Of a stretch of 64,000 nt of DNA, positions 1 to 64,000 are shown piece after piece; position 1 is the stretch's first letter; each line of letters begins with the position of its first letter. The translations under genes were made by a program, and so were the position numbers. Under the pieces are notes generated by a model. It saw nothing but the letters and a program-made list of their open reading frames with translations, made no database searches and was not told where the DNA came from. Source of the stretch: Flavobacterium sp. 140616W15 (GTDB taxonomy: Bacteria > Bacteroidota > Bacteroidia > Flavobacteriales > Flavobacteriaceae); contig NZ_CP033068.1 of NCBI RefSeq assembly GCF_003668995.1, forward strand, positions 1,550,001 through 1,614,000. Reading direction: 5' to 3'.

Positions 1-45
1 AGATATAGCAGACAGCAGGAATTAGCTTCTAAAAAAACACACTAA
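1..45 (+). CDS. C-terminal tail of a gene entering from the left
   Basis: Frame 1 is open from the window edge for 14 codons and ends in TAA at 43-45. A strong hairpin follows about 15 bases later, so this is plausibly the end of a plus-strand gene convergent with ettA. The tail is lysine and glutamine rich and is too short to identify. It could also be chance open frame. Confidence 0.4.
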   Translation, partial: RYSRQQELASKKTH

Positions 46-60
46 GTTTATTATATAAAA

Positions 61-94
61 AAAGCCTCAAATAATTAAATTTGAGGCTTTTTTA
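61..94. terminator. bidirectional intrinsic terminator
   Basis: A near-perfect stem (AAAGCCTCAAAT / ATTTGAGGCTTT) has a T run on the right and an A run on the left. It can therefore end both the gene on its left and ettA on the minus strand. Confidence 0.85.
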
Positions 95-109
95 GAAATC
101 ATAAGAATA

Positions 110-1804
110 CTAGTTTCTTATTAATTTTCTGTATTTCAAACGTTTTGGAGTTAAATCTCCACCTAAACGTTTTTTCTTGTTTTCTTCGTATTCTGAGAAT
201 CCTCCTTCAAAATAATAAACTTCAGAATTTCCTTCGAAAGCTAAAATATGCGTACAAATTCTATCAAGGAACCATCTGTCGTGAGAAATAACTACAGCAC
301 AACCAGCAAAATTCTCTAAACCTTCCTCTAATGCACGAAGTGTATTTACATCTAAGTCATTCGTAGGCTCATCTAGTAAAAGTACGTTTCCTTCTTCTTT
401 TAGTGTCATTGCTAAGTGCAAACGGTTACGTTCACCACCTGATAATGTTGAAACTTTTTTGTTTTGATCGCTTCCGCCAAAGTTAAAACGACTTAGGTAA
501 GCACGAGAGTTTACCTGACGGCCACCCATCATGATTAATTCCTGACCATCACAGAAATTTTCCCAGATCGATTTGTTAGGATCAATATTAGAGTGCGCTT
601 GATCTACATAAGCAATTTTTACAGTTTCACCTATTGCAAATTCACCGCTATCTGGTTGTTCTTCTCCCATAATCATTCTGAAAATAGTCGATTTACCAGC
701 ACCGTTTGGTCCGATAACTCCAACAATTCCAGCTTGTGGTAAAGTGAAATTCAGATTATCATACAACAATTTGTCTCCAAATGCTTTAGCTACATTTTTA
801 GCCTCGATAACATTTGTTCCTAAACGCGGACCGTTCGGGATATAGATTTCTAGATTTTCATCTAGTTGTTTTTGATCTTCGTTTAATAATTTATCGTAAT
901 TCTGTAAACGCGCTTTTTGTTTTGTCTGACGCCCTTTTGCTCCCTGACGAACCCAGTCAAGTTCACGCTCTAAGTTTTTACGACGTTTTGAAGCCACTTT
1001 TTCTTCAAGTGCCATTCTGCTTGATTTTTGATCTAGCCAAGAAGAATAATTCCCTTTCCAAGGAATACCTTCACCTCTATCTAATTCTAAAATCCAACCT
1101 GCAACATTATCAAGGAAATATCTATCGTGTGTTACAGCAATTACAGTTCCTGCATATTGTGCTAAATGTTGCTCTAACCAAAGTACCGACTCAGCATCTA
1201 AGTGGTTGGTAGGCTCATCAAGTAACAATACATCAGGTTGTTGTAATAATAAACGACATAATGCTACACGACGACGCTCTCCTCCTGAAAGGTTTTTGAT
1301 AGGAGTATCTCCGTCTGGAGTACGTAGCGCATCCATTGCGATTTCTAGTTTAGTATCGATTTCCCAAGCTCCCAATGCATCAATTTTATCTTGCAAAGCG
1401 GCTTGACGATCCATCAACTTATCCATTTTATCAGCATCTTCATAGTTTTCAGGAAGACCAAATAAATCGTTGATTTTATTATATTCTTCTAGAACTGCCA
1501 TTGTTTCGGCAACTCCTTCACGAACAATTTCAATTACTGTTTTTTCATCGTCTAATTGTGGTTCTTGTTCTAGGTATCCTACTGTGTAACCTGGAGCAAA
1601 AACTACATCACCTTGGTAATTTTTATCAACACCAGCAATAATCTTCAAAAGTGAAGATTTTCCTGAACCATTTAAACCTAAAATACCAATTTTAGCTCCA
1701 TAAAAAAAGCTTAGATAGATATTTTTTAGCACTTGCTTGTCGCTACTTGAGTATGTTTTACTCAGTTTCGACATGGAGAAAATTACTTTCTTATCGTCTG
1801 ACAT
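110..1804 (-). CDS. ettA: EttA-type ABC-F translational throttle ATPase
   Basis: A cytosolic ABC-F protein with two ATPase domains that binds the ribosomal E site and gates the first peptide bonds according to the ATP/ADP ratio (family knowledge). At 564 residues it matches EttA (about 555). Visible motifs are Walker A GLNGSGKSS (43-51), signature LSGGE (172-176), Walker B DEPTNHLD (196-203), a linker rich in Lys/Arg/Glu around 260-310, a second Walker A GPNGAGKST (365-373), and a second LSGGE with DEPTNDLD. The insertion after the first Walker A (about 85-145) fits the EttA arm. Start ATG at 1804. It is the last gene of a minus-strand group with the small membrane protein and holA, and is followed by a strong terminator. 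Confidence 0.95.
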   Translation of the reverse strand: MSDDKKVIFSMSKLSKTYSSSDKQVLKNIYLSFFYGAKIGILGLNGSGKSSLLKIIAGVDKNYQGDVVFAPGYTVGYLEQEPQLDDEKTVIEIVREGVAETMAVLEEYNKINDLFGLPENYEDADKMDKLMDRQAALQDKIDALGAWEIDTKLEIAMDALRTPDGDTPIKNLSGGERRRVALCRLLLQQPDVLLLDEPTNHLDAESVLWLEQHLAQYAGTVIAVTHDRYFLDNVAGWILELDRGEGIPWKGNYSSWLDQKSSRMALEEKVASKRRKNLERELDWVRQGAKGRQTKQKARLQNYDKLLNEDQKQLDENLEIYIPNGPRLGTNVIEAKNVAKAFGDKLLYDNLNFTLPQAGIVGVIGPNGAGKSTIFRMIMGEEQPDSGEFAIGETVKIAYVDQAHSNIDPNKSIWENFCDGQELIMMGGRQVNSRAYLSRFNFGGSDQNKKVSTLSGGERNRLHLAMTLKEEGNVLLLDEPTNDLDVNTLRALEEGLENFAGCAVVISHDRWFLDRICTHILAFEGNSEVYYFEGGFSEYEENKKKRLGGDLTPKRLKYRKLIRN

Positions 1805-1839
1805 TATAAATTTATTTTAAAATTTTATTACTTTTTTAT

Positions 1840-2022
1840 TTAAACTCTTCCTTTTAATGCATTGAAAACCCATGCATTGGCCAAAAAGCCTACTCCTGTT
1901 GCGGCAAATCCCCAACCAGAAACATCTCTATATCTAAAAATTCCAAGTCCAATTAGGAGAAAACCCATTATAAACATTATAAAGGTTGCCCATCCTAAGA
2001 TTGTGTTTTTATTCATCCCCAT
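1840..2022 (-). CDS. small membrane protein, CAL67264 family
   Basis: Sixty residues with two hydrophobic spans (about 8-27 and 37-53) separated by a short Arg/Asp loop, so a two-pass inner-membrane protein. It resembles the CAL67264-type small membrane proteins seen only in Flavobacteriia, whose function is unknown. There are two possible starts, ATG at 2022 and ATG two codons later; the first is kept. It lies 35 bases upstream of ettA on the same strand and is probably co-transcribed. I infer no role beyond membrane location. Confidence 0.75.
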   Translation of the reverse strand: MGMNKNTILGWATFIMFIMGFLLIGLGIFRYRDVSGWGFAATGVGFLANAWVFNALKGRV

Positions 2023-2079
2023 AATCGCGGTATTATTTTTACATTATATAAGCTTACAAATATCGGTAATTTTAGTGGC

Positions 2080-3084
2080 TTAATTAAATATTTTGTAGAG
2101 CATTTCTTTTAATAAATCAGATTGTGGTAATGCATTGGCTCCCACTCCTTTACTTTTAACATCAATATCGCGTAATGCTGAAACTACCTGACTTACTTTT
2201 CTCATAGGGTAATTTTTTATAGCCAAATCATATTCTTTTAAGAAATAAGGATTTACGCCTATCGCTGTTGCAACATTTTTCGGGTTTTTATCCTTCAATC
2301 CGTGATATTTTAATAACTGTATGAAGAAACCGAAGATTAAACCTGTTGTCATAACTATTGGGTAATCTTTAGGATTGTGAGCAAAGTTTTCGGCAATTTT
2401 GTATGCTTTTATCTGATTGCGCTCTCCAATAGCTTTGCGGAGTTCAAATACATTGTAATCTTTACTAAAGCCAATGTTTTCTTCAATGTGAGTAGGCGTG
2501 ATTGCAGTACCTTTTGGTAAAATTATCTGTAGTTTTTCAAGTTCATTATTAATTTTACTTAAATCTGTTCCTAAAAATTCTACTAGCATAGCATTTGCTT
2601 TGGGTTCTATAGAATATCCTTTACCAGATAAAACTCTTTTAATCCAGTCACCAACTTGATTTTCGTATAGTTTTTTACTTTCGTAAACAAGTCCTTTTTG
2701 ACCTAGTAATTTAGTTACTTTTTTGCGTTTATCGAGTGTCTTATATTTGTAACAAAAGACTAAAACTGTTGTTTCCATTGGGTTTGTAGCATAAGCTTCA
2801 AGCTTATCAATTGTTCTTGATAAATCTTGAGCTTCTTTTACAATAATAACCTGACGATCAGCCATCATAGGGTAACGCTTTGCAGCCGAAACTACATCAT
2901 CTACAGACACATCACGACCATACAGAACTGTTTGATTAAATCCTTTTTCTTCTTCTGAGAGGATATTTTTTTCTATATATTCGGCTAATTTGTCAATGTA
3001 GTAAGGCTCTTCTCCCATAAGAAAGTAGATAGGCTTGATGTTTCCTGCTTTAATATCATTAACAATTTTTATAACTTCATCCAT
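2080..3084 (-). CDS. holA: DNA polymerase III subunit delta
   Basis: The delta subunit of the clamp loader, which opens the beta sliding clamp so that DNA polymerase III can be loaded. Length 334 residues is typical. The N-terminus has the family pattern I-Y-F-L-M-G-E-E-P-Y-Y-I-D (around 18-30). The middle region VIIVKEAQDL (about 79-88) corresponds to the AAA+ beta strand, and the helical C-terminal collar domain (from about 205) has N-P-K-D-Y-P-I-V-M-T. As in all delta subunits there is no functional Walker A. Start ATG at 3084. It is divergent from the HsdR-N gene with a 92-base gap that must hold both promoters. Confidence 0.93.
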   Translation of the reverse strand: MDEVIKIVNDIKAGNIKPIYFLMGEEPYYIDKLAEYIEKNILSEEEKGFNQTVLYGRDVSVDDVVSAAKRYPMMADRQVIIVKEAQDLSRTIDKLEAYATNPMETTVLVFCYKYKTLDKRKKVTKLLGQKGLVYESKKLYENQVGDWIKRVLSGKGYSIEPKANAMLVEFLGTDLSKINNELEKLQIILPKGTAITPTHIEENIGFSKDYNVFELRKAIGERNQIKAYKIAENFAHNPKDYPIVMTTGLIFGFFIQLLKYHGLKDKNPKNVATAIGVNPYFLKEYDLAIKNYPMRKVSQVVSALRDIDVKSKGVGANALPQSDLLKEMLYKIFN

Positions 3085-3164
3085 AATTTTTAATTCAAGT
3101 TTAAGGTTTTCGATTATCGCTTCAATAACATGAAACTTTAAAGCCGAAACCTGAAACTATTTTA

Positions 3165-3172
3165 TATTTTTG
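3165..3172 (+). promoter_or_regulatory. -7 promoter box of the HsdR-N gene
   Basis: TATTTTTG fits TAnnTTTG and ends only four bases before the ATG at 3177. The transcript would start at or next to the start codon and be leaderless or nearly so. Confidence 0.6.
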
Positions 3173-3176
3173 CCTT

Positions 3177-3632
3177 ATGCAAAAATTAAATTTTCCCTCT
3201 TATATATTTCGATTCAAAAATAGCGAAAATAAAGTGTCTATTTTTGATGAAATCAGGAAAAAATTTATCATTCTCACACCTGAAGAATGGGTTCGTCAAC
3301 ATGTGGTCCAATTTTTAATAATGGAGAAGAAATACCCTAAATCATTAATTAATGTAGAGAAGGTTCTGAAAGTCAATGAATTACGAAAGCGATATGATAT
3401 TGTGGTGTATAATCCAGATGGTACTATATATATATTAGTAGAATGTAAAGCGCCTGAAGTTAAAATTTCGCAAGCTACTTTTGATCAGATTGCCCGATAT
3501 AATATGACTATGAAGGCACAATATTTGACAGTTACTAACGGATTGAGTCACTATTTCTGTCAAATGGATTTTGAAAATGAAAAATATGAATTCTTAAGAG
3601 AATTACCCAATTATAATTCAGTAAATAAATAA
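3177..3632 (+). CDS. stand-alone HsdR N-terminal (PD-(D/E)XK) domain protein
   Basis: A 151-residue protein matching only the N-terminal nuclease-like domain of type I restriction R subunits (HSDR_N_2 type). Visible are the R-K-R-Y-D segment with Asp74, then V-E-C-K-A-P with Glu89 and Lys91, the D...ExK core of the PD-(D/E)XK fold, and a Gln/Arg helix (104-108). There is no helicase domain, and no hsdM or hsdS nearby, so it is not a restriction system. Single-domain proteins like this are common in Bacteroidota and their role is not established. It is followed after 12 bases by the glycosyltransferase and probably co-transcribed with it. Confidence 0.85.
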   Translation: MQKLNFPSYIFRFKNSENKVSIFDEIRKKFIILTPEEWVRQHVVQFLIMEKKYPKSLINVEKVLKVNELRKRYDIVVYNPDGTIYILVECKAPEVKISQATFDQIARYNMTMKAQYLTVTNGLSHYFCQMDFENEKYEFLRELPNYNSVNK

Positions 3633-3644
3633 AACGCAATACAC

Positions 3645-4664
3645 TTGGATAAAATAGCAGTTGTCATTTTAAATTGGAATGGAGTAAAATTATTAGAGCA
3701 ATTTTTGCCTTCGGTAGTGCAGTTTTCGCCTGAAGCAACTATATATGTAGCGGACAATGCCTCAACTGATAGTTCTGTTGCTTATGTAAAAGAGCATTTT
3801 CCTACTGTGAAAATTGTCGTAAATACGGGTAATTACGGATATGCTCAAGGATATAATGAAGCATTAAAACATATTGATGCCGAAATATATGCATTAGTAA
3901 ACTCAGATATAGAGGTTACTGAAAATTGGTTACAGCCGATTTTAGACACTTTCGTAAAAGAGCCAAAGACGGCCATTATTCAGCCAAAAATTTTAGATTT
4001 CAAAAGTAAGACTCACTTTGAATATGCTGGTGCTGCAGGTGGTTTTATTGATAAATACGGATATCCGTTTTGTAGAGGACGTATTTTTGATACTATCGAA
4101 AAGGATAATGGACAATATAATGACAGCTCTGAATTGTTTTGGGCTTCAGGAGCTTGTTTCTTTATAAGGAGTTCTGTTTATAAAGAATTAAAAGGTTTTG
4201 ATGAAGGTTTTTTTGCACATCAGGAAGAAATTGATTTATGTTGGCGAGCAATTAATTTAGGTCATGATATTAAATACAATTCACAATCGGTTGTGTATCA
4301 TGTAGGTGGTGCAACATTGCAGCAAGGTAACCCTAGAAAGACCTTTTTGAATTTTAGAAACTCTATGTTGATGCTTACCAAGAATTTGCCCAAAGAGGGG
4401 TTTTATGGCATTCTTTTTGCTAGATTAGTACTTGATGGTATCGCAGGGATACAATTTTTAACACAGGGGAAGTTTAATCATACTTGGGCAATAATAAAAG
4501 CTCATTTTTCTTTTTATAGTCTTTTTTCAAAGTATTATAAAAAAAGAAACAATTTTCAAACGCAAGAATACTATAAAGTTAAAAGTATTGTTTTCTTGTA
4601 CTATGTGAAGAAAATCCGCGTATTTAAAGATATCTTTAACAATAATCAAATTAATAACCCTTAA
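3645..4664 (+). CDS. family 2 glycosyltransferase
   Basis: A cytosolic GT-A glycosyltransferase, likely adding a sugar to a surface polysaccharide or lipid-linked precursor. Visible motifs are V-V-I-L-N-W-N-G at the N-terminus, D-N-A-S-T-D (37-42), the nucleotide-sugar binding N-S-D-I-E (86-90), and the H-Q-E-E-I-D-L-C-W-R segment (192-201) typical of WcaE/rhamnosyltransferase-like members. No clear membrane span is seen in 339 residues. The start is TTG at 3645, because an in-frame stop lies just upstream and the GT2 motif begins at once. There are no other polysaccharide genes nearby, so the acceptor cannot be told. Confidence 0.9.
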   Translation: MDKIAVVILNWNGVKLLEQFLPSVVQFSPEATIYVADNASTDSSVAYVKEHFPTVKIVVNTGNYGYAQGYNEALKHIDAEIYALVNSDIEVTENWLQPILDTFVKEPKTAIIQPKILDFKSKTHFEYAGAAGGFIDKYGYPFCRGRIFDTIEKDNGQYNDSSELFWASGACFFIRSSVYKELKGFDEGFFAHQEEIDLCWRAINLGHDIKYNSQSVVYHVGGATLQQGNPRKTFLNFRNSMLMLTKNLPKEGFYGILFARLVLDGIAGIQFLTQGKFNHTWAIIKAHFSFYSLFSKYYKKRNNFQTQEYYKVKSIVFLYYVKKIRVFKDIFNNNQINNP

Positions 4665-4669
4665 CTTTG
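4662..4669 (+). promoter_or_regulatory. -7 promoter box of the OmpA lipoprotein gene
   Basis: TAACTTTG fits TAnnTTTG. It overlaps the stop codon of the glycosyltransferase gene and lies 32 bases before the ATG at 4702, giving the lipoprotein gene its own promoter. Confidence 0.65.
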
Positions 4670-4701
4670 TAGACATACGTCTAACTAAAATTTTATTTTT
4701 T

Positions 4702-5538
4702 ATGAGAAAAATATTCATCGCTTTAACTGCACTAATGGTATTGTCTTCGTGTGTTTCTAAAAAGAAATACGCTGATTTAGAAGCTAAAAACAAAGAAACT
4801 CAAGATCTATTAAATTCTTGTACTGTAAAATTAAATTCTTGTTTAGAAGAAAAAGCTGGTTTAGCAGCGACAGTTGCTACTTTGAAAGAACATAACCAGA
4901 CTTTAATTAGTAGTTCTAAAGATTTAACAATGCTTACTTCTAAAGGAGCTGAAAACTTAGAGAAATCTTTAGAGAGTTTAAAAGAAAAGGATTTAAAAAT
5001 ATCTAGACTTCAAGATGCCTTAACTAAGAAAGATAGTGTTACTCTTGCTTTGGTTACTAGCTTAAAAGGAGCTGTTGGAATCAATGATCCAGACATTGAA
5101 ATTAATGTAGAAAAAGGAGTTGTATTTATTTCTATTGCTGATAAATTATTATTTAAAAGTGGTAGCTATGATGTAACTGATAAAGCTAAAACAGTTTTAG
5201 CTAAAGTTGCTAAAGTAGTTAATGATAAACCAGACTTTGAGTGCATGGTTGAAGGACATACTGATAATGTTCCTTACAAAAGTAATGGTATAATATTAGA
5301 CAACTGGGACTTAAGTGTTAAACGTTCTACTGCTATTGTTCGTGTATTGACAAATGATTTAGGAGTTAACCCTGCAAAATTAATTGCAGCTGGTAGAAGT
5401 TCTTATGTACCATTGGTTGATAATGATACAGCTGAAAACAAAGCACGTAACAGAAGAACTCGTATTGTTGTTATGCCTAAAATTGACCAATTTTATGATA
5501 TGGTTGAAAAAGAAATGAAAAAACAATCAGGTAAATAA
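4702..5538 (+). CDS. OmpA-family peptidoglycan-binding lipoprotein
   Basis: An outer-membrane lipoprotein that anchors the envelope to peptidoglycan. The signal peptide ends in a lipobox L-S-S-C with Cys17. Residues about 20-125 form a long heptad-like coiled coil rich in Lys, Glu and Leu. The C-terminal OmpA domain (about 150-262) has the pattern F-K-S-G-S, G-H-T-D-N-V, N-W-D-L-S and N-R-R-T, where the Asp and Arg bind diaminopimelate in known members. Length 278. It has its own promoter box and a perfect terminator downstream, so it is monocistronic. Confidence 0.92.
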   Translation: MRKIFIALTALMVLSSCVSKKKYADLEAKNKETQDLLNSCTVKLNSCLEEKAGLAATVATLKEHNQTLISSSKDLTMLTSKGAENLEKSLESLKEKDLKISRLQDALTKKDSVTLALVTSLKGAVGINDPDIEINVEKGVVFISIADKLLFKSGSYDVTDKAKTVLAKVAKVVNDKPDFECMVEGHTDNVPYKSNGIILDNWDLSVKRSTAIVRVLTNDLGVNPAKLIAAGRSSYVPLVDNDTAENKARNRRTRIVVMPKIDQFYDMVEKEMKKQSGK

Positions 5539-5590
5539 TCTGATCTTTCATATTATTGAATCGTAATAAAATTATGATTTCAAATAAATC

Positions 5591-5623
5591 AAAGCCAGTG
5601 AAATAATTTCACTGGCTTTTTTT
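5591..5623 (+). terminator. intrinsic terminator after the OmpA gene
   Basis: A 13-bp perfect stem (AAAGCCAGTGAAA / TTTCACTGGCTTT) with a 3-base loop, followed by a T run, 53 bases after the stop codon. Confidence 0.9.
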
Positions 5624-5953
5624 ATGTGTAATATTTTCGACTCAATTAGGCTTCAACTCCACTCTGCCAGACGGAAGATGCCACTTGTTCTGTGAGCTGA
5701 GACGAAGGGTTGCTTCTAAGAAATTTACGATAATTGTATGTGAAGAAAATTACAGATAAGACTAAGAGATTCCTATTTATAAAAACAGAAAAAGCAGGTC
5801 GAATGACCTGCTTTTGTGTATCCCTAATCTTTTTTAATAACCAATTAAATATAATTAAGAATACATTATTGTAATGACTTTTATATGATAATTTTGTTAC
5901 ATGGCTCTAATTTAAGGAATTAACTCCAAATACCTTGCCGAAATGATGTCTTT
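5624..5953. other. gene-poor intergenic stretch
   Basis: No convincing open frame. The left part (about 5637-5715) contains degenerate pieces of the dispersed CTTCGACTC/GAGTCGAAG-type repeat also seen near 48020. The right part holds the terminator of the minus-strand gene. I see nothing else in it. Confidence 0.5.
5781..5815 (-). terminator. terminator downstream of the threonylcarbamoyl-AMP synthase gene
   Basis: An 11-bp perfect stem (AAAAGCAGGTC / GACCTGCTTTT) with loop GAAT. On the minus strand it is followed by a T-rich run, so it best serves the minus-strand gene ending at 5954. Confidence 0.75.
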
Positions 5954-6574
5954 TTATAGAATGTCTAAGCTTCCTTTTCCTTCTCTCACTACAATTGGCT
6001 CATTTTCGGATAAATCGATTATGGTCGATGCTACGTTATCACCATAACCTCCATCAATTACCATATCTACTAAATTTTGCCATTTTTCAAAAATTAGTTC
6101 AGGATCAGTAGTATATTCGATTACATCATCTTCATCGCGAATAGATGTTGAAACAATAGGATTTCCTAACTGACGTACAATTTCTAATGCTATTGAGTTG
6201 TCAGGTACACGGATTCCGACTGTTGTTTTCTTTTTAAATTCTTTTGGCAAACTATTGTTACCAGGTAAGATAAAAGTGTACGGTCCAGGTAATGCTCTTT
6301 TTAGTAATTTAAAAGTGGATGTATCGATTTGGCGTACATAATCAGAAATATTACTTAAATCATGGCATATAAATGAGAAATTTGCTTTTTCAAGTTTAAC
6401 ACCTTTAATTTTTGCAATACGTTCTAATGCGCGCGAATTAGTAATATCACAACCTAAACCGTAAACAGTGTCTGTTGGATAGATAACTAGTCCTCCATTT
6501 TTTAAAACTTTAACCACTTTTGCAATTGCTGCTTCACTTGGTTTGTCTGGATATATTTTTATAAATTCTGCCAT
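5954..6574 (-). CDS. tsaC: L-threonylcarbamoyladenylate synthase (Sua5/YrdC family)
   Basis: Makes threonylcarbamoyl-AMP from threonine, bicarbonate and ATP, the first step of the t6A37 modification of ANN-decoding tRNAs. At 206 residues it is the short YrdC-domain form without the C-terminal Sua5 domain. The N-terminus shows G-G-L-V-I-Y-P-T-D-T-V-Y-G-L-G-C (28-43), the nucleotide-binding signature, and the KIKGVKLEKA segment about 55-64 supplies the basic substrate pocket. Start ATG at 6574. It is probably transcribed alone, ending at the hairpin at 5781-5815, with the helicase gene 81 bases upstream on the same strand. Confidence 0.9.
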   Translation of the reverse strand: MAEFIKIYPDKPSEAAIAKVVKVLKNGGLVIYPTDTVYGLGCDITNSRALERIAKIKGVKLEKANFSFICHDLSNISDYVRQIDTSTFKLLKRALPGPYTFILPGNNSLPKEFKKKTTVGIRVPDNSIALEIVRQLGNPIVSTSIRDEDDVIEYTTDPELIFEKWQNLVDMVIDGGYGDNVASTIIDLSENEPIVVREGKGSLDIL

Positions 6575-6655
6575 TTTTTGTTTTGTTTAAAGTTTAAATT
6601 GTTTCAGGATTCAAGTTACCGAATAATAGCTTCAATCCTGAAACTTGAAACATTT

Positions 6656-9007
6656 TTATCCTATTACATCTAGTTTAGCAAATCGCAATAATAATTTTTT
6701 AATTCCACCAACTTCAAACTTTATTTCTGCTTTTTTGTCAGCTCCTACTCCTTCTAGGTTAACAACTTCACCTTTACCAAATCGTTCGTGCATTACAGTG
6801 TTTCCAATGGTTAATTTGTTATCAAATAAGTTTGGGGCACTTGCATTGTTTGGATTGCTTGAAACAGGTTTTAATCTACGGACATTTAAATCCGGTTTTG
6901 GCTCGTTATTATTAGCCGTTTTAGGTGGTGTTGTTCCAATTGGTTTTGCTAATCTTAATTTAGATTTGTCGACATCACCAAAAATATCACTATCAATCAT
7001 TGGTTTGTAGCGGTAATTGCTTTCTGCAGGTGTTAGGTATTCTAAATATTGAGCATCGATTTCTTCAATAAAACGTGATGGTTCACTATCTGTTAATTTC
7101 CCCCAACGGTAACGTGATTGAGCATATGTTAGATAAGCCTGATGTTCAGCACGAGTTAAAGCTACGTAAAATAAACGACGTTCCTCTTCAAGTTCGCTTC
7201 TGGTACTCATACTCATTGCGCTAGGGAATAAGTCTTCTTCCATTCCAACAACAAAAACATGTGGAAATTCTAATCCCTTAGCTAAGTGAATGGTCATCAA
7301 AGCAACCCTGTCTTCATCACTTGTGTCTTTATCTAGATCAGTAGCTAGAGCTACGTCTTCCATAAATTCTGCTAATGCACCTCTTGCTCCATCAATTTCT
7401 CGTTGCCCTTCAGTAAAATCTTTTATACCGTTAAGTAACTCTTCTATATTCTGAATTTTAGCCATTCCTTCAGGAGTAGCGTCTTTTTTAAGTTCTTGTA
7501 CTAATCCTGTTTTTTTGGCAACATGATCAGTAATATAAAAAGCATCTTGGTTTTTATCAATGACTTGAAAACTTTGAATCATCGTTACAAAATCCCTGAT
7601 TTTATTCTTTGTTCCGGCATTCAGTTTCAAGTCAATTTTATCAATATTGACCATCACTTCCCAAATTGAACGCTTATAATGATTAGCTGCAATTGTCAAT
7701 TTTTCTACTGTAGTATCACCAATTCCACGTGCAGGATAATTAATTACGCGAACTAATGCTTCCTCATCCTTAGGATTTATTACTAAACGTAAATAACACA
7801 GAACATCTTTGATTTCCTTACGTTGGTAGAATGACAATCCACCATAAATACGATACGGAATATCACGTTTTCTCAATGCGTCTTCCATTGCACGAGATTG
7901 CGCATTGGTACGGTATAAAATTGCAAAAGCACCATTATTAAGTTGGTTTTGCATTTTTTGTTCAAAAATAGTACTGGCAACAAAACGGCCTTCTTCAGCA
8001 TCTGTTAAACTTCTATGAACTTTAATTTTTGCTCCAAAATCATTGGCTGTCCAAACTATTTTATCAAGTTTGGTCTTATTATGCTCCATTATGGTATTCG
8101 CTGCTTCAACTATGTTACGAGTTGAACGGTAATTTTGCTCTAAACGATACATTATTACCCCTTCGTAATCCTTCTGGAAATTCAAAATATTATTAATATT
8201 AGCTCCACGGAATGCATAGATACTTTGCGCATCGTCTCCTACAACACAAATATTTTGAAATCTATCTGCTAAAGCTTGGACAATCAAATATTGGGAATGG
8301 TTGGTATCTTGGTACTCATCAACAAGAATATACCTAAAACGATCTTGATATTTTGCTAAAACCTCAGGAAAACGAGTTAGTAATTCATTGGTTTTAAGTA
8401 GTAAATCGTCAAAATCCATTGCTCCAGCCTTAAAACAGCGATCTACATATTGTTGGTAGATTTCTCCCATTCTAGGTCTTTTTGCCATTGCGTCTGCTTC
8501 TTGCAATTCAGGATTATTGAAATATGCTTTTACAGTAATTAGACTATTTTTATAATTGGAGATTCTGCCTAAAACCTGTTTTGGTTTATAAACATCTCTG
8601 TCTAATTGCATTTCTTTAATAATTGAAGAAATTAATCTAGCTGAATCCTGTGAATCATATATTGTGAAATTAGAAGGATATCCTAAATGATCTGCTTCTG
8701 AACGTAATATTCGAGCAAAAACAGAGTGGAACGTACCCATCCAAAGGTTTTTTGCCTCCGACGATCCCACAATATCAGATATCCTGTGTTTCATCTCACG
8801 GGCCGCTTTATTGGTAAAAGTAAGTGACAAAATATTGAACGCATCAATACCCTGAGCCATCAAATATGCTATTCTAATTGTTAAAACACGAGTTTTTCCT
8901 GAACCCGCCCCAGCAATAATAATCATTGGCCCGTCTTTCTTTAAAACAGGCTGTCTTTGTGCTTCATTGAGCTGGTCAATGTATTTTTGCATGAAATTTT
9001 TCTCCAT
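6656..9007 (-). CDS. PcrA/UvrD superfamily 1 DNA helicase
   Basis: An ATP-dependent 3'-5' helicase for repair and removal of RecA or replication blocks. Visible are Q-motif residues L-N-E-A-Q-R (13-18), Walker A G-A-G-S-G-K-T (33-39), Walker B V-D-E-Y-Q-D-T (about 230), Q-N-Y-R-S, and motif VI V-A-L-T-R-A. The last 60 residues (N-T-V-M-H-E-R-F-G-K-G) form the Tudor-like domain by which PcrA/UvrD binds RNA polymerase. Length 783 is slightly longer than PcrA because of a low-complexity linker at about 690-735. Two starts are possible (ATG 9007 or five codons later). No other helicase genes are nearby. Confidence 0.93.
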   Translation of the reverse strand: MEKNFMQKYIDQLNEAQRQPVLKKDGPMIIIAGAGSGKTRVLTIRIAYLMAQGIDAFNILSLTFTNKAAREMKHRISDIVGSSEAKNLWMGTFHSVFARILRSEADHLGYPSNFTIYDSQDSARLISSIIKEMQLDRDVYKPKQVLGRISNYKNSLITVKAYFNNPELQEADAMAKRPRMGEIYQQYVDRCFKAGAMDFDDLLLKTNELLTRFPEVLAKYQDRFRYILVDEYQDTNHSQYLIVQALADRFQNICVVGDDAQSIYAFRGANINNILNFQKDYEGVIMYRLEQNYRSTRNIVEAANTIMEHNKTKLDKIVWTANDFGAKIKVHRSLTDAEEGRFVASTIFEQKMQNQLNNGAFAILYRTNAQSRAMEDALRKRDIPYRIYGGLSFYQRKEIKDVLCYLRLVINPKDEEALVRVINYPARGIGDTTVEKLTIAANHYKRSIWEVMVNIDKIDLKLNAGTKNKIRDFVTMIQSFQVIDKNQDAFYITDHVAKKTGLVQELKKDATPEGMAKIQNIEELLNGIKDFTEGQREIDGARGALAEFMEDVALATDLDKDTSDEDRVALMTIHLAKGLEFPHVFVVGMEEDLFPSAMSMSTRSELEEERRLFYVALTRAEHQAYLTYAQSRYRWGKLTDSEPSRFIEEIDAQYLEYLTPAESNYRYKPMIDSDIFGDVDKSKLRLAKPIGTTPPKTANNNEPKPDLNVRRLKPVSSNPNNASAPNLFDNKLTIGNTVMHERFGKGEVVNLEGVGADKKAEIKFEVGGIKKLLLRFAKLDVIG

Positions 9008-9272
9008 AATTAATGCAAAAATAAGAATTTAAAAAGTAAGTTCCTAAGATGCTTAGGTACTGTGTTGCTAAGTTTTTTTGATGCACAACAAAAGGCTTAA
9101 AATAAGATTGTTTCCGCTTTCGGCTTTATCTCTTCGTTACATTACGAGGATAACGCCTCTATCAGGACTAGATTAGAAACAATTGGTTTTTAAAAGATTA
9201 TGAAGTTCTAAGCGTCAAATATTAAAATATTAAAAAAGCTTAGAACCATTGCTGCTCTACCTCTCAGAAGTT

Positions 9273-10040
9273 CTATTTGTAAAAAACATCATAAGCAAAT
9301 CGAATAAGCGTTCCGATTACTACTACCAAGAAGAATATTCGAATAAAGCCATTTCCTTTGTTAATGGCGAGTTTTGCGCCAAGCCATCCGCCAAGTCCGT
9401 TGCTTATTGCCATAGGAATTGCAATTGTCCAGATGATTTTTCCTTTAATTATAAATAGGCAGATCGAACCAAAATTTGTAGCTAAGTTGACCATTTTTGC
9501 ATTTGCAGAAGCATGTAAAAAATCAAACCCCATTAAAGCAATAAATGCTACTACAAAAAAGCTTCCTGTTCCTGGGCCAATAAACCCATCGTAAAAACCA
9601 ACGATTATACTAATTAAAACGGCGTATATTATTTGTGTTTTTGCTGAATGATCTTTGACTACTTGCTGACCAAAGTTCTTTTTTGCATAAGTATAAACTA
9701 ATAATAACGATAAAACGACCAGTAACAGTGGTTTCATAAAATCATTGCTCACATATGTCAATAAAGTAGATCCTAAAAATGCAGATGGCACCGCTAAAAC
9801 CATCATAATGAGTAATAATTTCCATTGAATGACTACTTTTTTCATGTATTGAAAAGCTGCAAAAGCGGTTCCGCTGAAGGCGGGTAATTTTAATGTTCCA
9901 ATAACTGTTGATACTGGTAAGTTAGGTAATAAAATTAATCCCATTGGTGTCTGAATTAATCCGCCACCGCCTACAATGGCATCAATAAATCCTGCTGCAA
10001 AGGCAGCTAAACAAAGTAAAATTATGATATAGTCTTCCAA
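9273..10040 (-). CDS. TauE/SafE-family membrane permease
   Basis: A polytopic inner-membrane protein of the sulfite exporter TauE/SafE family (also called DUF81). It has 255 residues and about 7-8 hydrophobic spans. The N-terminal G-F-I-D-A-I-V-G-G-G-G-L-I-Q (18-31) is the family signature, repeated in degenerate form in the second half (G-F-Y-D-G-F-I-G-P-G-T-G, about 148-159). The substrate is likely a small organic or sulfur oxyanion but cannot be told from sequence. It stands alone with no sulfur-metabolism neighbour. Confidence 0.85.
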   Translation of the reverse strand: MEDYIIILLCLAAFAAGFIDAIVGGGGLIQTPMGLILLPNLPVSTVIGTLKLPAFSGTAFAAFQYMKKVVIQWKLLLIMMVLAVPSAFLGSTLLTYVSNDFMKPLLLVVLSLLLVYTYAKKNFGQQVVKDHSAKTQIIYAVLISIIVGFYDGFIGPGTGSFFVVAFIALMGFDFLHASANAKMVNLATNFGSICLFIIKGKIIWTIAIPMAISNGLGGWLGAKLAINKGNGFIRIFFLVVVIGTLIRFAYDVFYK

Positions 10041-10139
10041 TTATTGTGTAGTATTTGATTCAAAGTTGAAAGTTGGTAAAATTAACCTTCTTAAGTAAAT
10101 ATTACAATTAAAATGGTACTGAATTACGTTCAAAAAGTA

Positions 10140-10147
10140 TATTTTTG
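10140..10147 (+). promoter_or_regulatory. -7 promoter box of the DUF7935 gene
   Basis: TATTTTTG fits TAnnTTTG. It overlaps the possible TTG start at 10145, so the ATG at 10166 must be the true start of the protein. Confidence 0.6.
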
Positions 10148-10165
10148 TTTTCTCAAATTTTAAAA

Positions 10166-10687
10166 ATGGATTCAAATAAAATCATAGAAATTATTGCTTA
10201 TACATTACCTTCTGTTGTAACTGGTAGTGTGGCTTATTATTTTTTTAAATCGTATCTTACAGATAAAAAAGACACTAGAAGATGGTTATTGCAAAAAGAG
10301 GCTCAAAAACAGGCTTTACCATTGCGTTTACAAGCATATGAGCGTATTACATTGTATTTAGAACGTATTAGTTTAACTAAGTTGTTAATACGTATTGCGC
10401 CAACATCTAATGATAAAAATGAATATGAAAATCTAGTTATTGCTCAAATCGAACAAGAATTTGAACATAATTTGACACAACAAATATATATGTCTGATCA
10501 ATGTTGGACTATTGTAACTACTGCTAAGAATGCTACAATTCAAATGATTCGTAAAGCAAGTATGAGCGATCGTGTTGATAGTGCAGATAAGTTACGTGAG
10601 GTTATTTTAAATGATTTATTCGATAAGCAATCACCTAGTAGTGCTGCTTTATCTTATATTAAAGATGAAGTGAGCGAAATGTGGTAA
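10166..10687 (+). CDS. DUF7935-like conserved protein with one membrane anchor
   Basis: A 173-residue protein with one N-terminal hydrophobic span (about 8-25) containing T-L-P-S-V-V-T-G-S-V-A-Y-Y-F-F, followed by a helical, charged cytosolic part. It resembles the uncharacterised DUF7935 proteins of Flavobacteriia; no catalytic motif is visible. The start at ATG 10166 is chosen over TTG 10145 because the promoter box overlaps the latter. Its stop codon lies one base from the stop of the convergent patatin gene. Confidence 0.7.
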   Translation: MDSNKIIEIIAYTLPSVVTGSVAYYFFKSYLTDKKDTRRWLLQKEAQKQALPLRLQAYERITLYLERISLTKLLIRIAPTSNDKNEYENLVIAQIEQEFEHNLTQQIYMSDQCWTIVTTAKNATIQMIRKASMSDRVDSADKLREVILNDLFDKQSPSSAALSYIKDEVSEMW

Positions 10688-11587
10688 TTACCTATTATCG
10701 CTCATGATTTCAGACTTGTTTTGTGCATATTCATATCCTTCTTCCCACCATTTTTTCATTTCTTCTTTATTGAAGATTAATGCGTTGTTAGTTAGTTTTG
10801 TAGGTGTATAAAACAAGTTTAGTTTTACATTTTTATTCTTTGCAATTAGCTTTCCTATCGCAATATCATGTTTTTCTACTTGATCTAATGCTATTCGAAA
10901 TAAATCGATCATTAATGAAAATGGGTTTTTACCAATTGCATTTTTGGTAATATTGACTTCTGTTTCAAGGATAACAACATCTATTTCTGTAGCTCCTCTG
11001 TGTATAGCCTCACGAATTGGAACCAAGCTCGAGAATCCTCCATCACCATATTCTGAGTTGTTTTTAGAAACCAAACTCATAAAAGGAATATAGTTACTAG
11101 ATATCCAAATCCAATCGCAAAATTCGTCATAGCTACAATCTTTAATTGATTTGTACTCTGCTTCATTCCTTGATAAATTTGTAACTGTTACAACAACATC
11201 AGTTTTAAGTTTTTTTAACTGATTAAATTCAGAAATAGAAAAATGATCCTTGATGTATTTTTGCAATCCTTTACTTTCTCCAAATGTTCTTTTCCCTTTA
11301 AAAAACTGACGGATTACATTAAAGTGGTTTATGGTCACAATATCAATTCCGTCTTTCTCTTTTACTACAAATGGACTAATATTAAATATTTTGCCCATGT
11401 TTACATTTGTATAAATACCATGAATTTTATGAATGTTTCCAAGGGCCAAATGTGGAATAAGTAAACTTCCAGTTGAAGTGCCTAGAAATAAATCATATTG
11501 ACATTTTTTTATCTCTAATAAATATTGTGCAACTCCTCCAGCAAAAGCTCCTTTGCTTCCTCCGCCTGAAATAACCAATGCTCTCAT
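10688..11587 (-). CDS. patatin-like phospholipase
   Basis: A lipid acyl hydrolase with a Ser-Asp dyad. Visible are the oxyanion loop G-G-G-S-K-G (8-13), the nucleophile elbow G-T-S-T-G (36-40) with Ser38, and the D-G-G motif (182-184) with Asp182. Length is 299. There is no signal peptide, so it is probably cytosolic and acts on the cell's own membrane lipids, unlike the secreted 700-residue patatin/BamA fusions of Bacteroidota. Start ATG at 11587. It is convergent with the DUF7935 gene. The substrate cannot be told. Confidence 0.9.
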   Translation of the reverse strand: MRALVISGGGSKGAFAGGVAQYLLEIKKCQYDLFLGTSTGSLLIPHLALGNIHKIHGIYTNVNMGKIFNISPFVVKEKDGIDIVTINHFNVIRQFFKGKRTFGESKGLQKYIKDHFSISEFNQLKKLKTDVVVTVTNLSRNEAEYKSIKDCSYDEFCDWIWISSNYIPFMSLVSKNNSEYGDGGFSSLVPIREAIHRGATEIDVVILETEVNITKNAIGKNPFSLMIDLFRIALDQVEKHDIAIGKLIAKNKNVKLNLFYTPTKLTNNALIFNKEEMKKWWEEGYEYAQNKSEIMSDNR

Positions 11588-11599
11588 ATATGTATTGTA

Positions 11600-11690
11600 G
11601 TTTTTTTTAAGAGAAGAGATTAAAGAACAAAGAAAATAGACTCAACTTTGTAATCTATTATCTATCGTCTACCCTATTTATCTTCTATAT
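11600..11690. repeat. imperfect inverted partner of the 14-bp repeat
   Basis: The stretch after the patatin start contains AGAGATTAAAGAAC and further CTTCTATATTC words that are inverted or degenerate forms of the 14-bp unit at 11691. It could fold back on the array. Confidence 0.4.
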
Positions 11691-11760
11691 TCTTTAATCT
11701 ATACTCTTTAATCTATACTCTTTAATCTATACTCTTTAATCTATACTCTTTAATCTATAC
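11691..11760. repeat. tandem repeat, five exact 14-bp copies
   Basis: TCTTTAATCTATAC is repeated five times without change, followed by a partial unit. It ends five bases before the stop codon of the M1 peptidase gene. The 14-bp period means it would not keep reading frame if copies were gained or lost, and it is non-coding here. Confidence 0.95.
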
Positions 11761-11765
11761 TCTTT

Positions 11766-13829
11766 TTACTCTTTCAATAAACGATTTAGCTGAAACTGTT
11801 CATTCGATGACAAATTAGGCAAAATTCTTCCAAATGAACTACGCATTTCAGTATTTTTTAATAGTATTCGAATATTGTCTCTTCCAAATTTAGAAAATTG
11901 CCACATATGATGCGTCGTTGCATTAACCAGATTTGTTAGGACCATATCGTTTGTTAATCGAAAATTAATTAATTTTTCTAACGCATTTTGACGCGTGGTA
12001 GCTTCATATTTAGGCGAGGAATATTCTATTAATTCGTTTACTAATAGTTGTGGTTCTGAAGTATAATTTGCTGTTGATAATGCCAATGAAAGCCATAATG
12101 TCCTTAGATTATAATCGTTGAAGCCAATCCAATTTTTTGATTTATCTAGATATTTATTGCGATGTGAGGGGAAATTGTTCCATAAATAAAACAAGGCTAT
12201 CTCTTGTGTTTGATACGATTTATCATCAAGTAACGTTTCATATTGTATTCTGAAATCTTCAGGAATTTTATATAGAGTTGCTGCTACTTCTTGTCTAACT
12301 TGTATGTTGTTAGTGTTTAAAGCAAGTGTAAGTAATTGCTTTTTTACTTCATATTTCTCATTTTTTAGCTGGTTTACAATTGCTTTTTTAACTGTAAAAT
12401 ATACATCTGATTGTAAAACTTCCGATAGAAACTCTTCTTTTTCTGTTATTGTTTTTTTATTCAGTTTATCAACTTCTAAGCGTATTTGTATTGCTTTATT
12501 TTTATTCAGTAAATCATTTGCTTGTTGTGTATTAAAAGCTGTTGTCTCAAGCCATACTTTAGAGAATTCTTTTAAATTATAATTAGATAGTTTTTTTATT
12601 TCTTCAAAAAAATCATCTGTATTTACTGTTTTATAAGCATATTTCTTCAAGTAATTTTTAATTACTTTTTTAAAAGTTTTATCACCTAAGGCATCGTGTA
12701 AAACAAATAATGCCCATGCTCCTTTTTCATAAAAAGTAAGCGAACTTGCTTTAGGGTTTAAAACTGGTATTGTATCAGTTCTTGAGGCAAATTTTAGTTG
12801 TTGTGACGTTTCGTACAATTTGGAATAAAAATAATCGTCACCATAAATTTCTTTTTCAGCAAGCAATGCGTAATAGGTTGCAAAACCTTCTTGTAGCCAA
12901 TGATGTGTGCTGCTTTCGGCTGTAATCAAGTTTCCAAACCAGTGGTGTGCGAGCTCATGCGCATTAACATTAGTATATTTTCTATCTTCAAATCCTGTAG
13001 AATCAACAACGTATCTGGTAGAAAATAACGTAGCGGTTGTATTTTCCATTCCAGCATATAAAAAGTCACGCACTGGGGCTTGTCTGTATATTTCCCAAGG
13101 ATACTTTACTCCTATTTCTTTTTCTAGAAAATCAAAAATTTCTTTAGAGTGACGATAGGTTGGTTCGAAGCGAGAAAGGTCGTTGTTTTCGATATAATAT
13201 TCTAAAGGGATTCGTGATTTAGATTTTAATGCGTTTTCTTGGTATTTTCCTATAGCAAGTACTAATAAATATGAACTCATAGGGTTTTGCATGCGGTATT
13301 GCCAAATAAACGAACTTCCATTTTCTAATTTGTCTTTCAGGATACCATTTGAAATTACTGTATAGTTTTTATCGAAGGTAATATCCATATTAAAGATTAC
13401 TTTTTCATTGACATCATCAAAGCTTGGAAACCAGTTACTGGTATATCTTCCTTGTCCTTGTGTCCAGATTTCAGTATCCTCCTTATTTTCTGCGTTTATA
13501 AAATATAAAGCTTGTTTAGGCTGGACAGCATAGCTAAAAGTAAGTGTGTTTTTTCCTTTTTGAAATGGGGAAACTAATTGTAATTGCTTATTTGTGTTTA
13601 TGAAAATTATTGCATCGCCATTTACCTTTATATCTGTAAAAGTCATGTTTTGCGCGTCAATTTTAATGGTATCTATGGGTTTTAAAACATCAAAATCATA
13701 TTTTACATTTCCTGATACGATCTTATTTGTTGTATTGATATTAATTTCTCCTAAAACGGTTTTAAAATCAACATATTGAGTTTGTTGTGCAAAGCTGAAT
13801 AGAGAAAAGAAAAAAAGAAGGTATTTCAT
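11766..13829 (-). CDS. M1-family zinc aminopeptidase
   Basis: A zinc metallopeptidase that trims N-terminal residues from peptides. A signal peptide (1 to about 15) sends it to the periplasm or outside. Catalytic features are G-M-E-N (260-263), H-E-L-A-H (291-295) with zinc ligands His291 and His295 and catalytic Glu292, and the third ligand Glu314 in W-L-Q-E-G. The C-terminal third is helical, like the ARM/HEAT-type domain of the family, and length 687 is normal. It has its own minus-strand promoter box (13858-13865). A 14-bp tandem repeat directly follows the stop codon. Confidence 0.93.
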   Translation of the reverse strand: MKYLLFFFSLFSFAQQTQYVDFKTVLGEININTTNKIVSGNVKYDFDVLKPIDTIKIDAQNMTFTDIKVNGDAIIFINTNKQLQLVSPFQKGKNTLTFSYAVQPKQALYFINAENKEDTEIWTQGQGRYTSNWFPSFDDVNEKVIFNMDITFDKNYTVISNGILKDKLENGSSFIWQYRMQNPMSSYLLVLAIGKYQENALKSKSRIPLEYYIENNDLSRFEPTYRHSKEIFDFLEKEIGVKYPWEIYRQAPVRDFLYAGMENTTATLFSTRYVVDSTGFEDRKYTNVNAHELAHHWFGNLITAESSTHHWLQEGFATYYALLAEKEIYGDDYFYSKLYETSQQLKFASRTDTIPVLNPKASSLTFYEKGAWALFVLHDALGDKTFKKVIKNYLKKYAYKTVNTDDFFEEIKKLSNYNLKEFSKVWLETTAFNTQQANDLLNKNKAIQIRLEVDKLNKKTITEKEEFLSEVLQSDVYFTVKKAIVNQLKNEKYEVKKQLLTLALNTNNIQVRQEVAATLYKIPEDFRIQYETLLDDKSYQTQEIALFYLWNNFPSHRNKYLDKSKNWIGFNDYNLRTLWLSLALSTANYTSEPQLLVNELIEYSSPKYEATTRQNALEKLINFRLTNDMVLTNLVNATTHHMWQFSKFGRDNIRILLKNTEMRSSFGRILPNLSSNEQFQLNRLLKE

Positions 13830-13857
13830 TATTTATTTAATTTGGTACTAAGGTTTT

Positions 13858-13865
13858 CAAAGTTA
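13858..13865 (-). promoter_or_regulatory. -7 promoter box of the M1 peptidase gene
   Basis: On the minus strand the sequence reads TAACTTTG, 28 bases before the ATG. It is divergent from the box at 13891-13898. Confidence 0.6.
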
Positions 13866-13890
13866 CAAAGGTTTAATGAACTAATCGAAG

Positions 13891-13898
13891 TAAATTTG
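13891..13898 (+). promoter_or_regulatory. -7 promoter box of the ATP-pyrophosphatase gene
   Basis: TAAATTTG fits TAnnTTTG and lies 34 bases before the TTG start at 13933. Confidence 0.6.
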
Positions 13899-13932
13899 TA
13901 AGTTTACTTTTTGAAAATTTTAAACAATTCTA

Positions 13933-14661
13933 TTGAAAAAGATCGCCTTATTTAATTGGAGCAGCGGCAAAGACTCTGCTCTAGCATTATATAAAATACA
14001 ACAAGCAAATGAATTCGAAATCAGTTGTTTACTTACTAGTGTAAACGAGCAGTTTCAGCGTATTTCTATGCATGGCGTTCGTGTAGAGTTGTTGCAGCAA
14101 CAAGCAGAAAGTATTGGATTGCCTCTAGAAATCATGCAAATTCCAGAAATGCCAACTATGGAAGTGTATGAAGAAGTGATGAGTAAGACCTTAGTTAAGC
14201 TTAAAAATCAAGGAGTTAAATATTCTATTTTTGGAGATATTTTTCTTGAAGATTTGCGTAAATATCGTGAAGATAAATTAGTTGATATCGGTTTTGAAGC
14301 AGTGTTTCCGTTATGGAAAATTCCAACTAAAGATATAATTCATGAATTTATTTCTTTGGGGTTTAAAACGATTGTGGTTTGTGTAAATGAACGTTTTCTT
14401 GATAAAAGTTTTGTAAGCCGTGTAATTGATCAGGATTTTATAAATGATTTGCCAGATAATGTAGATGTGTGTGGTGAAAACGGTGAATTTCATACCTTTA
14501 CCTTCGATGGGCCTATTTTTTCTAAGCCAATTAAATTTGAAATAGGAGAAATTGTGCATCGAAAATATGAAAAACCAAAGACAGAATCCAGTAATACAGC
14601 CTGTGATTCAAATGGTGATGATGCTTTTGATTATGGATTTTGGTATTGCGATTTGATATAA
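13933..14661 (+). CDS. diphthine-ammonia-ligase-like ATP pyrophosphatase (DUF71)
   Basis: An adenine-alpha-hydrolase (PP-loop) enzyme. The N-terminus F-N-W-S-S-G-K-D-S-A (7-16) carries the PP-loop S-G-K-D-S. In archaea and eukaryotes the family amidates diphthine on EF2, but bacteria lack diphthamide, so here the adenylated substrate is unknown. The segment I-F-G-D-I-F-L-E-D-L-R (about 95-105) is a family hallmark. Length 242. The start is TTG at 13933: upstream in-frame sequence is non-coding and the PP-loop begins immediately. It is likely the first gene of a plus-strand run with the two that follow. Confidence 0.85.
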   Translation: MKKIALFNWSSGKDSALALYKIQQANEFEISCLLTSVNEQFQRISMHGVRVELLQQQAESIGLPLEIMQIPEMPTMEVYEEVMSKTLVKLKNQGVKYSIFGDIFLEDLRKYREDKLVDIGFEAVFPLWKIPTKDIIHEFISLGFKTIVVCVNERFLDKSFVSRVIDQDFINDLPDNVDVCGENGEFHTFTFDGPIFSKPIKFEIGEIVHRKYEKPKTESSNTACDSNGDDAFDYGFWYCDLI

Positions 14662-14704
14662 ACTAACATACTGATTTATAAAATTAATTTAAAAACTCAT
14701 TCCT

Positions 14705-15211
14705 ATGCATATAAAAGAAAAGAGCTCTGAAATAGAAAAGATTATATTTTTCTTGGATGAAATTGGGATTAAAGTTGTTGAAAAAGAATTAGATGATACT
14801 TTTTTGCCGGGACTGTCATTAGGTTCAAGTTGTGTTTACATTGATTATAAAAAAATGTTATATCCTGGAGATATATTACATGAAGCAGGACATCTGGCTG
14901 TTACTCCTACTGCTAATCGAAAATTAATAGGAACTGATGAAATAGCTAGTGATTGGCCAACAGAAGGCGAAGAAATTGCGGCAATCCTTTGGTCTTTTGC
15001 AGCAGCAAAACATTTAGATTTGCCTTTAGAGTTAGTATTTCATCCTAATGGCTATAAGAATGATTCAGAGTGGTTAATATCAAATTTTAATGATGAAGTT
15101 TATATAGGTTTGCCTTTTCTTGAATGGGCAGGACTGGCTTTAGGAAAAGAACGAGCATCAGAAGAAGGAAAAGAAGCATTTCCTAAAATGATAAAATGGA
15201 TAAGAGAATAA
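14705..15211 (+). CDS. uncharacterised HEAGH-motif protein
   Basis: A 168-residue cytosolic protein of no family I can name with certainty. It has the metallopeptidase-like signature I-L-H-E-A-G-H (59-65), reminiscent of ImmA/IrrE proteases, and an acidic helix W-P-T-E-G-E-E-I-A-A that could give a third metal ligand. It lacks the usual ImmA C-terminal features. It sits 3 bases upstream of an Asp/Asn hydroxylase and 43 bases after the ATP-pyrophosphatase gene, so is likely co-transcribed. A protease role is inference from one motif. Confidence 0.7.
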   Translation: MHIKEKSSEIEKIIFFLDEIGIKVVEKELDDTFLPGLSLGSSCVYIDYKKMLYPGDILHEAGHLAVTPTANRKLIGTDEIASDWPTEGEEIAAILWSFAAAKHLDLPLELVFHPNGYKNDSEWLISNFNDEVYIGLPFLEWAGLALGKERASEEGKEAFPKMIKWIRE

Positions 15212-15214
15212 ATT

Positions 15215-15907
15215 ATGGATAAACTAGTACGCTCTATAAAGTTTCCGATTGTTTTTGATTCTGAAAAACTACAAAATGATCTAAAAAAGATTATTAACGA
15301 AAATTGGATTGATCATTACAATACTGATTGTTACTCAGGAAAATGGAATTCGATTGCTCTAATGTCTCCAAACGGAAAATCAGATGCTATTTATGCTTCA
15401 CCAACTAATAATGAAAAAGTAGTTGAGACTGAAATCTTAAACTCCTGTACTTACTTTAAAGAAATTTTAGATGGCTTTTTATTCGAAAAAACAGCTGTCC
15501 GATTATTACAGTTGGCTGTAGGTGCAGAAGTTAAACCACATAGTGATAATTGTTTGGGATACGAAGATGACTCCTTTAGACTGCATATTCCAATAATTAC
15601 CAATAGTGATGTTGAATTTATTTTAGATGGTACTCGTTTGATTATGAATGAAGGTGAATGTTGGTATATCGATGCTAATTTTATTCATTCGGTTGCAAAT
15701 AGAGGTACACAAGACCGTATTCATCTTGTTATTGATGGTGTTAGAAATGAATGGACTGATGCTATGTTTTACAAGGAAGCTCCTCAAGACCAATTTGTAA
15801 AACCTGTTCCGGTGATGAGTGATGAGAAAAAGCAGCTCATTATTAATGAATTACGCTTAATGAATACGCCAATGGCAGATGAAATGATTAAAAATCTAGA
15901 GCAATAA
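15215..15907 (+). CDS. aspartyl/asparaginyl beta-hydroxylase domain protein
   Basis: An Fe(II)/2-oxoglutarate-dependent oxygenase of the Asp_Arg_Hydrox fold. Visible are V-K-P-H-S-D-N (about 107-113) with the His-x-Asp iron ligands, R-L-H-I-P, G-E-C-W-Y-I-D, the distal His in F-I-H-S-V-A-N-R-G, and D-R-I-H-L-V-I-D with the 2-oxoglutarate-binding Arg. Length 230, no signal peptide. The target could be a protein side chain or a free amino acid. It is 3 bases after the HEAGH gene, a spacing that implies translational coupling. Confidence 0.85.
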   Translation: MDKLVRSIKFPIVFDSEKLQNDLKKIINENWIDHYNTDCYSGKWNSIALMSPNGKSDAIYASPTNNEKVVETEILNSCTYFKEILDGFLFEKTAVRLLQLAVGAEVKPHSDNCLGYEDDSFRLHIPIITNSDVEFILDGTRLIMNEGECWYIDANFIHSVANRGTQDRIHLVIDGVRNEWTDAMFYKEAPQDQFVKPVPVMSDEKKQLIINELRLMNTPMADEMIKNLEQ

Positions 15908-16138
15908 ATTCTGATTTAATTATTTAAAATAGCTAGGTGTAAAATGTAAAATATGATCTAACACATAGGAATATTGAGTTTATGTGTAAAATAGAATCCA
16001 AAATGAAAACATTTCTTTCATATAGTAGGTTTTGTGCGTTTAAATTAAGTGAAACATCTTATTTTGAAAGTACAGAAAACGATGCTACTGGGTGTTGGAA
16101 TTAATTACAGCCGTTGTGCTGTTAAAGAGTAAACCTAA

Positions 16139-16537
16139 GTGAATAAATTAAATTTAAGAAAATATGGAACAATAATTACTTTGATTATTGTTGCTTTTTT
16201 ATTTCAAAGCTGTTTAGTAAGCAGATGTCAAAGGCCTCAAATTATGGGGTATATTTATGATGAAGGTACCAAGACTCCTATTGAAAATTGTAAGGTAGGC
16301 GAAAGTTTAACCAATGCAATGGGGTATTTTAATTTAAAAGAAATGAGATATTCTCAATTTACTTTTGTGGGATATGAAGCGCCTCCACTGCATGTTAATG
16401 AAACTATTTATAAAGAAGGTTATGAAAAGAAATTTATTGATTTACATAATCCTTTTGGTGGCGGAATGAGAAAAGGTGCAGTTCATAAGGTTGATACTAT
16501 TTACTTGAAAAAGAATGTAGTTACGGTTCTTAATTAA
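16139..16537 (+). CDS. small lipoprotein with carboxypeptidase-regulatory-like domain
   Basis: A 132-residue envelope lipoprotein. The N-terminal hydrophobic span ends in lipobox F-Q-S-C (about residue 25). The rest has the beta-sandwich pattern Q-I-M-G-Y-I-Y-D-E-G-T-K-T-P-I-E-N-C, typical of CarboxypepD_reg-like domains found in Bacteroidota surface proteins. The start is GTG at 16139, the only one that includes the whole signal peptide. It is convergent with the DUF4348 lipoprotein (stop codons 3 bases apart). Its function is unknown. Confidence 0.7.
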   Translation: MNKLNLRKYGTIITLIIVAFLFQSCLVSRCQRPQIMGYIYDEGTKTPIENCKVGESLTNAMGYFNLKEMRYSQFTFVGYEAPPLHVNETIYKEGYEKKFIDLHNPFGGGMRKGAVHKVDTIYLKKNVVTVLN

Positions 16538-16540
16538 TTT

Positions 16541-17023
16541 TTAGGTTGAAACATCAACCCAGGTTACAAGTTGCCATTTTCCATCTTTTTTTTCAAAAAA
16601 ATAATCTATAAAAATACCATTATTGATTCCACGTTGTTGAATAACGGCTTTGTCTTTTTTTAGGATTAATTGTTGATTATAGTCTCTTTCTTCTGGTTTT
16701 TTATCTAGGTCAATAGTTGTGTATTTCTCTTTAGGAATTACGTAATCAACGAGTTCTAAATCATCGTTATTGATTTTTACTTTAAGCGGGAAATTAATTC
16801 TACTTATCTGAAATACAGTGTCATGATTGAATAACCTAAAGAAATGATTGAAGTCTTCAATATCGTTTTTATCACTTGCACCTACAGGCACTTTTTCTTC
16901 GTTTGCGACAACATTCTCTTCTTCGTCTTTTAAAATAGTGGTGTTTTGAGGCGCTATTTCTTTTTTACAGCTTACAATAAGCAATAGTAAAATTATAAAA
17001 GATGATTTTAGAATTGTTTTCAT
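16541..17023 (-). CDS. DUF4348-type lipoprotein
   Basis: A 160-residue lipoprotein with lipobox L-I-V-S-C (Cys19). After a Glu/Asn-rich linker, the segment D-F-N-H-F-F-R-L-F-N-H-D, Q-I-S-R-I-N-F-P-L and the terminal F-F-E-K-K-D-G-K-W-Q-L resemble the DUF4348 domain, a nuclear-transport-factor-2-like fold seen in Bacteroidota lipoproteins. No catalytic residues are assigned. Its ATG overlaps the stop codon of the DUF1697 gene by four bases, so the two are translationally coupled. Confidence 0.75.
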   Translation of the reverse strand: MKTILKSSFIILLLLIVSCKKEIAPQNTTILKDEEENVVANEEKVPVGASDKNDIEDFNHFFRLFNHDTVFQISRINFPLKVKINNDDLELVDYVIPKEKYTTIDLDKKPEERDYNQQLILKKDKAVIQQRGINNGIFIDYFFEKKDGKWQLVTWVDVST

Positions 17024-17574
17024 GCCCCTCGTCTTTCTTCGTATATTTTTAATAATTGCGTTACAGTATTCCAGTTTCTGATGGTTGCTGTTACATTAAG
17101 TTTTTTCTCGATATATTTTTGATCAAATCTAGTTTTTCCAGCTCCAACCGCATATTTGATGAATATTCTATTGCCATCAATACTAGCTTCGTCTGGCTTA
17201 AATTGACTAATTTTTAAATCATTGATGCTTTCGCTTCGCAATGCTATTGAAACAAACGCAACATATAATTTCTTGATGTCGGCATCTTTTTCTTTTAAAA
17301 AAGGATTGTTCTTAAAACAAGCTTCTAAGTCTTCTTTGCTAATCACTACAATTGGTACTTCATGTCCAAATACTTTGAAGATTTCTTGTTTAATTAAAAA
17401 GCCAACTTTTGAAGCATTGTCTTCCTCTGTGTCTACAAAAACATTACCTGACTGGATATAAGTCTGAACATTTTTAAAGCCTATATTTTCTAAAGTAGTT
17501 TTTAAAGCTTCCATTTTGATCATGTTGTGTCCAGAAACATTGATACCACGAAGTAATGCGAGATGAGTTGTCAT
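17020..17574 (-). CDS. DUF1697 family protein
   Basis: A 184-residue cytosolic protein of the DUF1697 family, whose hallmark L-L-R-G-I-N-V-S-G-H-N (6-16) and I-Q-S-G-N-V-F-V (about 35-42) are clear. The C-terminus has N-W-N-T-V-T-Q-L, also typical. The biochemical function of the family is unknown. The start is set at ATG 17574; a TTG seven codons upstream is possible but adds a non-conserved Lys-rich tail. It forms a two-gene operon with the DUF4348 lipoprotein. Confidence 0.85.
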   Translation of the reverse strand: MTTHLALLRGINVSGHNMIKMEALKTTLENIGFKNVQTYIQSGNVFVDTEEDNASKVGFLIKQEIFKVFGHEVPIVVISKEDLEACFKNNPFLKEKDADIKKLYVAFVSIALRSESINDLKISQFKPDEASIDGNRIFIKYAVGAGKTRFDQKYIEKKLNVTATIRNWNTVTQLLKIYEERRGA

Positions 17575-17672
17575 TTGTTTTAATTTATTTTTCAAAGATA
17601 TAAATATTCAAAGTCTAATAAGTCAATTTTTAAATTTCCTAATTAAAATCTATCTTCGCCTTATGAAAAAGA

Positions 17673-17720
17673 GTATAGAATAAAGAATATAGACTAACAT
17701 CTATTCTCTTTATTCTATCT
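17673..17720. repeat. hairpin in the recG leader, related to the 14-bp array
   Basis: Left arm AGAATAAAGAATATAGA and right arm TCTATTCTCTTTATTCT pair with few mismatches. The arms resemble the reverse complement of the 14-bp unit at 11691 (GTATAGATTAAAGA). The repeat lies in the recG 5' region. Confidence 0.6.
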
Positions 17721-17753
17721 TCTAAGATATCCAATAATCGAGCAAACAAAAAA

Positions 17754-19862
17754 ATGTCTAATAATCTTCTTCAAACTCCTATCGAATATTTAAAAGGTGT
17801 TGGTCCTAATCGGGGCGAATTGCTTCGTAAGGAATTGGGGATTCATAAATACATGGATTTAGTTAACTTTTTTCCCAATCGTTATATAGACAGAACTCGA
17901 TATTATAAGATTAATGAATTGCAGAATACAGGCTCTGAAGTTCAGATTATTGGTAAAATTATCAATATAAAAACAGTTGAATTTGCTAAGAATAAAAAAC
18001 GTTTAGTAGCAACTTTTGTAGATGATACGGGACAAATAGATTTAAACTGGTTTCAGGGGCATAAATGGATTCGTGAAAGTTTAAAGCTCAATGAAGTTTG
18101 TGTTATTTTTGGGAAATGTAGTTTGTACGGCAGTCAGTTTAGTATGTCACATCCCGAAATTGAATTAATGGATGAGCACCAACAAAGTCTACGTTCGGCT
18201 ATGCAACCTGTTTATCCTTCAACGGAAACCTTGACAAATCGAGGTATTTCTAATCGGGTGATTAATAAACTCATGCAACAACTATTTCTGGAAACACAAA
18301 CGTTGTTTACAGAAACACTTCCTGATTATTTAACAAGCGAATTAAAGCTGATTCCTAAAAGAGCCGCTTTGTTTAATATCCATTTTCCTAAAAGCACTGA
18401 TGCTTTGGCGAAAGCCCAATACCGATTAAAATTTGAGGAATTGTTTTTTATTCAGTTACAGTTGATAACTAAGAATCTGATTAGGAAGCATAAAATCAAA
18501 GGGCATCCGTTTACAAAAGTGGGCGAATATTTTAATGTTTTTTATCAAAATCACTTGCCTTTTGAGCTTACAAATGCTCAAAAAAGGGTAATTAAAGAAA
18601 TTCGTGTTGATATGGGGAGTAATGCTCAAATGAACCGATTATTGCAAGGAGATGTAGGTTCTGGTAAAACAATCGTTGCTTTTATGAGTATGTTATTGGC
18701 ATTAGATAACGGTTTTCAGGCCTGCCTGATGGCGCCAACAGAAATCTTAGCTAATCAGCATTTTGTTGGATTATCAGAACTAGCTGCAACATTAAATATC
18801 AATATAAAAATACTAACAGGTTCTACTAAAATTGCTGCCAGACGAGTGATTCATGAAGAATTAGAGAATGGTAGTTTACATATTATAATAGGAACGCACG
18901 CTTTATTAGAAGATAAAGTGAAGTTTAAAAACTTAGGATTGGCTGTAATCGACGAGCAACATCGTTTTGGTGTGGAGCAACGTTCTAAATTATGGAAGAA
19001 GAATGAGATTCCACCACATGTATTGGTAATGACGGCTACTCCTATTCCTAGGACTTTAGCAATGAGTTTGTATGGCGATTTAGATATTTCGGTGATCGAT
19101 GAATTGCCTCCAGGGCGAAAACCAATACAAACGGTTCATCGTTATGATAGTAACCGATTGAAAGTTTGGAAATTCCTTCGCGATGAAATTGCTTTAGGCA
19201 GACAAATTTATATAGTGTATCCGTTGATTCAAGAATCTGAAAAAATGGATTTCAAGGATTTAATGGATGGTTATGAGAGTATTTCTCGTGATTTTCCCCT
19301 ACCCGATTATTCGATTTCTATTCTTCATGGAAAAATGAAACCTGCAGATAAAGATTCAGAAATGAAACGCTTTTCTGAAGGTAAAACTAATATAATGGTT
19401 GCTACGACTGTTATTGAAGTTGGTGTTAATGTACCGAATGCGAGTGTAATGATTATAGAAAGTGCCGAACGTTTTGGACTTTCGCAACTCCATCAATTGC
19501 GTGGTCGTGTTGGTCGTGGTGCTGAGCAGAGTTATTGTATTTTGATGACTTCTCATAAATTAAGTTCGGATAGTAAAACGCGAATGGAAACTATGGTACA
19601 AACGAATGATGGTTTTCAAATTGCCGAGGTTGACTTAAAACTTCGCGGGCCCGGTGATTTAATGGGGACGCAACAAAGTGGTGTTTTAAATCTTCAAATA
19701 GCTGATATTGTTCGTGATCGTGATATTTTATCTCTCGCTAGAAATTATGCTTTAATGGTTCTTAAAGAAGATGCGCCATTGCAAAAGCCTGAAAATGCAA
19801 TATTGAAAGCTGTTTTTATTGAGTTAACGAAGAAAAAGAACATCTGGAATTATATTAGTTAG
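17754..19862 (+). CDS. recG: ATP-dependent DNA helicase RecG
   Basis: A branch-migration helicase that reverses stalled forks and processes Holliday junctions. The N-terminal wedge domain has an OB fold (about 55-150). The helicase core shows Walker A with D-V-G-S-G-K-T (300-306, Lys305), D-E-Q-H (400-403), T-A-T-P-I-P-R-T, and motif VI L-R-G-R-V-G-R-G. The RecG TRG motif region (G-P-G-D-L-M-G-T-Q-Q-S-G) is present. Length 702 is full. The upstream TATCTTCG at about 17651-17658 is a degenerate -7 box. A 16-bp repeat array begins 14 bases after the stop codon. Confidence 0.96.
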   Translation: MSNNLLQTPIEYLKGVGPNRGELLRKELGIHKYMDLVNFFPNRYIDRTRYYKINELQNTGSEVQIIGKIINIKTVEFAKNKKRLVATFVDDTGQIDLNWFQGHKWIRESLKLNEVCVIFGKCSLYGSQFSMSHPEIELMDEHQQSLRSAMQPVYPSTETLTNRGISNRVINKLMQQLFLETQTLFTETLPDYLTSELKLIPKRAALFNIHFPKSTDALAKAQYRLKFEELFFIQLQLITKNLIRKHKIKGHPFTKVGEYFNVFYQNHLPFELTNAQKRVIKEIRVDMGSNAQMNRLLQGDVGSGKTIVAFMSMLLALDNGFQACLMAPTEILANQHFVGLSELAATLNINIKILTGSTKIAARRVIHEELENGSLHIIIGTHALLEDKVKFKNLGLAVIDEQHRFGVEQRSKLWKKNEIPPHVLVMTATPIPRTLAMSLYGDLDISVIDELPPGRKPIQTVHRYDSNRLKVWKFLRDEIALGRQIYIVYPLIQESEKMDFKDLMDGYESISRDFPLPDYSISILHGKMKPADKDSEMKRFSEGKTNIMVATTVIEVGVNVPNASVMIIESAERFGLSQLHQLRGRVGRGAEQSYCILMTSHKLSSDSKTRMETMVQTNDGFQIAEVDLKLRGPGDLMGTQQSGVLNLQIADIVRDRDILSLARNYALMVLKEDAPLQKPENAILKAVFIELTKKKNIWNYIS

Positions 19863-19876
19863 TTTTTTTTAAGTTA

Positions 19877-19940
19877 CAAAGATTCAAAGGCTCAAAGATT
19901 CAAAGGCTCAAAGATTCAAAGGTTCAAAGTTGCAAAGGTT
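19877..19940. repeat. four copies of a 16-bp CAAAG repeat
   Basis: CAAAGATTCAAAGGCT occurs twice exactly, then twice with one to four changes. Each unit is two 8-bp halves starting CAAAG. The same family is found at 27910-27957 and, inverted, near 45180. Confidence 0.9.
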
Positions 19941-20276
19941 TAGGGGCTTAGTTCAGATGGCTATTGAGATTGTGCCTTTTTTAGTTATTTAGATTGAGAC
20001 AAAAATATGAGTATACTCTATAGTTATATATGAAATTTACAATCAAAAAAAAACTATTTTTTATCTTTAAAACATAGTATCTCAGGATCTTTACAATTTT
20101 GAGTCAACAAATAAACATTTTTTTTACAATCCTTCTTAAACCTTTCTTCGGGAACGAAGTCTTAGTCCTTTTGTAGTTCTGCCCACTTTGTGTCTTCCTT
20201 TTAATCAAATCATTAATATTTGTACATACAACTGTTAAATATAAAAATAAGACATTTAGTTTTGAATACAAAAAAC

Positions 20277-20284
20277 TAAATTTG
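20277..20284 (+). promoter_or_regulatory. -7 promoter box of the RND efflux operon
   Basis: TAAATTTG fits TAnnTTTG and lies 51 bases before the ATG at 20336. Confidence 0.6.
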
Positions 20285-20335
20285 TGAGTTCACTTAAAAA
20301 CCAAAATCTATTAATTATAGTTTTACCAAAATCTT

Positions 20336-21397
20336 ATGAAAATAAAGAACCTTGTTTATGCCTTGCTAATAATCGGAATTGGAGGATTTATTGCCTATCG
20401 AATTGTATCCAATAAAAATAAGAATGACGAATCTAAAGGTCAGAATAATAAAAACAATCCAATTACTGTTTCTGGAGTTGTAGTAGATACTCAAACTTTT
20501 GATAATAATTTATCTTTATCAGGATCTATTGAAGCTAATGAACAAGTAGAAATTAGAAGTGAAGTTTCTGGAATTGTTGAAGGTATTTATTTTAATGAGG
20601 GAAGCAATGTGACTAAAGGTCAGGTTCTTTTTAAAGTGAATGATTTAGAATTGAAAGCACAATTAAAACAAGCGACTACCAAAGAGAGTTTAGCTGCAGA
20701 AAATGCTAGAAGAGCTAAATTGCTTTTGCAAAAAGAAGCAATTAGTCAGGAAGAATATGATGTTGCTAAAGCTGATTATGCTTCTGCACAAGCACAAAGT
20801 CAATTAATTCGCGCGCAAATTGCAAAAACAGCTGTAAAAGCTCCTTTTTCTGGAAAGATAGGATTGCGTTCTATTTCTCCAGGCACTTATATTACACCAA
20901 CAGTCTTGGTTGCTAAATTGGTTAACACAAGTAAATTAAAAATTACATTCTCGATTCCAGAGAAATACGCAAGTCAAGTAAGAGAAAATTCAATTATTAC
21001 CTTCACTGTTTCGGGATCTAATACATTATATACAGCAAAAATTTATGCAATAGAGCCAGAAGTTGCTGTAGAAACAAGAACGCTTCAGATTAGAGCTATT
21101 GCAGAAAATAAAGACGGTAAATTATTTCCAGGAACATTTGCTGATGTGAAATTACCATTAGATATTATAAAAGACGCAATCGTAGTTCCTACTGAAGCAA
21201 TTATACCAGTGCAAAATGGTAAAAAAGTTTTTATCTCAAATTTTGGTAAAGCCAAAGAAGTAATGGTAGAAACAGCTACAAGAACTGATGCATCTATTTT
21301 GATTCTTTCGGGTTTAAAAAAGGGAGATACCGTTATAACAAGTGGTGTTATGTCATTAAAAAATGATAATCCAATTAAAGTAAAAGTTAAATTATAA
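20336..21397 (+). CDS. RND efflux periplasmic adaptor (membrane fusion protein)
   Basis: Links an inner-membrane RND pump to an outer-membrane channel. An N-terminal hydrophobic segment (about 5-22) anchors or exports it. Then come the half-lipoyl pattern E-I-R-S-E-V-S-G-I-V-E-G (about 75-86), a short coiled coil (about 108-155), the second half-lipoyl A-P-F-S-G-K-I-G-L-R (about 170-179) and beta-barrel domains. Length 353 and the order match the AcrA/MexH family. It is first in a three-gene operon; the gap to the permease is 92 bases. There is no local TetR or AraC repressor on the near side, so its control is unclear. Confidence 0.92.
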   Translation: MKIKNLVYALLIIGIGGFIAYRIVSNKNKNDESKGQNNKNNPITVSGVVVDTQTFDNNLSLSGSIEANEQVEIRSEVSGIVEGIYFNEGSNVTKGQVLFKVNDLELKAQLKQATTKESLAAENARRAKLLLQKEAISQEEYDVAKADYASAQAQSQLIRAQIAKTAVKAPFSGKIGLRSISPGTYITPTVLVAKLVNTSKLKITFSIPEKYASQVRENSIITFTVSGSNTLYTAKIYAIEPEVAVETRTLQIRAIAENKDGKLFPGTFADVKLPLDIIKDAIVVPTEAIIPVQNGKKVFISNFGKAKEVMVETATRTDASILILSGLKKGDTVITSGVMSLKNDNPIKVKVKL

Positions 21398-21489
21398 GTT
21401 ATGAATTTGAAATTATAAGATTTGGTGCTTTTACTAAATCTTAAATAATAAAAAAACATAATTCATTCCCCCATTTATAATTCAAAAAA

Positions 21490-24400
21490 ATGAGTTTATC
21501 AACTACAAGTATAAGGAGGCCCGTATTAACAATTGTTTTAAATCTTGCAATTGTATTATTTGGTCTTATAGGATATAGCTTTTTAGGTGTAAGAGAGTTT
21601 CCGTCTATTGATCCAGCACAAGTTTCTGTTCGTACTAATTATACGGGAGCAAATTCGGATATTATAGAATCGCAAATTACTGAACCGCTTGAAAAAGCAA
21701 TTAATGCCATTGATGGAATTAGAAATATTACTTCATCAAGTGTACAAGGAAGCAGTAATATTACTATCGAGTTTAATCTTGATAAAAACCTTGAAGAAGC
21801 AGCAAATGATGTTCGTGATAAGGTATCACAAGCAGTTAGAAGCTTACCTCAGGACATAGATGCTCCACCAGTTGTTTCTAAGGCCGATGCTAATGGTGAA
21901 TCGATCATCTCTATGACAGTTCAGAGTGATACGCGTAGCGCTCTAGAATTAAGTGATTATGCTGAGAACGTTATTTCGCAGCGATTAGAAACAATTCCAG
22001 GGGTAAGTGGTGTTCAAATTTGGGGGCAAAAGCGTTATGCAATGCGTTTATGGATTGATCCTATAAAGCTAGCTGCATATGGATGTACAGTTTCAGAAGT
22101 TCGTAATGCCTTAAATGCTCAGAATGTTGAGTTGCCTTCTGGGAAACTTACAGGGAATAATACAGAGTTAACGGTAAAAACAGTTGGTAATTTATCTAAA
22201 GCTGAAGAATTCAACAATATAATTATTCGTTCTGAAGGCGAAAAAATAGTTCGTTTAAGCGATATTGGACGTGCTGAATTGGGACCTGAAAATACAGAAA
22301 CAAAACTGAGCCAATCTGGGCTTCCTATGATAGGTCTTGCAATTGTGCCTATGCCAGGAGCTAATTACCTTGATATTTCTAAAGAGTTTTACAAAAGATA
22401 CGATGCGCTAAAAAAAGATCTTCCTAAAGATATTAAACTTGATATAGCAATTGATAGTACTCTTTTTGTTAAGAAATCGGTTTTAGAAGTTGCCGAAACC
22501 TTAATGATATCTATTGTTCTGGTTATCTTAATTATCTTTTTATTTTTTAGAGATTGGGCAATTGCATTCAGACCTTTAATTGATATCCCTGTTTCTTTAA
22601 TAGCAACATTTTTTATAATGTGGCTCTTTGGATTTTCGATTAACGTATTGACATTATTGGCAATTGTTCTAGCAACAGGACTTGTAGTTGATGATGGAAT
22701 TGTGGTAACAGAGAATATCTTTAAGAAAGTTGAAGAGGGAATGTCACCAATTGAAGCTGCTATCAAAGGATCAAATGAAATTTTCTTTGCTGTAATATCT
22801 ATTTCAGTAACATTAGCGGCGGTATTTTTACCAGTAATATTTCTGGAAGGATTTGTAGGGCGGCTATTTCGAGAGTTTGGTGTTGTAATTGGTGCAGCAG
22901 TATTAATTTCGGCATTCGTTTCTTTAACGTTGACTCCAATGTTAAACGCTTATTTGATGAAAGGTGGCGAGCAAAAAAAGTCAAATTTCTATCTTAAAAC
23001 TGAACCTTATTTTGAAAAATTAAATAGTGGCTATGCTGAAGCATTAGGTCGTTTTATGAAGAAAAAATGGTTAAGCTTTCCTATTATTGCTATCTGTTTT
23101 GGTTTGATTTATTTGTTTTTTAGCATTTTACCAAAAGAAACTGCTCCGTATGATGATCGAAGCGCACTTGTTTTAAGTGTTACTACACCTGAGGGATCTT
23201 CATATGAATATACTGATCGATTTATGCAAGAACTAGGACAGCTGATTGATGACTCGATTCCAGAGAAAAAAGTAAGTTTAGTAATTACTTCTCCAGGATT
23301 TGGATCTTCGTCTGTAAATAGCGGAAGAGTTAGAATTGCGCTTAAAGAGCCTAATGAAAGAACTCGTTCTCAAAGAGAAATTGCTGAAAAATTGACCAAA
23401 TGGACCAAAAGATATTCTGAAGCAAAAACCTCAGTAACGGAGCAGCCTACTATTGCAGTAAATCGTCGTGGAGGATTGCCTATTCAATATATTATCCAGG
23501 CACCTAATTTTCAGAAATTACAAGAGAAGATTCCTTTGTTCATGGAGGAAGCTAATAAAAATGATACTTTTTCGGTAACAGATGTAAACTTAAAATTTAA
23601 TAAGCCTGAAATTAATGTAAGTATCGATCGTGAAAAAGCTGAAAGTTTAGGTATTTCTATTATTGATATTGCACAAACATTACAGCTTTCTTTAAGTGGT
23701 CAACGTTTTGGTTATTTTATTAAAAACGGAAAACAATATCAGGTAATTGGGCAATTTGATCAAAAAGATAGATCTAAACCATTGGATTTGACTTCGATGT
23801 TTGTGAAAAACAAAAAAGGACAATTAATACAAATGGATAATGTAGTTACAATTGAGGAGCAAAGTAATCCTCCACAATTGTATCATAACAATAGATATAT
23901 GTCGGCTACCATTTCGGCTGGTTTAGCTCCGGGAAAAAGTATCAGTGACGGAATTGACGCTATGAATGAGATAAAAGCTAAAGTTTTAGATGATACTTTT
24001 ACTACTGATTTAGGAGGAGAATCACGAGATTTTGTTGAAAGTAGCTCTAATACTTCATTTGCATTTGGATTGGCTTTATTATTAATATTCTTGATATTAT
24101 CAGCCCAGTTTGAGAGTTTTATCGATCCACTTATTATTATTTTGACTGTACCGATGGCTGTTGCAGGAGCTTTATTTTCATTATGGTTATTTAATCAAAC
24201 ATGGAATATCTTTAGCCAAATCGGAACCGTAATGCTGATTGGTTTGGTTACCAAGAATGGTATTTTAATTGTTGAATTTGCTAATCAATTGAGAGAACAG
24301 GGCAAGCCTAAATTAGAGGCTATTTTAGAAGCATCAGAAGCTCGATTAAGACCAATTTTAATGACGAGTTTGGCAATTGCATTAGGTGCTTTGCCGATTG

Positions 24401-24588
24401 CAATGTCACTTGGAGCAGCTTCTACAAGCCGTATAGGAATGGGAGTTGTTATTGTTGGAGGTACTATTTTTTCTTTAGTTCTTACTTTATTTGTAATTCC
24501 AGCAATGTATTTAATGTGGTCTAAAGCCCGTAAGCATTATCCTGAGTTTGACCATATAGAAGAATACGAAAAAGAAAGTAGTAAATAA
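21490..24588 (+). CDS. RND multidrug efflux permease (HAE1/AcrB type)
   Basis: A proton-driven trimeric pump of the inner membrane, 1032 residues, with 12 membrane spans and two large periplasmic loops. The proton-relay residues of AcrB are conserved: the V-V-D-D-G segment gives Asp401 and Asp402, and the T-K-N-G segment gives Lys922. The N-terminus S-I-R-R-P-V-L-T-I-V and the F-L-E-G-F-V-G-R segment are also typical. It is of the MexF/MexI-like branch common in Bacteroidota, and the drug range cannot be predicted. It is the centre of the operon 20336-25988. Confidence 0.95.
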   Translation: MSLSTTSIRRPVLTIVLNLAIVLFGLIGYSFLGVREFPSIDPAQVSVRTNYTGANSDIIESQITEPLEKAINAIDGIRNITSSSVQGSSNITIEFNLDKNLEEAANDVRDKVSQAVRSLPQDIDAPPVVSKADANGESIISMTVQSDTRSALELSDYAENVISQRLETIPGVSGVQIWGQKRYAMRLWIDPIKLAAYGCTVSEVRNALNAQNVELPSGKLTGNNTELTVKTVGNLSKAEEFNNIIIRSEGEKIVRLSDIGRAELGPENTETKLSQSGLPMIGLAIVPMPGANYLDISKEFYKRYDALKKDLPKDIKLDIAIDSTLFVKKSVLEVAETLMISIVLVILIIFLFFRDWAIAFRPLIDIPVSLIATFFIMWLFGFSINVLTLLAIVLATGLVVDDGIVVTENIFKKVEEGMSPIEAAIKGSNEIFFAVISISVTLAAVFLPVIFLEGFVGRLFREFGVVIGAAVLISAFVSLTLTPMLNAYLMKGGEQKKSNFYLKTEPYFEKLNSGYAEALGRFMKKKWLSFPIIAICFGLIYLFFSILPKETAPYDDRSALVLSVTTPEGSSYEYTDRFMQELGQLIDDSIPEKKVSLVITSPGFGSSSVNSGRVRIALKEPNERTRSQREIAEKLTKWTKRYSEAKTSVTEQPTIAVNRRGGLPIQYIIQAPNFQKLQEKIPLFMEEANKNDTFSVTDVNLKFNKPEINVSIDREKAESLGISIIDIAQTLQLSLSGQRFGYFIKNGKQYQVIGQFDQKDRSKPLDLTSMFVKNKKGQLIQMDNVVTIEEQSNPPQLYHNNRYMSATISAGLAPGKSISDGIDAMNEIKAKVLDDTFTTDLGGESRDFVESSSNTSFAFGLALLLIFLILSAQFESFIDPLIIILTVPMAVAGALFSLWLFNQTWNIFSQIGTVMLIGLVTKNGILIVEFANQLREQGKPKLEAILEASEARLRPILMTSLAIALGALPIAMSLGAASTSRIGMGVVIVGGTIFSLVLTLFVIPAMYLMWSKARKHYPEFDHIEEYEKESSK

Positions 24589-24617
24589 TCTCGAACTTAT
24601 TTTAAATAAAAATAGTA

Positions 24618-24661
24618 ACCACGAATCGCTTTTAAATAATTTTGATTTGCAGATTCGTGGT
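24618..24661. repeat. inverted repeat within the efflux operon
   Basis: A perfect 10-bp stem (ACCACGAATC / GATTCGTGGT) with a 24-base loop lies between the permease stop and the channel start. There is no T run, so it is a processing or stability element, or a dispersed repeat, rather than a clear terminator. Confidence 0.7.
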
Positions 24662-24674
24662 AATAAATATAAAA

Positions 24675-25988
24675 ATGATGTACACTAAAACTCTATTTAA
24701 ATGCTTGGTTTTGTTACTTTTTTGTGTTGTAAAAAGCAATGCACAAGAAGTTCTTACTATAGAAAATGCAGTTAAAATAGCATTAGATAATAATTTTGAA
24801 ATAAAAATAGCCTCAAATAATTTAAAAATTAATGAAACTAATGTGGCAATAGGAAATGCTGGGATGCTCCCAAAAGTAACAGCTAGCGTTGTAGATAATA
24901 ATAGCATTCAAAACACATCTCAAATTCGTCAGGACGGAACTTCGACTTCATTGAGTAATGCAAAAAATAATAGCTTAAACTATGGTGTCGGATTAGATTG
25001 GACCATATTTGATGGTATGCGAATGTTTGCTCAATTGGATCAGCTTAAAGAGCTTCAAAAATTAGGTGACGCTGAATTAAGACGCACTATTTTAGTAAAA
25101 GTTGGACAAGTAAATTCAACATACTATGATTTGGTTCAACAGCAACAACAATTAGCGGCTTTGGATACTACTATTGTAATTTCTAAGCAAAGACTGACTT
25201 TGGCTCAAAATAGATTTTCTATTGGGAAGGCTTCAAAATTAGAGGTGTTAAATGCTCAAGTTGACTTAAATACGGATCAAGTTTCTTTATTGAGACAAAA
25301 GGAATTATATGCAAACACAAAGATTTTATTGAATCAGATTTTAGCTAGAGATTCCAAAATTGACTTTAAAGTTATGGATCAAGTTGTTGTAGATAATACT
25401 TTAATTTTAAATAATTTACAAGAATTAGCTAAACAACAAAATCCGCAATTGCAATCTCAAATTATAAATATTAGGATTGCCGAATTACAGTTAAAACAAG
25501 TAAAAGCAAACCGCTACCCTACTGTTAAATTAAATACAGGTTATAATTTTGCAGAGAGTCATTCTAGTTTAGGTTTTACAAGTGAATCTACTGCTAGAGG
25601 ACTAAATTATGGTTTTAGTGCTTCTCTGAATTTATTCGATGGTTTTGCTCAACATAGAAACGAAAAAATTTCTAAGCTACAAATCGATAATACTAAATTT
25701 GCTTTAGAGCAACAAAATCAAATTTTAAGTACACAATTAGCTACTTCTTATCAAACTTATCTAACGAACTTAGAGTTGATTAATTTAGAAGAAAATAATG
25801 AAGCTATTGCTAAACAAAACTTAGATATTACTCTGGATAAATTTCGTATTGGAACCATTACCACTCTTGAATTTAGAACGGCACAGCTTAATTATGTGAA
25901 TGCAAAAGTGCGTTATAGTAATGCTCAATTTGAAGCAAAATTATCTGAAATCGCTTTAAAAGAATTAGCAGGAAATATTAGTTTTTAG
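24675..25988 (+). CDS. TolC-family outer-membrane efflux channel
   Basis: The outer-membrane duct of the RND system. A signal peptide (about 1-22) ends at S-N-A-Q. Then there are two repeated OEP domains, each with long helices: L-T-I-E-N-A-V-K-I-A-L-D-N-N (about 26-39) and the matching half from about 235, and F-R-I-G-T-I-T-T-L-E (about 393) repeats F-S-I-G-K-A-S-K-L-E (about 188). The start is set at ATG 24675 (a second ATG follows at once); the frame extends 11 codons upstream but that part is not signal-like. 437 residues. Confidence 0.92.
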   Translation: MMYTKTLFKCLVLLLFCVVKSNAQEVLTIENAVKIALDNNFEIKIASNNLKINETNVAIGNAGMLPKVTASVVDNNSIQNTSQIRQDGTSTSLSNAKNNSLNYGVGLDWTIFDGMRMFAQLDQLKELQKLGDAELRRTILVKVGQVNSTYYDLVQQQQQLAALDTTIVISKQRLTLAQNRFSIGKASKLEVLNAQVDLNTDQVSLLRQKELYANTKILLNQILARDSKIDFKVMDQVVVDNTLILNNLQELAKQQNPQLQSQIINIRIAELQLKQVKANRYPTVKLNTGYNFAESHSSLGFTSESTARGLNYGFSASLNLFDGFAQHRNEKISKLQIDNTKFALEQQNQILSTQLATSYQTYLTNLELINLEENNEAIAKQNLDITLDKFRIGTITTLEFRTAQLNYVNAKVRYSNAQFEAKLSEIALKELAGNISF

Positions 25989-25990
25989 TC

Positions 25991-25998
25991 TAAATTTG
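25991..25998 (+). promoter_or_regulatory. -7 promoter box of the bestrophin gene
   Basis: TAAATTTG lies just after the efflux channel stop codon and 18 bases before the ATG at 26016, so the bestrophin gene can be transcribed separately. Confidence 0.6.
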
Positions 25999-26015
25999 CT
26001 TTAAAATATTATTAA

Positions 26016-26879
26016 ATGATATCATATAATACGAAAGACTGGTTTACTTTTATTTTTCATTTCCATAAATCAGATACTGTTAGGAAATTATTCCCTATCA
26101 TGATTGCTATCGCAATTTACTCTAGTGCAGTTGGTTATCTTGAAATTTACTATTTTAAGATAGGTAAAAACGACTATATTCAGAATATTCCGATTATGCA
26201 TGGAATGCTTGGTTTTGTAATTTCGTTGTTATTAGTATTTCGAACAAATACTGCTTATGATCGCTGGTGGGAAGGTCGAAAACAATGGGGAAGTCTTGTA
26301 AATAATAGCCGTAATCTGGCAATTAAACTTTCGGCAATCTTAAAAGATGAAAATGACAGGAAGTTTTTTAGAAAATTTATTCCTGTATATGCTGATGTTT
26401 TACACAAGCATTTGCATGATTCAGAAACTGGAAAACAGCTTTTTGAAGATGTAGATTTAGAAATAGATCATCATAAACACAAACCAAACCAGGTAAAGAG
26501 AATCATGTATCATAAAATAAATGATTTGTATGATGCTAAGAAAATATCTGGTGAACAACTCATTATCATAAATGATGAGTTCAAAGCTTTTACTGATGTT
26601 TGTGGTGCTTGCGAGAGAATAAAAAACACTCCTATTCCCTACTCTTACAGTGCATTTATCAAAAAATTCATATTCTTTTATATAATGACTTTGCCTTTTG
26701 GTTACTCTATTAGTCTGGGTTATTATGTTGCTCCTGTGGTTGTTTTTGTTTTTTATGTGCTAGCGAGTTTAGAGCTTATTGCCGAAGAAATAGAAGATCC
26801 ATTTGGTGAAGATGAAAATGATTTGCCTACTAAAAAAATTGCTGAAAATATTAAAAAACATGTTGAAGAGTTGATTTAA
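26016..26879 (+). CDS. bestrophin-family ion channel
   Basis: A membrane channel of the bestrophin (UPF0187/YneE) family, 287 residues. The N-terminal half has hydrophobic spans at about 25-45 and 60-78, followed by the signature F-R-T-N-T-A-Y-D-R-W-W-E-G-R-K-Q-W (about 77-93). The C-terminal spans lie at about 215-255, ending in E-L-I-A-E-E-I-E-D-P-F-G, another hallmark. Bacterial members conduct small cations or anions. It lies 27 bases after the efflux channel but has its own promoter box. Confidence 0.9.
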   Translation: MISYNTKDWFTFIFHFHKSDTVRKLFPIMIAIAIYSSAVGYLEIYYFKIGKNDYIQNIPIMHGMLGFVISLLLVFRTNTAYDRWWEGRKQWGSLVNNSRNLAIKLSAILKDENDRKFFRKFIPVYADVLHKHLHDSETGKQLFEDVDLEIDHHKHKPNQVKRIMYHKINDLYDAKKISGEQLIIINDEFKAFTDVCGACERIKNTPIPYSYSAFIKKFIFFYIMTLPFGYSISLGYYVAPVVVFVFYVLASLELIAEEIEDPFGEDENDLPTKKIAENIKKHVEELI

Positions 26880-26950
26880 TTTAACGTTAAATCTTCTTTT
26901 CATATGATTATTTTGTTTAAATTTAAGCTTTCGTCTTAAAATTTAAAGCA

Positions 26951-27871
26951 ATGAATAATCAGCCTTTCTTAATAAATCCGCTCCAATTATCAAAAGAGAA
27001 ATCCTTAAAAACTCTGGTTGAAAACAGGACGATTTATAACTTGAATCATTGTGAGTTAAATATCTTCGAAACATATCAATCTTCTACTTTAGTTCCTTTA
27101 AAGTTTGATGATTTGGTTGTAACTAGTATGCTGAGAGGAAAAAAGATAATGCATCTTTTTGAAGATCCTGAATTTGAATATTTACCTGGGCAAACTGTTG
27201 TTGTTCCTGCAAACGTAGAAATGAAAATTGATTTTCCGGAAGCAACAAGAAATAATCCTACGCAATGTCTAGCTTTAGCTATTGAACAATCTAAGATTAC
27301 AGAGACATTAAATTTCTTAAACGAAAGATATCCCAAAGAAAATGATCTGCTTTGGCAATTAAATTATCAAAATTATTTTTTTTATAATAATGTTGACATG
27401 GCCGCTGCTATCAATAAGCTCATTAAAGAATGCATGAGTACATCTATTACTAAAGATATTTTAGCAGATTTAACCCTCAAAGAATTATTGATTCGTATTA
27501 TACAAACGCAAACGGTAAAATCTATTGATGAAGGAATAATTATTCAAGCTAATAATCCAATAAAAGAAGTTACAGAATTTATCAAGCAGAACTTGAAAGA
27601 AAATATGAATCTAAAGAGCCTGAGTGAGAAAGCTTGTATGAGTACAGCCTCTTTCTATCGTTTTTTTAAGAGAGAATTAGGAATGAGTCCGATAGAATTT
27701 ATATTGAATGAAAAAATAAAATGTGCCAAAAAGTTATTAAAAAACCCTTCAATACAAATTAACGAAGTCTGCTATTTATCGGGATTTGAAGATGCTAATT
27801 ATTTTATCAGGCTATTTAAAAAACACGAAGGAATTACGCCAAAGCAATATCAGTTGTTGTTTATTAATTAG
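26951..27871 (+). CDS. AraC-family transcriptional regulator
   Basis: A DNA-binding regulator of 306 residues. Residues about 30-190 form an AraC_N-type sensor domain. The C-terminal 100 residues hold two helix-turn-helix motifs: M-N-L-K-S-L-S-E-K-A-C-M-S-T-A-S-F-Y-R-F (about 219-238) and the hallmark end S-G-F-E-D-A-N-Y-F-I-R-L-F-K-K. It is convergent with the alcohol dehydrogenase cluster. AraC proteins of this N-terminal type often control ADH or aldehyde dehydrogenase genes, so regulation of that cluster is plausible inference. Confidence 0.9.
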   Translation: MNNQPFLINPLQLSKEKSLKTLVENRTIYNLNHCELNIFETYQSSTLVPLKFDDLVVTSMLRGKKIMHLFEDPEFEYLPGQTVVVPANVEMKIDFPEATRNNPTQCLALAIEQSKITETLNFLNERYPKENDLLWQLNYQNYFFYNNVDMAAAINKLIKECMSTSITKDILADLTLKELLIRIIQTQTVKSIDEGIIIQANNPIKEVTEFIKQNLKENMNLKSLSEKACMSTASFYRFFKRELGMSPIEFILNEKIKCAKKLLKNPSIQINEVCYLSGFEDANYFIRLFKKHEGITPKQYQLLFIN

Positions 27872-27890
27872 GGACTTTTTTTTAAGGTTC

Positions 27891-27957
27891 AAAGGTTTTG
27901 AAAAAGGTTCAAAGCGACAAAGGTACAAAGTGACAAAGGTTCAAAGCTAGAAAGGTT
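27891..27957. repeat. 16-bp CAAAG repeat array, second copy
   Basis: Six consecutive 8-bp units from 27910 (CAAAGCGA, CAAAGGTA, CAAAGTGA, CAAAGGTT, CAAAGCTA, GAAAGGTT), preceded by looser copies. It is the same family as 19877-19940 and begins about 20 bases after a stop codon, as there. Confidence 0.85.
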
Positions 27958-28097
27958 CTGAGGCTCTAAGGTTTCTATCGAAACGTGAACCAATCTAACT
28001 TGTTATAAAGAAATTTTAGCAAAACACAATCATAATCTTGTCACCCTGACGCAGGAAGGGTCTCCGTAAGCAACTCGACAATTATTGTGCAAAAAAA

Positions 28098-28122
28098 AGA
28101 CGCACTACTGTACGTCTCTACA
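28098..28122. repeat. REP-like palindrome
   Basis: A palindromic core AGACGCACTACTGTACGTCT followed by CTACA. A close relative is at 45083-45107; both are followed by the words AAAAACCTTAGAATCT. Confidence 0.75.
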
Positions 28123-28161
28123 AAAAACCTTAGAATCTTAGTGACTCAGAGTCTTAGTATC

Positions 28162-28536
28162 TTAAATAATAATTTTAACAGGCTCTAACTCCTTCTCTTC
28201 TTCTTCAGTGAAAATTCGATATTCTATTTGAAATGTTTTTTTTAATGGTGTTTCCAATGAGAATCCACCTACTCCAAATGCATCAATTACATTGAGTGTA
28301 AAATGCGCATGTTTCCAATATTCGAATAAATCTTTATCAACCCAAAATTCAGTGTTTTCAATTGTTCCAATGCATACGTCTCCTGTCCGTTGATAAAAGC
28401 CACCTTTCTCAAAACATTGTGGTTGTGTTCCTTCACAACATCCGCCAGCTTGATAAAACATTAATTCACCATGTTTTTCTTTTAGTATTTTTATCAATTC
28501 AATAGCCTTTTCTGAAGCATCAATTCTTTTTATCAT
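28162..28536 (-). CDS. DUF779 protein
   Basis: A 124-residue protein of the DUF779 family, usually encoded next to acetaldehyde or alcohol dehydrogenases. Visible is the Cys-rich Q-A-G-G-C-C-E-G-T-Q-P-Q-C motif (about 31-43) and F-W-V-D-K-D. The family's role is unproven; metal binding or aldehyde tolerance has been supposed. The start is set at ATG 28536 because the nine codons upstream overlap a terminator-like hairpin. It is third in the order aldehyde dehydrogenase, alcohol dehydrogenase, DUF779. Confidence 0.88.
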   Translation of the reverse strand: MIKRIDASEKAIELIKILKEKHGELMFYQAGGCCEGTQPQCFEKGGFYQRTGDVCIGTIENTEFWVDKDLFEYWKHAHFTLNVIDAFGVGGFSLETPLKKTFQIEYRIFTEEEEKELEPVKIII

Positions 28537-28550
28537 GATTTTAGGTTTTA

Positions 28551-28594
28551 AAAAAAGCAACAAACTCTTTTGATTATAGAGAGTTTGTTGCTTT
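28551..28594 (-). terminator. terminator-like hairpin between adhP and the DUF779 gene
   Basis: The stem AAGCAACAAACTCT / AGAGTTTGTTGCTT is followed on the minus strand by a T run. It lies right after adhP and ends only 14 bases before the DUF779 start, so it acts as a terminator or attenuator within the cluster. Confidence 0.8.
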
Positions 28595-28604
28595 CATGAT
28601 TTAA

Positions 28605-29639
28605 TTAAGGTTTAGCGATTTCAAGTACAACCCTTCCTTCAATTTGTCCCTTTTTCATTTTATCAAATACATCATTTACATCTTCTAATTTTGCAGGAGT
28701 GATTGTCGCTTTTACTTTTCCTTCTGTAGCAAATTCTATTGCTTCTTTCATGTCCTTACGTGTACCTACAATTGAACCACGAATTGTAATTCTGTTTAAA
28801 ACAGTATCAAAAATTGATAAATCAAAGTTTCCTGGAGGGAGTCCGTTAAGTGCCATCGTACCTTTTCGTCTTAAAGTTTCAAGACCTTGCTTGAAAGCTA
28901 TAGGCGAAACAGCCGTAATTAATGCCCCATGCATTCCACCCACTTCCTTTTTTAAAAATTCTCCAGGATTTTGATTTTTTGCATTTACTACTAAGTCTGC
29001 TCCAAGTTTTTTGGCTAAATCAAGTTTATCATCGGCAACATCAATTGCAGCAACATGCATTCCCATTGCTTTTGCGTATTGTACAGCAACGTGACCTAAG
29101 CCTCCAATTCCAGATATAGCAACCCATTCTCCTGGTTTTACCTCAGTTTCTTTTAGCCCTTTGTACACTGTTACTCCAGCACATAGTATTGGTGCCATTT
29201 CCATGAAATTTACATTTGATGGTAGAATACCAACATATCTTGCATCGGCAATTACATATTCGGCAAAACCTCCATCTAAGCTATAACCTCCATTTTGTTG
29301 GGTATCGCATAAGGTTTCCCAGCCTGTAATACACTGATCACAGTCTCCACAAGCGCTATAAAGCCATGGTACACCTACAGCATCACCTTCTTTTACATTT
29401 TTCACATCCTGACCTAGAGCTACAACATAACCTACGGCTTCGTGTCCTGGGATTAAAGGCATTTTAGGTTTTACAGGCCAATCTCCTTCTACGGCGTGTA
29501 AATCGGTATGACAAACTCCACTTGCAATAACTTTTACAAGAATTTCGTTTTTTCCTGGGCGTTTTACTTCAACTTCTTCAATTTTTAAAAGAGAACCAAA
29601 TTCTCTTACAACTGCGGCTTTCATTGTTTTTGGCAACAT
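28605..29639 (-). CDS. adhP: zinc-dependent alcohol dehydrogenase
   Basis: Oxidises primary alcohols (or reduces aldehydes) with NAD. It is a medium-chain dehydrogenase of 344 residues. The catalytic zinc ligands Cys43 (G-V-C-H-T-D) and His66-Glu67 (G-H-E) are present, as is the structural zinc lobe with Cys97, Cys100, Cys103 and Cys111. The Rossmann motif [11 protein letters not shown] (about 174-184) follows. The AdhP/AdhT type is supported by the G-D-W-P-V-K-P segment. It lies 58 bases downstream of the aldehyde dehydrogenase gene, giving a pathway alcohol to aldehyde to acid. Confidence 0.92.
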
Positions 29640-29697
29640 AATAGTATTGATTTATAAGACCAGTACGTTTATATACCAGTCTTTGGTTTATATAATA

Positions 29698-31203
29698 TTA
29701 AAAGAAACCTAATTTCTTTTTGTCATAAGAAATTAGCATGTTTTTAGTTTGGCGGTATTGTCCTAGCATCATTTTGTGGTTTTCACGACCTATTCCAGAT
29801 TGTTTGTATCCTCCAAACGGTGCGCCTGCTGGGTATGAATGGTACTGATTTATCCAAACTCTTCCGGATTGAATCGCTCTTGGTACTTGATAAATTTCAT
29901 GTGCATCACGTGTCCAAACTCCAGCTCCTAAGCCGTACATTGTATCATTTGCAATAGCAATAGCTTCTTCGGTAGTTTTAAACGTGGTTACAGCTAGGAC
30001 AGGTCCGAAAATTTCTTCCTGAAAGATTCTCATTTTATTATTTCCTTTAAATAAAGTAGGTTTGATGTAATAGCCACCTTCCAGGTCTCCTCCTAAATTA
30101 TTTTCTGCACCACCGGTAAGTAGTTCTGCGCCTTCTTCTTTTCCTAATTTTATATAAGAAAGGATTTTTTCTTTTTGTACAATAGATGTTTGTGCTCCTA
30201 TCATTGTTGTTTTATCCAATGGATTCCCTGCAATAATAGCTTCAGTTCTTTCTATCACTCTTTTGATAAATTTATCATAGATATCTTCATGAACTAATAA
30301 CCTAGATGGGCAAGTACAGATTTCTCCTTGATTCAATGCAAACAAAACGGCTCCTTCTATGGCTTTATCGAAGAAATCATCGTCATGATCGGCTATAGAT
30401 GGAAAGAAGATATTAGGTGATTTTCCTCCTAGTTCTAGTGTAACTGGAATTATATTTTCGGTAGCATATTGCATCACTAATCGACCTGTGGTTGTAGAAC
30501 CTGTAAATGCAGCTTTTGATACTTTTTTATTTGTAACCAATGGTCTTCCAAGCTCTGCACCAAATCCGTTCACGATATTTAATACTCCTGGTGGAAGAAT
30601 ATCGCCTATAAGTTCCATTAATACTAATATAGAAATTGGAGTACTTTCAGCAGGTTTTAAGACAATTGTATTTCCAGCGGCTAATGCTGGAGCAATTTTC
30701 CAGACTGCCATTAAAATTGGAAAATTCCAAGGAATAATTTGTGCTACTACTCCTAATGGTTCACTTAAAGCAATTGAAACTGTTTGTGAATCTAATTCTG
30801 CAATTGAGCTTTCTTCAGCACGTATTACTCCTGCAAAATATCTAAAATGATCTATGGCTAATGGGATATCAGCAGCTAGTGTTTCTCGTACTGGTTTTCC
30901 GTTATCAACAGTTTCTACAGCGGCGATATATTCTAAATTATCTTCTATTTTTTGCGCTATCTTATTTAGTAAAATGCTACGTTCAGTTACTGAGGTTTTT
31001 CCCCATGTTTTAAATGCTTCATAGGCAGTATCTACAGCTAAATCAATATCTTCTTTCCCAGAATGTGCTGCTTTTGTAAAAACTTTACCGTCTATAGGAG
31101 AAATTACATCAAAATATTCTCCTTTTATTGGTGCTACAAATTTTCCACCAATGTAATTATCGTATTTTACCTTAAATTCAGGTCTTTTTACTAGAGTACT
31201 CAT
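29698..31203 (-). CDS. NAD-dependent aldehyde dehydrogenase
   Basis: Oxidises acetaldehyde or a related aldehyde to the acid. The catalytic Cys296 lies in G-E-I-C-T-C-P-S-R, the general base in L-E-L-G-G-K-S-P-N, and cofactor binding in I-I-P-W-N-F-P. The double-Cys G-E-I-C-T-C form is typical of the AldB/ExaC/AcoD subgroup, which is linked to DUF779 and AdhP genes. 501 residues from ATG 31203; an upstream in-frame start exists but adds a non-conserved Lys-rich tail. It is the first gene of the minus-strand cluster. Confidence 0.92.
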
Positions 31204-31443
31204 AAAATATCTTTTTTTTGGATTCATTTCAAATTTACTTTCAAACTTTTATAAAGAATAGCACAATTCATTCATCTAATAGCACAAAAAATGCAGATTC
31301 GTTTTTATAGTCAAACTTTAATACTCTATTAGTAAAATATTATGATAAAAAATAGATAATATTTAAAATAGTATAATTTAGGCTTAATTAAAAAGAGCTG
31401 TAAAAAACCAAATAAATTGTTTTCTACTACAATGTGCAATGCT

Positions 31444-31451
31444 TATATTTG
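31444..31451 (+). promoter_or_regulatory. -7 promoter box of pheT
   Basis: TATATTTG fits TAnnTTTG and lies 30 bases before the ATG at 31481. It rules out the earlier in-frame ATG at 31439 as the true start. Confidence 0.65.
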
Positions 31452-31480
31452 TAAACTTATTCAAGAATAATATTACTCAA

Positions 31481-33900
31481 ATGAAAATATCTTACAACTG
31501 GTTAAAACAATTCATTAAAATAGACTGGAAATCTGACGAAACATCTGCTTTGCTTACTGACTTAGGTCTTGAAGTGGAAGTGGTTGAAAAATACCAATCA
31601 ATAAAAGGAGGATTAGAAGGTATTGTTGTAGGGCACGTATTAACCTGTGTACAGCACCCAGACGCTGATCGTTTAAAAATTACAACTGTTGATATAGGAT
31701 TAGAACAACCAATACAAGTAGTATGTGGAGCGGCCAACGTTGCTGCAGGACAAAAAGTTCCTGTTGCTACAATTGGAACTGTTTTGTATGATAAAAGCGG
31801 AGAATCTTTTGTTATTAAAAAAGGGAAAATACGCGGGCAAGAAAGCCATGGAATGATTTGTGCTGAAGACGAATTGGGTCTAGGAACTGGTCATGATGGT
31901 ATTATGGTTCTAGATGTAACTTTGGTTCCTGGTACTCCTGCTTCTGAAGTTTTTAATATTGAAAACGATGAAGTTTTTGAAATAGGATTAACTCCAAACC
32001 GTGCCGATGCAATGAGTCATCTTGGTACAGCGCGTGATTTGCGAGCAGGATTATTACAAAGAGGTCAAAACGTAGAGTTAATTACACCGTCTGTAAGTAA
32101 TTTTAGAGTTGACATGCGAACTTTAAAAATTGATGTAAATGTCGAAGAACCTTCTTTGGCTCCAAGATACTGCGGAGTTACCATTTCTGGAATTACAATA
32201 AGTGAATCTCCAAGTTGGTTGCAAAATAGATTAAAAGCTATTGGAATTACTCCTAAGAATAACATTGTAGATGTTACTAACTATGTTCTTCATGAATTAG
32301 GACAGCCTTTACACGCCTTTGATGCTAGTAAAATAAATGGAAAAATCATCGTAAAAACGGTCCCTGCTGGTACTAAATTCGTTACTCTTGATGACGTTGA
32401 AAGAACATTACACCAAGAGGATTTAATGATATGCGATGAGAAAGGTCCGTTATGTATTGCTGGTGTTTTTGGAGGTAAAAAATCGGGTGTAACAGAAACT
32501 ACCACTTCTATATTCTTAGAGAGTGCCTATTTTAATCCTGTTAGTGTTCGTAAATCAGCTAAAAGACATCAATTAAATACAGATGCTTCTTTTAGATTTG
32601 AAAGAGGAATTGATCCTTCAATTACTGCATATGCGTTAAAGCGTGCTGCTTTATTGATAAAAGAAATTGCTGGTGGTGAGATCACTTCTGATATTGTTGA
32701 GATCTATCAAAAGAAAATAGAAGACTTTTCAGTTTTCTTAAACTTTAGTCACGTATCAAAAATTATTGGACAAGAAATTCCAAAAGATACTATCAAAAAA
32801 TATTAGTGTCTCTTGATATTAAAGTTAACAGTGTGTCTGAGGCTGGCTTAGGGCTGACGATTCCTGCTTACCGTGTTGATGTGCAACGTGAAATTGATGT
32901 TATTGAAGAAATTCTTAGAGTTTACGGATATAATAATATTAATTTCTCTAAAAAATTCAATGCAACAGTTTCTAATTCACCAAGAACGGAAGATTATAAG
33001 GTACAAAATAGTATTGCCGCACAATTGAATTCGCAAGGTTATCATGAAATGATGGCTAATTCACTGACGACTCCTTCATATGCTAACCTTTCTGCTTTGT
33101 TGAAAGAGGAGCATAATGTTACAATTTTAAATCCTCTAAGTGGTGATTTATCAGTAATGCGTCAATCGTTATTGTTTTCTGGATTAGAAGCAATTTCATA
33201 TAATATCAATAGAAAAAATTCGGATTTAAAATTATTTGAATTTGGTAAATCATACCATAAATTTCTTAATGGATATGAAGAACACAAGCATCTTACTTTG
33301 TTTATTACCGGAAACAGAAATAAAGAAACCTGGACTAATGGGCAGCAATCTACTGATTTCTTTTTGTTAAAAGGATATGTAAACGGTGTTCTTTCTAGAT
33401 TGGGAATTGACAAAATCAATAATATCCCATCACAATCAGATGTTTTTTCTGAAGGTGCCGCTATTGGATATGGACATGACACTTTGGTTGAAATGGGTGT
33501 TGTAAAAAAATCAATTTTAAAACACTTCGGAATTAAGCAAGAGGTTTTTTATGCAGATTTTAACTGGGACTTAATTTTGAAAATAATCACAGGAAAAATA
33601 AAATATACTGAGATTCCTAAATATCCCGAAGTACGTAGAGATTTAGCTTTATTGATTGATAAAAATATAAGTTATGATAGTATTTATACTCTAGCAAAAC
33701 AAACAGAGAAATCATTATTAAAAGATGTGAATTTATTTGATGTTTACGAAGGTGAAAAACTTCCTGAGGGAAAAAAATCGTATGCATTAAGTTTTACTAT
33801 TCAAGATAATACTAAAACGCTTACTGATGCTCAAATTGACAAAATCATGAGCAAATTAAAACAAAGTTTTGAAACTGAACTTGGCGCAAGCTTGCGTTAG
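31481..33900 (+). pseudogene. pheT: phenylalanine-tRNA ligase beta subunit, interrupted by a one-base frameshift
   Basis: Encodes the beta subunit of PheRS, which charges tRNA-Phe and edits mischarged tyrosine. The first frame (31481-32806) carries the EMAP/tRNA-binding domain (about 40-150) and the B3/B4 editing domain. The second (from 32806) carries the B5/catalytic-like core and the C-terminal anticodon-binding FDX-ACB domain (Y-P-E-V-R-R-D-L-A-L). Adding one A to the six-A run at 32795-32800 restores one frame of 806 codons, the usual length. Both halves are conserved throughout, so this is a fresh lesion or a sequence error in an essential gene. Confidence 0.93.
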
Positions 33901-33923
33901 TAAAATATAGGATTATATTAAAG

Positions 33924-33964
33924 ATCCGCTGAAGAATTTTAAAGTTCTTTAGCGGATTTTTTTT
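33924..33964 (+). terminator. intrinsic terminator after pheT
   Basis: A 13-bp stem (ATCCGCTGAAGAA / TTCTTTAGCGGAT, one G-U pair) with an 8-base loop is followed by eight T. A close relative ends the esterase gene at 37321. Confidence 0.9.
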
Positions 33965-34161
33965 GCTTTTATCTTAACGAAAGAGTTTGTTTTTAATTTT
34001 ATAAATATAGTTTTGACCGCTTTGTTATATTCTACTTATTTTCTAGTTGGCTTTTTTGAGAAAAATATTTCTACAATGATTTGATTTATAGATCATTTTA
34101 AGTTTATTATTTACTATTATTTTTAAAATAATTTTATTTAGAAAATATAATAGTTTCTTAT

Positions 34162-34177
34162 TAGAACAATCATTCTA
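34162..34177. promoter_or_regulatory. TetR operator, copy 1
   Basis: TAGAACAATCATTCTA, with arms TAGAA and TTCTA around six bases. It lies just upstream of the -7 box of the tetR gene, in the promoter spacer, so binding would block polymerase (autorepression, inferred). Confidence 0.8.
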
Positions 34178-34183
34178 ATTATA

Positions 34184-34191
34184 TACATTTG
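34184..34191 (+). promoter_or_regulatory. -7 promoter box of the tetR gene
   Basis: TACATTTG fits TAnnTTTG and ends 7 bases before the ATG at 34199, so the transcript is predicted to be leaderless or nearly so. Confidence 0.65.
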
Positions 34192-34198
34192 CACTATT

Positions 34199-34774
34199 AT
34201 GGCACGTAAAAAAGAATTTGATCCCGTTGAAAAGTTAGAAATAGCAAGAGATGTCTTTTGGGAAAAGGGATATCATATAACTTCCATGGAAGATTTGGTT
34301 ACTCATATGCAGGTAAATCGCAGAAGTATGTATGATACCTATGGAGACAAACACAAACTATTTATTGAAAGTTTGTGCAATTATGCTTTAGAGACTTTTG
34401 AAGAATACAAATTGGCTGCCCATGGCGAAAACTCTCCATTAAAAGCTATAAAACTAATTCTGAATAAGGCTATAAAACGTTCATTTGAAGAAAATAAAGT
34501 TTGCATGATTGTTAAGACTTCTTTTGAGGTTGGTGCTCTAGATTCTGACATTTTGGAATTATTGAAACAATTAAACCAAAAGTTGATTCTAATTTTTGAA
34601 GATTTAATTGTTTTAGCACAAGAACAGAATGAAGTTGGAAAAAATAAAAATGCAAAAGAATCTGCGCAATTTATTGTTGGTTCATTGGCAGGATTATGGC
34701 AAATGCAGATTTTATATAATGACTTAGAAATGGTTCAAAAAATGGCAAAACGCCTTATCGAAAGCTTAGAATAA
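34199..34774 (+). CDS. TetR/AcrR-family repressor
   Basis: A 191-residue DNA-binding repressor. Residues about 10-56 form the TetR helix-turn-helix: A-R-D-V-F-W-E-K-G-Y-H-I-T-S-M-E-D-L, then V-N-R-R-S-M-Y-D-T-Y-G-D-K-H. The C-terminal helical domain binds an unknown ligand and resembles the YxaF/LmrA or AcuR-like group. Three copies of a TAGAA-N6-TTCTA operator frame the gene (34162, 34791, 34855), one in its own promoter and two before the next operon. It likely represses itself and the LLM oxygenase/esterase genes. Confidence 0.92.
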   Translation: MARKKEFDPVEKLEIARDVFWEKGYHITSMEDLVTHMQVNRRSMYDTYGDKHKLFIESLCNYALETFEEYKLAAHGENSPLKAIKLILNKAIKRSFEENKVCMIVKTSFEVGALDSDILELLKQLNQKLILIFEDLIVLAQEQNEVGKNKNAKESAQFIVGSLAGLWQMQILYNDLEMVQKMAKRLIESLE

Positions 34775-34790
34775 TTTTTTTAAATAATTA

Positions 34791-34806
34791 TAGAACGATT
34801 ATTCTA
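34791..34806. promoter_or_regulatory. TetR operator, copy 2
   Basis: TAGAACGATTATTCTA, with the same arms as copies 1 and 3. It lies between the tetR stop codon and the 110-residue protein gene. Confidence 0.8.
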
Positions 34807-34854
34807 TAATTATTTTATTTGTTATGCCATTATTAGAAGCATAAGTCTTAATTG

Positions 34855-34870
34855 TAGAACGATCATTCTA
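34855..34870. promoter_or_regulatory. TetR operator, copy 3
   Basis: TAGAACGATCATTCTA, 64 bases after copy 2 (start to start, near six helical turns). It lies 74 bases before the next start codon. Confidence 0.8.
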
Positions 34871-34943
34871 AATATTTATTAAAATAAAAGAAATGATAAT
34901 GAGCAATAATTAAAATAGGAACAATCAATTAAAATTAGAAATA

Positions 34944-35276
34944 ATGGAAAAAACGAAACATAGTGAAAAGGAGAAAATTTTACTTACCTATATTTTAAAG
35001 CATCAGCAAGACAAAAACCTAAATTCTATAATTGATGTTCTAAACAAAAATCTATTCTGGGAACTTTTCCCTCCTAAAGGAGTCGAAATCTTAAGTTGGA
35101 ATGTTTTAATAGGTTTAGGTCACGTAGTGGTTTTGAGGTTTCCAGTATCAAGGTTGCGTGAAGTGAATCTTTCACTAGAAAAAGGAGCTTGGGGAGCTTT
35201 TAATACAGAAGCATATAGTACCTATGATTATACAGATGCTTTAGAAGAGAAAAAAAGCAAAATACAATCATTTTAA
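34944..35276 (+). CDS. uncharacterised 110-residue protein of the TetR regulon
   Basis: I do not recognise a named family. The protein is 110 residues, with no signal or membrane span. The second half has a compact conserved-looking block: P-P-K-G-V-E-I-L-S-W-N-V-L, then L-G-H-V-V-V-L-R-F-P, R-L-R-E-V-N, and G-A-W-G-A-F-N-T-E. The pattern suggests a small ferredoxin-like alpha/beta barrel of the dimeric kind (YCII/DUF-like), which is inference only. Its place behind two TetR operators and directly before the LLM monooxygenase suggests a role in the same catabolic or detoxifying pathway. Confidence 0.7.
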   Translation: MEKTKHSEKEKILLTYILKHQQDKNLNSIIDVLNKNLFWELFPPKGVEILSWNVLIGLGHVVVLRFPVSRLREVNLSLEKGAWGAFNTEAYSTYDYTDALEEKKSKIQSF

Positions 35277-35322
35277 TAACACATAGTTTTAAGATTAAAA
35301 AATACAATTTAAATAATTGATT

Positions 35323-36363
35323 ATGGAATTAGGTTTAAGTATGTTTGGCGATCTGCACATTGATCCGATAACAGGAATAAGACAATCTGGCGAACAACGT
35401 TTAGCAGAATTGATAGAAGAAATCAAGCTTGCTGATGAAATAAAACTAGATGTGTTAGGTATAGGAGAACATCATAGAGAGGAATATGCAATATCAAGTC
35501 CTGAGATTGTTTTAGCAGCAGCGGCAACAGTAACAAAGCAAATAAAATTAAGTAGTTCAGTTACAGTATTAGGATCATCAGATCCAGTTAAACTTTATCA
35601 AAATTTTGCATTAGTGGATTTGATTTCTAATGGCAGATCTGAATTAATGGCAGGAAGAGGCAGTTTTACAGAATCATTTCCTTTATTCGGGTATGACTTA
35701 AGCGATTATAATGCTCTGTTTGAAGAAAAATTAGATTTATTTCTTCAAATTAATAGCAAAGAAACAATTAATTGGAATGGTCAATTTCGTGCGCCTTTAC
35801 AAAATCAAAAAATTTTCCCAAGAGCTGTAAACAATAAAATACCCGTATGGATTGCAGCTGGCGGAACACGTGAATCTGCTATTAGGGCTGGACGTTTGGG
35901 ATTACCAATCGTTTTTGCTGTTATTGCAGGGACACCTTTGTTGCATTTTCAGCCTCTTTATGAATTGTATAGAGAAGTATATGAAAAATCTGGACATGAT
36001 ATGGATCAATTTCAGGTAGGAATGTTTTCTCATGGTTTATTTGGGGATGATTCTAAAACAGTTAGTGACTATTATTATCCATTATATGCCGCACAAATGG
36101 ATAGAATTGGTAGAACGAGAGGATGGTCTCCTTTTCATCGCAATCAGTATGATTTTGGACGATCTAAAGAAGGAGCCATGTTTGTAGGCGATGCTGAAGA
36201 AACAATTGATAAAATTTTATATGCACAAGAGTTATACGGAATCACCCGCTTTTTTACGCATATGGATGTTGGTGCCCCCTCTCACTTGCATTTAATGAAA
36301 TCAATTGAAATTTTCGGGACTAAAATTGCGCCAAAGATTAGAGAAGTATTGCATAAAAAATAA
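35323..36363 (+). CDS. LLM-class flavin-dependent monooxygenase
   Basis: A luciferase-like F420/FMN oxidoreductase with a TIM barrel, 346 residues. Visible are L-G-I-G-E-H-H-R-E-E-Y-A-I (about 46-58), L-S-S-S-V-T-V-L-G-S-S-D-P-V-K, and G-R-S-E-L-M-A-G-R-G-S-F, all family hallmarks. It probably hydroxylates or cleaves an organic substrate with reduced flavin. The start is ATG 35323; a TTG two codons upstream is less likely. It is second in the TetR-controlled operon and 12 bases before the esterase. Confidence 0.9.
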   Translation: MELGLSMFGDLHIDPITGIRQSGEQRLAELIEEIKLADEIKLDVLGIGEHHREEYAISSPEIVLAAAATVTKQIKLSSSVTVLGSSDPVKLYQNFALVDLISNGRSELMAGRGSFTESFPLFGYDLSDYNALFEEKLDLFLQINSKETINWNGQFRAPLQNQKIFPRAVNNKIPVWIAAGGTRESAIRAGRLGLPIVFAVIAGTPLLHFQPLYELYREVYEKSGHDMDQFQVGMFSHGLFGDDSKTVSDYYYPLYAAQMDRIGRTRGWSPFHRNQYDFGRSKEGAMFVGDAEETIDKILYAQELYGITRFFTHMDVGAPSHLHLMKSIEIFGTKIAPKIREVLHKK

Positions 36364-36375
36364 CAAACAAAAACA

Positions 36376-37218
36376 ATGAAAAAGATAAAAAAAATAAGCC
36401 TTTGGAATGGTGATATGCCCACGACTAATGGATTGTCAGGTCAAGAGATTTTTACTCCAAATGAGATTATAGAAATCTCTAATATTACGGAAGCGGAGTT
36501 AACAATATATCATCCTGAAAACAAAATAAATACTGGAATTGCAACAATTATTTGCCCTGGAGGAGGCTATGCAGGATTGGCAATAAATACAGGTAATGAT
36601 TTTGCAGCTTGGTTAGCTTCTATTGGTATAACTGGTATTGTATTAAAATATAGATTACCAAATGGAAATAAAGAAGTTCCTCTTGATGATGTGCAGCAAG
36701 CGATATCTTACGTACGCAAAAATGCTTTAGAATTAGGTATAGATAAAAATAAAATTGGAGTAACTGGATTTTCTGCAGGAGGTCATCTAGCTGGACTGGC
36801 TTCAACTTTATTTTCAGAAGAAAAAGAAACGAATCGCCCAGATTTTTCTATCTTGCTTTATCCGTTAATTACTATGGGGGAAAACTCTCATAAAGATTCA
36901 ATTGAGAATCTTTTAGGAAGTCATCCTTCAGAATCTGAAATAGAAAGGTATTCTTGTGACAAGCAAGTATCTATTAATACTCCACCAGCATTGATTTTAG
37001 TTAGTGATGATGATATGGTTGTTCCGCCAATAAATAGCATTATTTATTACGAATCTCTAAAAAAGCAGGATATTAATGCCGCTTTATATGTATTTCCGCA
37101 AGGAGATCATGGTTGGGGACTTAATGGATTGAATATGTTTGGAAAAGATTTCAAATATACTGAGGAAGTCAAAACTTTAATAAAAAAATGGATAAATGAG
37201 TTATTTTCATTTGCGTAA
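36376..37218 (+). CDS. alpha/beta hydrolase, BD-FAE-type esterase
   Basis: A serine esterase of 280 residues. The oxyanion loop is C-P-G-G-G-Y (60-65), the nucleophile elbow G-F-S-A-G-G (131-136) gives Ser133, the acid is in D-D-D (211-213), and the base is His245 in G-D-H-G-W. There is no signal peptide, so unlike secreted xylan esterases it is cytosolic here. With the LLM oxygenase it may open an ester made by a Baeyer-Villiger-like step (inference). It is the last gene of the operon and is followed by a terminator. Confidence 0.9.
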   Translation: MKKIKKISLWNGDMPTTNGLSGQEIFTPNEIIEISNITEAELTIYHPENKINTGIATIICPGGGYAGLAINTGNDFAAWLASIGITGIVLKYRLPNGNKEVPLDDVQQAISYVRKNALELGIDKNKIGVTGFSAGGHLAGLASTLFSEEKETNRPDFSILLYPLITMGENSHKDSIENLLGSHPSESEIERYSCDKQVSINTPPALILVSDDDMVVPPINSIIYYESLKKQDINAALYVFPQGDHGWGLNGLNMFGKDFKYTEEVKTLIKKWINELFSFA

Positions 37219-37320
37219 TTTTTAACTGAGACTTTTAGTATTTTGAAAACTAAGGGGTCTCTCCCCTTTTTAAGAAATCAAAATGAAGTCTGATTCAATT
37301 TACTTATAAAGAGTATTAAA

Positions 37321-37360
37321 AATCCGCTAAAGAATTTAAATATTCTTAGAGGATTTTTTT
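37321..37360 (+). terminator. intrinsic terminator after the esterase gene
   Basis: An imperfect stem beginning AATCCGCTAAAGAAT and closing ATTCTTAGAGGATT, followed by seven T. It shares its sequence with the pheT terminator. Confidence 0.75.
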
Positions 37361-37384
37361 GTTTGAACAGTTTTAAATTTTGTT

Positions 37385-38659
37385 TTAACTAGCGAGTAAG
37401 CTTTTATAATAGCTTTCTACATCTCTCCAGTTATAATAAGGCGCTATATCTGTTTTTACAGTTGGCACAAGAATTTCTTTTTCATGAAGAAGAAATTTTA
37501 CAAGTATATCATCTGATTTTGGTTTTCGGAAAAATACAATTTGAATATTACCAGCCATAGGTGCTACCTTAAAATCGCTCCATGCTTCATAAAATTTATC
37601 TGTATCAGAAATACTGTTATAGGTTCCTTCTAAATGTAACAGCATTGCTAGTGGAATTATATTACCATCATGTGCAAAACGCAGCGTTGCTCCTTTTCCT
37701 TTTGATGCTATTATTTTATTAGCATTTTCTAAAATATTTTTTAAAGTTGGTTTTTGATTTTCAAACATGAGTCCGTTGTTGATGGCTGCATTGGCATCAT
37801 TTACATACAAGCGATAGTTAGTACATTGCCATAAATCAAAAAGTTCTTGTTTTTCGAACAAATCATAAAAGTTTTGTTTTGTTTCTACATTTTGCATCCC
37901 TCCTGCTATAGCAAATAATTTTTTCATAACAGTTTCAGGATTCACTTTCTTGATAATATAATCATTGTCAGAAAATAAAGAATTGACTAAACGGTCTGGT
38001 TTGATATGTTTTGCTTCAAATTTTTGATACTCTTCTTTCCATGTGTCTTTTGCAGATCTAAATGCTATTGCTTCTGGTGTATGGTAGTTTAGATAACGTT
38101 GCCATTTTATACCTGAATTTCTAGAAATTTGTAGGCTTGGATTAAACTCTTTAATACGTTCACAAAAAGCATCCATACTTAGGGCAACACGTACTACCGT
38201 CGTAGCACTGGCGTCTACTTGCGCTTCTTTTGTGAATACCTTTGGATAAAGATTATACATGCGTTCTGCAATACCCCTTTGTTCTTGTACTCCTATAACT
38301 GAAAGATCTCCGCCTCTAAATTCAACCTCACTCCAAAGTTGTTGTAAACGTTTTAAAACGTCTTTCCCTAGATCAGTAAGTGCAGCATTTTTGTTTGCAT
38401 TCTCAAACAGATCCAATACTTCTTTGTAATCATTATCACTTATTAAATAGCGAGAACCATGACGCCCAAAATGACTTATATAAAAAGCTTCATATCCTTT
38501 TGGTGCTGGCGTATATGCTACAATATCTTTTGAAGGATAAGCATAATAAACACCAGCTGTTTTCTCTGGTGTTTCAAACATTTCTTGCTGAGTTGTTTGA
38601 GCTAATACAATTGAAAGATTAGCTAGTATGAATAATAAGGATAGGCGATTTTTTTTCAT
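37385..38659 (-). CDS. secreted histidine acid phosphatase (phytase-like)
   Basis: A phosphomonoesterase of the histidine-phosphatase clan 2 (multiple inositol polyphosphate phosphatase-like). The signal peptide (about 1-20) ends L-A-Q. The catalytic motif R-H-G-S-R (66-70) holds the phosphohistidine His67, and the distal H-D (in F-A-H-D-G-N) is the proton donor. Length 424. It probably frees phosphate from organic phosphates in the periplasm or outside. It lies 116 bases downstream of the DUF885 gene but is separated from it by a strong terminator. Confidence 0.9.
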   Translation of the reverse strand: MKKNRLSLLFILANLSIVLAQTTQQEMFETPEKTAGVYYAYPSKDIVAYTPAPKGYEAFYISHFGRHGSRYLISDNDYKEVLDLFENANKNAALTDLGKDVLKRLQQLWSEVEFRGGDLSVIGVQEQRGIAERMYNLYPKVFTKEAQVDASATTVVRVALSMDAFCERIKEFNPSLQISRNSGIKWQRYLNYHTPEAIAFRSAKDTWKEEYQKFEAKHIKPDRLVNSLFSDNDYIIKKVNPETVMKKLFAIAGGMQNVETKQNFYDLFEKQELFDLWQCTNYRLYVNDANAAINNGLMFENQKPTLKNILENANKIIASKGKGATLRFAHDGNIIPLAMLLHLEGTYNSISDTDKFYEAWSDFKVAPMAGNIQIVFFRKPKSDDILVKFLLHEKEILVPTVKTDIAPYYNWRDVESYYKSLLAS

Positions 38660-38720
38660 TTCAATTTAATTTTAAACAAAACAAATATATTCTAAAGTTT
38701 GGATTTTATTTTCACAAAAA

Positions 38721-38755
38721 GCCCCCAAATAGTGTTTAACTCTTTGGGGGCAATT
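38721..38755 (-). terminator. intrinsic terminator of the DUF885 gene
   Basis: GCCCCCAAA pairs with TTTGGGGGC, and a T run follows on the minus strand. It insulates the downstream phosphatase gene. Confidence 0.9.
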
Positions 38756-38775
38756 TAGTATAGTCTAAGGACTGT

Positions 38776-40524
38776 TTACTTTGATTCTTTACTAGTCATT
38801 AGTTCTTTTATGTATTTTACTGGAGCACTACCATAGCTTAAGAATTTTTCATGAAATTCTTTTAGATTGAATTTCGTTCCTTGTTCTTTTTTTAATGATT
38901 CTCTAAAATCATAAATCTCTGTATATCCTGTAAAATAAGAGCATAATTGTACTTGTGACAATGTAGCACGTTTCCATTTTCCATCAGCTTCAGCTTGCTG
39001 TTGAAAAGCTTCTTTAGTTAATAGAGCTAATGCAGCATCTTTAGACATGTTTTTTGTGTGCACACTATAATCTAATATAGTATTACAAGTTGTTCTAAGA
39101 TTCCATTTGTAATACATCAACCACATTTCGTCTGAGTTTTTGTATCCACTTTCAAGCATCATTCTTTCAGTATATACAGCCCAACCTTCGATCATTGCAC
39201 CGTTTCCTAAAATAGATTTGATGATACTAGGCGATTGATTGCTGTAAACTAATTGTGTGTAATGTCCAGGAATTGCTTCGTGAATATTAAGAATTTGCAA
39301 AATGTAATCGTTGTATTCTCTTAAATAGCTTTCAGCATTTTCGGCAGTCCAACCATTCATGCTTCCAACATTATAATAGGTATTTGCATTTTTATCGTAA
39401 GGGCCTGGAGCAGATATTGATGCTCCTGCAACACCTGCCATATAAGCTGGTTCTTTTCTAACTACAAGTGGTTTAGATGGATCTATGTAAAGTAAATCTT
39501 TAGCCTTTACGTAAGCCACAAGCTCTGGGATTTGTTTTTCAATTTCCGATTGAAATTTCTCAGGAGTTGTATGTTGCAATGAGATTTTATCAATTACTTG
39601 TCTAATTAACTCTAGTTTATCTTTTGGTTTTGCATCTGTACCTTTGTATTTTGTCCAAAGTTTATCGGCAAGAACAAACATCTTACCATGCAAATCATTT
39701 TTATGGTTTACAGCAATTTTATAAATTTCATCAGCAGTATATCCTGACTCAATATCAAAGTTGAATTTTTTAGCATATAATTCGGAACCTAATCTAAAAG
39801 AACGAGGTGTTTTATTGTCTAGTTGTTTTAGCCAGTTTGCATAATCAGTAATTGCTTTTACAGAAACATTTGCTTTGTCAATAATACTCTTTTTTTCTTC
39901 GGCTGATAATTTACTTTTGCTTAAAGCAGCTACTAAATCTTCTTTAAAAACTGAAACACCACCTAAATTTTGATCTATTGCAAGTGCAGTATGTTCTTTG
40001 GTAGGGTTTTCAATATTTGATTTAGCTGCTTCATAATAAGCAGGAATTCCATTCATTTTTAAATTAAAATTACGCAATCTCACATCTAGAGAATCATATT
40101 TTCCATTTAATATTTCAGCAAAAGAGCCACAAACATTATATGATGATGGATTCCACTCAGATGATTTAAGCTCATTTATACTAAAAAGAGTGCTTTCTAG
40201 CTGATTTTTAATCATGTATAAATCAGTTTTGTTATTATCAGAAAGCCCTTCTAATGGATATTGTTTTAATGAATCTAATTGAGAATTAGCAAAAGCTATT
40301 TGTTTCTTTTGATTTTCAGCATTTGGAATAACCAAAACACTATCAAATTTATGATATCCTTGGCTGGCTGCCCAATCAGGATTTAGTTTCCATAAGTCAG
40401 TAATAAAACCTTCCTTATATTTTTCAAATTTTTCATTTGTCACCTTATTGTCACCTGATTTAGCATTTTTATTGCAGGAAACAAGTAAAGCAACAACAAC
40501 AATAGGAATAAAAAGTTTTTTCAT
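38776..40524 (-). CDS. DUF885 family lipoprotein, likely metallopeptidase
   Basis: A 582-residue envelope lipoprotein (lipobox L-L-V-S-C, Cys17). The motif H-E-A-I-P-G-H (His415, Glu416, His421) and the third ligand Glu446 in I-E-G-W-A-V-Y form the expected zinc site of a M32/DUF885-type carboxy- or dipeptidase. It is widespread in Bacteroidota; no substrate has been proven for this branch. It stands alone with its own terminator. Confidence 0.85.
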   Translation of the reverse strand: MKKLFIPIVVVALLVSCNKNAKSGDNKVTNEKFEKYKEGFITDLWKLNPDWAASQGYHKFDSVLVIPNAENQKKQIAFANSQLDSLKQYPLEGLSDNNKTDLYMIKNQLESTLFSINELKSSEWNPSSYNVCGSFAEILNGKYDSLDVRLRNFNLKMNGIPAYYEAAKSNIENPTKEHTALAIDQNLGGVSVFKEDLVAALSKSKLSAEEKKSIIDKANVSVKAITDYANWLKQLDNKTPRSFRLGSELYAKKFNFDIESGYTADEIYKIAVNHKNDLHGKMFVLADKLWTKYKGTDAKPKDKLELIRQVIDKISLQHTTPEKFQSEIEKQIPELVAYVKAKDLLYIDPSKPLVVRKEPAYMAGVAGASISAPGPYDKNANTYYNVGSMNGWTAENAESYLREYNDYILQILNIHEAIPGHYTQLVYSNQSPSIIKSILGNGAMIEGWAVYTERMMLESGYKNSDEMWLMYYKWNLRTTCNTILDYSVHTKNMSKDAALALLTKEAFQQQAEADGKWKRATLSQVQLCSYFTGYTEIYDFRESLKKEQGTKFNLKEFHEKFLSYGSAPVKYIKELMTSKESK

Positions 40525-40628
40525 ATATATAATGTATTTAACTGCTAAAGATAAAAAATGATCTTTATGGTATGCTAATTTTATTTTATTAAATGGAATT
40601 GAAAATTATATTCTCGTAAAGATGTGAA

Positions 40629-40670
40629 GACACAAAGAAAAGTAGTTCATAGGCTACTTTTCTTTGTGTC
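40629..40670. repeat. large perfect hairpin
   Basis: A 17-bp perfect stem (GACACAAAGAAAAGTAG / CTACTTTTCTTTGTGTC) with an 8-base loop. The right arm continues TCTACGG, matching the CTCTACA tail of the REP-like elements at 28098 and 45083. It lies between two minus-strand genes. Confidence 0.9.
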
Positions 40671-40759
40671 TCTACGGGAGAGATGTTTTTTAAATTTAAT
40701 GATCCTAAGCAGGAACGTTTGAACCTTTGTTGCTAAGCACCTCCGAAGCTTTAAGTAAT

Positions 40760-42736
40760 TTAATAAGCTAATAAATCTAAAAGTTCTTTCTCAAATCTGC
40801 CTTTTGGTAAATATTGATCTTCTAGTGCTTTTGTAAAAGGAATTGGAGTATCTAAACTTGCAACACGCTTAACAGGTGCATCTAGATAACGGAAACAATT
40901 TTCCATTATTAATGATGATATATCACTGGCAATACCACCAAAAAGTGAATCTTCCTGATAAATTATTACACGTCCCGTTTTCTTAACCGATTCATAAATT
41001 GCTTCTGTATCCAAAGGCTGTAACGTTCTTAAATCTAATAAATCTGCTGAAATATCTGGATTTTTAGTAAGTGTTTCTAAAGCCCAATGTACAGCAGCTC
41101 CAAATGCAATAATTGTAACATCATTTCCTTTTTTTAACAAAGCGGCTTTTCCTAGCGAAATTGTATAATAATCTGTAGGTACGTCTTGATAAACGCTTCG
41201 GTATAATTGCTTATGTTCAAAGAATAAAACCGGATTTGGGTCATTAATAGATTCGTTTAATAAGCCTTTAGCATCATATGGGAAAGCAGGATAAACGACT
41301 TTTAGACCTGGAGTTTTTGTAAACCAAGCTTCATTGGTTTGCGAATGAAATGGCCCTGCCTGAGTACCGCCTCCACAAGGCATTCGAACTACAACATCGG
41401 CATTTTCTAACCATCGGTAATGTGATTTTGCTAATAAATTTACAATTGGATTAAATCCTGTAGAAACAAAATCGGCAAATTGCATCTCAACAATCGCTTT
41501 GTATCCATTTATTGAAAGTCCCATTCCGGTTGAAACTACAGCACTTTCACAAATTGGTGTATTCCGCACACGATCTTTACCATATATTTCTACAAAACCA
41601 TCAGTTATTTTGAAGGCACCGCCATATTCAGCAATATCTTGCCCCATAATAACCAAATTGCTATGAAGCTGCATTGATAAGTTTAAACTTGACGAAATGG
41701 CATCTATAAATCGAATATTTTTGGTTTCTAAGTCTGGTGCAATCTCTTTATAGTTGTACGGTTTGTAAACATCATTTAGTTCTTCTTCATAAGAAGCTTC
41801 AATTTCTGGTTCTTCATTTGCAAGAACTAGACTTTCATCTATATCTTTCTTAATTTCAGCATGCAATTGTTCATCATATGCTGTGGTTAATACTCCTATC
41901 TCAGTTAAAAAGTCCTTATAATTATTTACAGGATCTTTTACTGCCCACATATCCATTAAGTCTTGCGGAACATATTTTGTACCACTCGCCTCTTCATGTC
42001 CACGCATTCTAAATGTTTTAAACTCTAATAAAACAGGTCGTGGTTTTTCTATCATTGACAGTTTTAATTCAGATAAAAGATTATAAACTTCTAATATGTT
42101 ATTTCCATCAATAATATGACTTTCTATACCATAACCTACTCCTTTGTCGGCTAAGTTTTCACAACGATATTGCTCGTTTGTAGGAGTCGAAAGTCCATAA
42201 CCGTTGTTCTCAATGACAAACATTACAGGTAATTCCCAAACAGCGGCAATATTTAATGCTTCATGAAAGTCTCCTTCGCTTGTTGCACCTTCTCCTGTAA
42301 AAACAGCAGTTATTTTATTATTCTTTTTTAATTTATTGGCTAAAGCAATCCCATCAGCAACACCTAATTGAGGTCCTAAGTGAGAAATCATACCAATAAT
42401 CTTATATTCTTGTGTTCCAAAGTGAAAACTTCTGTCACGTCCTTTGGTAAAGCCATTGGCTTTTCCTTGCCATTGCGAAAAAAGACGGTATAGTGGAATA
42501 TCTCTTCCTGTAAAAACACCCAGATTACGGTGCATTGGTAAGATGTATTCGTCAGAGTCCAAAACGGCTGTAACTCCTACAGATATAGCTTCTTGTCCTA
42601 TTCCAGAAAACCATTTAGATACTTTTCCCTGGCGGATTAGGATGAGCATTTTCTCTTCTATTAATCTTGGTTTTAATAATCTCTTGTATAAATCTAAAAG
42701 CTGTTCGTTGGTAAGTTCTTTTCTGTCAAAAATCAT
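40760..42736 (-). CDS. fused E1 alpha/beta of branched-chain 2-oxoacid dehydrogenase
   Basis: A thiamine-diphosphate decarboxylase/dehydrogenase (E1) that feeds acyl groups to lipoyl-E2. The first half (1 to about 330) is the alpha chain, with T-G-E-G-A-T-S-E-G-D (about 143-152) and I-E-N-N-G-Y-G for ThDP/magnesium. The second half is the beta chain, with E-Y-G-G-A-F, Q-F-A-D-F and G-G-I-A-S-D. At 658 residues it is a single-chain fusion, common in Bacteroidota. No E2 or E3 gene is adjacent, so it must share them with other loci. Confidence 0.93.
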   Translation of the reverse strand: MIFDRKELTNEQLLDLYKRLLKPRLIEEKMLILIRQGKVSKWFSGIGQEAISVGVTAVLDSDEYILPMHRNLGVFTGRDIPLYRLFSQWQGKANGFTKGRDRSFHFGTQEYKIIGMISHLGPQLGVADGIALANKLKKNNKITAVFTGEGATSEGDFHEALNIAAVWELPVMFVIENNGYGLSTPTNEQYRCENLADKGVGYGIESHIIDGNNILEVYNLLSELKLSMIEKPRPVLLEFKTFRMRGHEEASGTKYVPQDLMDMWAVKDPVNNYKDFLTEIGVLTTAYDEQLHAEIKKDIDESLVLANEEPEIEASYEEELNDVYKPYNYKEIAPDLETKNIRFIDAISSSLNLSMQLHSNLVIMGQDIAEYGGAFKITDGFVEIYGKDRVRNTPICESAVVSTGMGLSINGYKAIVEMQFADFVSTGFNPIVNLLAKSHYRWLENADVVVRMPCGGGTQAGPFHSQTNEAWFTKTPGLKVVYPAFPYDAKGLLNESINDPNPVLFFEHKQLYRSVYQDVPTDYYTISLGKAALLKKGNDVTIIAFGAAVHWALETLTKNPDISADLLDLRTLQPLDTEAIYESVKKTGRVIIYQEDSLFGGIASDISSLIMENCFRYLDAPVKRVASLDTPIPFTKALEDQYLPKGRFEKELLDLLAY

Positions 42737-42851
42737 TTTTTGGTTTATTATTTAGTCAATGAATGTTGTAAAAATATAACAACTTGGTTATATTTTGTTA
42801 TATAATTATTAATTATTCGCATTTGTTGAAATAAAAATAACAAATTAGTTT

Positions 42852-42859
42852 TACATTTG
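42852..42859 (+). promoter_or_regulatory. -7 promoter box of the oxygenase gene
   Basis: TACATTTG fits TAnnTTTG; a TTG at 42826-42828 is 23 bases upstream, within the usual spacing for the -33 element. It is 52 bases before the ATG. Confidence 0.65.
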
Positions 42860-42910
42860 CTCTAAGATATGGTTTCTAACCTTATCAAGTTATCAATAAA
42901 TATGTAAAGT

Positions 42911-43861
42911 ATGCAAAACATTCCTAGTGTAGACTTACGTGATTTCCTTTCGGACAACCCGGAACGTAAACAAAAATTTGTAAATGAAATCGGAAATGCA
43001 TTTGAAAACATTGGCTTCGTTGCCCTAAAAGGTCACTTTTTAGATGATCAGTTAGTTGACGAACTTTATGGCGAAATTAGAAAATTTTTCGCATTGCCAA
43101 TAGAATCTAAACATAATTATGAAATCCCAGGTATTGGAGGTCAGAGAGGTTATGTTTCTTTTGGTACAGAACACGCCAAAGGGAGAAAAGAAGGTGACTT
43201 AAAAGAATTCTGGCATTTTGGTCAGTATGTGAGTGAAAATTCTAAGTATGCTTCAGAATATCCAGAAAATGTTGAAGTTACAGAATTGCCTAAATTTAAT
43301 GCTGTTGGTAAAGAAGCGTACCAAATGCTTGAAAAAACTGGAGTTTATGTTTTAAGAGCTTTAGCATTACACCTTGGATTAGATGAATTTTACTTTGACA
43401 AATATGCCAAAGACGGAAATTCAATCTTACGTCCTATTCACTACCCACCAATTACATCGGAACCTAAAGATGCAATTCGTGCTGCTGCTCACGGTGATAT
43501 CAACCTTATTACCTTATTAATGGGAGCACAAGGAAAAGGATTACAAGTTCAAAATCATGATGGAGAATGGATTGATGCCATTGCCGAAGATGATCAATTG
43601 GTAATTAATGTTGGAGACATGCTTTCACGTCATACCAACAACAGGCTAAAATCGACTATTCACCAAGTAGTTAATCCACCAAGAGAATTATGGGGAACAT
43701 CTCGTTACTCAGTTCCGTTTTTTATGCACCCAGTAAGCGATATGCGTTTGGATTGTTTAGAAAACTGCATTGATGCCGAGAATCCTAAGAAATTCGAGGA
43801 TATTACTGCTGGAGAATATTTATACGAACGTTTGGTAGATTTGGGTTTAATCAAAAAATAA
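42911..43861 (+). CDS. isopenicillin-N-synthase-family Fe(II)/2-oxoglutarate oxygenase
   Basis: A 316-residue non-haem iron oxygenase. Iron ligands are His194 and Asp196 (A-H-G-D-I-N) and His251 (S-T-I-H-Q-V); the 2-oxoglutarate or substrate carboxylate is held by R-Y-S (Arg265, Ser267). The N-terminus S-V-D-L-R-D-F is typical. Bacterial members hydroxylate small molecules, and no antibiotic genes are nearby. It is monocistronic, with a promoter box and a 15-bp terminator. Confidence 0.9.
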   Translation: MQNIPSVDLRDFLSDNPERKQKFVNEIGNAFENIGFVALKGHFLDDQLVDELYGEIRKFFALPIESKHNYEIPGIGGQRGYVSFGTEHAKGRKEGDLKEFWHFGQYVSENSKYASEYPENVEVTELPKFNAVGKEAYQMLEKTGVYVLRALALHLGLDEFYFDKYAKDGNSILRPIHYPPITSEPKDAIRAAAHGDINLITLLMGAQGKGLQVQNHDGEWIDAIAEDDQLVINVGDMLSRHTNNRLKSTIHQVVNPPRELWGTSRYSVPFFMHPVSDMRLDCLENCIDAENPKKFEDITAGEYLYERLVDLGLIKK

Positions 43862-43882
43862 TCTTTAAATTTACCTAATTAT

Positions 43883-43917
43883 AAAAAGACATTGAGTTTA
43901 TACTTAATGTCTTTTTG
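43883..43917 (+). terminator. intrinsic terminator after the oxygenase gene
   Basis: AAAAAGACATTGAGT pairs with ACTTAATGTCTTTTT (one G-U), with loop TTAT and a T tail. Confidence 0.9.
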
Positions 43918-43990
43918 CTTTATGAAACTAGAATATCATTTATATAGCTTTTATAATTTTGCTCTTAATTAGTTGCGCGATGTAAAATAT

Positions 43991-44013
43991 TGAACGCGGA
44001 TGACGCGGATTTT
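43991..44013 (+). repeat. left copy of a 23-bp inverted repeat around the GxxExxY gene
   Basis: Starts TGAACGCGGATGACGCGG. It is the exact reverse complement of 44518-44540 over 23 bases. Each copy has an internal direct repeat (ACGCGGAT). Confidence 0.95.
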
Positions 44014-44068
44014 TTAAAGTTTTCAGAATAGAGAAAAATTTCGTAATATCAGTATTTAAAAATATATT

Positions 44069-44452
44069 ATGAGTAGCATTTTACATAGAGAATTAACAAA
44101 ATCAATTTTAAAAGTTTTTTTTGATGTTTATAATGAACTGGGCTATGGGTTCCTTGAAAGAGTATATCAGAATTCTTTATTCTATGAACTTAAATTAAAT
44201 GGTTTTAAAGTAGAGACACAAAAGAAAATAAAAGTTTATTATAAAGAAATTGTGGTTGGAGATTATATAGCTGACATAGTTGTAAATGATTTAGTGATAT
44301 TAGAATTAAAAGCGCAAGAATATTTAGTAGAAGCAAATGAATTTCAATTAATAAATTATTTAAAAGCAACGCACTGTGAAGTTGGACTTCTTTTAAATTT
44401 TGGAAAAAAACCCGAATTCATTAGAAAAGTATATCAAAACAATCGAAAATAA
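44069..44452 (+). CDS. GxxExxY family protein
   Basis: A 127-residue protein with the family signature G-F-L-E-R-V-Y (27-33). The rest has D-Y-I-A-D-I-V with Asp69 and I-L-E-L-K with Glu79 and Lys81, a PD-(D/E)XK nuclease core, so nucleic-acid cleavage or binding is likely. The family is frequent and often multicopy in Bacteroidota; its biological role is unknown. The gene is flanked 55 and 65 bases away by perfect 23-bp inverted repeats. Start ATG 44069. Confidence 0.9.
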   Translation: MSSILHRELTKSILKVFFDVYNELGYGFLERVYQNSLFYELKLNGFKVETQKKIKVYYKEIVVGDYIADIVVNDLVILELKAQEYLVEANEFQLINYLKATHCEVGLLLNFGKKPEFIRKVYQNNRK

Positions 44453-44517
44453 AGAATCTGTTTCTGTTTAATCAGCGTCTAAAACACCAAACACGTAAAA
44501 CTAGAGGGCCAAAAAAT

Positions 44518-44540
44518 AAAATCCGCGTCATCCGCGTTCA
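44518..44540 (-). repeat. right copy of the 23-bp inverted repeat
   Basis: AAAATCCGCGTCATCCGCG and onward; exact inverse of 43991-44013. The two copies bound a 550-bp segment holding only the GxxExxY gene. Confidence 0.95.
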
Positions 44541-44600
44541 AAAATATAGAGTAGTATTTAAAATATTACTATTTGCAGTCAAAATAAAAATACAATACAA

Positions 44601-44930
44601 ATGGACTTACAAGACCAACTAAAAAATCTTTTCCCAGATCACGAAGTATCTCCTGACGAAATTGTGATTCCAGAAGATCATACGCTTTTTATCCAAAAAG
44701 AACCAATGATTTGTAAATACGAAAAACGAAAAGGGAAAGCCACTACAATTATCGAAGGTTATGAAGGAACCGATGAAGATTTTAAAATCCTAGCGAAAGA
44801 AATTAAAACCAAATTAAGTGTTGGCGGAACTTTTAAAGACGATTCTATTATTATACAAGGTGATTACCGCGATAAAATAATGGAAATACTAAAAGCAAAA
44901 GGTTTTAAAGTAAAACGTGTGGGAGGCTAG
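44601..44930 (+). CDS. SUI1/eIF1-like translation factor (YciH family)
   Basis: A 109-residue protein of the SUI1 fold. The segment K-R-K-G-K-A-T-T-I-I-E-G (about 42-53) corresponds to the ribosome-facing basic loop of eIF1. Then come K-L-S-V-G-G-T-F and the end I-L-K-A-K-G-F-K-V-K-R. In bacteria the YciH protein can affect start-codon choice in vitro, but its physiological role is open. It stands alone just outside the 23-bp inverted repeat. Confidence 0.9.
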   Translation: MDLQDQLKNLFPDHEVSPDEIVIPEDHTLFIQKEPMICKYEKRKGKATTIIEGYEGTDEDFKILAKEIKTKLSVGGTFKDDSIIIQGDYRDKIMEILKAKGFKVKRVGG

Positions 44931-45202
44931 AGTTTAGTACACGTAATCAGTTTTGGTTTTCAATTACATAACTTTAAGCTTAAAATTTTTCTTTGCGAAC
45001 CTTGCGTTTATAAAGATCTAGAATGAAACCTTTGCGACCTTTGCGGTTAAATCACAAAAAACACAGGAAAAGATACAGGAAAAGACGCACTGCGGTGCGC
45101 CTCTACAGAACAAAAAAACAAAAAACATATGGTTTATGCGATTCTATAAAAAACCTTAGAATCTCAGAACCTTTGCCTCTTTGAACCTTTAAAAATAAAA
45201 CA
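44931..45202. other. repeat-rich intergenic stretch
   Basis: Holds CCTTTGCG-type direct repeats near 45030, the REP-like palindrome at 45083, and CCTTAGAATCT and CCTTTG words up to the next start codon. No open frame is supported. Confidence 0.6.
45083..45107. repeat. REP-like palindrome
   Basis: AGACGCACTGCGGTGCGCCT followed by CTACA; the stem GACGCAC/GTGCGCC has one mismatch. It is the same family as 28098-28122, with the same following words. Confidence 0.8.
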
Positions 45203-46069
45203 ATGATACAATCATCAGAATTAATACTAAATCCAGACGGAAGCGTCTATCATTTGAATCTTCTTCCAGAAAATATTGCTCATGACATTATTTTTGTAGG
45301 TGATCAAAATCGTGTTGAAAAAATCACTCAGTTTTTTGACAGCATCGAGTTTTCTACTCAAAAAAGAGAATTTAAAACACAAACCGGAATCTATAAAGGG
45401 AAAAGAATTACTGTAATGTCAACAGGTATTGGTCCAGACAATATAGATATTGTTGTTAATGAGCTAGATGCTTTGGTGAACATTGATTTAGAAACTCGTA
45501 AACCAAAAGAAAACCTAACTTCATTAAATATTATTAGAATTGGAACTTCAGGTTCGTTACAAGCTGATATTCCTGTAGATAGCTTTGTAATGTCAACATT
45601 TGGTCTAGGACTTGATAATATGCTTCGCTCTTATTTAATTGATGAAGTTTCAAATGCTGCTATGGAAGAAGCTTTTATAAATCATACCAATTGGGACATT
45701 CGTAAAGGAAAACCGTATGTGATTGCATGTTCTGAGAAACTAGAAAAACTTATCGAGAGTGACAAGATACACAAAGGAATCACTGCAACTGCAGGAGGTT
45801 TTTATGGTCCACAAGGGCGTGTTTTACGTTTAAACATTCAAGATGAAGAATTAAATGCTAAAATGGATAATTTTACGTTTAATGATAATCGAATTACAAA
45901 TCTAGAAATGGAAACAGCAGCTATTTATGGGCTTTCGGCATTATTAGGTCATAATGCTTTATCACTAAATGCTATTATTGCTAATCGCGCTTCGGGAACT
46001 TTCAGCGAAGACCCATATAAAGCTGTTGATGAATTGATTAAATATACATTGAATAAAATTGTTGGATAA
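45203..46069 (+). CDS. nucleoside phosphorylase (uridine-phosphorylase-like)
   Basis: Splits nucleosides with phosphate into a base and ribose-1-phosphate. It has 288 residues. Visible are V-G-D-Q-N-R-V (about 34-40), the phosphate-binding G-T-S-G-S-L (about 115-120), and the ribose-binding E-M-E-T-A-A (about 235-240). The fold is PNP/UDP family 1; uridine is the most likely base but cannot be proved. No other nucleoside genes are nearby. Confidence 0.88.
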   Translation: MIQSSELILNPDGSVYHLNLLPENIAHDIIFVGDQNRVEKITQFFDSIEFSTQKREFKTQTGIYKGKRITVMSTGIGPDNIDIVVNELDALVNIDLETRKPKENLTSLNIIRIGTSGSLQADIPVDSFVMSTFGLGLDNMLRSYLIDEVSNAAMEEAFINHTNWDIRKGKPYVIACSEKLEKLIESDKIHKGITATAGGFYGPQGRVLRLNIQDEELNAKMDNFTFNDNRITNLEMETAAIYGLSALLGHNALSLNAIIANRASGTFSEDPYKAVDELIKYTLNKIVG

Positions 46070-46193
46070 TTTAGGCATCTTAGATTTTAGATTTCTTAGA
46101 CTTCATGTGTAAAATTCAAACCAAGTAGTCTAAGAAGTCTAAAAATTATATTTTCTAATAAGTCTAAAATCTAATTACCAAAGAAATCTAATA
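46070..46193. repeat. TCTAAGA/TCTAAAATC repeat cluster
   Basis: Several inverted and direct copies of AGTCTAAGAAGTCTAAAA-like words fill the gap between two genes and can fold back on themselves. Confidence 0.65.
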
Positions 46194-47045
46194 ATGAAAA
46201 CTATAAAAATAGCTGGTGTTCCGGAACATTTTAATTTACCATGGCATTTATGCATTGAAAATGGAGAATTTGAAGCTGAAGGAATCGATTTACAATGGAC
46301 CGATGTTCCTGAAGGAACTGGAAAAATGTGCCAAATGCTTCGAGATGGTGAAACTGATATCGCTGTAATATTGACAGAAGGAATTGTAAAAGATATTGTG
46401 GCTGGTAATCCAAGTAAAATTGTACAGGTGTATGTGCAATCACCTTTAATTTGGGGAATTCATGTTGCCGCAGAATCTGAGTACAAAATCATAGAAGATT
46501 TAGAAAACAAAAAAGTAGCTATTTCACGTCTAGGTTCAGGTTCCCAATTAATGGCTTATGTAAATGCAAACAATCAGGGCTGGAAAACAGATAATCTAGA
46601 ATTTGAAATCGTAAATACTATTGATGGTGCTGTCGAAGCTTTGACTAACAAAACTGCGGATTATTTTATGTGGGAACGTTTTATGACAAAACCACTGGTT
46701 GACAAAGGAATTTTCAGACGTATCACAGACTGCCCTACTCCATGGCCATCATTTGTAATTGCTGTTCGAGATGAAGTATTAAAAAATGACCCAAATATAA
46801 TTACTTCAATTCTTGAAATCATTAATGCTACAACCGAAGATTTTAAATCTATTCCGAGCATTGACAGAACTTTATCGGAGTCATTTAAACAAAAGGTTGA
46901 AGATATTCAGGAATGGTTAAAATTGACGCAATGGTCGCAAAAACCATTGAATGAGAAAACATTTAATAAAATCCAAAATCAGTTATTTGAACTGGGTATT
47001 ATTGATAAAAAAAGTACTTTTGTAGAAACAGTAAAATTTCTTTAA
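46194..47045 (+). CDS. orphan type-2 periplasmic-binding-fold protein (Ca3427-like)
   Basis: A 283-residue solute-binding-fold protein resembling the SsuA/THI5-like and Ca3427 group. Visible are G-V-P-E-H-F-N-L-P-W-H (8-18), V-P-E-G-T-G-K-M (about 38-45), D-I-A-V-I-L-T-E-G and S-R-L-G-S-G-S-Q. There is no signal peptide or lipobox, and no ABC permease or ATPase gene adjacent, so it is probably cytosolic and acts as an enzyme or sensor rather than a transporter part. The ligand is unknown. Confidence 0.8.
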   Translation: MKTIKIAGVPEHFNLPWHLCIENGEFEAEGIDLQWTDVPEGTGKMCQMLRDGETDIAVILTEGIVKDIVAGNPSKIVQVYVQSPLIWGIHVAAESEYKIIEDLENKKVAISRLGSGSQLMAYVNANNQGWKTDNLEFEIVNTIDGAVEALTNKTADYFMWERFMTKPLVDKGIFRRITDCPTPWPSFVIAVRDEVLKNDPNIITSILEIINATTEDFKSIPSIDRTLSESFKQKVEDIQEWLKLTQWSQKPLNEKTFNKIQNQLFELGIIDKKSTFVETVKFL

Positions 47046-47064
47046 AATTTGCTTTTTGGGCATT

Positions 47065-47997
47065 ATGATAAAAAATAAAAAAATTGACTTTAATAAACTT
47101 AAAAGCAGCCTTCAGGTAAAATCACCATGGAATGAGGTTATCATTATGCTATTGAGTTTTTTAATCACTCTTCCTACTTTTATCATAATGCACCAAAATT
47201 TGATAGATCTTAATTGGCCTTTTAATTTTGATCGGGTTTTACTTTTTATTTTTGTCCTTGTTGGACTCTATTTTCTTTTAATGAAATTAAAAACGATTAT
47301 CATTATTTGTATCGTTTTATATCTCTTAGTTTTATTTTACGGAACCGCTTTGGGGAATTATGGCTTTAGCGAAGTTGCTGAAGACTATAATGCTATTATC
47401 TACACGATGTCTGATAATCCATATCCACAAGATATTATTGTCGCTAAATTGCTTCCATTTCCCAATAAATCAAAAATTATTAACGCAATTGAATATCAAA
47501 ATCCTAAGGTGAGGAATTTTGCTATAATGGCAACAACCAAGCATTTTAAAAATGTAAAAGGATATTCAGACTACAGAACCATAATACAATGTTTTGCCGT
47601 TTTTAAAGAAATTAATAGTCGATGGAATTATGTTAATGATCCTAAAGAAGGCGATTATATAGCTACGGCAAGTGAATCGTTAATGTATTTCTCAGGTGAT
47701 TGCGATGATCATTCTATTTTAATGGCCGCAGCAATACGCTCTATTGGTGGTACGCCAAGACTTATTCATACCAAAGGACACATTTATCCAGAAATATTAA
47801 TTGGATCTCTTCTTGATTTAGAAAAAGTAAACTATCTAGTTAAAAATGTTCTATTTGTAAAAGAGAGCTATAATAAAACCCTACATTATCATATTGATGA
47901 GCGTGGACAAGTATGGTTAAATCTTGACTATACAGCAAAATATCCTGGAGGCCCATTTATGTCCGAAGAAATTCTGGGTGCACTTACCCTAAGATAA
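47065..47997 (+). CDS. membrane-anchored transglutaminase-like protein
   Basis: A 310-residue protein with three hydrophobic spans in the first 100 residues, followed by a transglutaminase-like Cys-His-Asp fold: G-D-C-D-D-H-S with the Cys (about 218), His in K-G-H-I-Y-P-E (about 244), and Asp in L-N-L-D-Y-T. Such proteins are often proteases or amidases rather than cross-linkers. The start is ATG 47065; the TTG three codons earlier is less likely. It is 19 bases after the orphan binding protein and may be co-transcribed. Confidence 0.82.
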   Translation: MIKNKKIDFNKLKSSLQVKSPWNEVIIMLLSFLITLPTFIIMHQNLIDLNWPFNFDRVLLFIFVLVGLYFLLMKLKTIIIICIVLYLLVLFYGTALGNYGFSEVAEDYNAIIYTMSDNPYPQDIIVAKLLPFPNKSKIINAIEYQNPKVRNFAIMATTKHFKNVKGYSDYRTIIQCFAVFKEINSRWNYVNDPKEGDYIATASESLMYFSGDCDDHSILMAAAIRSIGGTPRLIHTKGHIYPEILIGSLLDLEKVNYLVKNVLFVKESYNKTLHYHIDERGQVWLNLDYTAKYPGGPFMSEEILGALTLR

Positions 47998-48021
47998 AAT
48001 CATGCAATCTGTCATTCTTCG

Positions 48022-48049
48022 GAGTCGAAGCGCTACAATTCTTCGACTC
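48022..48049. repeat. GAGTCGAAG/CTTCGACTC hairpin
   Basis: A perfect 9-bp inverted repeat with a 10-base loop; a further GGAGTCGAAGA half copy lies near 48208. Confidence 0.75.
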
Positions 48050-48366
48050 TTTTCAGAGAAACAAGATTGTGACAAAACTAATAGAGTAAATACTCTATTT
48101 ACTAAAAATCCTTCTAATTCTTTTAATATGTGGCATTAAACTTAATTTGTCTTAATGTCTTAATGGTAAAAAAAACTTAATCCTTTCTACCTTCATTTTG
48201 TCTGGTGGAGTCGAAGAATAAGGAGTTATTTCCTGTTTTCTACTCTATCTTTTATATTTGTTAAATGATCAAAATAGAAGAAATTATTTCTATCTGGACA
48301 ATGTTTTTATTTTGTAATGTTTTATAAAACACGTATTTATACTTATTTTTTATAATAGCTTGTTTT

Positions 48367-48374
48367 TACCTTTG
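48367..48374 (+). promoter_or_regulatory. -7 promoter box of the ThDP enzyme/amine oxidase pair
   Basis: TACCTTTG fits TAnnTTTG, 60 bases before the ATG at 48427. Confidence 0.6.
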
Positions 48375-48426
48375 ATAGAGTTATTACACATTTAGCGTAA
48401 TAATTGCCCCCTCAAAATCTAAAGAC

Positions 48427-50394
48427 ATGAAAAAAGAAGTTATTGCCCCACCTACTCGTTGGACAAGAGATTACCTATTTGATATTTTAAAAGATTTAGG
48501 AATCCAATATATATTTGGTGTCCCCGGAACCAACGAAATCCCACTAATAGACGGAACATCTTATCCTGATAATGGAGTTAAGTATATTGAATGCTTACAT
48601 GAAAATATTGCTATTGGTGCTGCTATGGGTTCTGCCCGAATGACAGGAAAACCTGGAGTTCTTATTGTACACGTAACACCTGGAATTGCACATAGTATTG
48701 GTAATCTTTTTAACGCACATCGTTCGCAAATGCCGTTGGTGATTCTTTGTTGTCAACAACAAAATGAATTAGTTACTCAGGAACCATTATTAGCATCAAA
48801 CTTAGTAGATTTGGCTAAACAATATACTAAATGGGCACATGAAGTTCGTACAGCTGAGGAAATGCCGCTAGTATTGCAGAGAGCTTTTAAGGAAGCTATG
48901 GCACCGCCAAATGGGCCTGTATTTATTTCTATTCCATGGGAATTTACAATGGTAGCTATTGAGGAAAACCAAAAAATAAAGGGAGTTACTCGCATTTCTC
49001 CCCATTTTACAGGTGATGAAGGATCTATCAAAGAAACAGCTAGTTTATTGGCTAATGCTAAAAATCCACTTATTGTGGCTGGTGATGCTGTCGGTTATGC
49101 AGATGCATGGACAGAAATACAACAATTAGCAGAATTAATCGGTGCTCCTGTCGTTTTACAATCGTTTAGTAGTGTTGCTAATTTTCCTAACAATGATTGT
49201 CATTGGCAAGGAGAACTGCCTGGAAGTCAAGCAGGTGTTCAAGGAGTTTTTAAAGACCATGATGTTGCCTTTTTGATAGGTTTTGGAGCTCAGGCTCAAG
49301 TTGCTGTATTTAAATATTCAGATGGAGCACTCATTCCTGAAGATGTAAAATTGGCTTATCTCACTAACAATACTTGGGATATAGCCAAGAATTTTTATGG
49401 AGAAACGGCTATTTTAGGAGATATAAAATCGACATTGCCTTTGTTGAATAAATATATAAAGCAACAAAAGCCTAAAGGTGTTGATATAAGAAACAAAAAG
49501 TTGAAGGCACTGGATGTTTCTCGTGCTAAGCAATGGGATGTTTATTATAAAAACGCTATGAAAGAGCCTGATATTTGGGCAGTTGTAATAGCAAAAGCAT
49601 TAAAAGAAGCTATAGAATCCCGCAAGTTAGTCAATAATTATGTATATGTGCATGAGGCTGTATCGGATGGAGCTCCATTTCAATATTATCTTCCTTTAGG
49701 AACTAATGGAGCAAAACCTATTAGCTATTATTGCGTTGCAGGTGGCTCTTTAGGATGGTCAATGCCAGCTTCACTAGGAATTAAATTGGAAAATAAAACT
49801 TCACAAGGTATAGGGACCAAATTAGTTATCAATGCTGTAGGAGATGGATCTTCTTTATTTTATCCACAAACTTGGTGGACAGCAGCCCACGAAAAATTAC
49901 CAATTTTATATATCATTACTAATAATCAGGAATATCATACCTTACAATTAGGCTTGCAACAAGTTGTAGCAGCTTATGGAAATGCTCCAGGTTATGGCTG
50001 GAAACCAAAAACAATGGATCCTGATTATTTAAAATTGGAAAGACCTAAATTAGACTTTGTAAGTTTAGCAAAAGCATTTGGTGGTGAACACGGAGAAATT
50101 GTGCTTACAGCAGATAAGGTAAAAGAAGCTGTTGAAAGAGGGATAAACCATGTTCTAAATACAGAGACTTCTTATATCTTAGATATGCGTATTGCTTCGA
50201 ATACGCCACCATTAGTAATAAAATCAAACGGTGACACTTTTACCGTTGATAAGCGATATGCATTACAACCACCACTAAATATTTTTTATCAAGATACATT
50301 GATGAAAAAATCATCTGTAAAAAATGGATCACTTAAAACAGGTGAATTCTCAGTAAATGAAAATGTAAGTTTTAATCTACCCTGTCTTTTTTAA
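48427..50394 (+). CDS. thiamine-diphosphate enzyme of the acetolactate synthase/decarboxylase family
   Basis: A 655-residue ThDP enzyme with three domains. The N-terminal Pyr domain has the catalytic Glu59 in C-L-H-E-N. The central domain is degenerate in nucleotide binding. The PP domain has G-D-G-S (472-475) and ends in T-N-N. The family includes acetolactate synthase, benzoylformate decarboxylase and oxalyl-CoA decarboxylase, and nothing singles one out. About 60 extra C-terminal residues are unusual. It is 39 bases before an amine oxidase gene, suggesting a two-step amino acid to oxoacid to aldehyde path (inference). Confidence 0.85.
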   Translation: MKKEVIAPPTRWTRDYLFDILKDLGIQYIFGVPGTNEIPLIDGTSYPDNGVKYIECLHENIAIGAAMGSARMTGKPGVLIVHVTPGIAHSIGNLFNAHRSQMPLVILCCQQQNELVTQEPLLASNLVDLAKQYTKWAHEVRTAEEMPLVLQRAFKEAMAPPNGPVFISIPWEFTMVAIEENQKIKGVTRISPHFTGDEGSIKETASLLANAKNPLIVAGDAVGYADAWTEIQQLAELIGAPVVLQSFSSVANFPNNDCHWQGELPGSQAGVQGVFKDHDVAFLIGFGAQAQVAVFKYSDGALIPEDVKLAYLTNNTWDIAKNFYGETAILGDIKSTLPLLNKYIKQQKPKGVDIRNKKLKALDVSRAKQWDVYYKNAMKEPDIWAVVIAKALKEAIESRKLVNNYVYVHEAVSDGAPFQYYLPLGTNGAKPISYYCVAGGSLGWSMPASLGIKLENKTSQGIGTKLVINAVGDGSSLFYPQTWWTAAHEKLPILYIITNNQEYHTLQLGLQQVVAAYGNAPGYGWKPKTMDPDYLKLERPKLDFVSLAKAFGGEHGEIVLTADKVKEAVERGINHVLNTETSYILDMRIASNTPPLVIKSNGDTFTVDKRYALQPPLNIFYQDTLMKKSSVKNGSLKTGEFSVNENVSFNLPCLF

Positions 50395-50433
50395 AGAAAT
50401 AATCGTTGCAAAGGCAGCATAAATATAAAAAAA

Positions 50434-52077
50434 ATGGAAAACGAAAAAATTGACATCGCCATAGTTGGTGGAGGTGTTTCTGGCGTATATAGCGCATGGA
50501 AACTTAAAACAAAATATCCGAACAAAAACATTGTTCTTTTTGAAGGAGGAGATCATATCGGAGGCCGTTTGTTATCAGTAATTCCTCCTGGAATTCCAGA
50601 TATGGTGGCAGAATTAGGCGGAATGCGAATTCTCGAAAATACTCAGAAATTAATTGTACAATTGATACAAGATATAAACGAAATATTATCAGGTGAAGAT
50701 CAAATAGAATTATATGATTTTCCAGTAGATCAGCCACAAAATATAGCTTATTTACGTGGGGAACATCTGCGCTTATTTGACTTTACAAATGATCCTGATA
50801 AAGTACCGTATAAATTATCTTTTTTAGAAAAAGGAAATACATCAGGAACAATCATTGTAAATGCGATTGAACAAATAGTTCCGGGTATTACAAATACTGA
50901 TTTAACAGAGGAACAACGTTTGAAAATGTGCCATGAAGCTACTTTTGAAGGAGCTCCTCTTTATACTTTAGGATTTTGGAACCTGCTTTACCGCGTAATT
51001 AGTGGAGAAGCATATCAATTTAGTATTGATTCTGGTGGATACAACTCAACATTGGTCAATTGGAATGCTGCAGATGCAATTCCATGGTATCTGTCTGATT
51101 TTGGTATTAAACCTGTTTATAAAGGATTTAAAAATGGATTTCAACAAGTTCCAATTTCGTTAGCAAACTTCTTCGAGAAAGATGGTGGCGAAGTAAGATT
51201 AAATGCTAAACTAGAAGGATTTGAATTCAAAAATAATGCATTTGAGCTTAGTATAGATGGTTCAATTATCGAGGCAAAACAGTTGATATTGGCAATGCCA
51301 CGTCGCTCATTAGATTTATTGACAAATACTTCTCCAAAATTGCAAGAAATTCAATCGCTTATTGCCAGTGTAACACCAAGACCATTATTTAAGGTGTTTA
51401 CAACCTATTCAAGTCCATGGTGGAGAAATGCAGGTTATACTGATTCTAAAACAGGATACATTCCTTTACAGTCAGGAAGAACTGTCACCGATTTGCCAAT
51501 TAGACAAACCTACTACTGGCCAAAGAATAATGGAGATCCATCAGTAAATGGAGAATCTATGTTATTAGCGAGTTACGATGATGGTTCTAATATTGGTTTT
51601 TGGGATGGACTTAGACCACAGCGTAAAAAAGCTTGGAAAAAAGGGCTTTCGCATGCTGAAATAGCTGATCCTTTTATTGGTGAATATGCCGAAACAGAGC
51701 CACTTTTGAGTAAAGCTTTAAATCAAAGTTGGCATGATTACAAAGCTCCTCGTAAAATGGTAGAAGAATTAAGCCGTCAATTAAAACAAATTCATGATGT
51801 CGATTATACACCAGCTGTTACAAGTGCCTCTTTCCGTGACTGGGGAGAAGATCCTTTTGGTGGAGGATGGAATAGTTGGAATATTGGAGTAAAAAGCTGG
51901 GAGGTAAAAGAAAAAATTGTTCACCCAATAGACAATTGTGCATTATATATTTGTGGAGAAGCTTATTCAGATGCTCAAGGATGGGTTGAAGGCGCTTTAC
52001 AGACTGCTGATATCATGCTTAAAAAATTCATTGCTGTAGAAAGTACTAGCTCAGTAAAAGAAGAAGCAATTTTATAA
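50434..52077 (+). CDS. flavin amine oxidase / L-amino-acid-oxidase-like
   Basis: An FAD-dependent oxidase of 547 residues. The Rossmann motif V-G-G-G-V-S-G (11-17) and the following F-E-G-G-D-H-I-G-G-R (36-45) bind FAD, and the C-terminal I-C-G-E-A-Y-S (about 509-515) closes the flavin site. There is no signal peptide. The family oxidises amines or L-amino acids to imines with peroxide release. It is co-transcribed with the ThDP enzyme. The substrate cannot be told. Confidence 0.87.
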   Translation: MENEKIDIAIVGGGVSGVYSAWKLKTKYPNKNIVLFEGGDHIGGRLLSVIPPGIPDMVAELGGMRILENTQKLIVQLIQDINEILSGEDQIELYDFPVDQPQNIAYLRGEHLRLFDFTNDPDKVPYKLSFLEKGNTSGTIIVNAIEQIVPGITNTDLTEEQRLKMCHEATFEGAPLYTLGFWNLLYRVISGEAYQFSIDSGGYNSTLVNWNAADAIPWYLSDFGIKPVYKGFKNGFQQVPISLANFFEKDGGEVRLNAKLEGFEFKNNAFELSIDGSIIEAKQLILAMPRRSLDLLTNTSPKLQEIQSLIASVTPRPLFKVFTTYSSPWWRNAGYTDSKTGYIPLQSGRTVTDLPIRQTYYWPKNNGDPSVNGESMLLASYDDGSNIGFWDGLRPQRKKAWKKGLSHAEIADPFIGEYAETEPLLSKALNQSWHDYKAPRKMVEELSRQLKQIHDVDYTPAVTSASFRDWGEDPFGGGWNSWNIGVKSWEVKEKIVHPIDNCALYICGEAYSDAQGWVEGALQTADIMLKKFIAVESTSSVKEEAIL

Positions 52078-52102
52078 AAAAAGACAACAAATTTTGACTA
52101 TT

Positions 52103-52137
52103 AAAAAGCTCAATCCTGCATCAGATTGGGCTTTTTT
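52103..52137 (+). terminator. intrinsic terminator after the amine oxidase gene
   Basis: The stem AAAAAGCTCAATC / GATTGGGCTTTTT, with an 8-base loop, is followed by T. Confidence 0.9.
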
Positions 52138-52320
52138 ATTCATTCTTATTTGTGTGATTTTATAAAGTTTTAAAAAAAAAACACAAACTAAATTTATCAA
52201 AGCTCCAGTAAACATAACCATTTAATAACTAGAAGTTTTAATCTTGTAATCTTAAGCTTTACTATTTGTTTGGATATATTTTTTTTGTAACTTTCATCCT
52301 TAACCTTAAATCAAAAAACC

Positions 52321-52680
52321 ATGAAAAAAATTAAACTATTTGTCTTTGGATTTGCTTTATTATTATTTATTTCTTGTCAGAAAGATAGAAACAAACTTAT
52401 CAGCTCTTGGAAAGTTACCAATGTAGAATCTAAGAAAACACTTTCTGATTCTATGAAAAACGTAATTCTATCTAAAGGAAATTTGACATTTGCAAAAGAT
52501 GGGAAAGTAACAGGATTTCTTGATGCTGAATTAAATGGAACTTATGCACTAAATGAAGGTGGAAAAAGTTTAACTATAAAAGACGAAACAGGTACTCCTT
52601 ACCCATTTTCAAGTACTATTGATAAAGAACAATTAGTATTAGATGGTGAGCACATGATACTCACTCTGGATAAAAACTAA
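52321..52680 (+). CDS. small lipocalin-like lipoprotein
   Basis: A 119-residue lipoprotein with lipobox L-F-I-S-C (Cys19). The pattern L-I-S-S-W-K-V-T-N, then F-A-K-D-G-K-V-T-G and L-N-G-T-Y-A-L matches the short lipocalin-like/DUF-type domains frequent in Bacteroidota, which form a small beta barrel. Ligand and role are unknown. It is monocistronic with its own terminator (52689-52727). A degenerate TAACTTTC lies about 25 bases before the ATG. Confidence 0.75.
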   Translation: MKKIKLFVFGFALLLFISCQKDRNKLISSWKVTNVESKKTLSDSMKNVILSKGNLTFAKDGKVTGFLDAELNGTYALNEGGKSLTIKDETGTPYPFSSTIDKEQLVLDGEHMILTLDKN

Positions 52681-52688
52681 AACGGTTA

Positions 52689-52727
52689 AACAAAGTTGTC
52701 CTTTCTAGGGCAACTTTGTTTTTTTAT
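52689..52727 (+). terminator. terminator after the lipocalin-like gene
   Basis: AACAAAGTTGTCCT pairs with AGGGCAACTTTGTT (one G-U pair), followed by seven T. Confidence 0.9.
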
Positions 52728-52779
52728 TAGCATCTATAATCTGTGAGAATTTACCTTAGATACATTTATGATTTATAAA

Positions 52780-55179
52780 TTAAAGCCTTTGTTGTTCTTC
52801 TGTTTTTTCTTTGTTATTCTTGTTCTTTAATTTTTGATTTCCAAGATTGTATTTAAAAGATATACGTACGCTTTGTGTATCACCGTAATCATCAAAATAA
52901 TTGTATTGATTCGCATAATTTGTAGTAACGCGTACTTTCTGCCCTTTATATATATCTGAAAAAAGGATTGCTACTTGCCCGTTATTATTGAAAACTTTCT
53001 TATAAATTCCCATTGAAAGACTAGATGACCCAGTTACTGTAAAAGTTCCTTGCACTGAAGGGGAATCATACGACCAATTTAATTCCATGCTTAACTCTTT
53101 CTTTTTATTCAAGGTAAATCGGTTGTTGATGTTATTGTTATAAGACCAGATATTGTTGTGGTACAAATTACCGTCACCTCCCTGAAAAGTATCTTTTGAA
53201 TAACTTATTCCGTTTGAAAATATAAATTGCCACCAAGGAAATATCTCCTGATTTGCACTAAAATCCAATCCGTAACCTATTTTTCTCTCAATATTGGTAT
53301 GACGATATATTACAGTGTTTGTTTCGTAATCCTGAAAGGAAATTTCCATTGATGGATCTATCGAATTACGATAATATAAATCAAAATTATATTTGCTTTT
53401 TAGGGTGTATTGCAAACTAATATTATGAACAATTTCGGGTTGTAATTTTGGATCACCTGTGTAATAAGAGTAAGAATTATAATAGGACCGAAATGGATTT
53501 AAAGCGCTATATTGGGGTCTATTGATCCGTTTACCGTAAGATATTCCAATTTCATGAGCTTCTGTAAGTTTATATAAAGCGTATAGTGTTGGAAATAGTT
53601 TAAAATAATGCTGTGTATTAACTTCATTACTAGTTAATAAGTTCCCTTCCAGTTCTGTATATTCTGATCGTAATCCAGCTTTTAAACTCCATTTGCCAAT
53701 TTCTTTACTAAGACTTAAGTAGCCAGCATAAATATTTTCATCATATAAAAATTGACTGCTTCTGTTTCGGTTCAGTTGTAATTCTCCAGCTATATCGTCT
53801 CGATAATCCAAATTACTATTGGCATTTACGTTTCCGAATTTAATTCCTGCTTCGATTTTAGCCTCTCCTATTTCATTGTTATAATCTGCTTGTATAGAAA
53901 ACAATCCAATTTTTTGTGTATTATCACTTACAAAGCGAGTATCGCGATAAGGCCCGCTTTGAGGTAATGAAAATACAGAATATATATCTTGATTTTCATT
54001 CTTGAAATACTTCGTATAATCAGAAGATATAACGATTGACTGTTTTTCCGAAAACTTATGTTCAAAAGAAGCATTGTACGCATTTGTCCTTGTTGGGTTT
54101 TTTCTTTTGTTTTGCGTTGTATAAAGTGAATCAATTTGCCTGTTAGCATCATAAATATAAGTTGGAACATTGTATTCTCCGTGGTTGTTAAGGCTAATAA
54201 AACCATTGGTACCAAGAGTTAACGTATTAATACTATCTATTTCATACTCGGCAGTTAAACGATACGTGTTTTGCGATAATGATTTGTTCTTACGATTTAA
54301 TATGCTTTCCCAAATTGAGGTTACCTGATCCTGATTGTCTTTATAATAAACTATATCTGCTCCTTCTCTGTAATAAATTCCTGTTCCAAAGCTATAGTTT
54401 CCTGATAGTGCCAGTTTTTTAGTTTTGTAATATTGACTTGTGGACATGACGCCTTTTGGATACGCCGTTTGCACATAAGCTGTACTAATAGTTCCTTTAT
54501 ATCCATTTTGATTATTTTGTTTGATTTTTATATTTAAAACAGTACTTCCCTGTGCATCATATTTAGCAGGAGGGTTTGTTATAACTTCTACAGATTTTAC
54601 AGTATCTCCATTTGTATTTTCAAGCAATTGTTTTAATTCTTCTCCGCTTAAATATACTTTTTTATCATTGATAGTAACCAAAATTCCGCTACTGCCTCTT
54701 ACGGCAATTGCTCCATTATTTGAAGCTGTAACTCCAGGTGTACTTTTTAATATTTCCCATGCATTTGTATTCGATAGTACAGAATTTTCTACATTGAATT
54801 CTATGCGATCTATCTTTCGTTTTATAACAGGCTTTTTATTAGTAATTACGACATCATCCAGTGCTTCAGCTTTTTTTATCATTGCAATTCCTGCAAATTC
54901 TTTATCTTTATTAAGCGTAAAATCGGTATAATAAGCAGTATAACCAGAGGCACTTATCTTTAAAATGTATTCGCCTTTTGCAACATTTTCGAACTTAAAT
55001 AACCCCATGTTATCTGCAGTCGTATTTCGATAGACTAAAGAATCTAATGAATTTAATAATTTTACATCTGCAAATGCAATTGGTAGCTTATCAGAGTCCT
55101 TTATGATTCCTGAAACTTTTATATTTTGAGCAAAACTCATGAAGGGAATAAGACACAATAAGAAAATAACTTTTTTCAT
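52780..55179 (-). CDS. TonB-dependent receptor-like outer-membrane protein (OMP_b-brl_3)
   Basis: A 799-residue outer-membrane protein. A signal peptide (about 1-18) precedes an N-terminal CarboxypepD_reg-like domain (about 20-100), a plug domain with R-G-S-S-G-I-L-V-T-I-N (about 162-172), and a 22-strand barrel of the OMP_b-brl_3 type. No SusD partner or TonB box is obvious. The start is ATG 55179; the seven codons upstream are not signal-like. The gene is divergent from a two-component system, and three GGTTAAYG repeats lie 48-77 bases upstream of the start. Confidence 0.88.
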   Translation of the reverse strand: MKKVIFLLCLIPFMSFAQNIKVSGIIKDSDKLPIAFADVKLLNSLDSLVYRNTTADNMGLFKFENVAKGEYILKISASGYTAYYTDFTLNKDKEFAGIAMIKKAEALDDVVITNKKPVIKRKIDRIEFNVENSVLSNTNAWEILKSTPGVTASNNGAIAVRGSSGILVTINDKKVYLSGEELKQLLENTNGDTVKSVEVITNPPAKYDAQGSTVLNIKIKQNNQNGYKGTISTAYVQTAYPKGVMSTSQYYKTKKLALSGNYSFGTGIYYREGADIVYYKDNQDQVTSIWESILNRKNKSLSQNTYRLTAEYEIDSINTLTLGTNGFISLNNHGEYNVPTYIYDANRQIDSLYTTQNKRKNPTRTNAYNASFEHKFSEKQSIVISSDYTKYFKNENQDIYSVFSLPQSGPYRDTRFVSDNTQKIGLFSIQADYNNEIGEAKIEAGIKFGNVNANSNLDYRDDIAGELQLNRNRSSQFLYDENIYAGYLSLSKEIGKWSLKAGLRSEYTELEGNLLTSNEVNTQHYFKLFPTLYALYKLTEAHEIGISYGKRINRPQYSALNPFRSYYNSYSYYTGDPKLQPEIVHNISLQYTLKSKYNFDLYYRNSIDPSMEISFQDYETNTVIYRHTNIERKIGYGLDFSANQEIFPWWQFIFSNGISYSKDTFQGGDGNLYHNNIWSYNNNINNRFTLNKKKELSMELNWSYDSPSVQGTFTVTGSSSLSMGIYKKVFNNNGQVAILFSDIYKGQKVRVTTNYANQYNYFDDYGDTQSVRISFKYNLGNQKLKNKNNKEKTEEQQRL

Positions 55180-55226
55180 AACATTTTTTGTTTTGGACAA
55201 ATTTCAGCAAAGTACCTTGTCGCTCG

Positions 55227-55256
55227 GGTTAACGCTTGGTTAACGATGGGTTAATG
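55227..55256. promoter_or_regulatory. three 11-bp-phased repeats next to the receptor gene
   Basis: GGTTAACG at 55227 and 55238 and GGTTAATG at 55249 are spaced exactly 11 bases apart. They sit where the -33 region of the receptor promoter (a near-consensus TACTTTG at 55208-55214 on the minus strand) would be, as expected for an OmpR-type activator. Confidence 0.85.
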
Positions 55257-55333
55257 TTATTTTTGGATTAATGATGTTCCTGCTTAAAAAGTGATATCCA
55301 ATCAACAACTAGTACAGTATATTTATAAAGTTT

Positions 55334-55352
55334 GGTTAATGAAGGGTTAATA
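55334..55352. promoter_or_regulatory. two 11-bp-phased repeats next to the histidine kinase gene
   Basis: GGTTAATG at 55334 and GGTTAATA at 55345, again 11 bases apart, lie 36 bases upstream of the kinase -7 box. A looser GGATTAATG lies at about 55265. Confidence 0.8.
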
Positions 55353-55387
55353 GGCATACTTATTTATTTTTAAACGGTATAATATTT

Positions 55388-55395
55388 TAGCTTTG
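55388..55395 (+). promoter_or_regulatory. -7 promoter box of the histidine kinase gene
   Basis: TAGCTTTG fits TAnnTTTG and ends five bases before the ATG at 55401, so the transcript should be leaderless. Confidence 0.65.
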
Positions 55396-55400
55396 TTTCT

Positions 55401-56738
55401 ATGAAAAGAAAAATAATACTACTAATCACAGGATGTATTCTTACTGTTGTTGCATTGACTTGCATTCAAGGTTATTTCATTTGTAATACCTACGAGCTGA
55501 AGAAAAAAGAGGTTAAGGATGTGATAAGAAAGCAATTGTTAGCGTTTGAAGATGATCCCGAATTTATAGCAATTGAAGATGCCTGCATGGAGAAATCGAG
55601 AGATTTTGTAAAAGCACATAAAGGCAATAAAAATTCTAAGCAGGATTATTTTGATTATATCAAGAAAAATAGAGATTCTCTTTCGGTTGCGCTTTCATCT
55701 ATTATGGATAAAAAAGTAAATTTTAAACATAAAATAGGATATTCTATATATATAACTGCAATATTTGACAATGAAGGAACAAAAAAAGACACTGTTTATT
55801 TAGGGAAACAATTAGTATTAAGTAATAATATAAAAAGTCGAGATGAGTTTTCTCTTGCCACGGGAATATGGAAAACAAAAATCAGTCCTAGCAGTAAGGA
55901 AGATCGGGATACCTATGATATCGAAATACAGTCAGGACGTAATTACAGTTTTGAGAGCCTGCAGAAAATAATTTTACAAGAAATGATAGGATTATTGGTG
56001 TTTTCCGTTCTACTAATAACATTTGTCATAATCTTATTTTATTTATCTATTAGAAATTTAATTACTCAGAAAAAGATAGCCGATATTAAAACGGATTTTA
56101 TAAATAATATTACTCATGAATTCAATACACCACTTGCAGCAATGGATATAGCAGTAAAGACGTTTGAATTGGAATCTATTACTGAAGAGCAGCATAAAAA
56201 CACTATTGCGATTATAAAAAGGCAAAATCAACGTTTACAATCTATATTCAGCCAGGTTGCAAGAGTTTCACTTAGTTCACAAGAAATGGTTATTAATAAT
56301 AATATAGTAAGCAGCAAGGAAATTGAGGAAATAATAGCTGATTTTAGATTATCGTACCCTAATATTACAATTAGCTATTCTGTTGAAACGGCAGTACAAA
56401 TACCTATAAATCAATTTCATCTGAATACGATATTAATAAATTTATTAGATAATGCAATCAAATACGGTGCAAATGAAATCACAGTAACTTGCAATCAATC
56501 AGAAGCTTTCGCGATGCTGTCAATAGAAGACAATGGTAGAGGAATTCCTCAAAGTGAACAAAAAAATATTTTTGAAAAGTTCTATCGAATAGAAAAAGAT
56601 AATATTCACAATACAAAAGGACTTGGTCTAGGGTTATTTTATGTAAAGCAAATTGTAGAAAGCTATAAAGGGACTATAACTGTAAAAAGTGTAGAAAATA
56701 AAGGGACATCATTATTAATTTCAATCCCATTACAATGA
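55401..56738 (+). CDS. sensor histidine kinase
   Basis: A two-pass membrane kinase of 445 residues. Hydrophobic spans at about 5-25 and 195-218 enclose a periplasmic sensor domain of about 165 residues with no recognisable fold. The phosphoacceptor is His239 in N-I-T-H-E-F-N-T-P. The ATPase domain has N-L-L-D-N-A-I-K-Y (N box), D-N-G-R-G-I (G1) and L-G-L-G-L-F (G2). It overlaps the response regulator gene by four bases. It senses an unknown envelope signal and likely controls the divergent receptor. Confidence 0.93.
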   Translation: MKRKIILLITGCILTVVALTCIQGYFICNTYELKKKEVKDVIRKQLLAFEDDPEFIAIEDACMEKSRDFVKAHKGNKNSKQDYFDYIKKNRDSLSVALSSIMDKKVNFKHKIGYSIYITAIFDNEGTKKDTVYLGKQLVLSNNIKSRDEFSLATGIWKTKISPSSKEDRDTYDIEIQSGRNYSFESLQKIILQEMIGLLVFSVLLITFVIILFYLSIRNLITQKKIADIKTDFINNITHEFNTPLAAMDIAVKTFELESITEEQHKNTIAIIKRQNQRLQSIFSQVARVSLSSQEMVINNNIVSSKEIEEIIADFRLSYPNITISYSVETAVQIPINQFHLNTILINLLDNAIKYGANEITVTCNQSEAFAMLSIEDNGRGIPQSEQKNIFEKFYRIEKDNIHNTKGLGLGLFYVKQIVESYKGTITVKSVENKGTSLLISIPLQ

Positions 56739-57430
56739 TACATATTTTATTAGCCGAAGATGATTTAGATTATGCTTTTATTTTAAAGCAATTTTTAGAA
56801 ATATCTGGTTTTAAGGTTAGTTGGGCTAAAGATGGAATTGAAGCCTATGCCCTGTTTTCTACAATAAAACCAGATATATGCGTGCTTGATGTTATGATGC
56901 CCAATATGGATGGATTTACCTTAGCCGAAAAGATAATTGAATCTCATCCTGAGGTACCAATTGTTTTTCTTACAGCAAAAGGGTTAAAAGAAGATAAAAT
57001 AAGGGGACTCAAGCTTGGTGCAGATGATTATGTAGTGAAACCATTTGAAGTAGATGAACTTATTTTGCGAATTACCAATATTCTGAAACGTATTAATAAA
57101 GCTCCTATAATAAAAGCATCAGTTAAACAAATGGCTATAGGAGATTATATGTTTGATATTGAAAACTTTATGCTAACTCATAAAAAAGCAACTCACCGAA
57201 TTACTGAACGTGAGGCACATTTAATACAGTATTTATATAATAACAGAAACAAACTTTTAAAAAGAGAAGATATATTAAAAGAAATATGGGGTAATGATGA
57301 TTTCTTTTTGGGCAGAAGTATGGATGTATTTATCAGTCGCTTAAGAAAGTATTTTAAAGAAGATACCTCTATTTCTATTTTGAGTATTCGCGGAATTGGT
57401 CTTGAATTTAATGTTAAATCAAATAATTAA
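56735..57430 (+). CDS. OmpR/PhoB-family response regulator
   Basis: A 231-residue DNA-binding regulator. The receiver domain has the acidic pair Asp9-Asp10, phosphoacceptor Asp52 (L-D-V-M-M-P), Thr80 and Lys102 (V-K-P-F). The C-terminal winged helix (about 135-230) has R-E-A-H-L-I-Q-Y-L and R-L-R-K-Y-F. OmpR/PhoB proteins bind direct repeats 11 bases apart, which matches the repeats at 55227 and 55334. It is coupled to the kinase by a four-base overlap. Confidence 0.94.
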   Translation: MIHILLAEDDLDYAFILKQFLEISGFKVSWAKDGIEAYALFSTIKPDICVLDVMMPNMDGFTLAEKIIESHPEVPIVFLTAKGLKEDKIRGLKLGADDYVVKPFEVDELILRITNILKRINKAPIIKASVKQMAIGDYMFDIENFMLTHKKATHRITEREAHLIQYLYNNRNKLLKREDILKEIWGNDDFFLGRSMDVFISRLRKYFKEDTSISILSIRGIGLEFNVKSNN

Positions 57431-57434
57431 TAAA

Positions 57435-57860
57435 ATGATAAAAATAATTTTTGTGTTAGTGTTTATGCTTTGTTCTTTTATAATAAATGCACAATCTAAA
57501 ACAACAAGTAGTAGTTCCTCTTCCTCAATAACTAAAATTGATGGAGTTGAAAGAGAGCACAGTTCAATATCTGTCAATGATTCAGAAACTTTTTATAGTT
57601 TAAGAGCTAAATTTACTTCGGATAAAAAAGACGAAATTATAAAATTATTATCCGATAATATCGATGACGAATACAGAAGTGTTTTGGGTAAAACTTTTAA
57701 ATGGATTAAAGAAGAAAATGGTGAAGTAGCCTTCTCTTTTGTAGTTACTGATAATCAATTAAAAATAAGTATAGAAAAGGATCTGATTTCTAATGGAACC
57801 TTTAATAAATTTAAAAATTTAGGAGAGTCACTTAAAACAGTAATTTCTAATAAAAAATAG
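57435..57860 (+). CDS. secreted 141-residue protein of the two-component operon
   Basis: I recognise no family. A signal peptide of about 18 residues ends N-A-Q-S and is followed by a Ser/Thr run (about 20-29), then a soluble domain with a Lys/Glu-rich C-terminus. There is no lipobox, so it is periplasmic or secreted. The start is ATG 57435, four bases after the regulator stop; the upstream frame overlaps the regulator gene. Its place last in the kinase-regulator operon suggests it is the output or a signal modulator. Confidence 0.75.
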   Translation: MIKIIFVLVFMLCSFIINAQSKTTSSSSSSSITKIDGVEREHSSISVNDSETFYSLRAKFTSDKKDEIIKLLSDNIDDEYRSVLGKTFKWIKEENGEVAFSFVVTDNQLKISIEKDLISNGTFNKFKNLGESLKTVISNKK

Positions 57861-58021
57861 TTTATTTAAAGATTTTATTTATCCAAAATAGCCTCTCTTC
57901 TACCCTTTTATTTTAGATTATTAATTCTTTATGATTAAAAAAATCTACAATTGCTTTTTAAGAAATTTAGGAGCTTTTCTTTGTTTGATTCAGAACAGAA
58001 ACACTAATTTAAGAAAAAAAT

Positions 58022-58029
58022 GTATCTTT
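58022..58029 (+). promoter_or_regulatory. -7 promoter box of the ABC-F gene
   Basis: TATCTTTG fits TAnnTTTG, 122 bases before the ATG, giving an unusually long leader for this window. Confidence 0.7.
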
Positions 58030-58058
58030 GCTACCTCTAAAAAAACGTAACAATTTAT

Positions 58059-58199
58059 GTGAAAAATAATTTCTTTCGGACAATCAAGAAGGTAAGCTAC
58101 AAATGTAGTTTACTCAATTTATTCATCTTACAAGAAAGAAATTATGCTTATTCTACAAAACATCTCATATACACATCCGAACAAGGAATTGTTATTTGA
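58059..58199 (+). CDS. possible leader ORF overlapping the ABC-F start
   Basis: A GTG-initiated frame of 46 codons begins within the leader, runs through the ABC-F start codon in another frame and ends at TGA 58197-58199. It has a basic N-terminus and several Leu/Ile codons. No Shine-Dalgarno sequence is visible, and it may be chance. It is kept only as a candidate for translational attenuation. Confidence 0.25.
   Translation: MKNNFFRTIKKVSYKCSLLNLFILQERNYAYSTKHLIYTSEQGIVI
58092..58113 (+). promoter_or_regulatory. hairpin in the ABC-F leader
   Basis: GTAAGCTAC pairs with GTAGTTTAC around loop AAAT (one G-U pair), 31 bases before the start codon. With the possible leader ORF it could act as an attenuator. 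Confidence 0.5.
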
Positions 58200-59742
58200 C
58201 AACATTAGTTTTACTGTCAATACTAACGAAAAAATAGCCTTAATAGGCAACAATGGTATTGGAAAATCGACTTTACTCAAAATCATTGCTGGTGAATTGC
58301 AACCATCTAATGGACGAGTTAGTTGTAGCTCCGAGCCTTATTATATACCACAAGTATTTGGTCAATATAATCATTTTACCATTGCTCAGGCATTACAAAT
58401 TGAAGATAAACTCAATGCCCTTAAAGAAATACTAAATGGCAATGTAACCGAAACGAATCTTAATGTATTAAATGATGATTGGACAATAGAGGAACGTTGT
58501 AATACTACTTTAAAATATTGGCAATTAACAGACTTGGATTTATCACAAAAGCTAGAAACTTTAAGCGGAGGACAAAAGACAAAGGTTTTTCTTGCCGGTA
58601 TTTCTATTCATCAGCCAGAAATGGTTCTTTTAGACGAACCAAGTAATCATCTTGATAATGCCGCTAGGCAATTATTATATGAATTTATCCAATCTACACC
58701 ATGTGCTTTAATTATTGTAAGTCACGACAGAAAGCTACTAAATATTTTAAGCACTGTTTTTGAACTAAGTAAGCGAGGGATTAGTGTTTATGGTGGCAAT
58801 TATGATTTTTATGCTGAGCAAAAGGAGATAGAACAAAATGCACTTAATCAGGATCTACACAATAAAGAAAAAGCATTGCGTAAAGCCAAAGAAAAAGAAC
58901 GTGAAATTCTGGAACGTCAACAAAAACTTGATGCACGCGGGAAAAAGAAACAGGAAAAAGCTGGTGTAGCCCGAATAATGATAAATACCTTAAGGAATAA
59001 TGCCGAGAATAGCACATCAAAAATAAAAGATATGCACAACGAAAAGATTAATGGTATTTCGCAAGAGTTACAAGAATTACGCTTAGCCTTACCAGATATT
59101 GATAAAATGAAATTTGGTTTTGATAATTCATTATTGCACAAGGGTAAAATACTATTTAATGCTAAAGATATCAATTATTGTTATGATGATGAATTTCTTT
59201 GGAGACAAAACCTAGATATCCAAATCACAAGTGGCGAACGCATTGCATTAAAAGGTGTAAATGGTTCAGGAAAAACTACTTTGATAAAAATTATACTCGG
59301 AAAATTAGAACCCATAGTCGGTGTCGTATCTCGTGCAGAGAATAAATCAGTTTATATCGATCAGGATTATTCTATTATAAACAGCAAGCTTAAAGTGTAC
59401 GATCAGGCACAAGAATTTAATACCACGGCATTACAAGAACATGATATCAAGATGAGGCTCAACCGTTTCTTATTTACCAGAGAAGATTGGGATAAACCTT
59501 GCAATGTACTAAGTGGTGGTGAAAGAATGCGTTTGATGCTTTGTTGCATAACCATAGATAACCAGTCTCCAGATATTATAATTCTAGACGAACCAACTAA
59601 TAATCTCGATATACAAAACATCGAAATATTAACTACAGCAATTAATGAATTTAAAGGAACCCTAATCGTTATTTCACATGACGAATACTTTTTGGAACAG
59701 ATAAATATAGAACGAACCATTCTATTGAAAAATTCATTATAA
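58144..59742 (+). CDS. ABC-F family ATPase, possible antibiotic-resistance type
   Basis: A cytosolic twin-ATPase ribosome-binding protein of 532 residues. Visible are Walker A G-N-N-G-I-G-K-S-T (about 36-44), L-S-G-G-Q and D-E-P-S-N-H-L-D, a Lys/Glu/Arg-rich linker with coiled-coil character (about 225-310), the second Walker A G-V-N-G-S-G-K-T-T, and L-S-G-G-E with D-E-P-T-N-N-L-D. It is not EttA (no arm insert; that gene is at 110). It resembles the Lsa/Vga-like group, but resistance is inference. A long structured leader suggests regulation by attenuation. Confidence 0.88.
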   Translation: MLILQNISYTHPNKELLFDNISFTVNTNEKIALIGNNGIGKSTLLKIIAGELQPSNGRVSCSSEPYYIPQVFGQYNHFTIAQALQIEDKLNALKEILNGNVTETNLNVLNDDWTIEERCNTTLKYWQLTDLDLSQKLETLSGGQKTKVFLAGISIHQPEMVLLDEPSNHLDNAARQLLYEFIQSTPCALIIVSHDRKLLNILSTVFELSKRGISVYGGNYDFYAEQKEIEQNALNQDLHNKEKALRKAKEKEREILERQQKLDARGKKKQEKAGVARIMINTLRNNAENSTSKIKDMHNEKINGISQELQELRLALPDIDKMKFGFDNSLLHKGKILFNAKDINYCYDDEFLWRQNLDIQITSGERIALKGVNGSGKTTLIKIILGKLEPIVGVVSRAENKSVYIDQDYSIINSKLKVYDQAQEFNTTALQEHDIKMRLNRFLFTREDWDKPCNVLSGGERMRLMLCCITIDNQSPDIIILDEPTNNLDIQNIEILTTAINEFKGTLIVISHDEYFLEQINIERTILLKNSL

Positions 59743-59778
59743 GTTATTTGGTTTTGGTAATTTAATTTATATCTATCT

Positions 59779-59814
59779 AAAAATGAATGTATTGTGAAAT
59801 ACATTCATTTTTTT
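59779..59814 (+). terminator. intrinsic terminator after the ABC-F gene
   Basis: A 13-bp perfect stem (AAAAATGAATGTA / TACATTCATTTTT) with an 8-base loop and a T tail. Confidence 0.92.
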
Positions 59815-59820
59815 AGTTAC

Positions 59821-59841
59821 ATACATTGTATAGCTATGTAT
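59821..59841. promoter_or_regulatory. probable PadR operator
   Basis: ATACAT-N9-ATGTAT, an inverted repeat of the ATGT/ACAT type bound by PadR proteins. It lies immediately upstream of the -7 box at 59849-59856, so autorepression is likely. Confidence 0.6.
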
Positions 59842-59848
59842 TTTGCTA

Positions 59849-59856
59849 TATATTTG
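59849..59856 (+). promoter_or_regulatory. -7 promoter box of the PadR operon
   Basis: TATATTTG fits TAnnTTTG, 30 bases before the ATG at 59879. Confidence 0.65.
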
Positions 59857-59878
59857 TCTTAACAAATAAAATTTTATT

Positions 59879-60214
59879 ATGAATGAAACTTTTGTTACAA
59901 ACTGGAAATCGCAGGTAAAAAAAGGGACACTTACTTTTATCATTCTTAATGTACTCAAAGAAAATGAGTATTATGGTTATGAGCTTATAGAACAAATAAA
60001 GCAACATACCGAAATAGAGATTGCTGAAGGGACCTTGTATCCGCTGATGAATAGGTTAAAAACTGAAAATTTGGTTGACTCTAAATGGGTAGAACAAGAA
60101 ACTGGAATTCCTAGAAAATATTATTCTCTAACTCCTACAGGAATAAAAACACTTGTTCATATGAATGAGTATTGGAAAAATTTAGAAAATGCCATTCAAA
60201 AAATAATCAAATGA
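59879..60214 (+). CDS. PadR-family repressor
   Basis: A 111-residue winged-helix repressor. Visible are K-K-G-T-L-T-F-I-I-L-N-V-L (about 12-24), Y-G-Y-E-L-I-E-Q-I (about 31-39), and the wing E-G-T-L-Y-P-L-M-N-R-L (about 51-61), all PadR hallmarks. It overlaps the next gene by four bases. In this arrangement (PadR, HAAS-domain protein, effector) PadR senses an unknown compound and controls the downstream pair. Its own operator is proposed at 59821. Confidence 0.92.
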   Translation: MNETFVTNWKSQVKKGTLTFIILNVLKENEYYGYELIEQIKQHTEIEIAEGTLYPLMNRLKTENLVDSKWVEQETGIPRKYYSLTPTGIKTLVHMNEYWKNLENAIQKIIK

Positions 60215-60807
60215 AAACAAAAGAAATAAAATTTACTCAAGAGGCTTCAAAAAGAGTTTATAACGATTATATGAAGCGTATTTTAAAGGTTACAGATATC
60301 TTATCTAAAGATGACAAACAAGATATTTACATGGAATTTAATAGTCATATATTTGAAGCGCTTCAACATAAAAACGGACTTAATGAAATTGATGTATTAT
60401 TAGATGTCATCGAAAAACTAGGTATTCCAGAAGAAGTTTTAAAACCACTTATTGCTGATAAAAAGCTTGAACAAGCTACTAAGACATTTAATCCAATTCA
60501 TGTTTTCAGAGCTTTGTTATTAAATGTAACCAATGGTTTTTCTTATATCATCTTTTTTATTTTATATCTTTTATTATTTGTTTTTGTGTTCTTAATTTTT
60601 GCAAAAATAAATAATCCTTCTGAAGTTGGATTCTGGTATAAAGAGGGTTCTTCTTTCGTATTAGGAATCAGTAATAAAGCAAACCAAAACGGAATTCCAG
60701 AAATATTAGGCAATGCATTTATTCCAGTTATGTTAGCTTCTATACTACTGTTTTACTTCTTAATTACATTATTATTAAAATTCAAGAAATCAATCAATAC
60801 TAAATAA
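60211..60807 (+). CDS. HAAS-domain (DUF1700-like) membrane protein
   Basis: A 198-residue protein. The N-terminal 80 residues form the HAAS helical sensor domain (Y-N-D-Y-M-K-R-I-L, then E-F-N-S-H-I-F-E-A-L) typically paired with PadR regulators. Two hydrophobic spans follow (about 105-130 and 170-190), so it is a membrane protein. It probably relays or modulates the PadR signal. The start is ATG 60211, overlapping the PadR stop codon by four bases; the frame upstream is shadow. Confidence 0.82.
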   Translation: MKTKEIKFTQEASKRVYNDYMKRILKVTDILSKDDKQDIYMEFNSHIFEALQHKNGLNEIDVLLDVIEKLGIPEEVLKPLIADKKLEQATKTFNPIHVFRALLLNVTNGFSYIIFFILYLLLFVFVFLIFAKINNPSEVGFWYKEGSSFVLGISNKANQNGIPEILGNAFIPVMLASILLFYFLITLLLKFKKSINTK

Positions 60808-60813
60808 ATCACT

Positions 60814-62131
60814 ATGAAAAGAATCCTAATTACCAGTCTGCTTATCGTAAGCATTACAAGTTGTTTCTCGCAAACACTCAATAATCAAAGAATAGATAGT
60901 CTGTTTCAGATTTTAGAAAAAAAGATAAATTCATGGGCAGCATAGCTGTTTCAGAAAATGGAAAATTATTATACACTAAAGCCATAGGTTATGCGGATGT
61001 AGAAAATTTAAAAAAGGCAACTGTTGGGACTAAATACAAAATTGGTTCTATATCTAAAATGTTTACGGCTTCATTGATTTTTAAAGCAATTGAAGAGAAT
61101 AAACTAACATTAGGTCAAACTCTAGATGCTTATTATCCACAAATTGAAAATTCTAAAAAATAACTATTGAGAATTTATTAAATCATAGAAGTGGTATTCA
61201 TAATTTTACTAATGAAGAGAATTTAAGATCTGATGTTTTTATTACAAAACCAAAATCTGAAAAGGAAATGATTGCTATTATTTCTAAATTTAAAAGTGAT
61301 TTTGATCCTAATAGCAAAGCAGAATACAGTAATTCTAATTATGTTCTTTTGAGTTATATTCTTGAAAAAATCTATAAAAAATCATATTCAGTAGTTTTAG
61401 ATTCTAAAATTATAACTCCATTAGGTTTAAAAAACACCTACTTTGGAAATAATACAAAGAATCAAAACGATGAAGCTTATTCGTATCATTTTACCGATAA
61501 ATGGGAAAAAGGAACAGACACAGATCCTTCAATACCGATGGGTGCTGGAGCAATTGTATCAAATCCAACTGATTTGACACTTTTTATAGAAGGGCTTTTT
61601 AATGGTAAAATAGTTTCTGAAAAGTCTTTATCACTAATGAAAACGTTAAACCAAAATTTTGGAATGGGAATGTTCGAAGTACCTTATTTTGATCATAAAG
61701 GATATGGGCATACCGGAGGAATAGATGATTTCAGATCAATTTTAGCTTATTATCCAAACGAAAAACTATCAGTAGCTATTACTTCAAATGGAATGATTTA
61801 CCCAAATAATAATATACTTAAATGTGCTTTGAGTAGTTATTTTAATAAACCATTTGAAATGCCAACTTTTAATTTATTAGAGTTAAAACCAGAAGTTTTA
61901 GATTTATATACTGGGCAATATTCAAGTACAGAGATTCCGATAAAAATTGATATTACTCGAAACGAAAATAAATTATTTGCACAAGCAACTGGCCAACCTG
62001 CATTTCCATTAGATGCTACAGAAACAAATATTTTTAAATTCGACCAAGCAGGAATCGTTCTTGAATTTAATACTAATAAAAAACAAATGGTTTTAAAACA
62101 AGGAGGAAAAGAATTTGTTTTTAGTAAGTAA
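60814..62131 (+). pseudogene. serine hydrolase (class C beta-lactamase fold), broken by two frameshifts
   Basis: A penicillin-binding-protein-like serine hydrolase of about 439 codons if repaired. Adding one A to the run at 60917-60923 and one A to the run at 61155-61160 joins three frames into one. Catalytic features survive across the breaks: S-I-S-K (SxxK), Y-S-N (YxN) and H-T-G-G (KTG box equivalent). The signal peptide (I-T-S-C-F-S-Q) is in the first piece. It is the effector of the PadR operon. Both lesions are single-A losses, as in pheT, so sequencing error is likely. Confidence 0.9.
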
Positions 62132-62444
62132 TAAAAACACTACCCTCCTATTTATTGCAAATAATTAAATACATAAACTATAATAGATTTATACAATAAG
62201 TTCAAGCTTCTTAAGAAATTAAGGAGCTTTCTTATTTTGGATGAAATAGGATTATCGCTAAAGAGACTGCTTAAAAGTATATTATTTATAAAAAGACATC
62301 TCACAAATAATAATAAAATAGTCCTATATTAGCTATAAATAAAGGAGTTTGAATATAAATTAAGCTAGATTTTACTCTTTTTATTTTCAATAGCTGATTT
62401 TGAAATAGATATCAAATTTAAAAAACAATATTAATTTTTAAGAA
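62132..62444. other. intergenic stretch, no gene
   Basis: Contains the terminator at 62204-62233 and otherwise AT-rich sequence. No -7 box fitting TAnnTTTG is seen before the DUF2314 gene. Confidence 0.5.
62204..62233 (+). terminator. terminator after the serine hydrolase gene
   Basis: AAGCTTCTTAA pairs with TTAAGGAGCTT around loop GAAA (one G-U pair), with a T-rich tail. Confidence 0.7.
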
Positions 62445-63248
62445 ATGAAGAATCAAGAAATTTTCTTTGCCAAAGGAGATAGTCCAAAAATGATTGAAGC
62501 TTTTAAAAATGCACAAGAAACGTTTAAATATTTTTGGAGAGAACTATCTTGGGAATACCGCCGAATTGTTCCTGCATTAACCGTAGCATGTGTAAAAGTG
62601 GCATTTTCTCAAGATACTGAAGAAAGTGAACATCCTATTGTAGAACATATGTGGATTAATGATATCACTTTTGATGGAGAACAGATAAAAGGTGTTTTAA
62701 TAAACGCCCCAAACGAGTTAACAAACATCAAGAATGGAGATGAAGTTGTGATTCCTTTAAACCAGATTAGTGATTGGTTATTTGCTATTCAGGGTAGTTC
62801 CAAAAAAGGGCTTTCAAAATTGTTCTCATCGTCTCAACCAAAAGCTTATGGGGGATTTACAATTCAGGCGATACGCTCAGAAATGACAAATCAGGAAAGA
62901 AAGGACCATGATAAAGCCTGGGGATTAGATTTTGGAGATTTCAATGAAGTACTTCTTGTTAACGAACAAAAGGATAAGCCAGAAAATCTTATAGAACATC
63001 CTATGAGTAAAAACATGAAAGAAAAACTTCAGGAGTTCTTAGAGCAAAACCCCAATGAAATTACCTATCAGGATGAAGATGGCTTTTCTTTATTACATAG
63101 AGAAACAATTGCAGGAAACAGGACTTCTGTAGCAGTTTTGTTGGAATCTGGAGTTAATAAAGACATGAAAACAAATCAAGGTAAAACAGCATTAGACATT
63201 GCAAAACAGTTAAAATGGGAACATCTTATCCCTGTACTTAGTAATTAA
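62445..63248 (+). CDS. DUF2314 protein with C-terminal ankyrin repeats
   Basis: A 267-residue cytosolic protein. Residues about 10-165 form the DUF2314 fold (V-K-V-A-F-S, M-W-I-N-D-I-T-F-D-G, I-P-L-N-Q-I-S-D-W-L). The last 65 residues hold two ankyrin repeats (Q-D-E-D-G-F-S-L-L-H-R-E-T and N-Q-G-K-T-A-L-D-I-A). The DUF2314 role is unknown; fusion to ankyrin suggests protein binding. It is 23 bases before the Crp/Fnr gene. Confidence 0.82.
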   Translation: MKNQEIFFAKGDSPKMIEAFKNAQETFKYFWRELSWEYRRIVPALTVACVKVAFSQDTEESEHPIVEHMWINDITFDGEQIKGVLINAPNELTNIKNGDEVVIPLNQISDWLFAIQGSSKKGLSKLFSSSQPKAYGGFTIQAIRSEMTNQERKDHDKAWGLDFGDFNEVLLVNEQKDKPENLIEHPMSKNMKEKLQEFLEQNPNEITYQDEDGFSLLHRETIAGNRTSVAVLLESGVNKDMKTNQGKTALDIAKQLKWEHLIPVLSN

Positions 63249-63271
63249 TCTTTTTTATTAGCAATCTTCAA

Positions 63272-63835
63272 ATGAACAGTAATACCATTTTTGACAAAAT
63301 AGCTGAACTACCAGAAAGCTCCAGAAAAACGTTGGAGGAAAACATTACATTGGTACGTTATCCTAAAGGGCATATTTTATTAAAAGCAGGAAAAATCGAA
63401 TCGAATATCTATTTTATAAAAAGAGGAATTGTTAGAGCCTATGTCAATCAAAACGACAGTGATGTTACTTTTTGGTTTGGAAAGGAAGGAGAAACTATTC
63501 TTTCGATGAGAAGTTATGTCGAAAATCAAAAAGGCTATGAAGATATTGAACTTCTTGAAGACTGTGAGCTCTATGAATTAAAGACTTCCAATTTGCAACG
63601 GTTATTTGAAGAAGATATACATATTGCTAATTGGGGAAGAAAATTTGCAGAAAATGAACTCATAAAAACAGAAGAGCGATTAATTTCGAGACAGTTTAAA
63701 ACAGCATCCGAAAGATATAATGAGCTAATAACCAATAACCCCGATTTAATTAAGAGAGTTCAACTCGGATATATTGCCTCCTATCTTGGAATCACTCAAG
63801 TAAGTTTAAGCCGAATAAGAGCCGAAGTAAAATAA
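63272..63835 (+). CDS. Crp/Fnr-family regulator
   Basis: A 187-residue regulator. The cyclic-nucleotide-binding fold spans about 20-115, with R-Y-P-K-G-H-I-L-L-K-A-G and K-R-G-I-V-R. The C-terminal helix-turn-helix has L-G-Y-I-A-S-Y-L-G-I-T-Q-V-S-L-S-R-I. It lacks Fnr cysteines and the full cAMP pocket, as in the many single-gene Crp-like regulators of Flavobacteriia. It lies just upstream of an SMR efflux gene, which it may control (inference). Confidence 0.9.
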   Translation: MNSNTIFDKIAELPESSRKTLEENITLVRYPKGHILLKAGKIESNIYFIKRGIVRAYVNQNDSDVTFWFGKEGETILSMRSYVENQKGYEDIELLEDCELYELKTSNLQRLFEEDIHIANWGRKFAENELIKTEERLISRQFKTASERYNELITNNPDLIKRVQLGYIASYLGITQVSLSRIRAEVK

Positions 63836-63908
63836 ATTTATTTTTTATCATTTGTTAAATTTTAATTGGATCCACTGAAGGAACTTTGCCTTATTAAAAT
63901 TTAAAAAT

Positions 63909-64000
63909 ATGAATTGGATTCTTTTGATTATTGCAGGATTATTTGAGGTAGCGTTTGCTTCGTGCTTAGGAAAAGCTAAAGAAGCAACAGGAAATGATGT
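63909..64000 (+). CDS. SMR-family small multidrug transporter, cut by the window end
   Basis: The N-terminal 30 codons of a small multidrug resistance protein, M-N-W-I-L-L-I-I-A-G-L-F-E-V-A-F, with the conserved proton-coupling Glu13. The segment after it (S-C-L-G-K-A-K) suggests the SugE/Gdx (guanidinium exporter) branch rather than EmrE. The gene runs off the right edge. Its promoter is a near-consensus GAACTTTG about 30 bases upstream. Confidence 0.85.
   Translation, partial: MNWILLIIAGLFEVAFASCLGKAKEATGND

Follow-up and report, generated by a model that had tools for sequence, protein, structure and literature searches.

Sequence comparison places GxxExxY genes from eleven phyla (one of them with a doubtful arm) between inward-pointing arms built from short units, and one such cassette lies in the stretch of Flavobacterium DNA analyzed here, a window of 64,000 nucleotides. 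We think it rather probable that this cassette represents the gene-carrying copy in a nuclease-repeat system that resembles REPIN/RAYT and works with an unrelated enzyme. An earlier interpretation of the window from its letters (the sequence-only reading) had suggested a nuclease gene bounded by its own recognition sites. The recurrence of the flanking arms across phyla, together with a last unit base that tracks the protein clade, lends this prediction strong support.

The cassette and its gene

The locus comprises the following features, in window coordinates.

43883..43916, + strand: terminator-like hairpin of the upstream gene, an outer landmark outside the cassette
43990..44013, + strand: left arm TTGAACGCGGATGACGCGGATTTT, the exact reverse complement of the right arm
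43995-44001 and 44004-44010, + strand: CGCGGAT units of the left arm
44069..44452, + strand: GxxExxY gene, 127 aa, PD-(D/E)XK fold (PF13366 / TIGR04256)
44471..44477, − strand: degenerate inner unit CGCTGAT
44518..44541, − strand: right arm, an exact inverted copy of the left arm
44521-44527 and 44530-44536, − strand: units of the right arm

The inverted repeat, first described as exact over 23 bp, proved slightly longer: it is exact over 24 bp (43990-44013 / 44518-44541) and at 90% identity reaches 31 bp (43983-44013 / 44518-44548). The direct repeat that had been noticed within each arm corresponds to two CGCGGAT units with a spacing of 9 nt. At up to 3 mismatches, the 17-mer ACGCGGATGACGCGGAT occurs at only two places in the 64-kb window, the two arms, and none of 100 shuffles gave a match. 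The 24-bp arm has TTGAACGCG at its start and GGATTTT at its end, with CGTC internal only and on the minus strand. The inner unit at 44471-44477 is probably the remnant of a once longer right arm, and in gene-less elements of this genome the matching place is occupied by a similar inner stretch. Units of the CGCAAAG type are also present on the minus strand at 44991-44997, 45030-45036, and 45039-45045, in the interval that separates the SUI1 gene from the following ORF and that contains no GxxExxY gene.

The GxxExxY gene is, as the sequence-only reading had it, alone between the repeats, and the cassette is flanked by protein genes (ORFs of 316 aa and 109 aa). Its 127-aa product scores above the curated cut-offs of both PF13366 (E = 4e-38; 130.7 bits, cut-off 22) and TIGR04256 (E = 6e-37; 126.6 bits, cut-off 35). 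The motif G27-FL-E30-RV-Y33 is encoded at 44147-44167, the PD-(D/E)XK residues E30, D69, E79, and K81 are invariant across 115 sequences, and the protein is a probable DNA-cutting enzyme. The Pfam search gave PF13366 as its sole match, with no HUH (Y1) transposase, and no transposase family was matched in the Pfam and TIGR profile searches. An AlphaFold2 model of the protein (pLDDT 91.5) has as its nearest folds SSO0001, which we take to be a Cas4, and other RecB-like nucleases; we dropped the fold comparison as a guide to function because many PD-(D/E)XK families score alike. Cas4 enzymes carry four cysteines for an iron-sulfur cluster. Unlike Cas4 and the RecB-like nucleases of the four-cysteine type, the window protein has only one cysteine and therefore no four-cysteine iron-sulfur site. 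We also set aside a link to defense, for which the sole support was a weak Cas4b match in PADLOC (E = 0.004); a comparison with PHROGs gave three weak matches, to families of unknown function.

Compared with 10 orthologues, the window gene has dN/dS values of 0.03 to 0.11 (dS is near or above 2 in four of the comparisons), and by this measure it is under purifying selection. The family is large, with at least 7998 candidates scored in one search, all of them significant. Three open-access papers that use the family name (PMC8934634, PMC12085832, and PMC9756366) mention neither repeats nor a nuclease assay in the text around the name. The open-access papers searched contained no link between GxxExxY and repeats, subscription papers and preprints lying outside the scope, and an open-access search by the repeat letters returned unrelated papers only.

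Inverted arms around GxxExxY genes

For each gene, the 250-nt left flank was compared with the reverse-complemented 250-nt right flank. A score of 13.5 served as the threshold, being the 99th percentile of 2249 sliding controls taken at these loci. Across phyla (the best 80 of 558 loci; 73 testable and 7 skipped for short flanks), inverted arms exceeded 13.5 at 48 of the 73 testable GxxExxY loci; 25 had no inverted pair above the threshold, and the direct orientation also exceeded it at 21 of the 73. Within the genus, 25 of 30 testable loci passed (35 loci, 5 dropped as short), as did 23 of 28 loci from the orthologue search (30 loci, 2 dropped; the window's own locus is included). The neighboring SUI1 gene, taken as a control, passed at 0 of 28 (30 loci, 2 dropped). 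Among 245 other mechanically called ORFs (90 aa or longer) of the 80 cross-phylum loci, 4 exceeded 13.5; by eye, they are two GxxExxY genes, one four-helix-bundle gene, and one HAD-type phosphatase; with the two GxxExxY genes and the four-helix-bundle gene set aside, 1 of 242 other ORFs is flanked. Applied to the other ORFs there, the arm test therefore detects almost only the GxxExxY and four-helix-bundle families. A swapped-flank control gave way to the sliding and other-ORF controls, since repeat families recur at loci of different genomes and had contaminated it.

The arms have a period of 9 to 10 nt, and their units follow the pattern CRCNRA with one further, last base; the units run in the forward sense to the left of the gene at 83 of the 89 loci with at least two units. 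Arm mismatches at 96 GxxExxY loci comprise 75 that are compatible with G-U pairing versus 114 opposite transitions; because they do not favor G-U-compatible pairs, there is no sign of selected pairing between the arms. The transitions are asymmetric in a way that amounts to a strand bias, the commonest being a left-arm A opposite a right-arm G. Two individual loci (L247 1483-1857; L251 1471-1899) were also noted: Bacteroides finegoldii has a two-armed cassette tight between radA and the gene of an FAD-dependent protein, and in Sphingomonas a GxxExxY gene flanked by fabD and fabG has an arm on its left side alone.

Unit type and protein clade

In a set from which loci without an arm pair above 13.5 had been excluded beforehand, and whose genus loci include near orthologues, protein distance correlates with arm distance (Mantel r = 0.63 over 94 loci; 0.80 for 46 loci in the genus and 0.49 for 48 loci across phyla), and each of the three values was reached by 0 of 2000 permutations. 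As the last unit base, 44 loci have G, 40 have T, and 5 have A or C. A tree of 94 proteins was built from few columns, and 38 of its 91 inner branches are open; on it, the last base changes 3 times over 89 labeled rows when A and C are merged (5 times when they are kept separate), versus a mean of 33 changes when it is shuffled, with 0 of 200 shuffles as low. Bacteroidota, Chloroflexota, Verrucomicrobiota, Planctomycetota, Acidobacteriota, Pseudomonadota, Spirochaetota, Thermodesulfobacteriota, Hydrogenedentota, Ignavibacteriota, and Fidelibacterota (represented by the single locus L085, whose arm is doubtful) occur intermixed on this tree, and by this reconstruction the last unit base tracks the protein clade and not the host phylum. 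A T-type locus (L019) lies within the G-type clade. Because few deep splits carry the signal, we see in it a long-lasting linkage and not many independent adaptations.

The residue before Y97 is among those that best separate the types. It is T or S in all 44 G-type loci and N in 38 of the 40 T-type loci, the exceptions being one T and one gap; the window protein has N96 immediately before Y97. Eight loci examined later (two on viral contigs and six from the eight plasmid records) all follow the same rule, as judged by eye and not blind; four of them pass the arm threshold, and the rest have weak, one-sided, or direct arms. Such comparisons strongly imply that the enzyme recognizes the repeats, and the clade-to-base rule opens recognition to direct tests, for which small proteins and short DNAs suffice.

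It could be argued that the gene is a passive hitchhiker, inserted into pre-existing palindromic repeats or co-amplified by host recombination and itself inactive on the repeats. Repeats are common in these genomes, and the activity of the enzyme on them is a prediction. However, other ORFs are almost never flanked in this way, the repeat type tracks the protein clade across phyla, and dN/dS is well below 1, and we regard hitchhiking as quite unlikely.

Repeats within and across genomes

At up to 2 mismatches, the window repeat has nine matches in its own genome, two of which are the cassette arms. The remaining seven lie at six sites, none of them with a GxxExxY gene. At three of the six sites (four of the seven matches), a second arm completes a gene-less inverted pair; the two starts are separated by 106 to 242 nt, and further inner units are present. 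The window's own repeat family is rare in its genome and absent from a 400-kb sample of it; the CCACAGATT, ACCATTAAG, CACGAATT, CGCAGATT, and CGCAAAG arm families have 3 to 13 copies each in this sample (score of at least 15), with no match for the reversed controls of these five. The genome holds five GxxExxY loci, one of them broken (a sixth listed match overlaps the broken locus). Three of the other four are flanked by inverted arm pairs of different sequence (CCACAGATT, ACCATTAAG, and CACGAATT types), and the fourth, L011, has an inverted CGCAGATT pair on one side only, with flanks that score at background. Families can also be nested, as at L218 (6213-7590), where CGCAGATT arms recur every ~255 bp inside an inverted ACCATTAAG pair.

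Our genus set of 101 genomes, some of them incomplete, has the gene at E ≤ 0.001 in 79 and no gene in 22. The two-unit pattern CRCRRAKNNCRCRRAK has a median of 25 matches per genome with the gene versus 3.5 without it, and the reversed pattern, used as a control, has a median of 2 in both groups. Restricting the comparison to a genome size of 2 to 4.3 Mb gives medians of 16 with and 3 without the gene. The genes' own arms contribute a mean of 0.57 matches per gene (30 loci), and after their subtraction the medians are 22.9 versus 3.5 (p = 5e-8; for genomes up to 4.3 Mb, p = 4.8e-6); subtraction of 2 matches per gene copy gives p = 1.4e-4, and subtraction of 4 gives p = 0.08. At least 10 two-unit matches are still present in 4 of the 22 genomes that lack the gene. 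The repeats are dispersed and linked to the gene, and the abundance unconnected with GxxExxY genes that the sequence-only reading had named as grounds against its own proposal was not found.

G-type matches number 3.20 per Mb in the 47 genomes with a G-type gene, 1.95 in the 32 with other types only (p = 0.004 between these two groups), and 0.12 in the 22 with none. Ten of the 32 genomes with other types only hold at least 10 G-type matches, and the window's own genome has 70, with no G-type gene at E ≤ 1e-48. As judged from these counts, abundance is type specific only in part. Neighbors within 300 nt among 150 places listed from 12 genomes comprise 20 inward, 0 outward, and 13 same-strand arrangements, and the distance between the starts of inward neighbors is 28 to 127 nt, which leaves no room for the gene. 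Three-unit matches are present in 31 of 40 other-phylum genomes, chosen from 54 non-Bacteroidota loci, with 615 matches in total versus 4 for the reversed control and 346 of the 615 in one genome (Herpetosiphon); all 40 carry the gene and hence provide no test of absence.

One could also imagine a housekeeping nuclease that trims or resolves repeat structures such as cruciforms or stalled forks, so that genomes would tolerate the repeats only with the gene and the repeats would spread by other means. This would leave unexplained both the gene's own position inside an arm pair and the unit base that follows the protein clade, and the arm mismatches, with no G-U preference, give no sign of selected arm pairing. 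We consider such a housekeeping role unlikely.

History of the locus

Ten of 11 orthologues at 81-96% identity (L127-L137) adjoin a SUI1 gene, by coordinates; for L135 the place of the SUI1 gene is not listed. Nine of the 11 are above the arm threshold, with L128 (13.0) and L129 (10.0) below it, and CGCGGAT-like units are still readable around the L129 gene (L161). In a comparison with ten orthologues, the arm 21-mers are the best-conserved flank stretches on both sides (15-16), with flank 21-mer means of 8.8 and 8.5 and a value of 14.8 for the upstream terminator. The position of the arms immediately beyond the gene and their conservation in orthologues would suit operators for autorepression by the protein, the scattered arms being further binding sites. 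Yet such a regulator would not need a mirror copy beyond the stop codon, neither gene-less inward pairs nor composite arrays fit this reading easily, and the invariant catalytic residues suggest cleavage, all of which makes self-repression a very unlikely explanation.

In several species the cassette is still found next to the SUI1 gene. The near relatives L157, L158, and L160 have the terminator-like hairpin (43883-43916) and neither gene nor arms at the site. A clean empty site, one of the signs of mobility that the sequence-only reading had proposed to look for, was not found in these three genomes: the missing stretch is wider than the arms and extends into the outer sequence on both sides, and its ends do not coincide with them. 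Because other species keep the cassette there, loss is likelier than clean insertion in these relatives. L168, which has no cassette at the site, has another inverted repeat, ACCACATAGAAACATAGAAA ... TTCTATGTGGT, within ~200 nt before the SUI1 gene.

Two gene-less elements are each recognizable at an unchanged site in three out of four relatives, one of which has partly lost an arm; the fourth relative, G276, has other sequence or other repeats at those places. This sharing speaks against insertion polymorphism of the two elements, which we take to be old. By these comparisons, then, the gene and many of the repeats appear to be long resident.

Target duplications were the other proposed sign of mobility, and none stands out. 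Outer direct repeats of at least 3 nt occur in 35 of 95 cases versus 24.2 (sd 4.1) in permuted pairings, those of at least 4 nt in 15 of 95 versus 9.2 (sd 2.8), and those of at least 5 nt in 6 versus 3.7 (sd 1.9), a modest excess with no fixed length. With the window protein as the only query, the gene was found in 8 of 72,556 plasmid records, and a viral scan with two peptide patterns gave 2 loci with the gene. The description of the locus as a non-autonomous mobile cassette holds in part: the scattered gene-less inverted pairs look non-autonomous, but the cassette copy itself looks gene-carrying. Neither the place kept beside the SUI1 gene, nor the outer direct repeats, nor the ends of the cassette-less sites in the near relatives give a clear sign of recent mobility of the cassette.

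Relation to known systems

MITEs are short gene-less elements with the termini of a gene-bearing parent insertion sequence. Similarly, the gene-less elements described here share termini with a gene-bearing copy; unlike in MITEs and their parents, there is no match to a transposase family. Outer direct repeats, where the target duplication of a MITE or DDE-type insertion sequence would show, are modestly above permuted pairings. A homing endonuclease gene interrupts its own recognition site. In the window, a complete arm, the putative recognition site, stands on each side of the gene.

As far as the consulted sections of the respective papers describe them, REPIN-RAYT systems (REPtrons) likewise have a gene with inverted repeats and inward gene-less pairs (PMC8049555, PMC3733652, PMC8266576). 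In the same sections, RAYTs (REP-associated tyrosine transposases) come with more repeats in gene-bearing genomes and with long vertical inheritance, and were not sighted on plasmids (PMC8049555), comparable to the commoner repeats in genomes with a GxxExxY gene and to its long vertical inheritance; RAYT enzyme and repeat are reported to co-evolve (PMC8266576). However, RAYTs are described there as HUH enzymes (PMC8266576), whereas the GxxExxY enzyme belongs to the PD-(D/E)XK type, and REPs as having a GTAG or CGTC tag at one end (PMC3733652), which is missing from the ends of the window arm. Moreover, GxxExxY arms consist of iterated 9-10-nt units, and paralogues within one genome differ in unit type. 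Because enzyme and repeat design differ, the cassette is not a member of the REPIN/RAYT family.

Four-helix-bundle genes (TIGR02436) provide a parallel, with 12 of 30 loci above 13.5 and 14 above 12.0 and a period of 7-8 nt. Inverted iterated arms were seen at the four-helix-bundle (S23/IVS-type) loci L187, L190, L194, L196, L201-L204, L206, L208-L211, and L213, with units of 7-8 nt such as GTAGTCA or AGTATCA. This period agrees with that of the Coxiella 23S rRNA intervening sequence, described in the sections of PMC4990558 consulted as a suspected old mobile element with a small S23p ORF, inverted repeats, and tandem heptamers upstream of the ORF. The GxxExxY cassette shares with such intervening sequences a small ORF, inverted repeats, and short tandem units, and differs from them in its protein family and its 9-10-nt period, as against heptamers and excision from rRNA by RNase III; its location, between the 316-aa and 109-aa ORFs, is not in 23S rRNA.

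These likenesses, namely the similar arms with a 7-8-nt period of four-helix-bundle genes (the IVS protein family) and the Coxiella heptamers, would favor an RNA-level element similar to a 23S rRNA intervening sequence, with arms that pair in the transcript, which is then processed. Against it stand the missing G-U bias among the arm mismatches, the lack of any Rfam match at E ≤ 1 across 43800-45210, and the position of the cassette between protein genes. We rejected RNA pairing of the arms on the first two of these grounds and consider an RNA-level element hardly probable at all.

Proposed mechanism and implications

For the nuclease-repeat system that we favor, we infer that the enzyme spreads the repeats by binding, cutting, and copying. 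The GxxExxY protein would bind the iterated units and then cut or nick at them, and repair of the break would copy the arms, and at times the gene too, from site to site. Such copying would both spread gene-less copies and keep the two arms alike. A small Cas4/RecB-like PD-(D/E)XK nuclease would thus play the part of the HUH enzyme, as RAYT does with REPINs.

More tentatively, we propose that GxxExxY cassettes may form a new cross-phylum class of mobile or repeat-propagating elements, in which a lone Cas4/RecB-like PD-(D/E)XK nuclease reads 9-10-nt units via residues beside Y97. This class might be the source of much of the CRCNRAK-type interspersed repeat in environmental bacteria, and the four-helix-bundle (23S-IVS-type) genes might be a second, independent version with a 7-nt unit.

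To our knowledge, many short interspersed repeats in bacterial genomes have no known maker. With the system proposed here, a very large nuclease family of unknown function gains a probable substrate, and a class of repeats found in many phyla gains a probable maker. If cleavage is sequence specific, the family would be a set of small nucleases (about 125 aa) with graded specificity. The four-helix-bundle parallel bears on the open origin of the 23S rRNA intervening sequences, which the 7-nt version, if true, would also explain.
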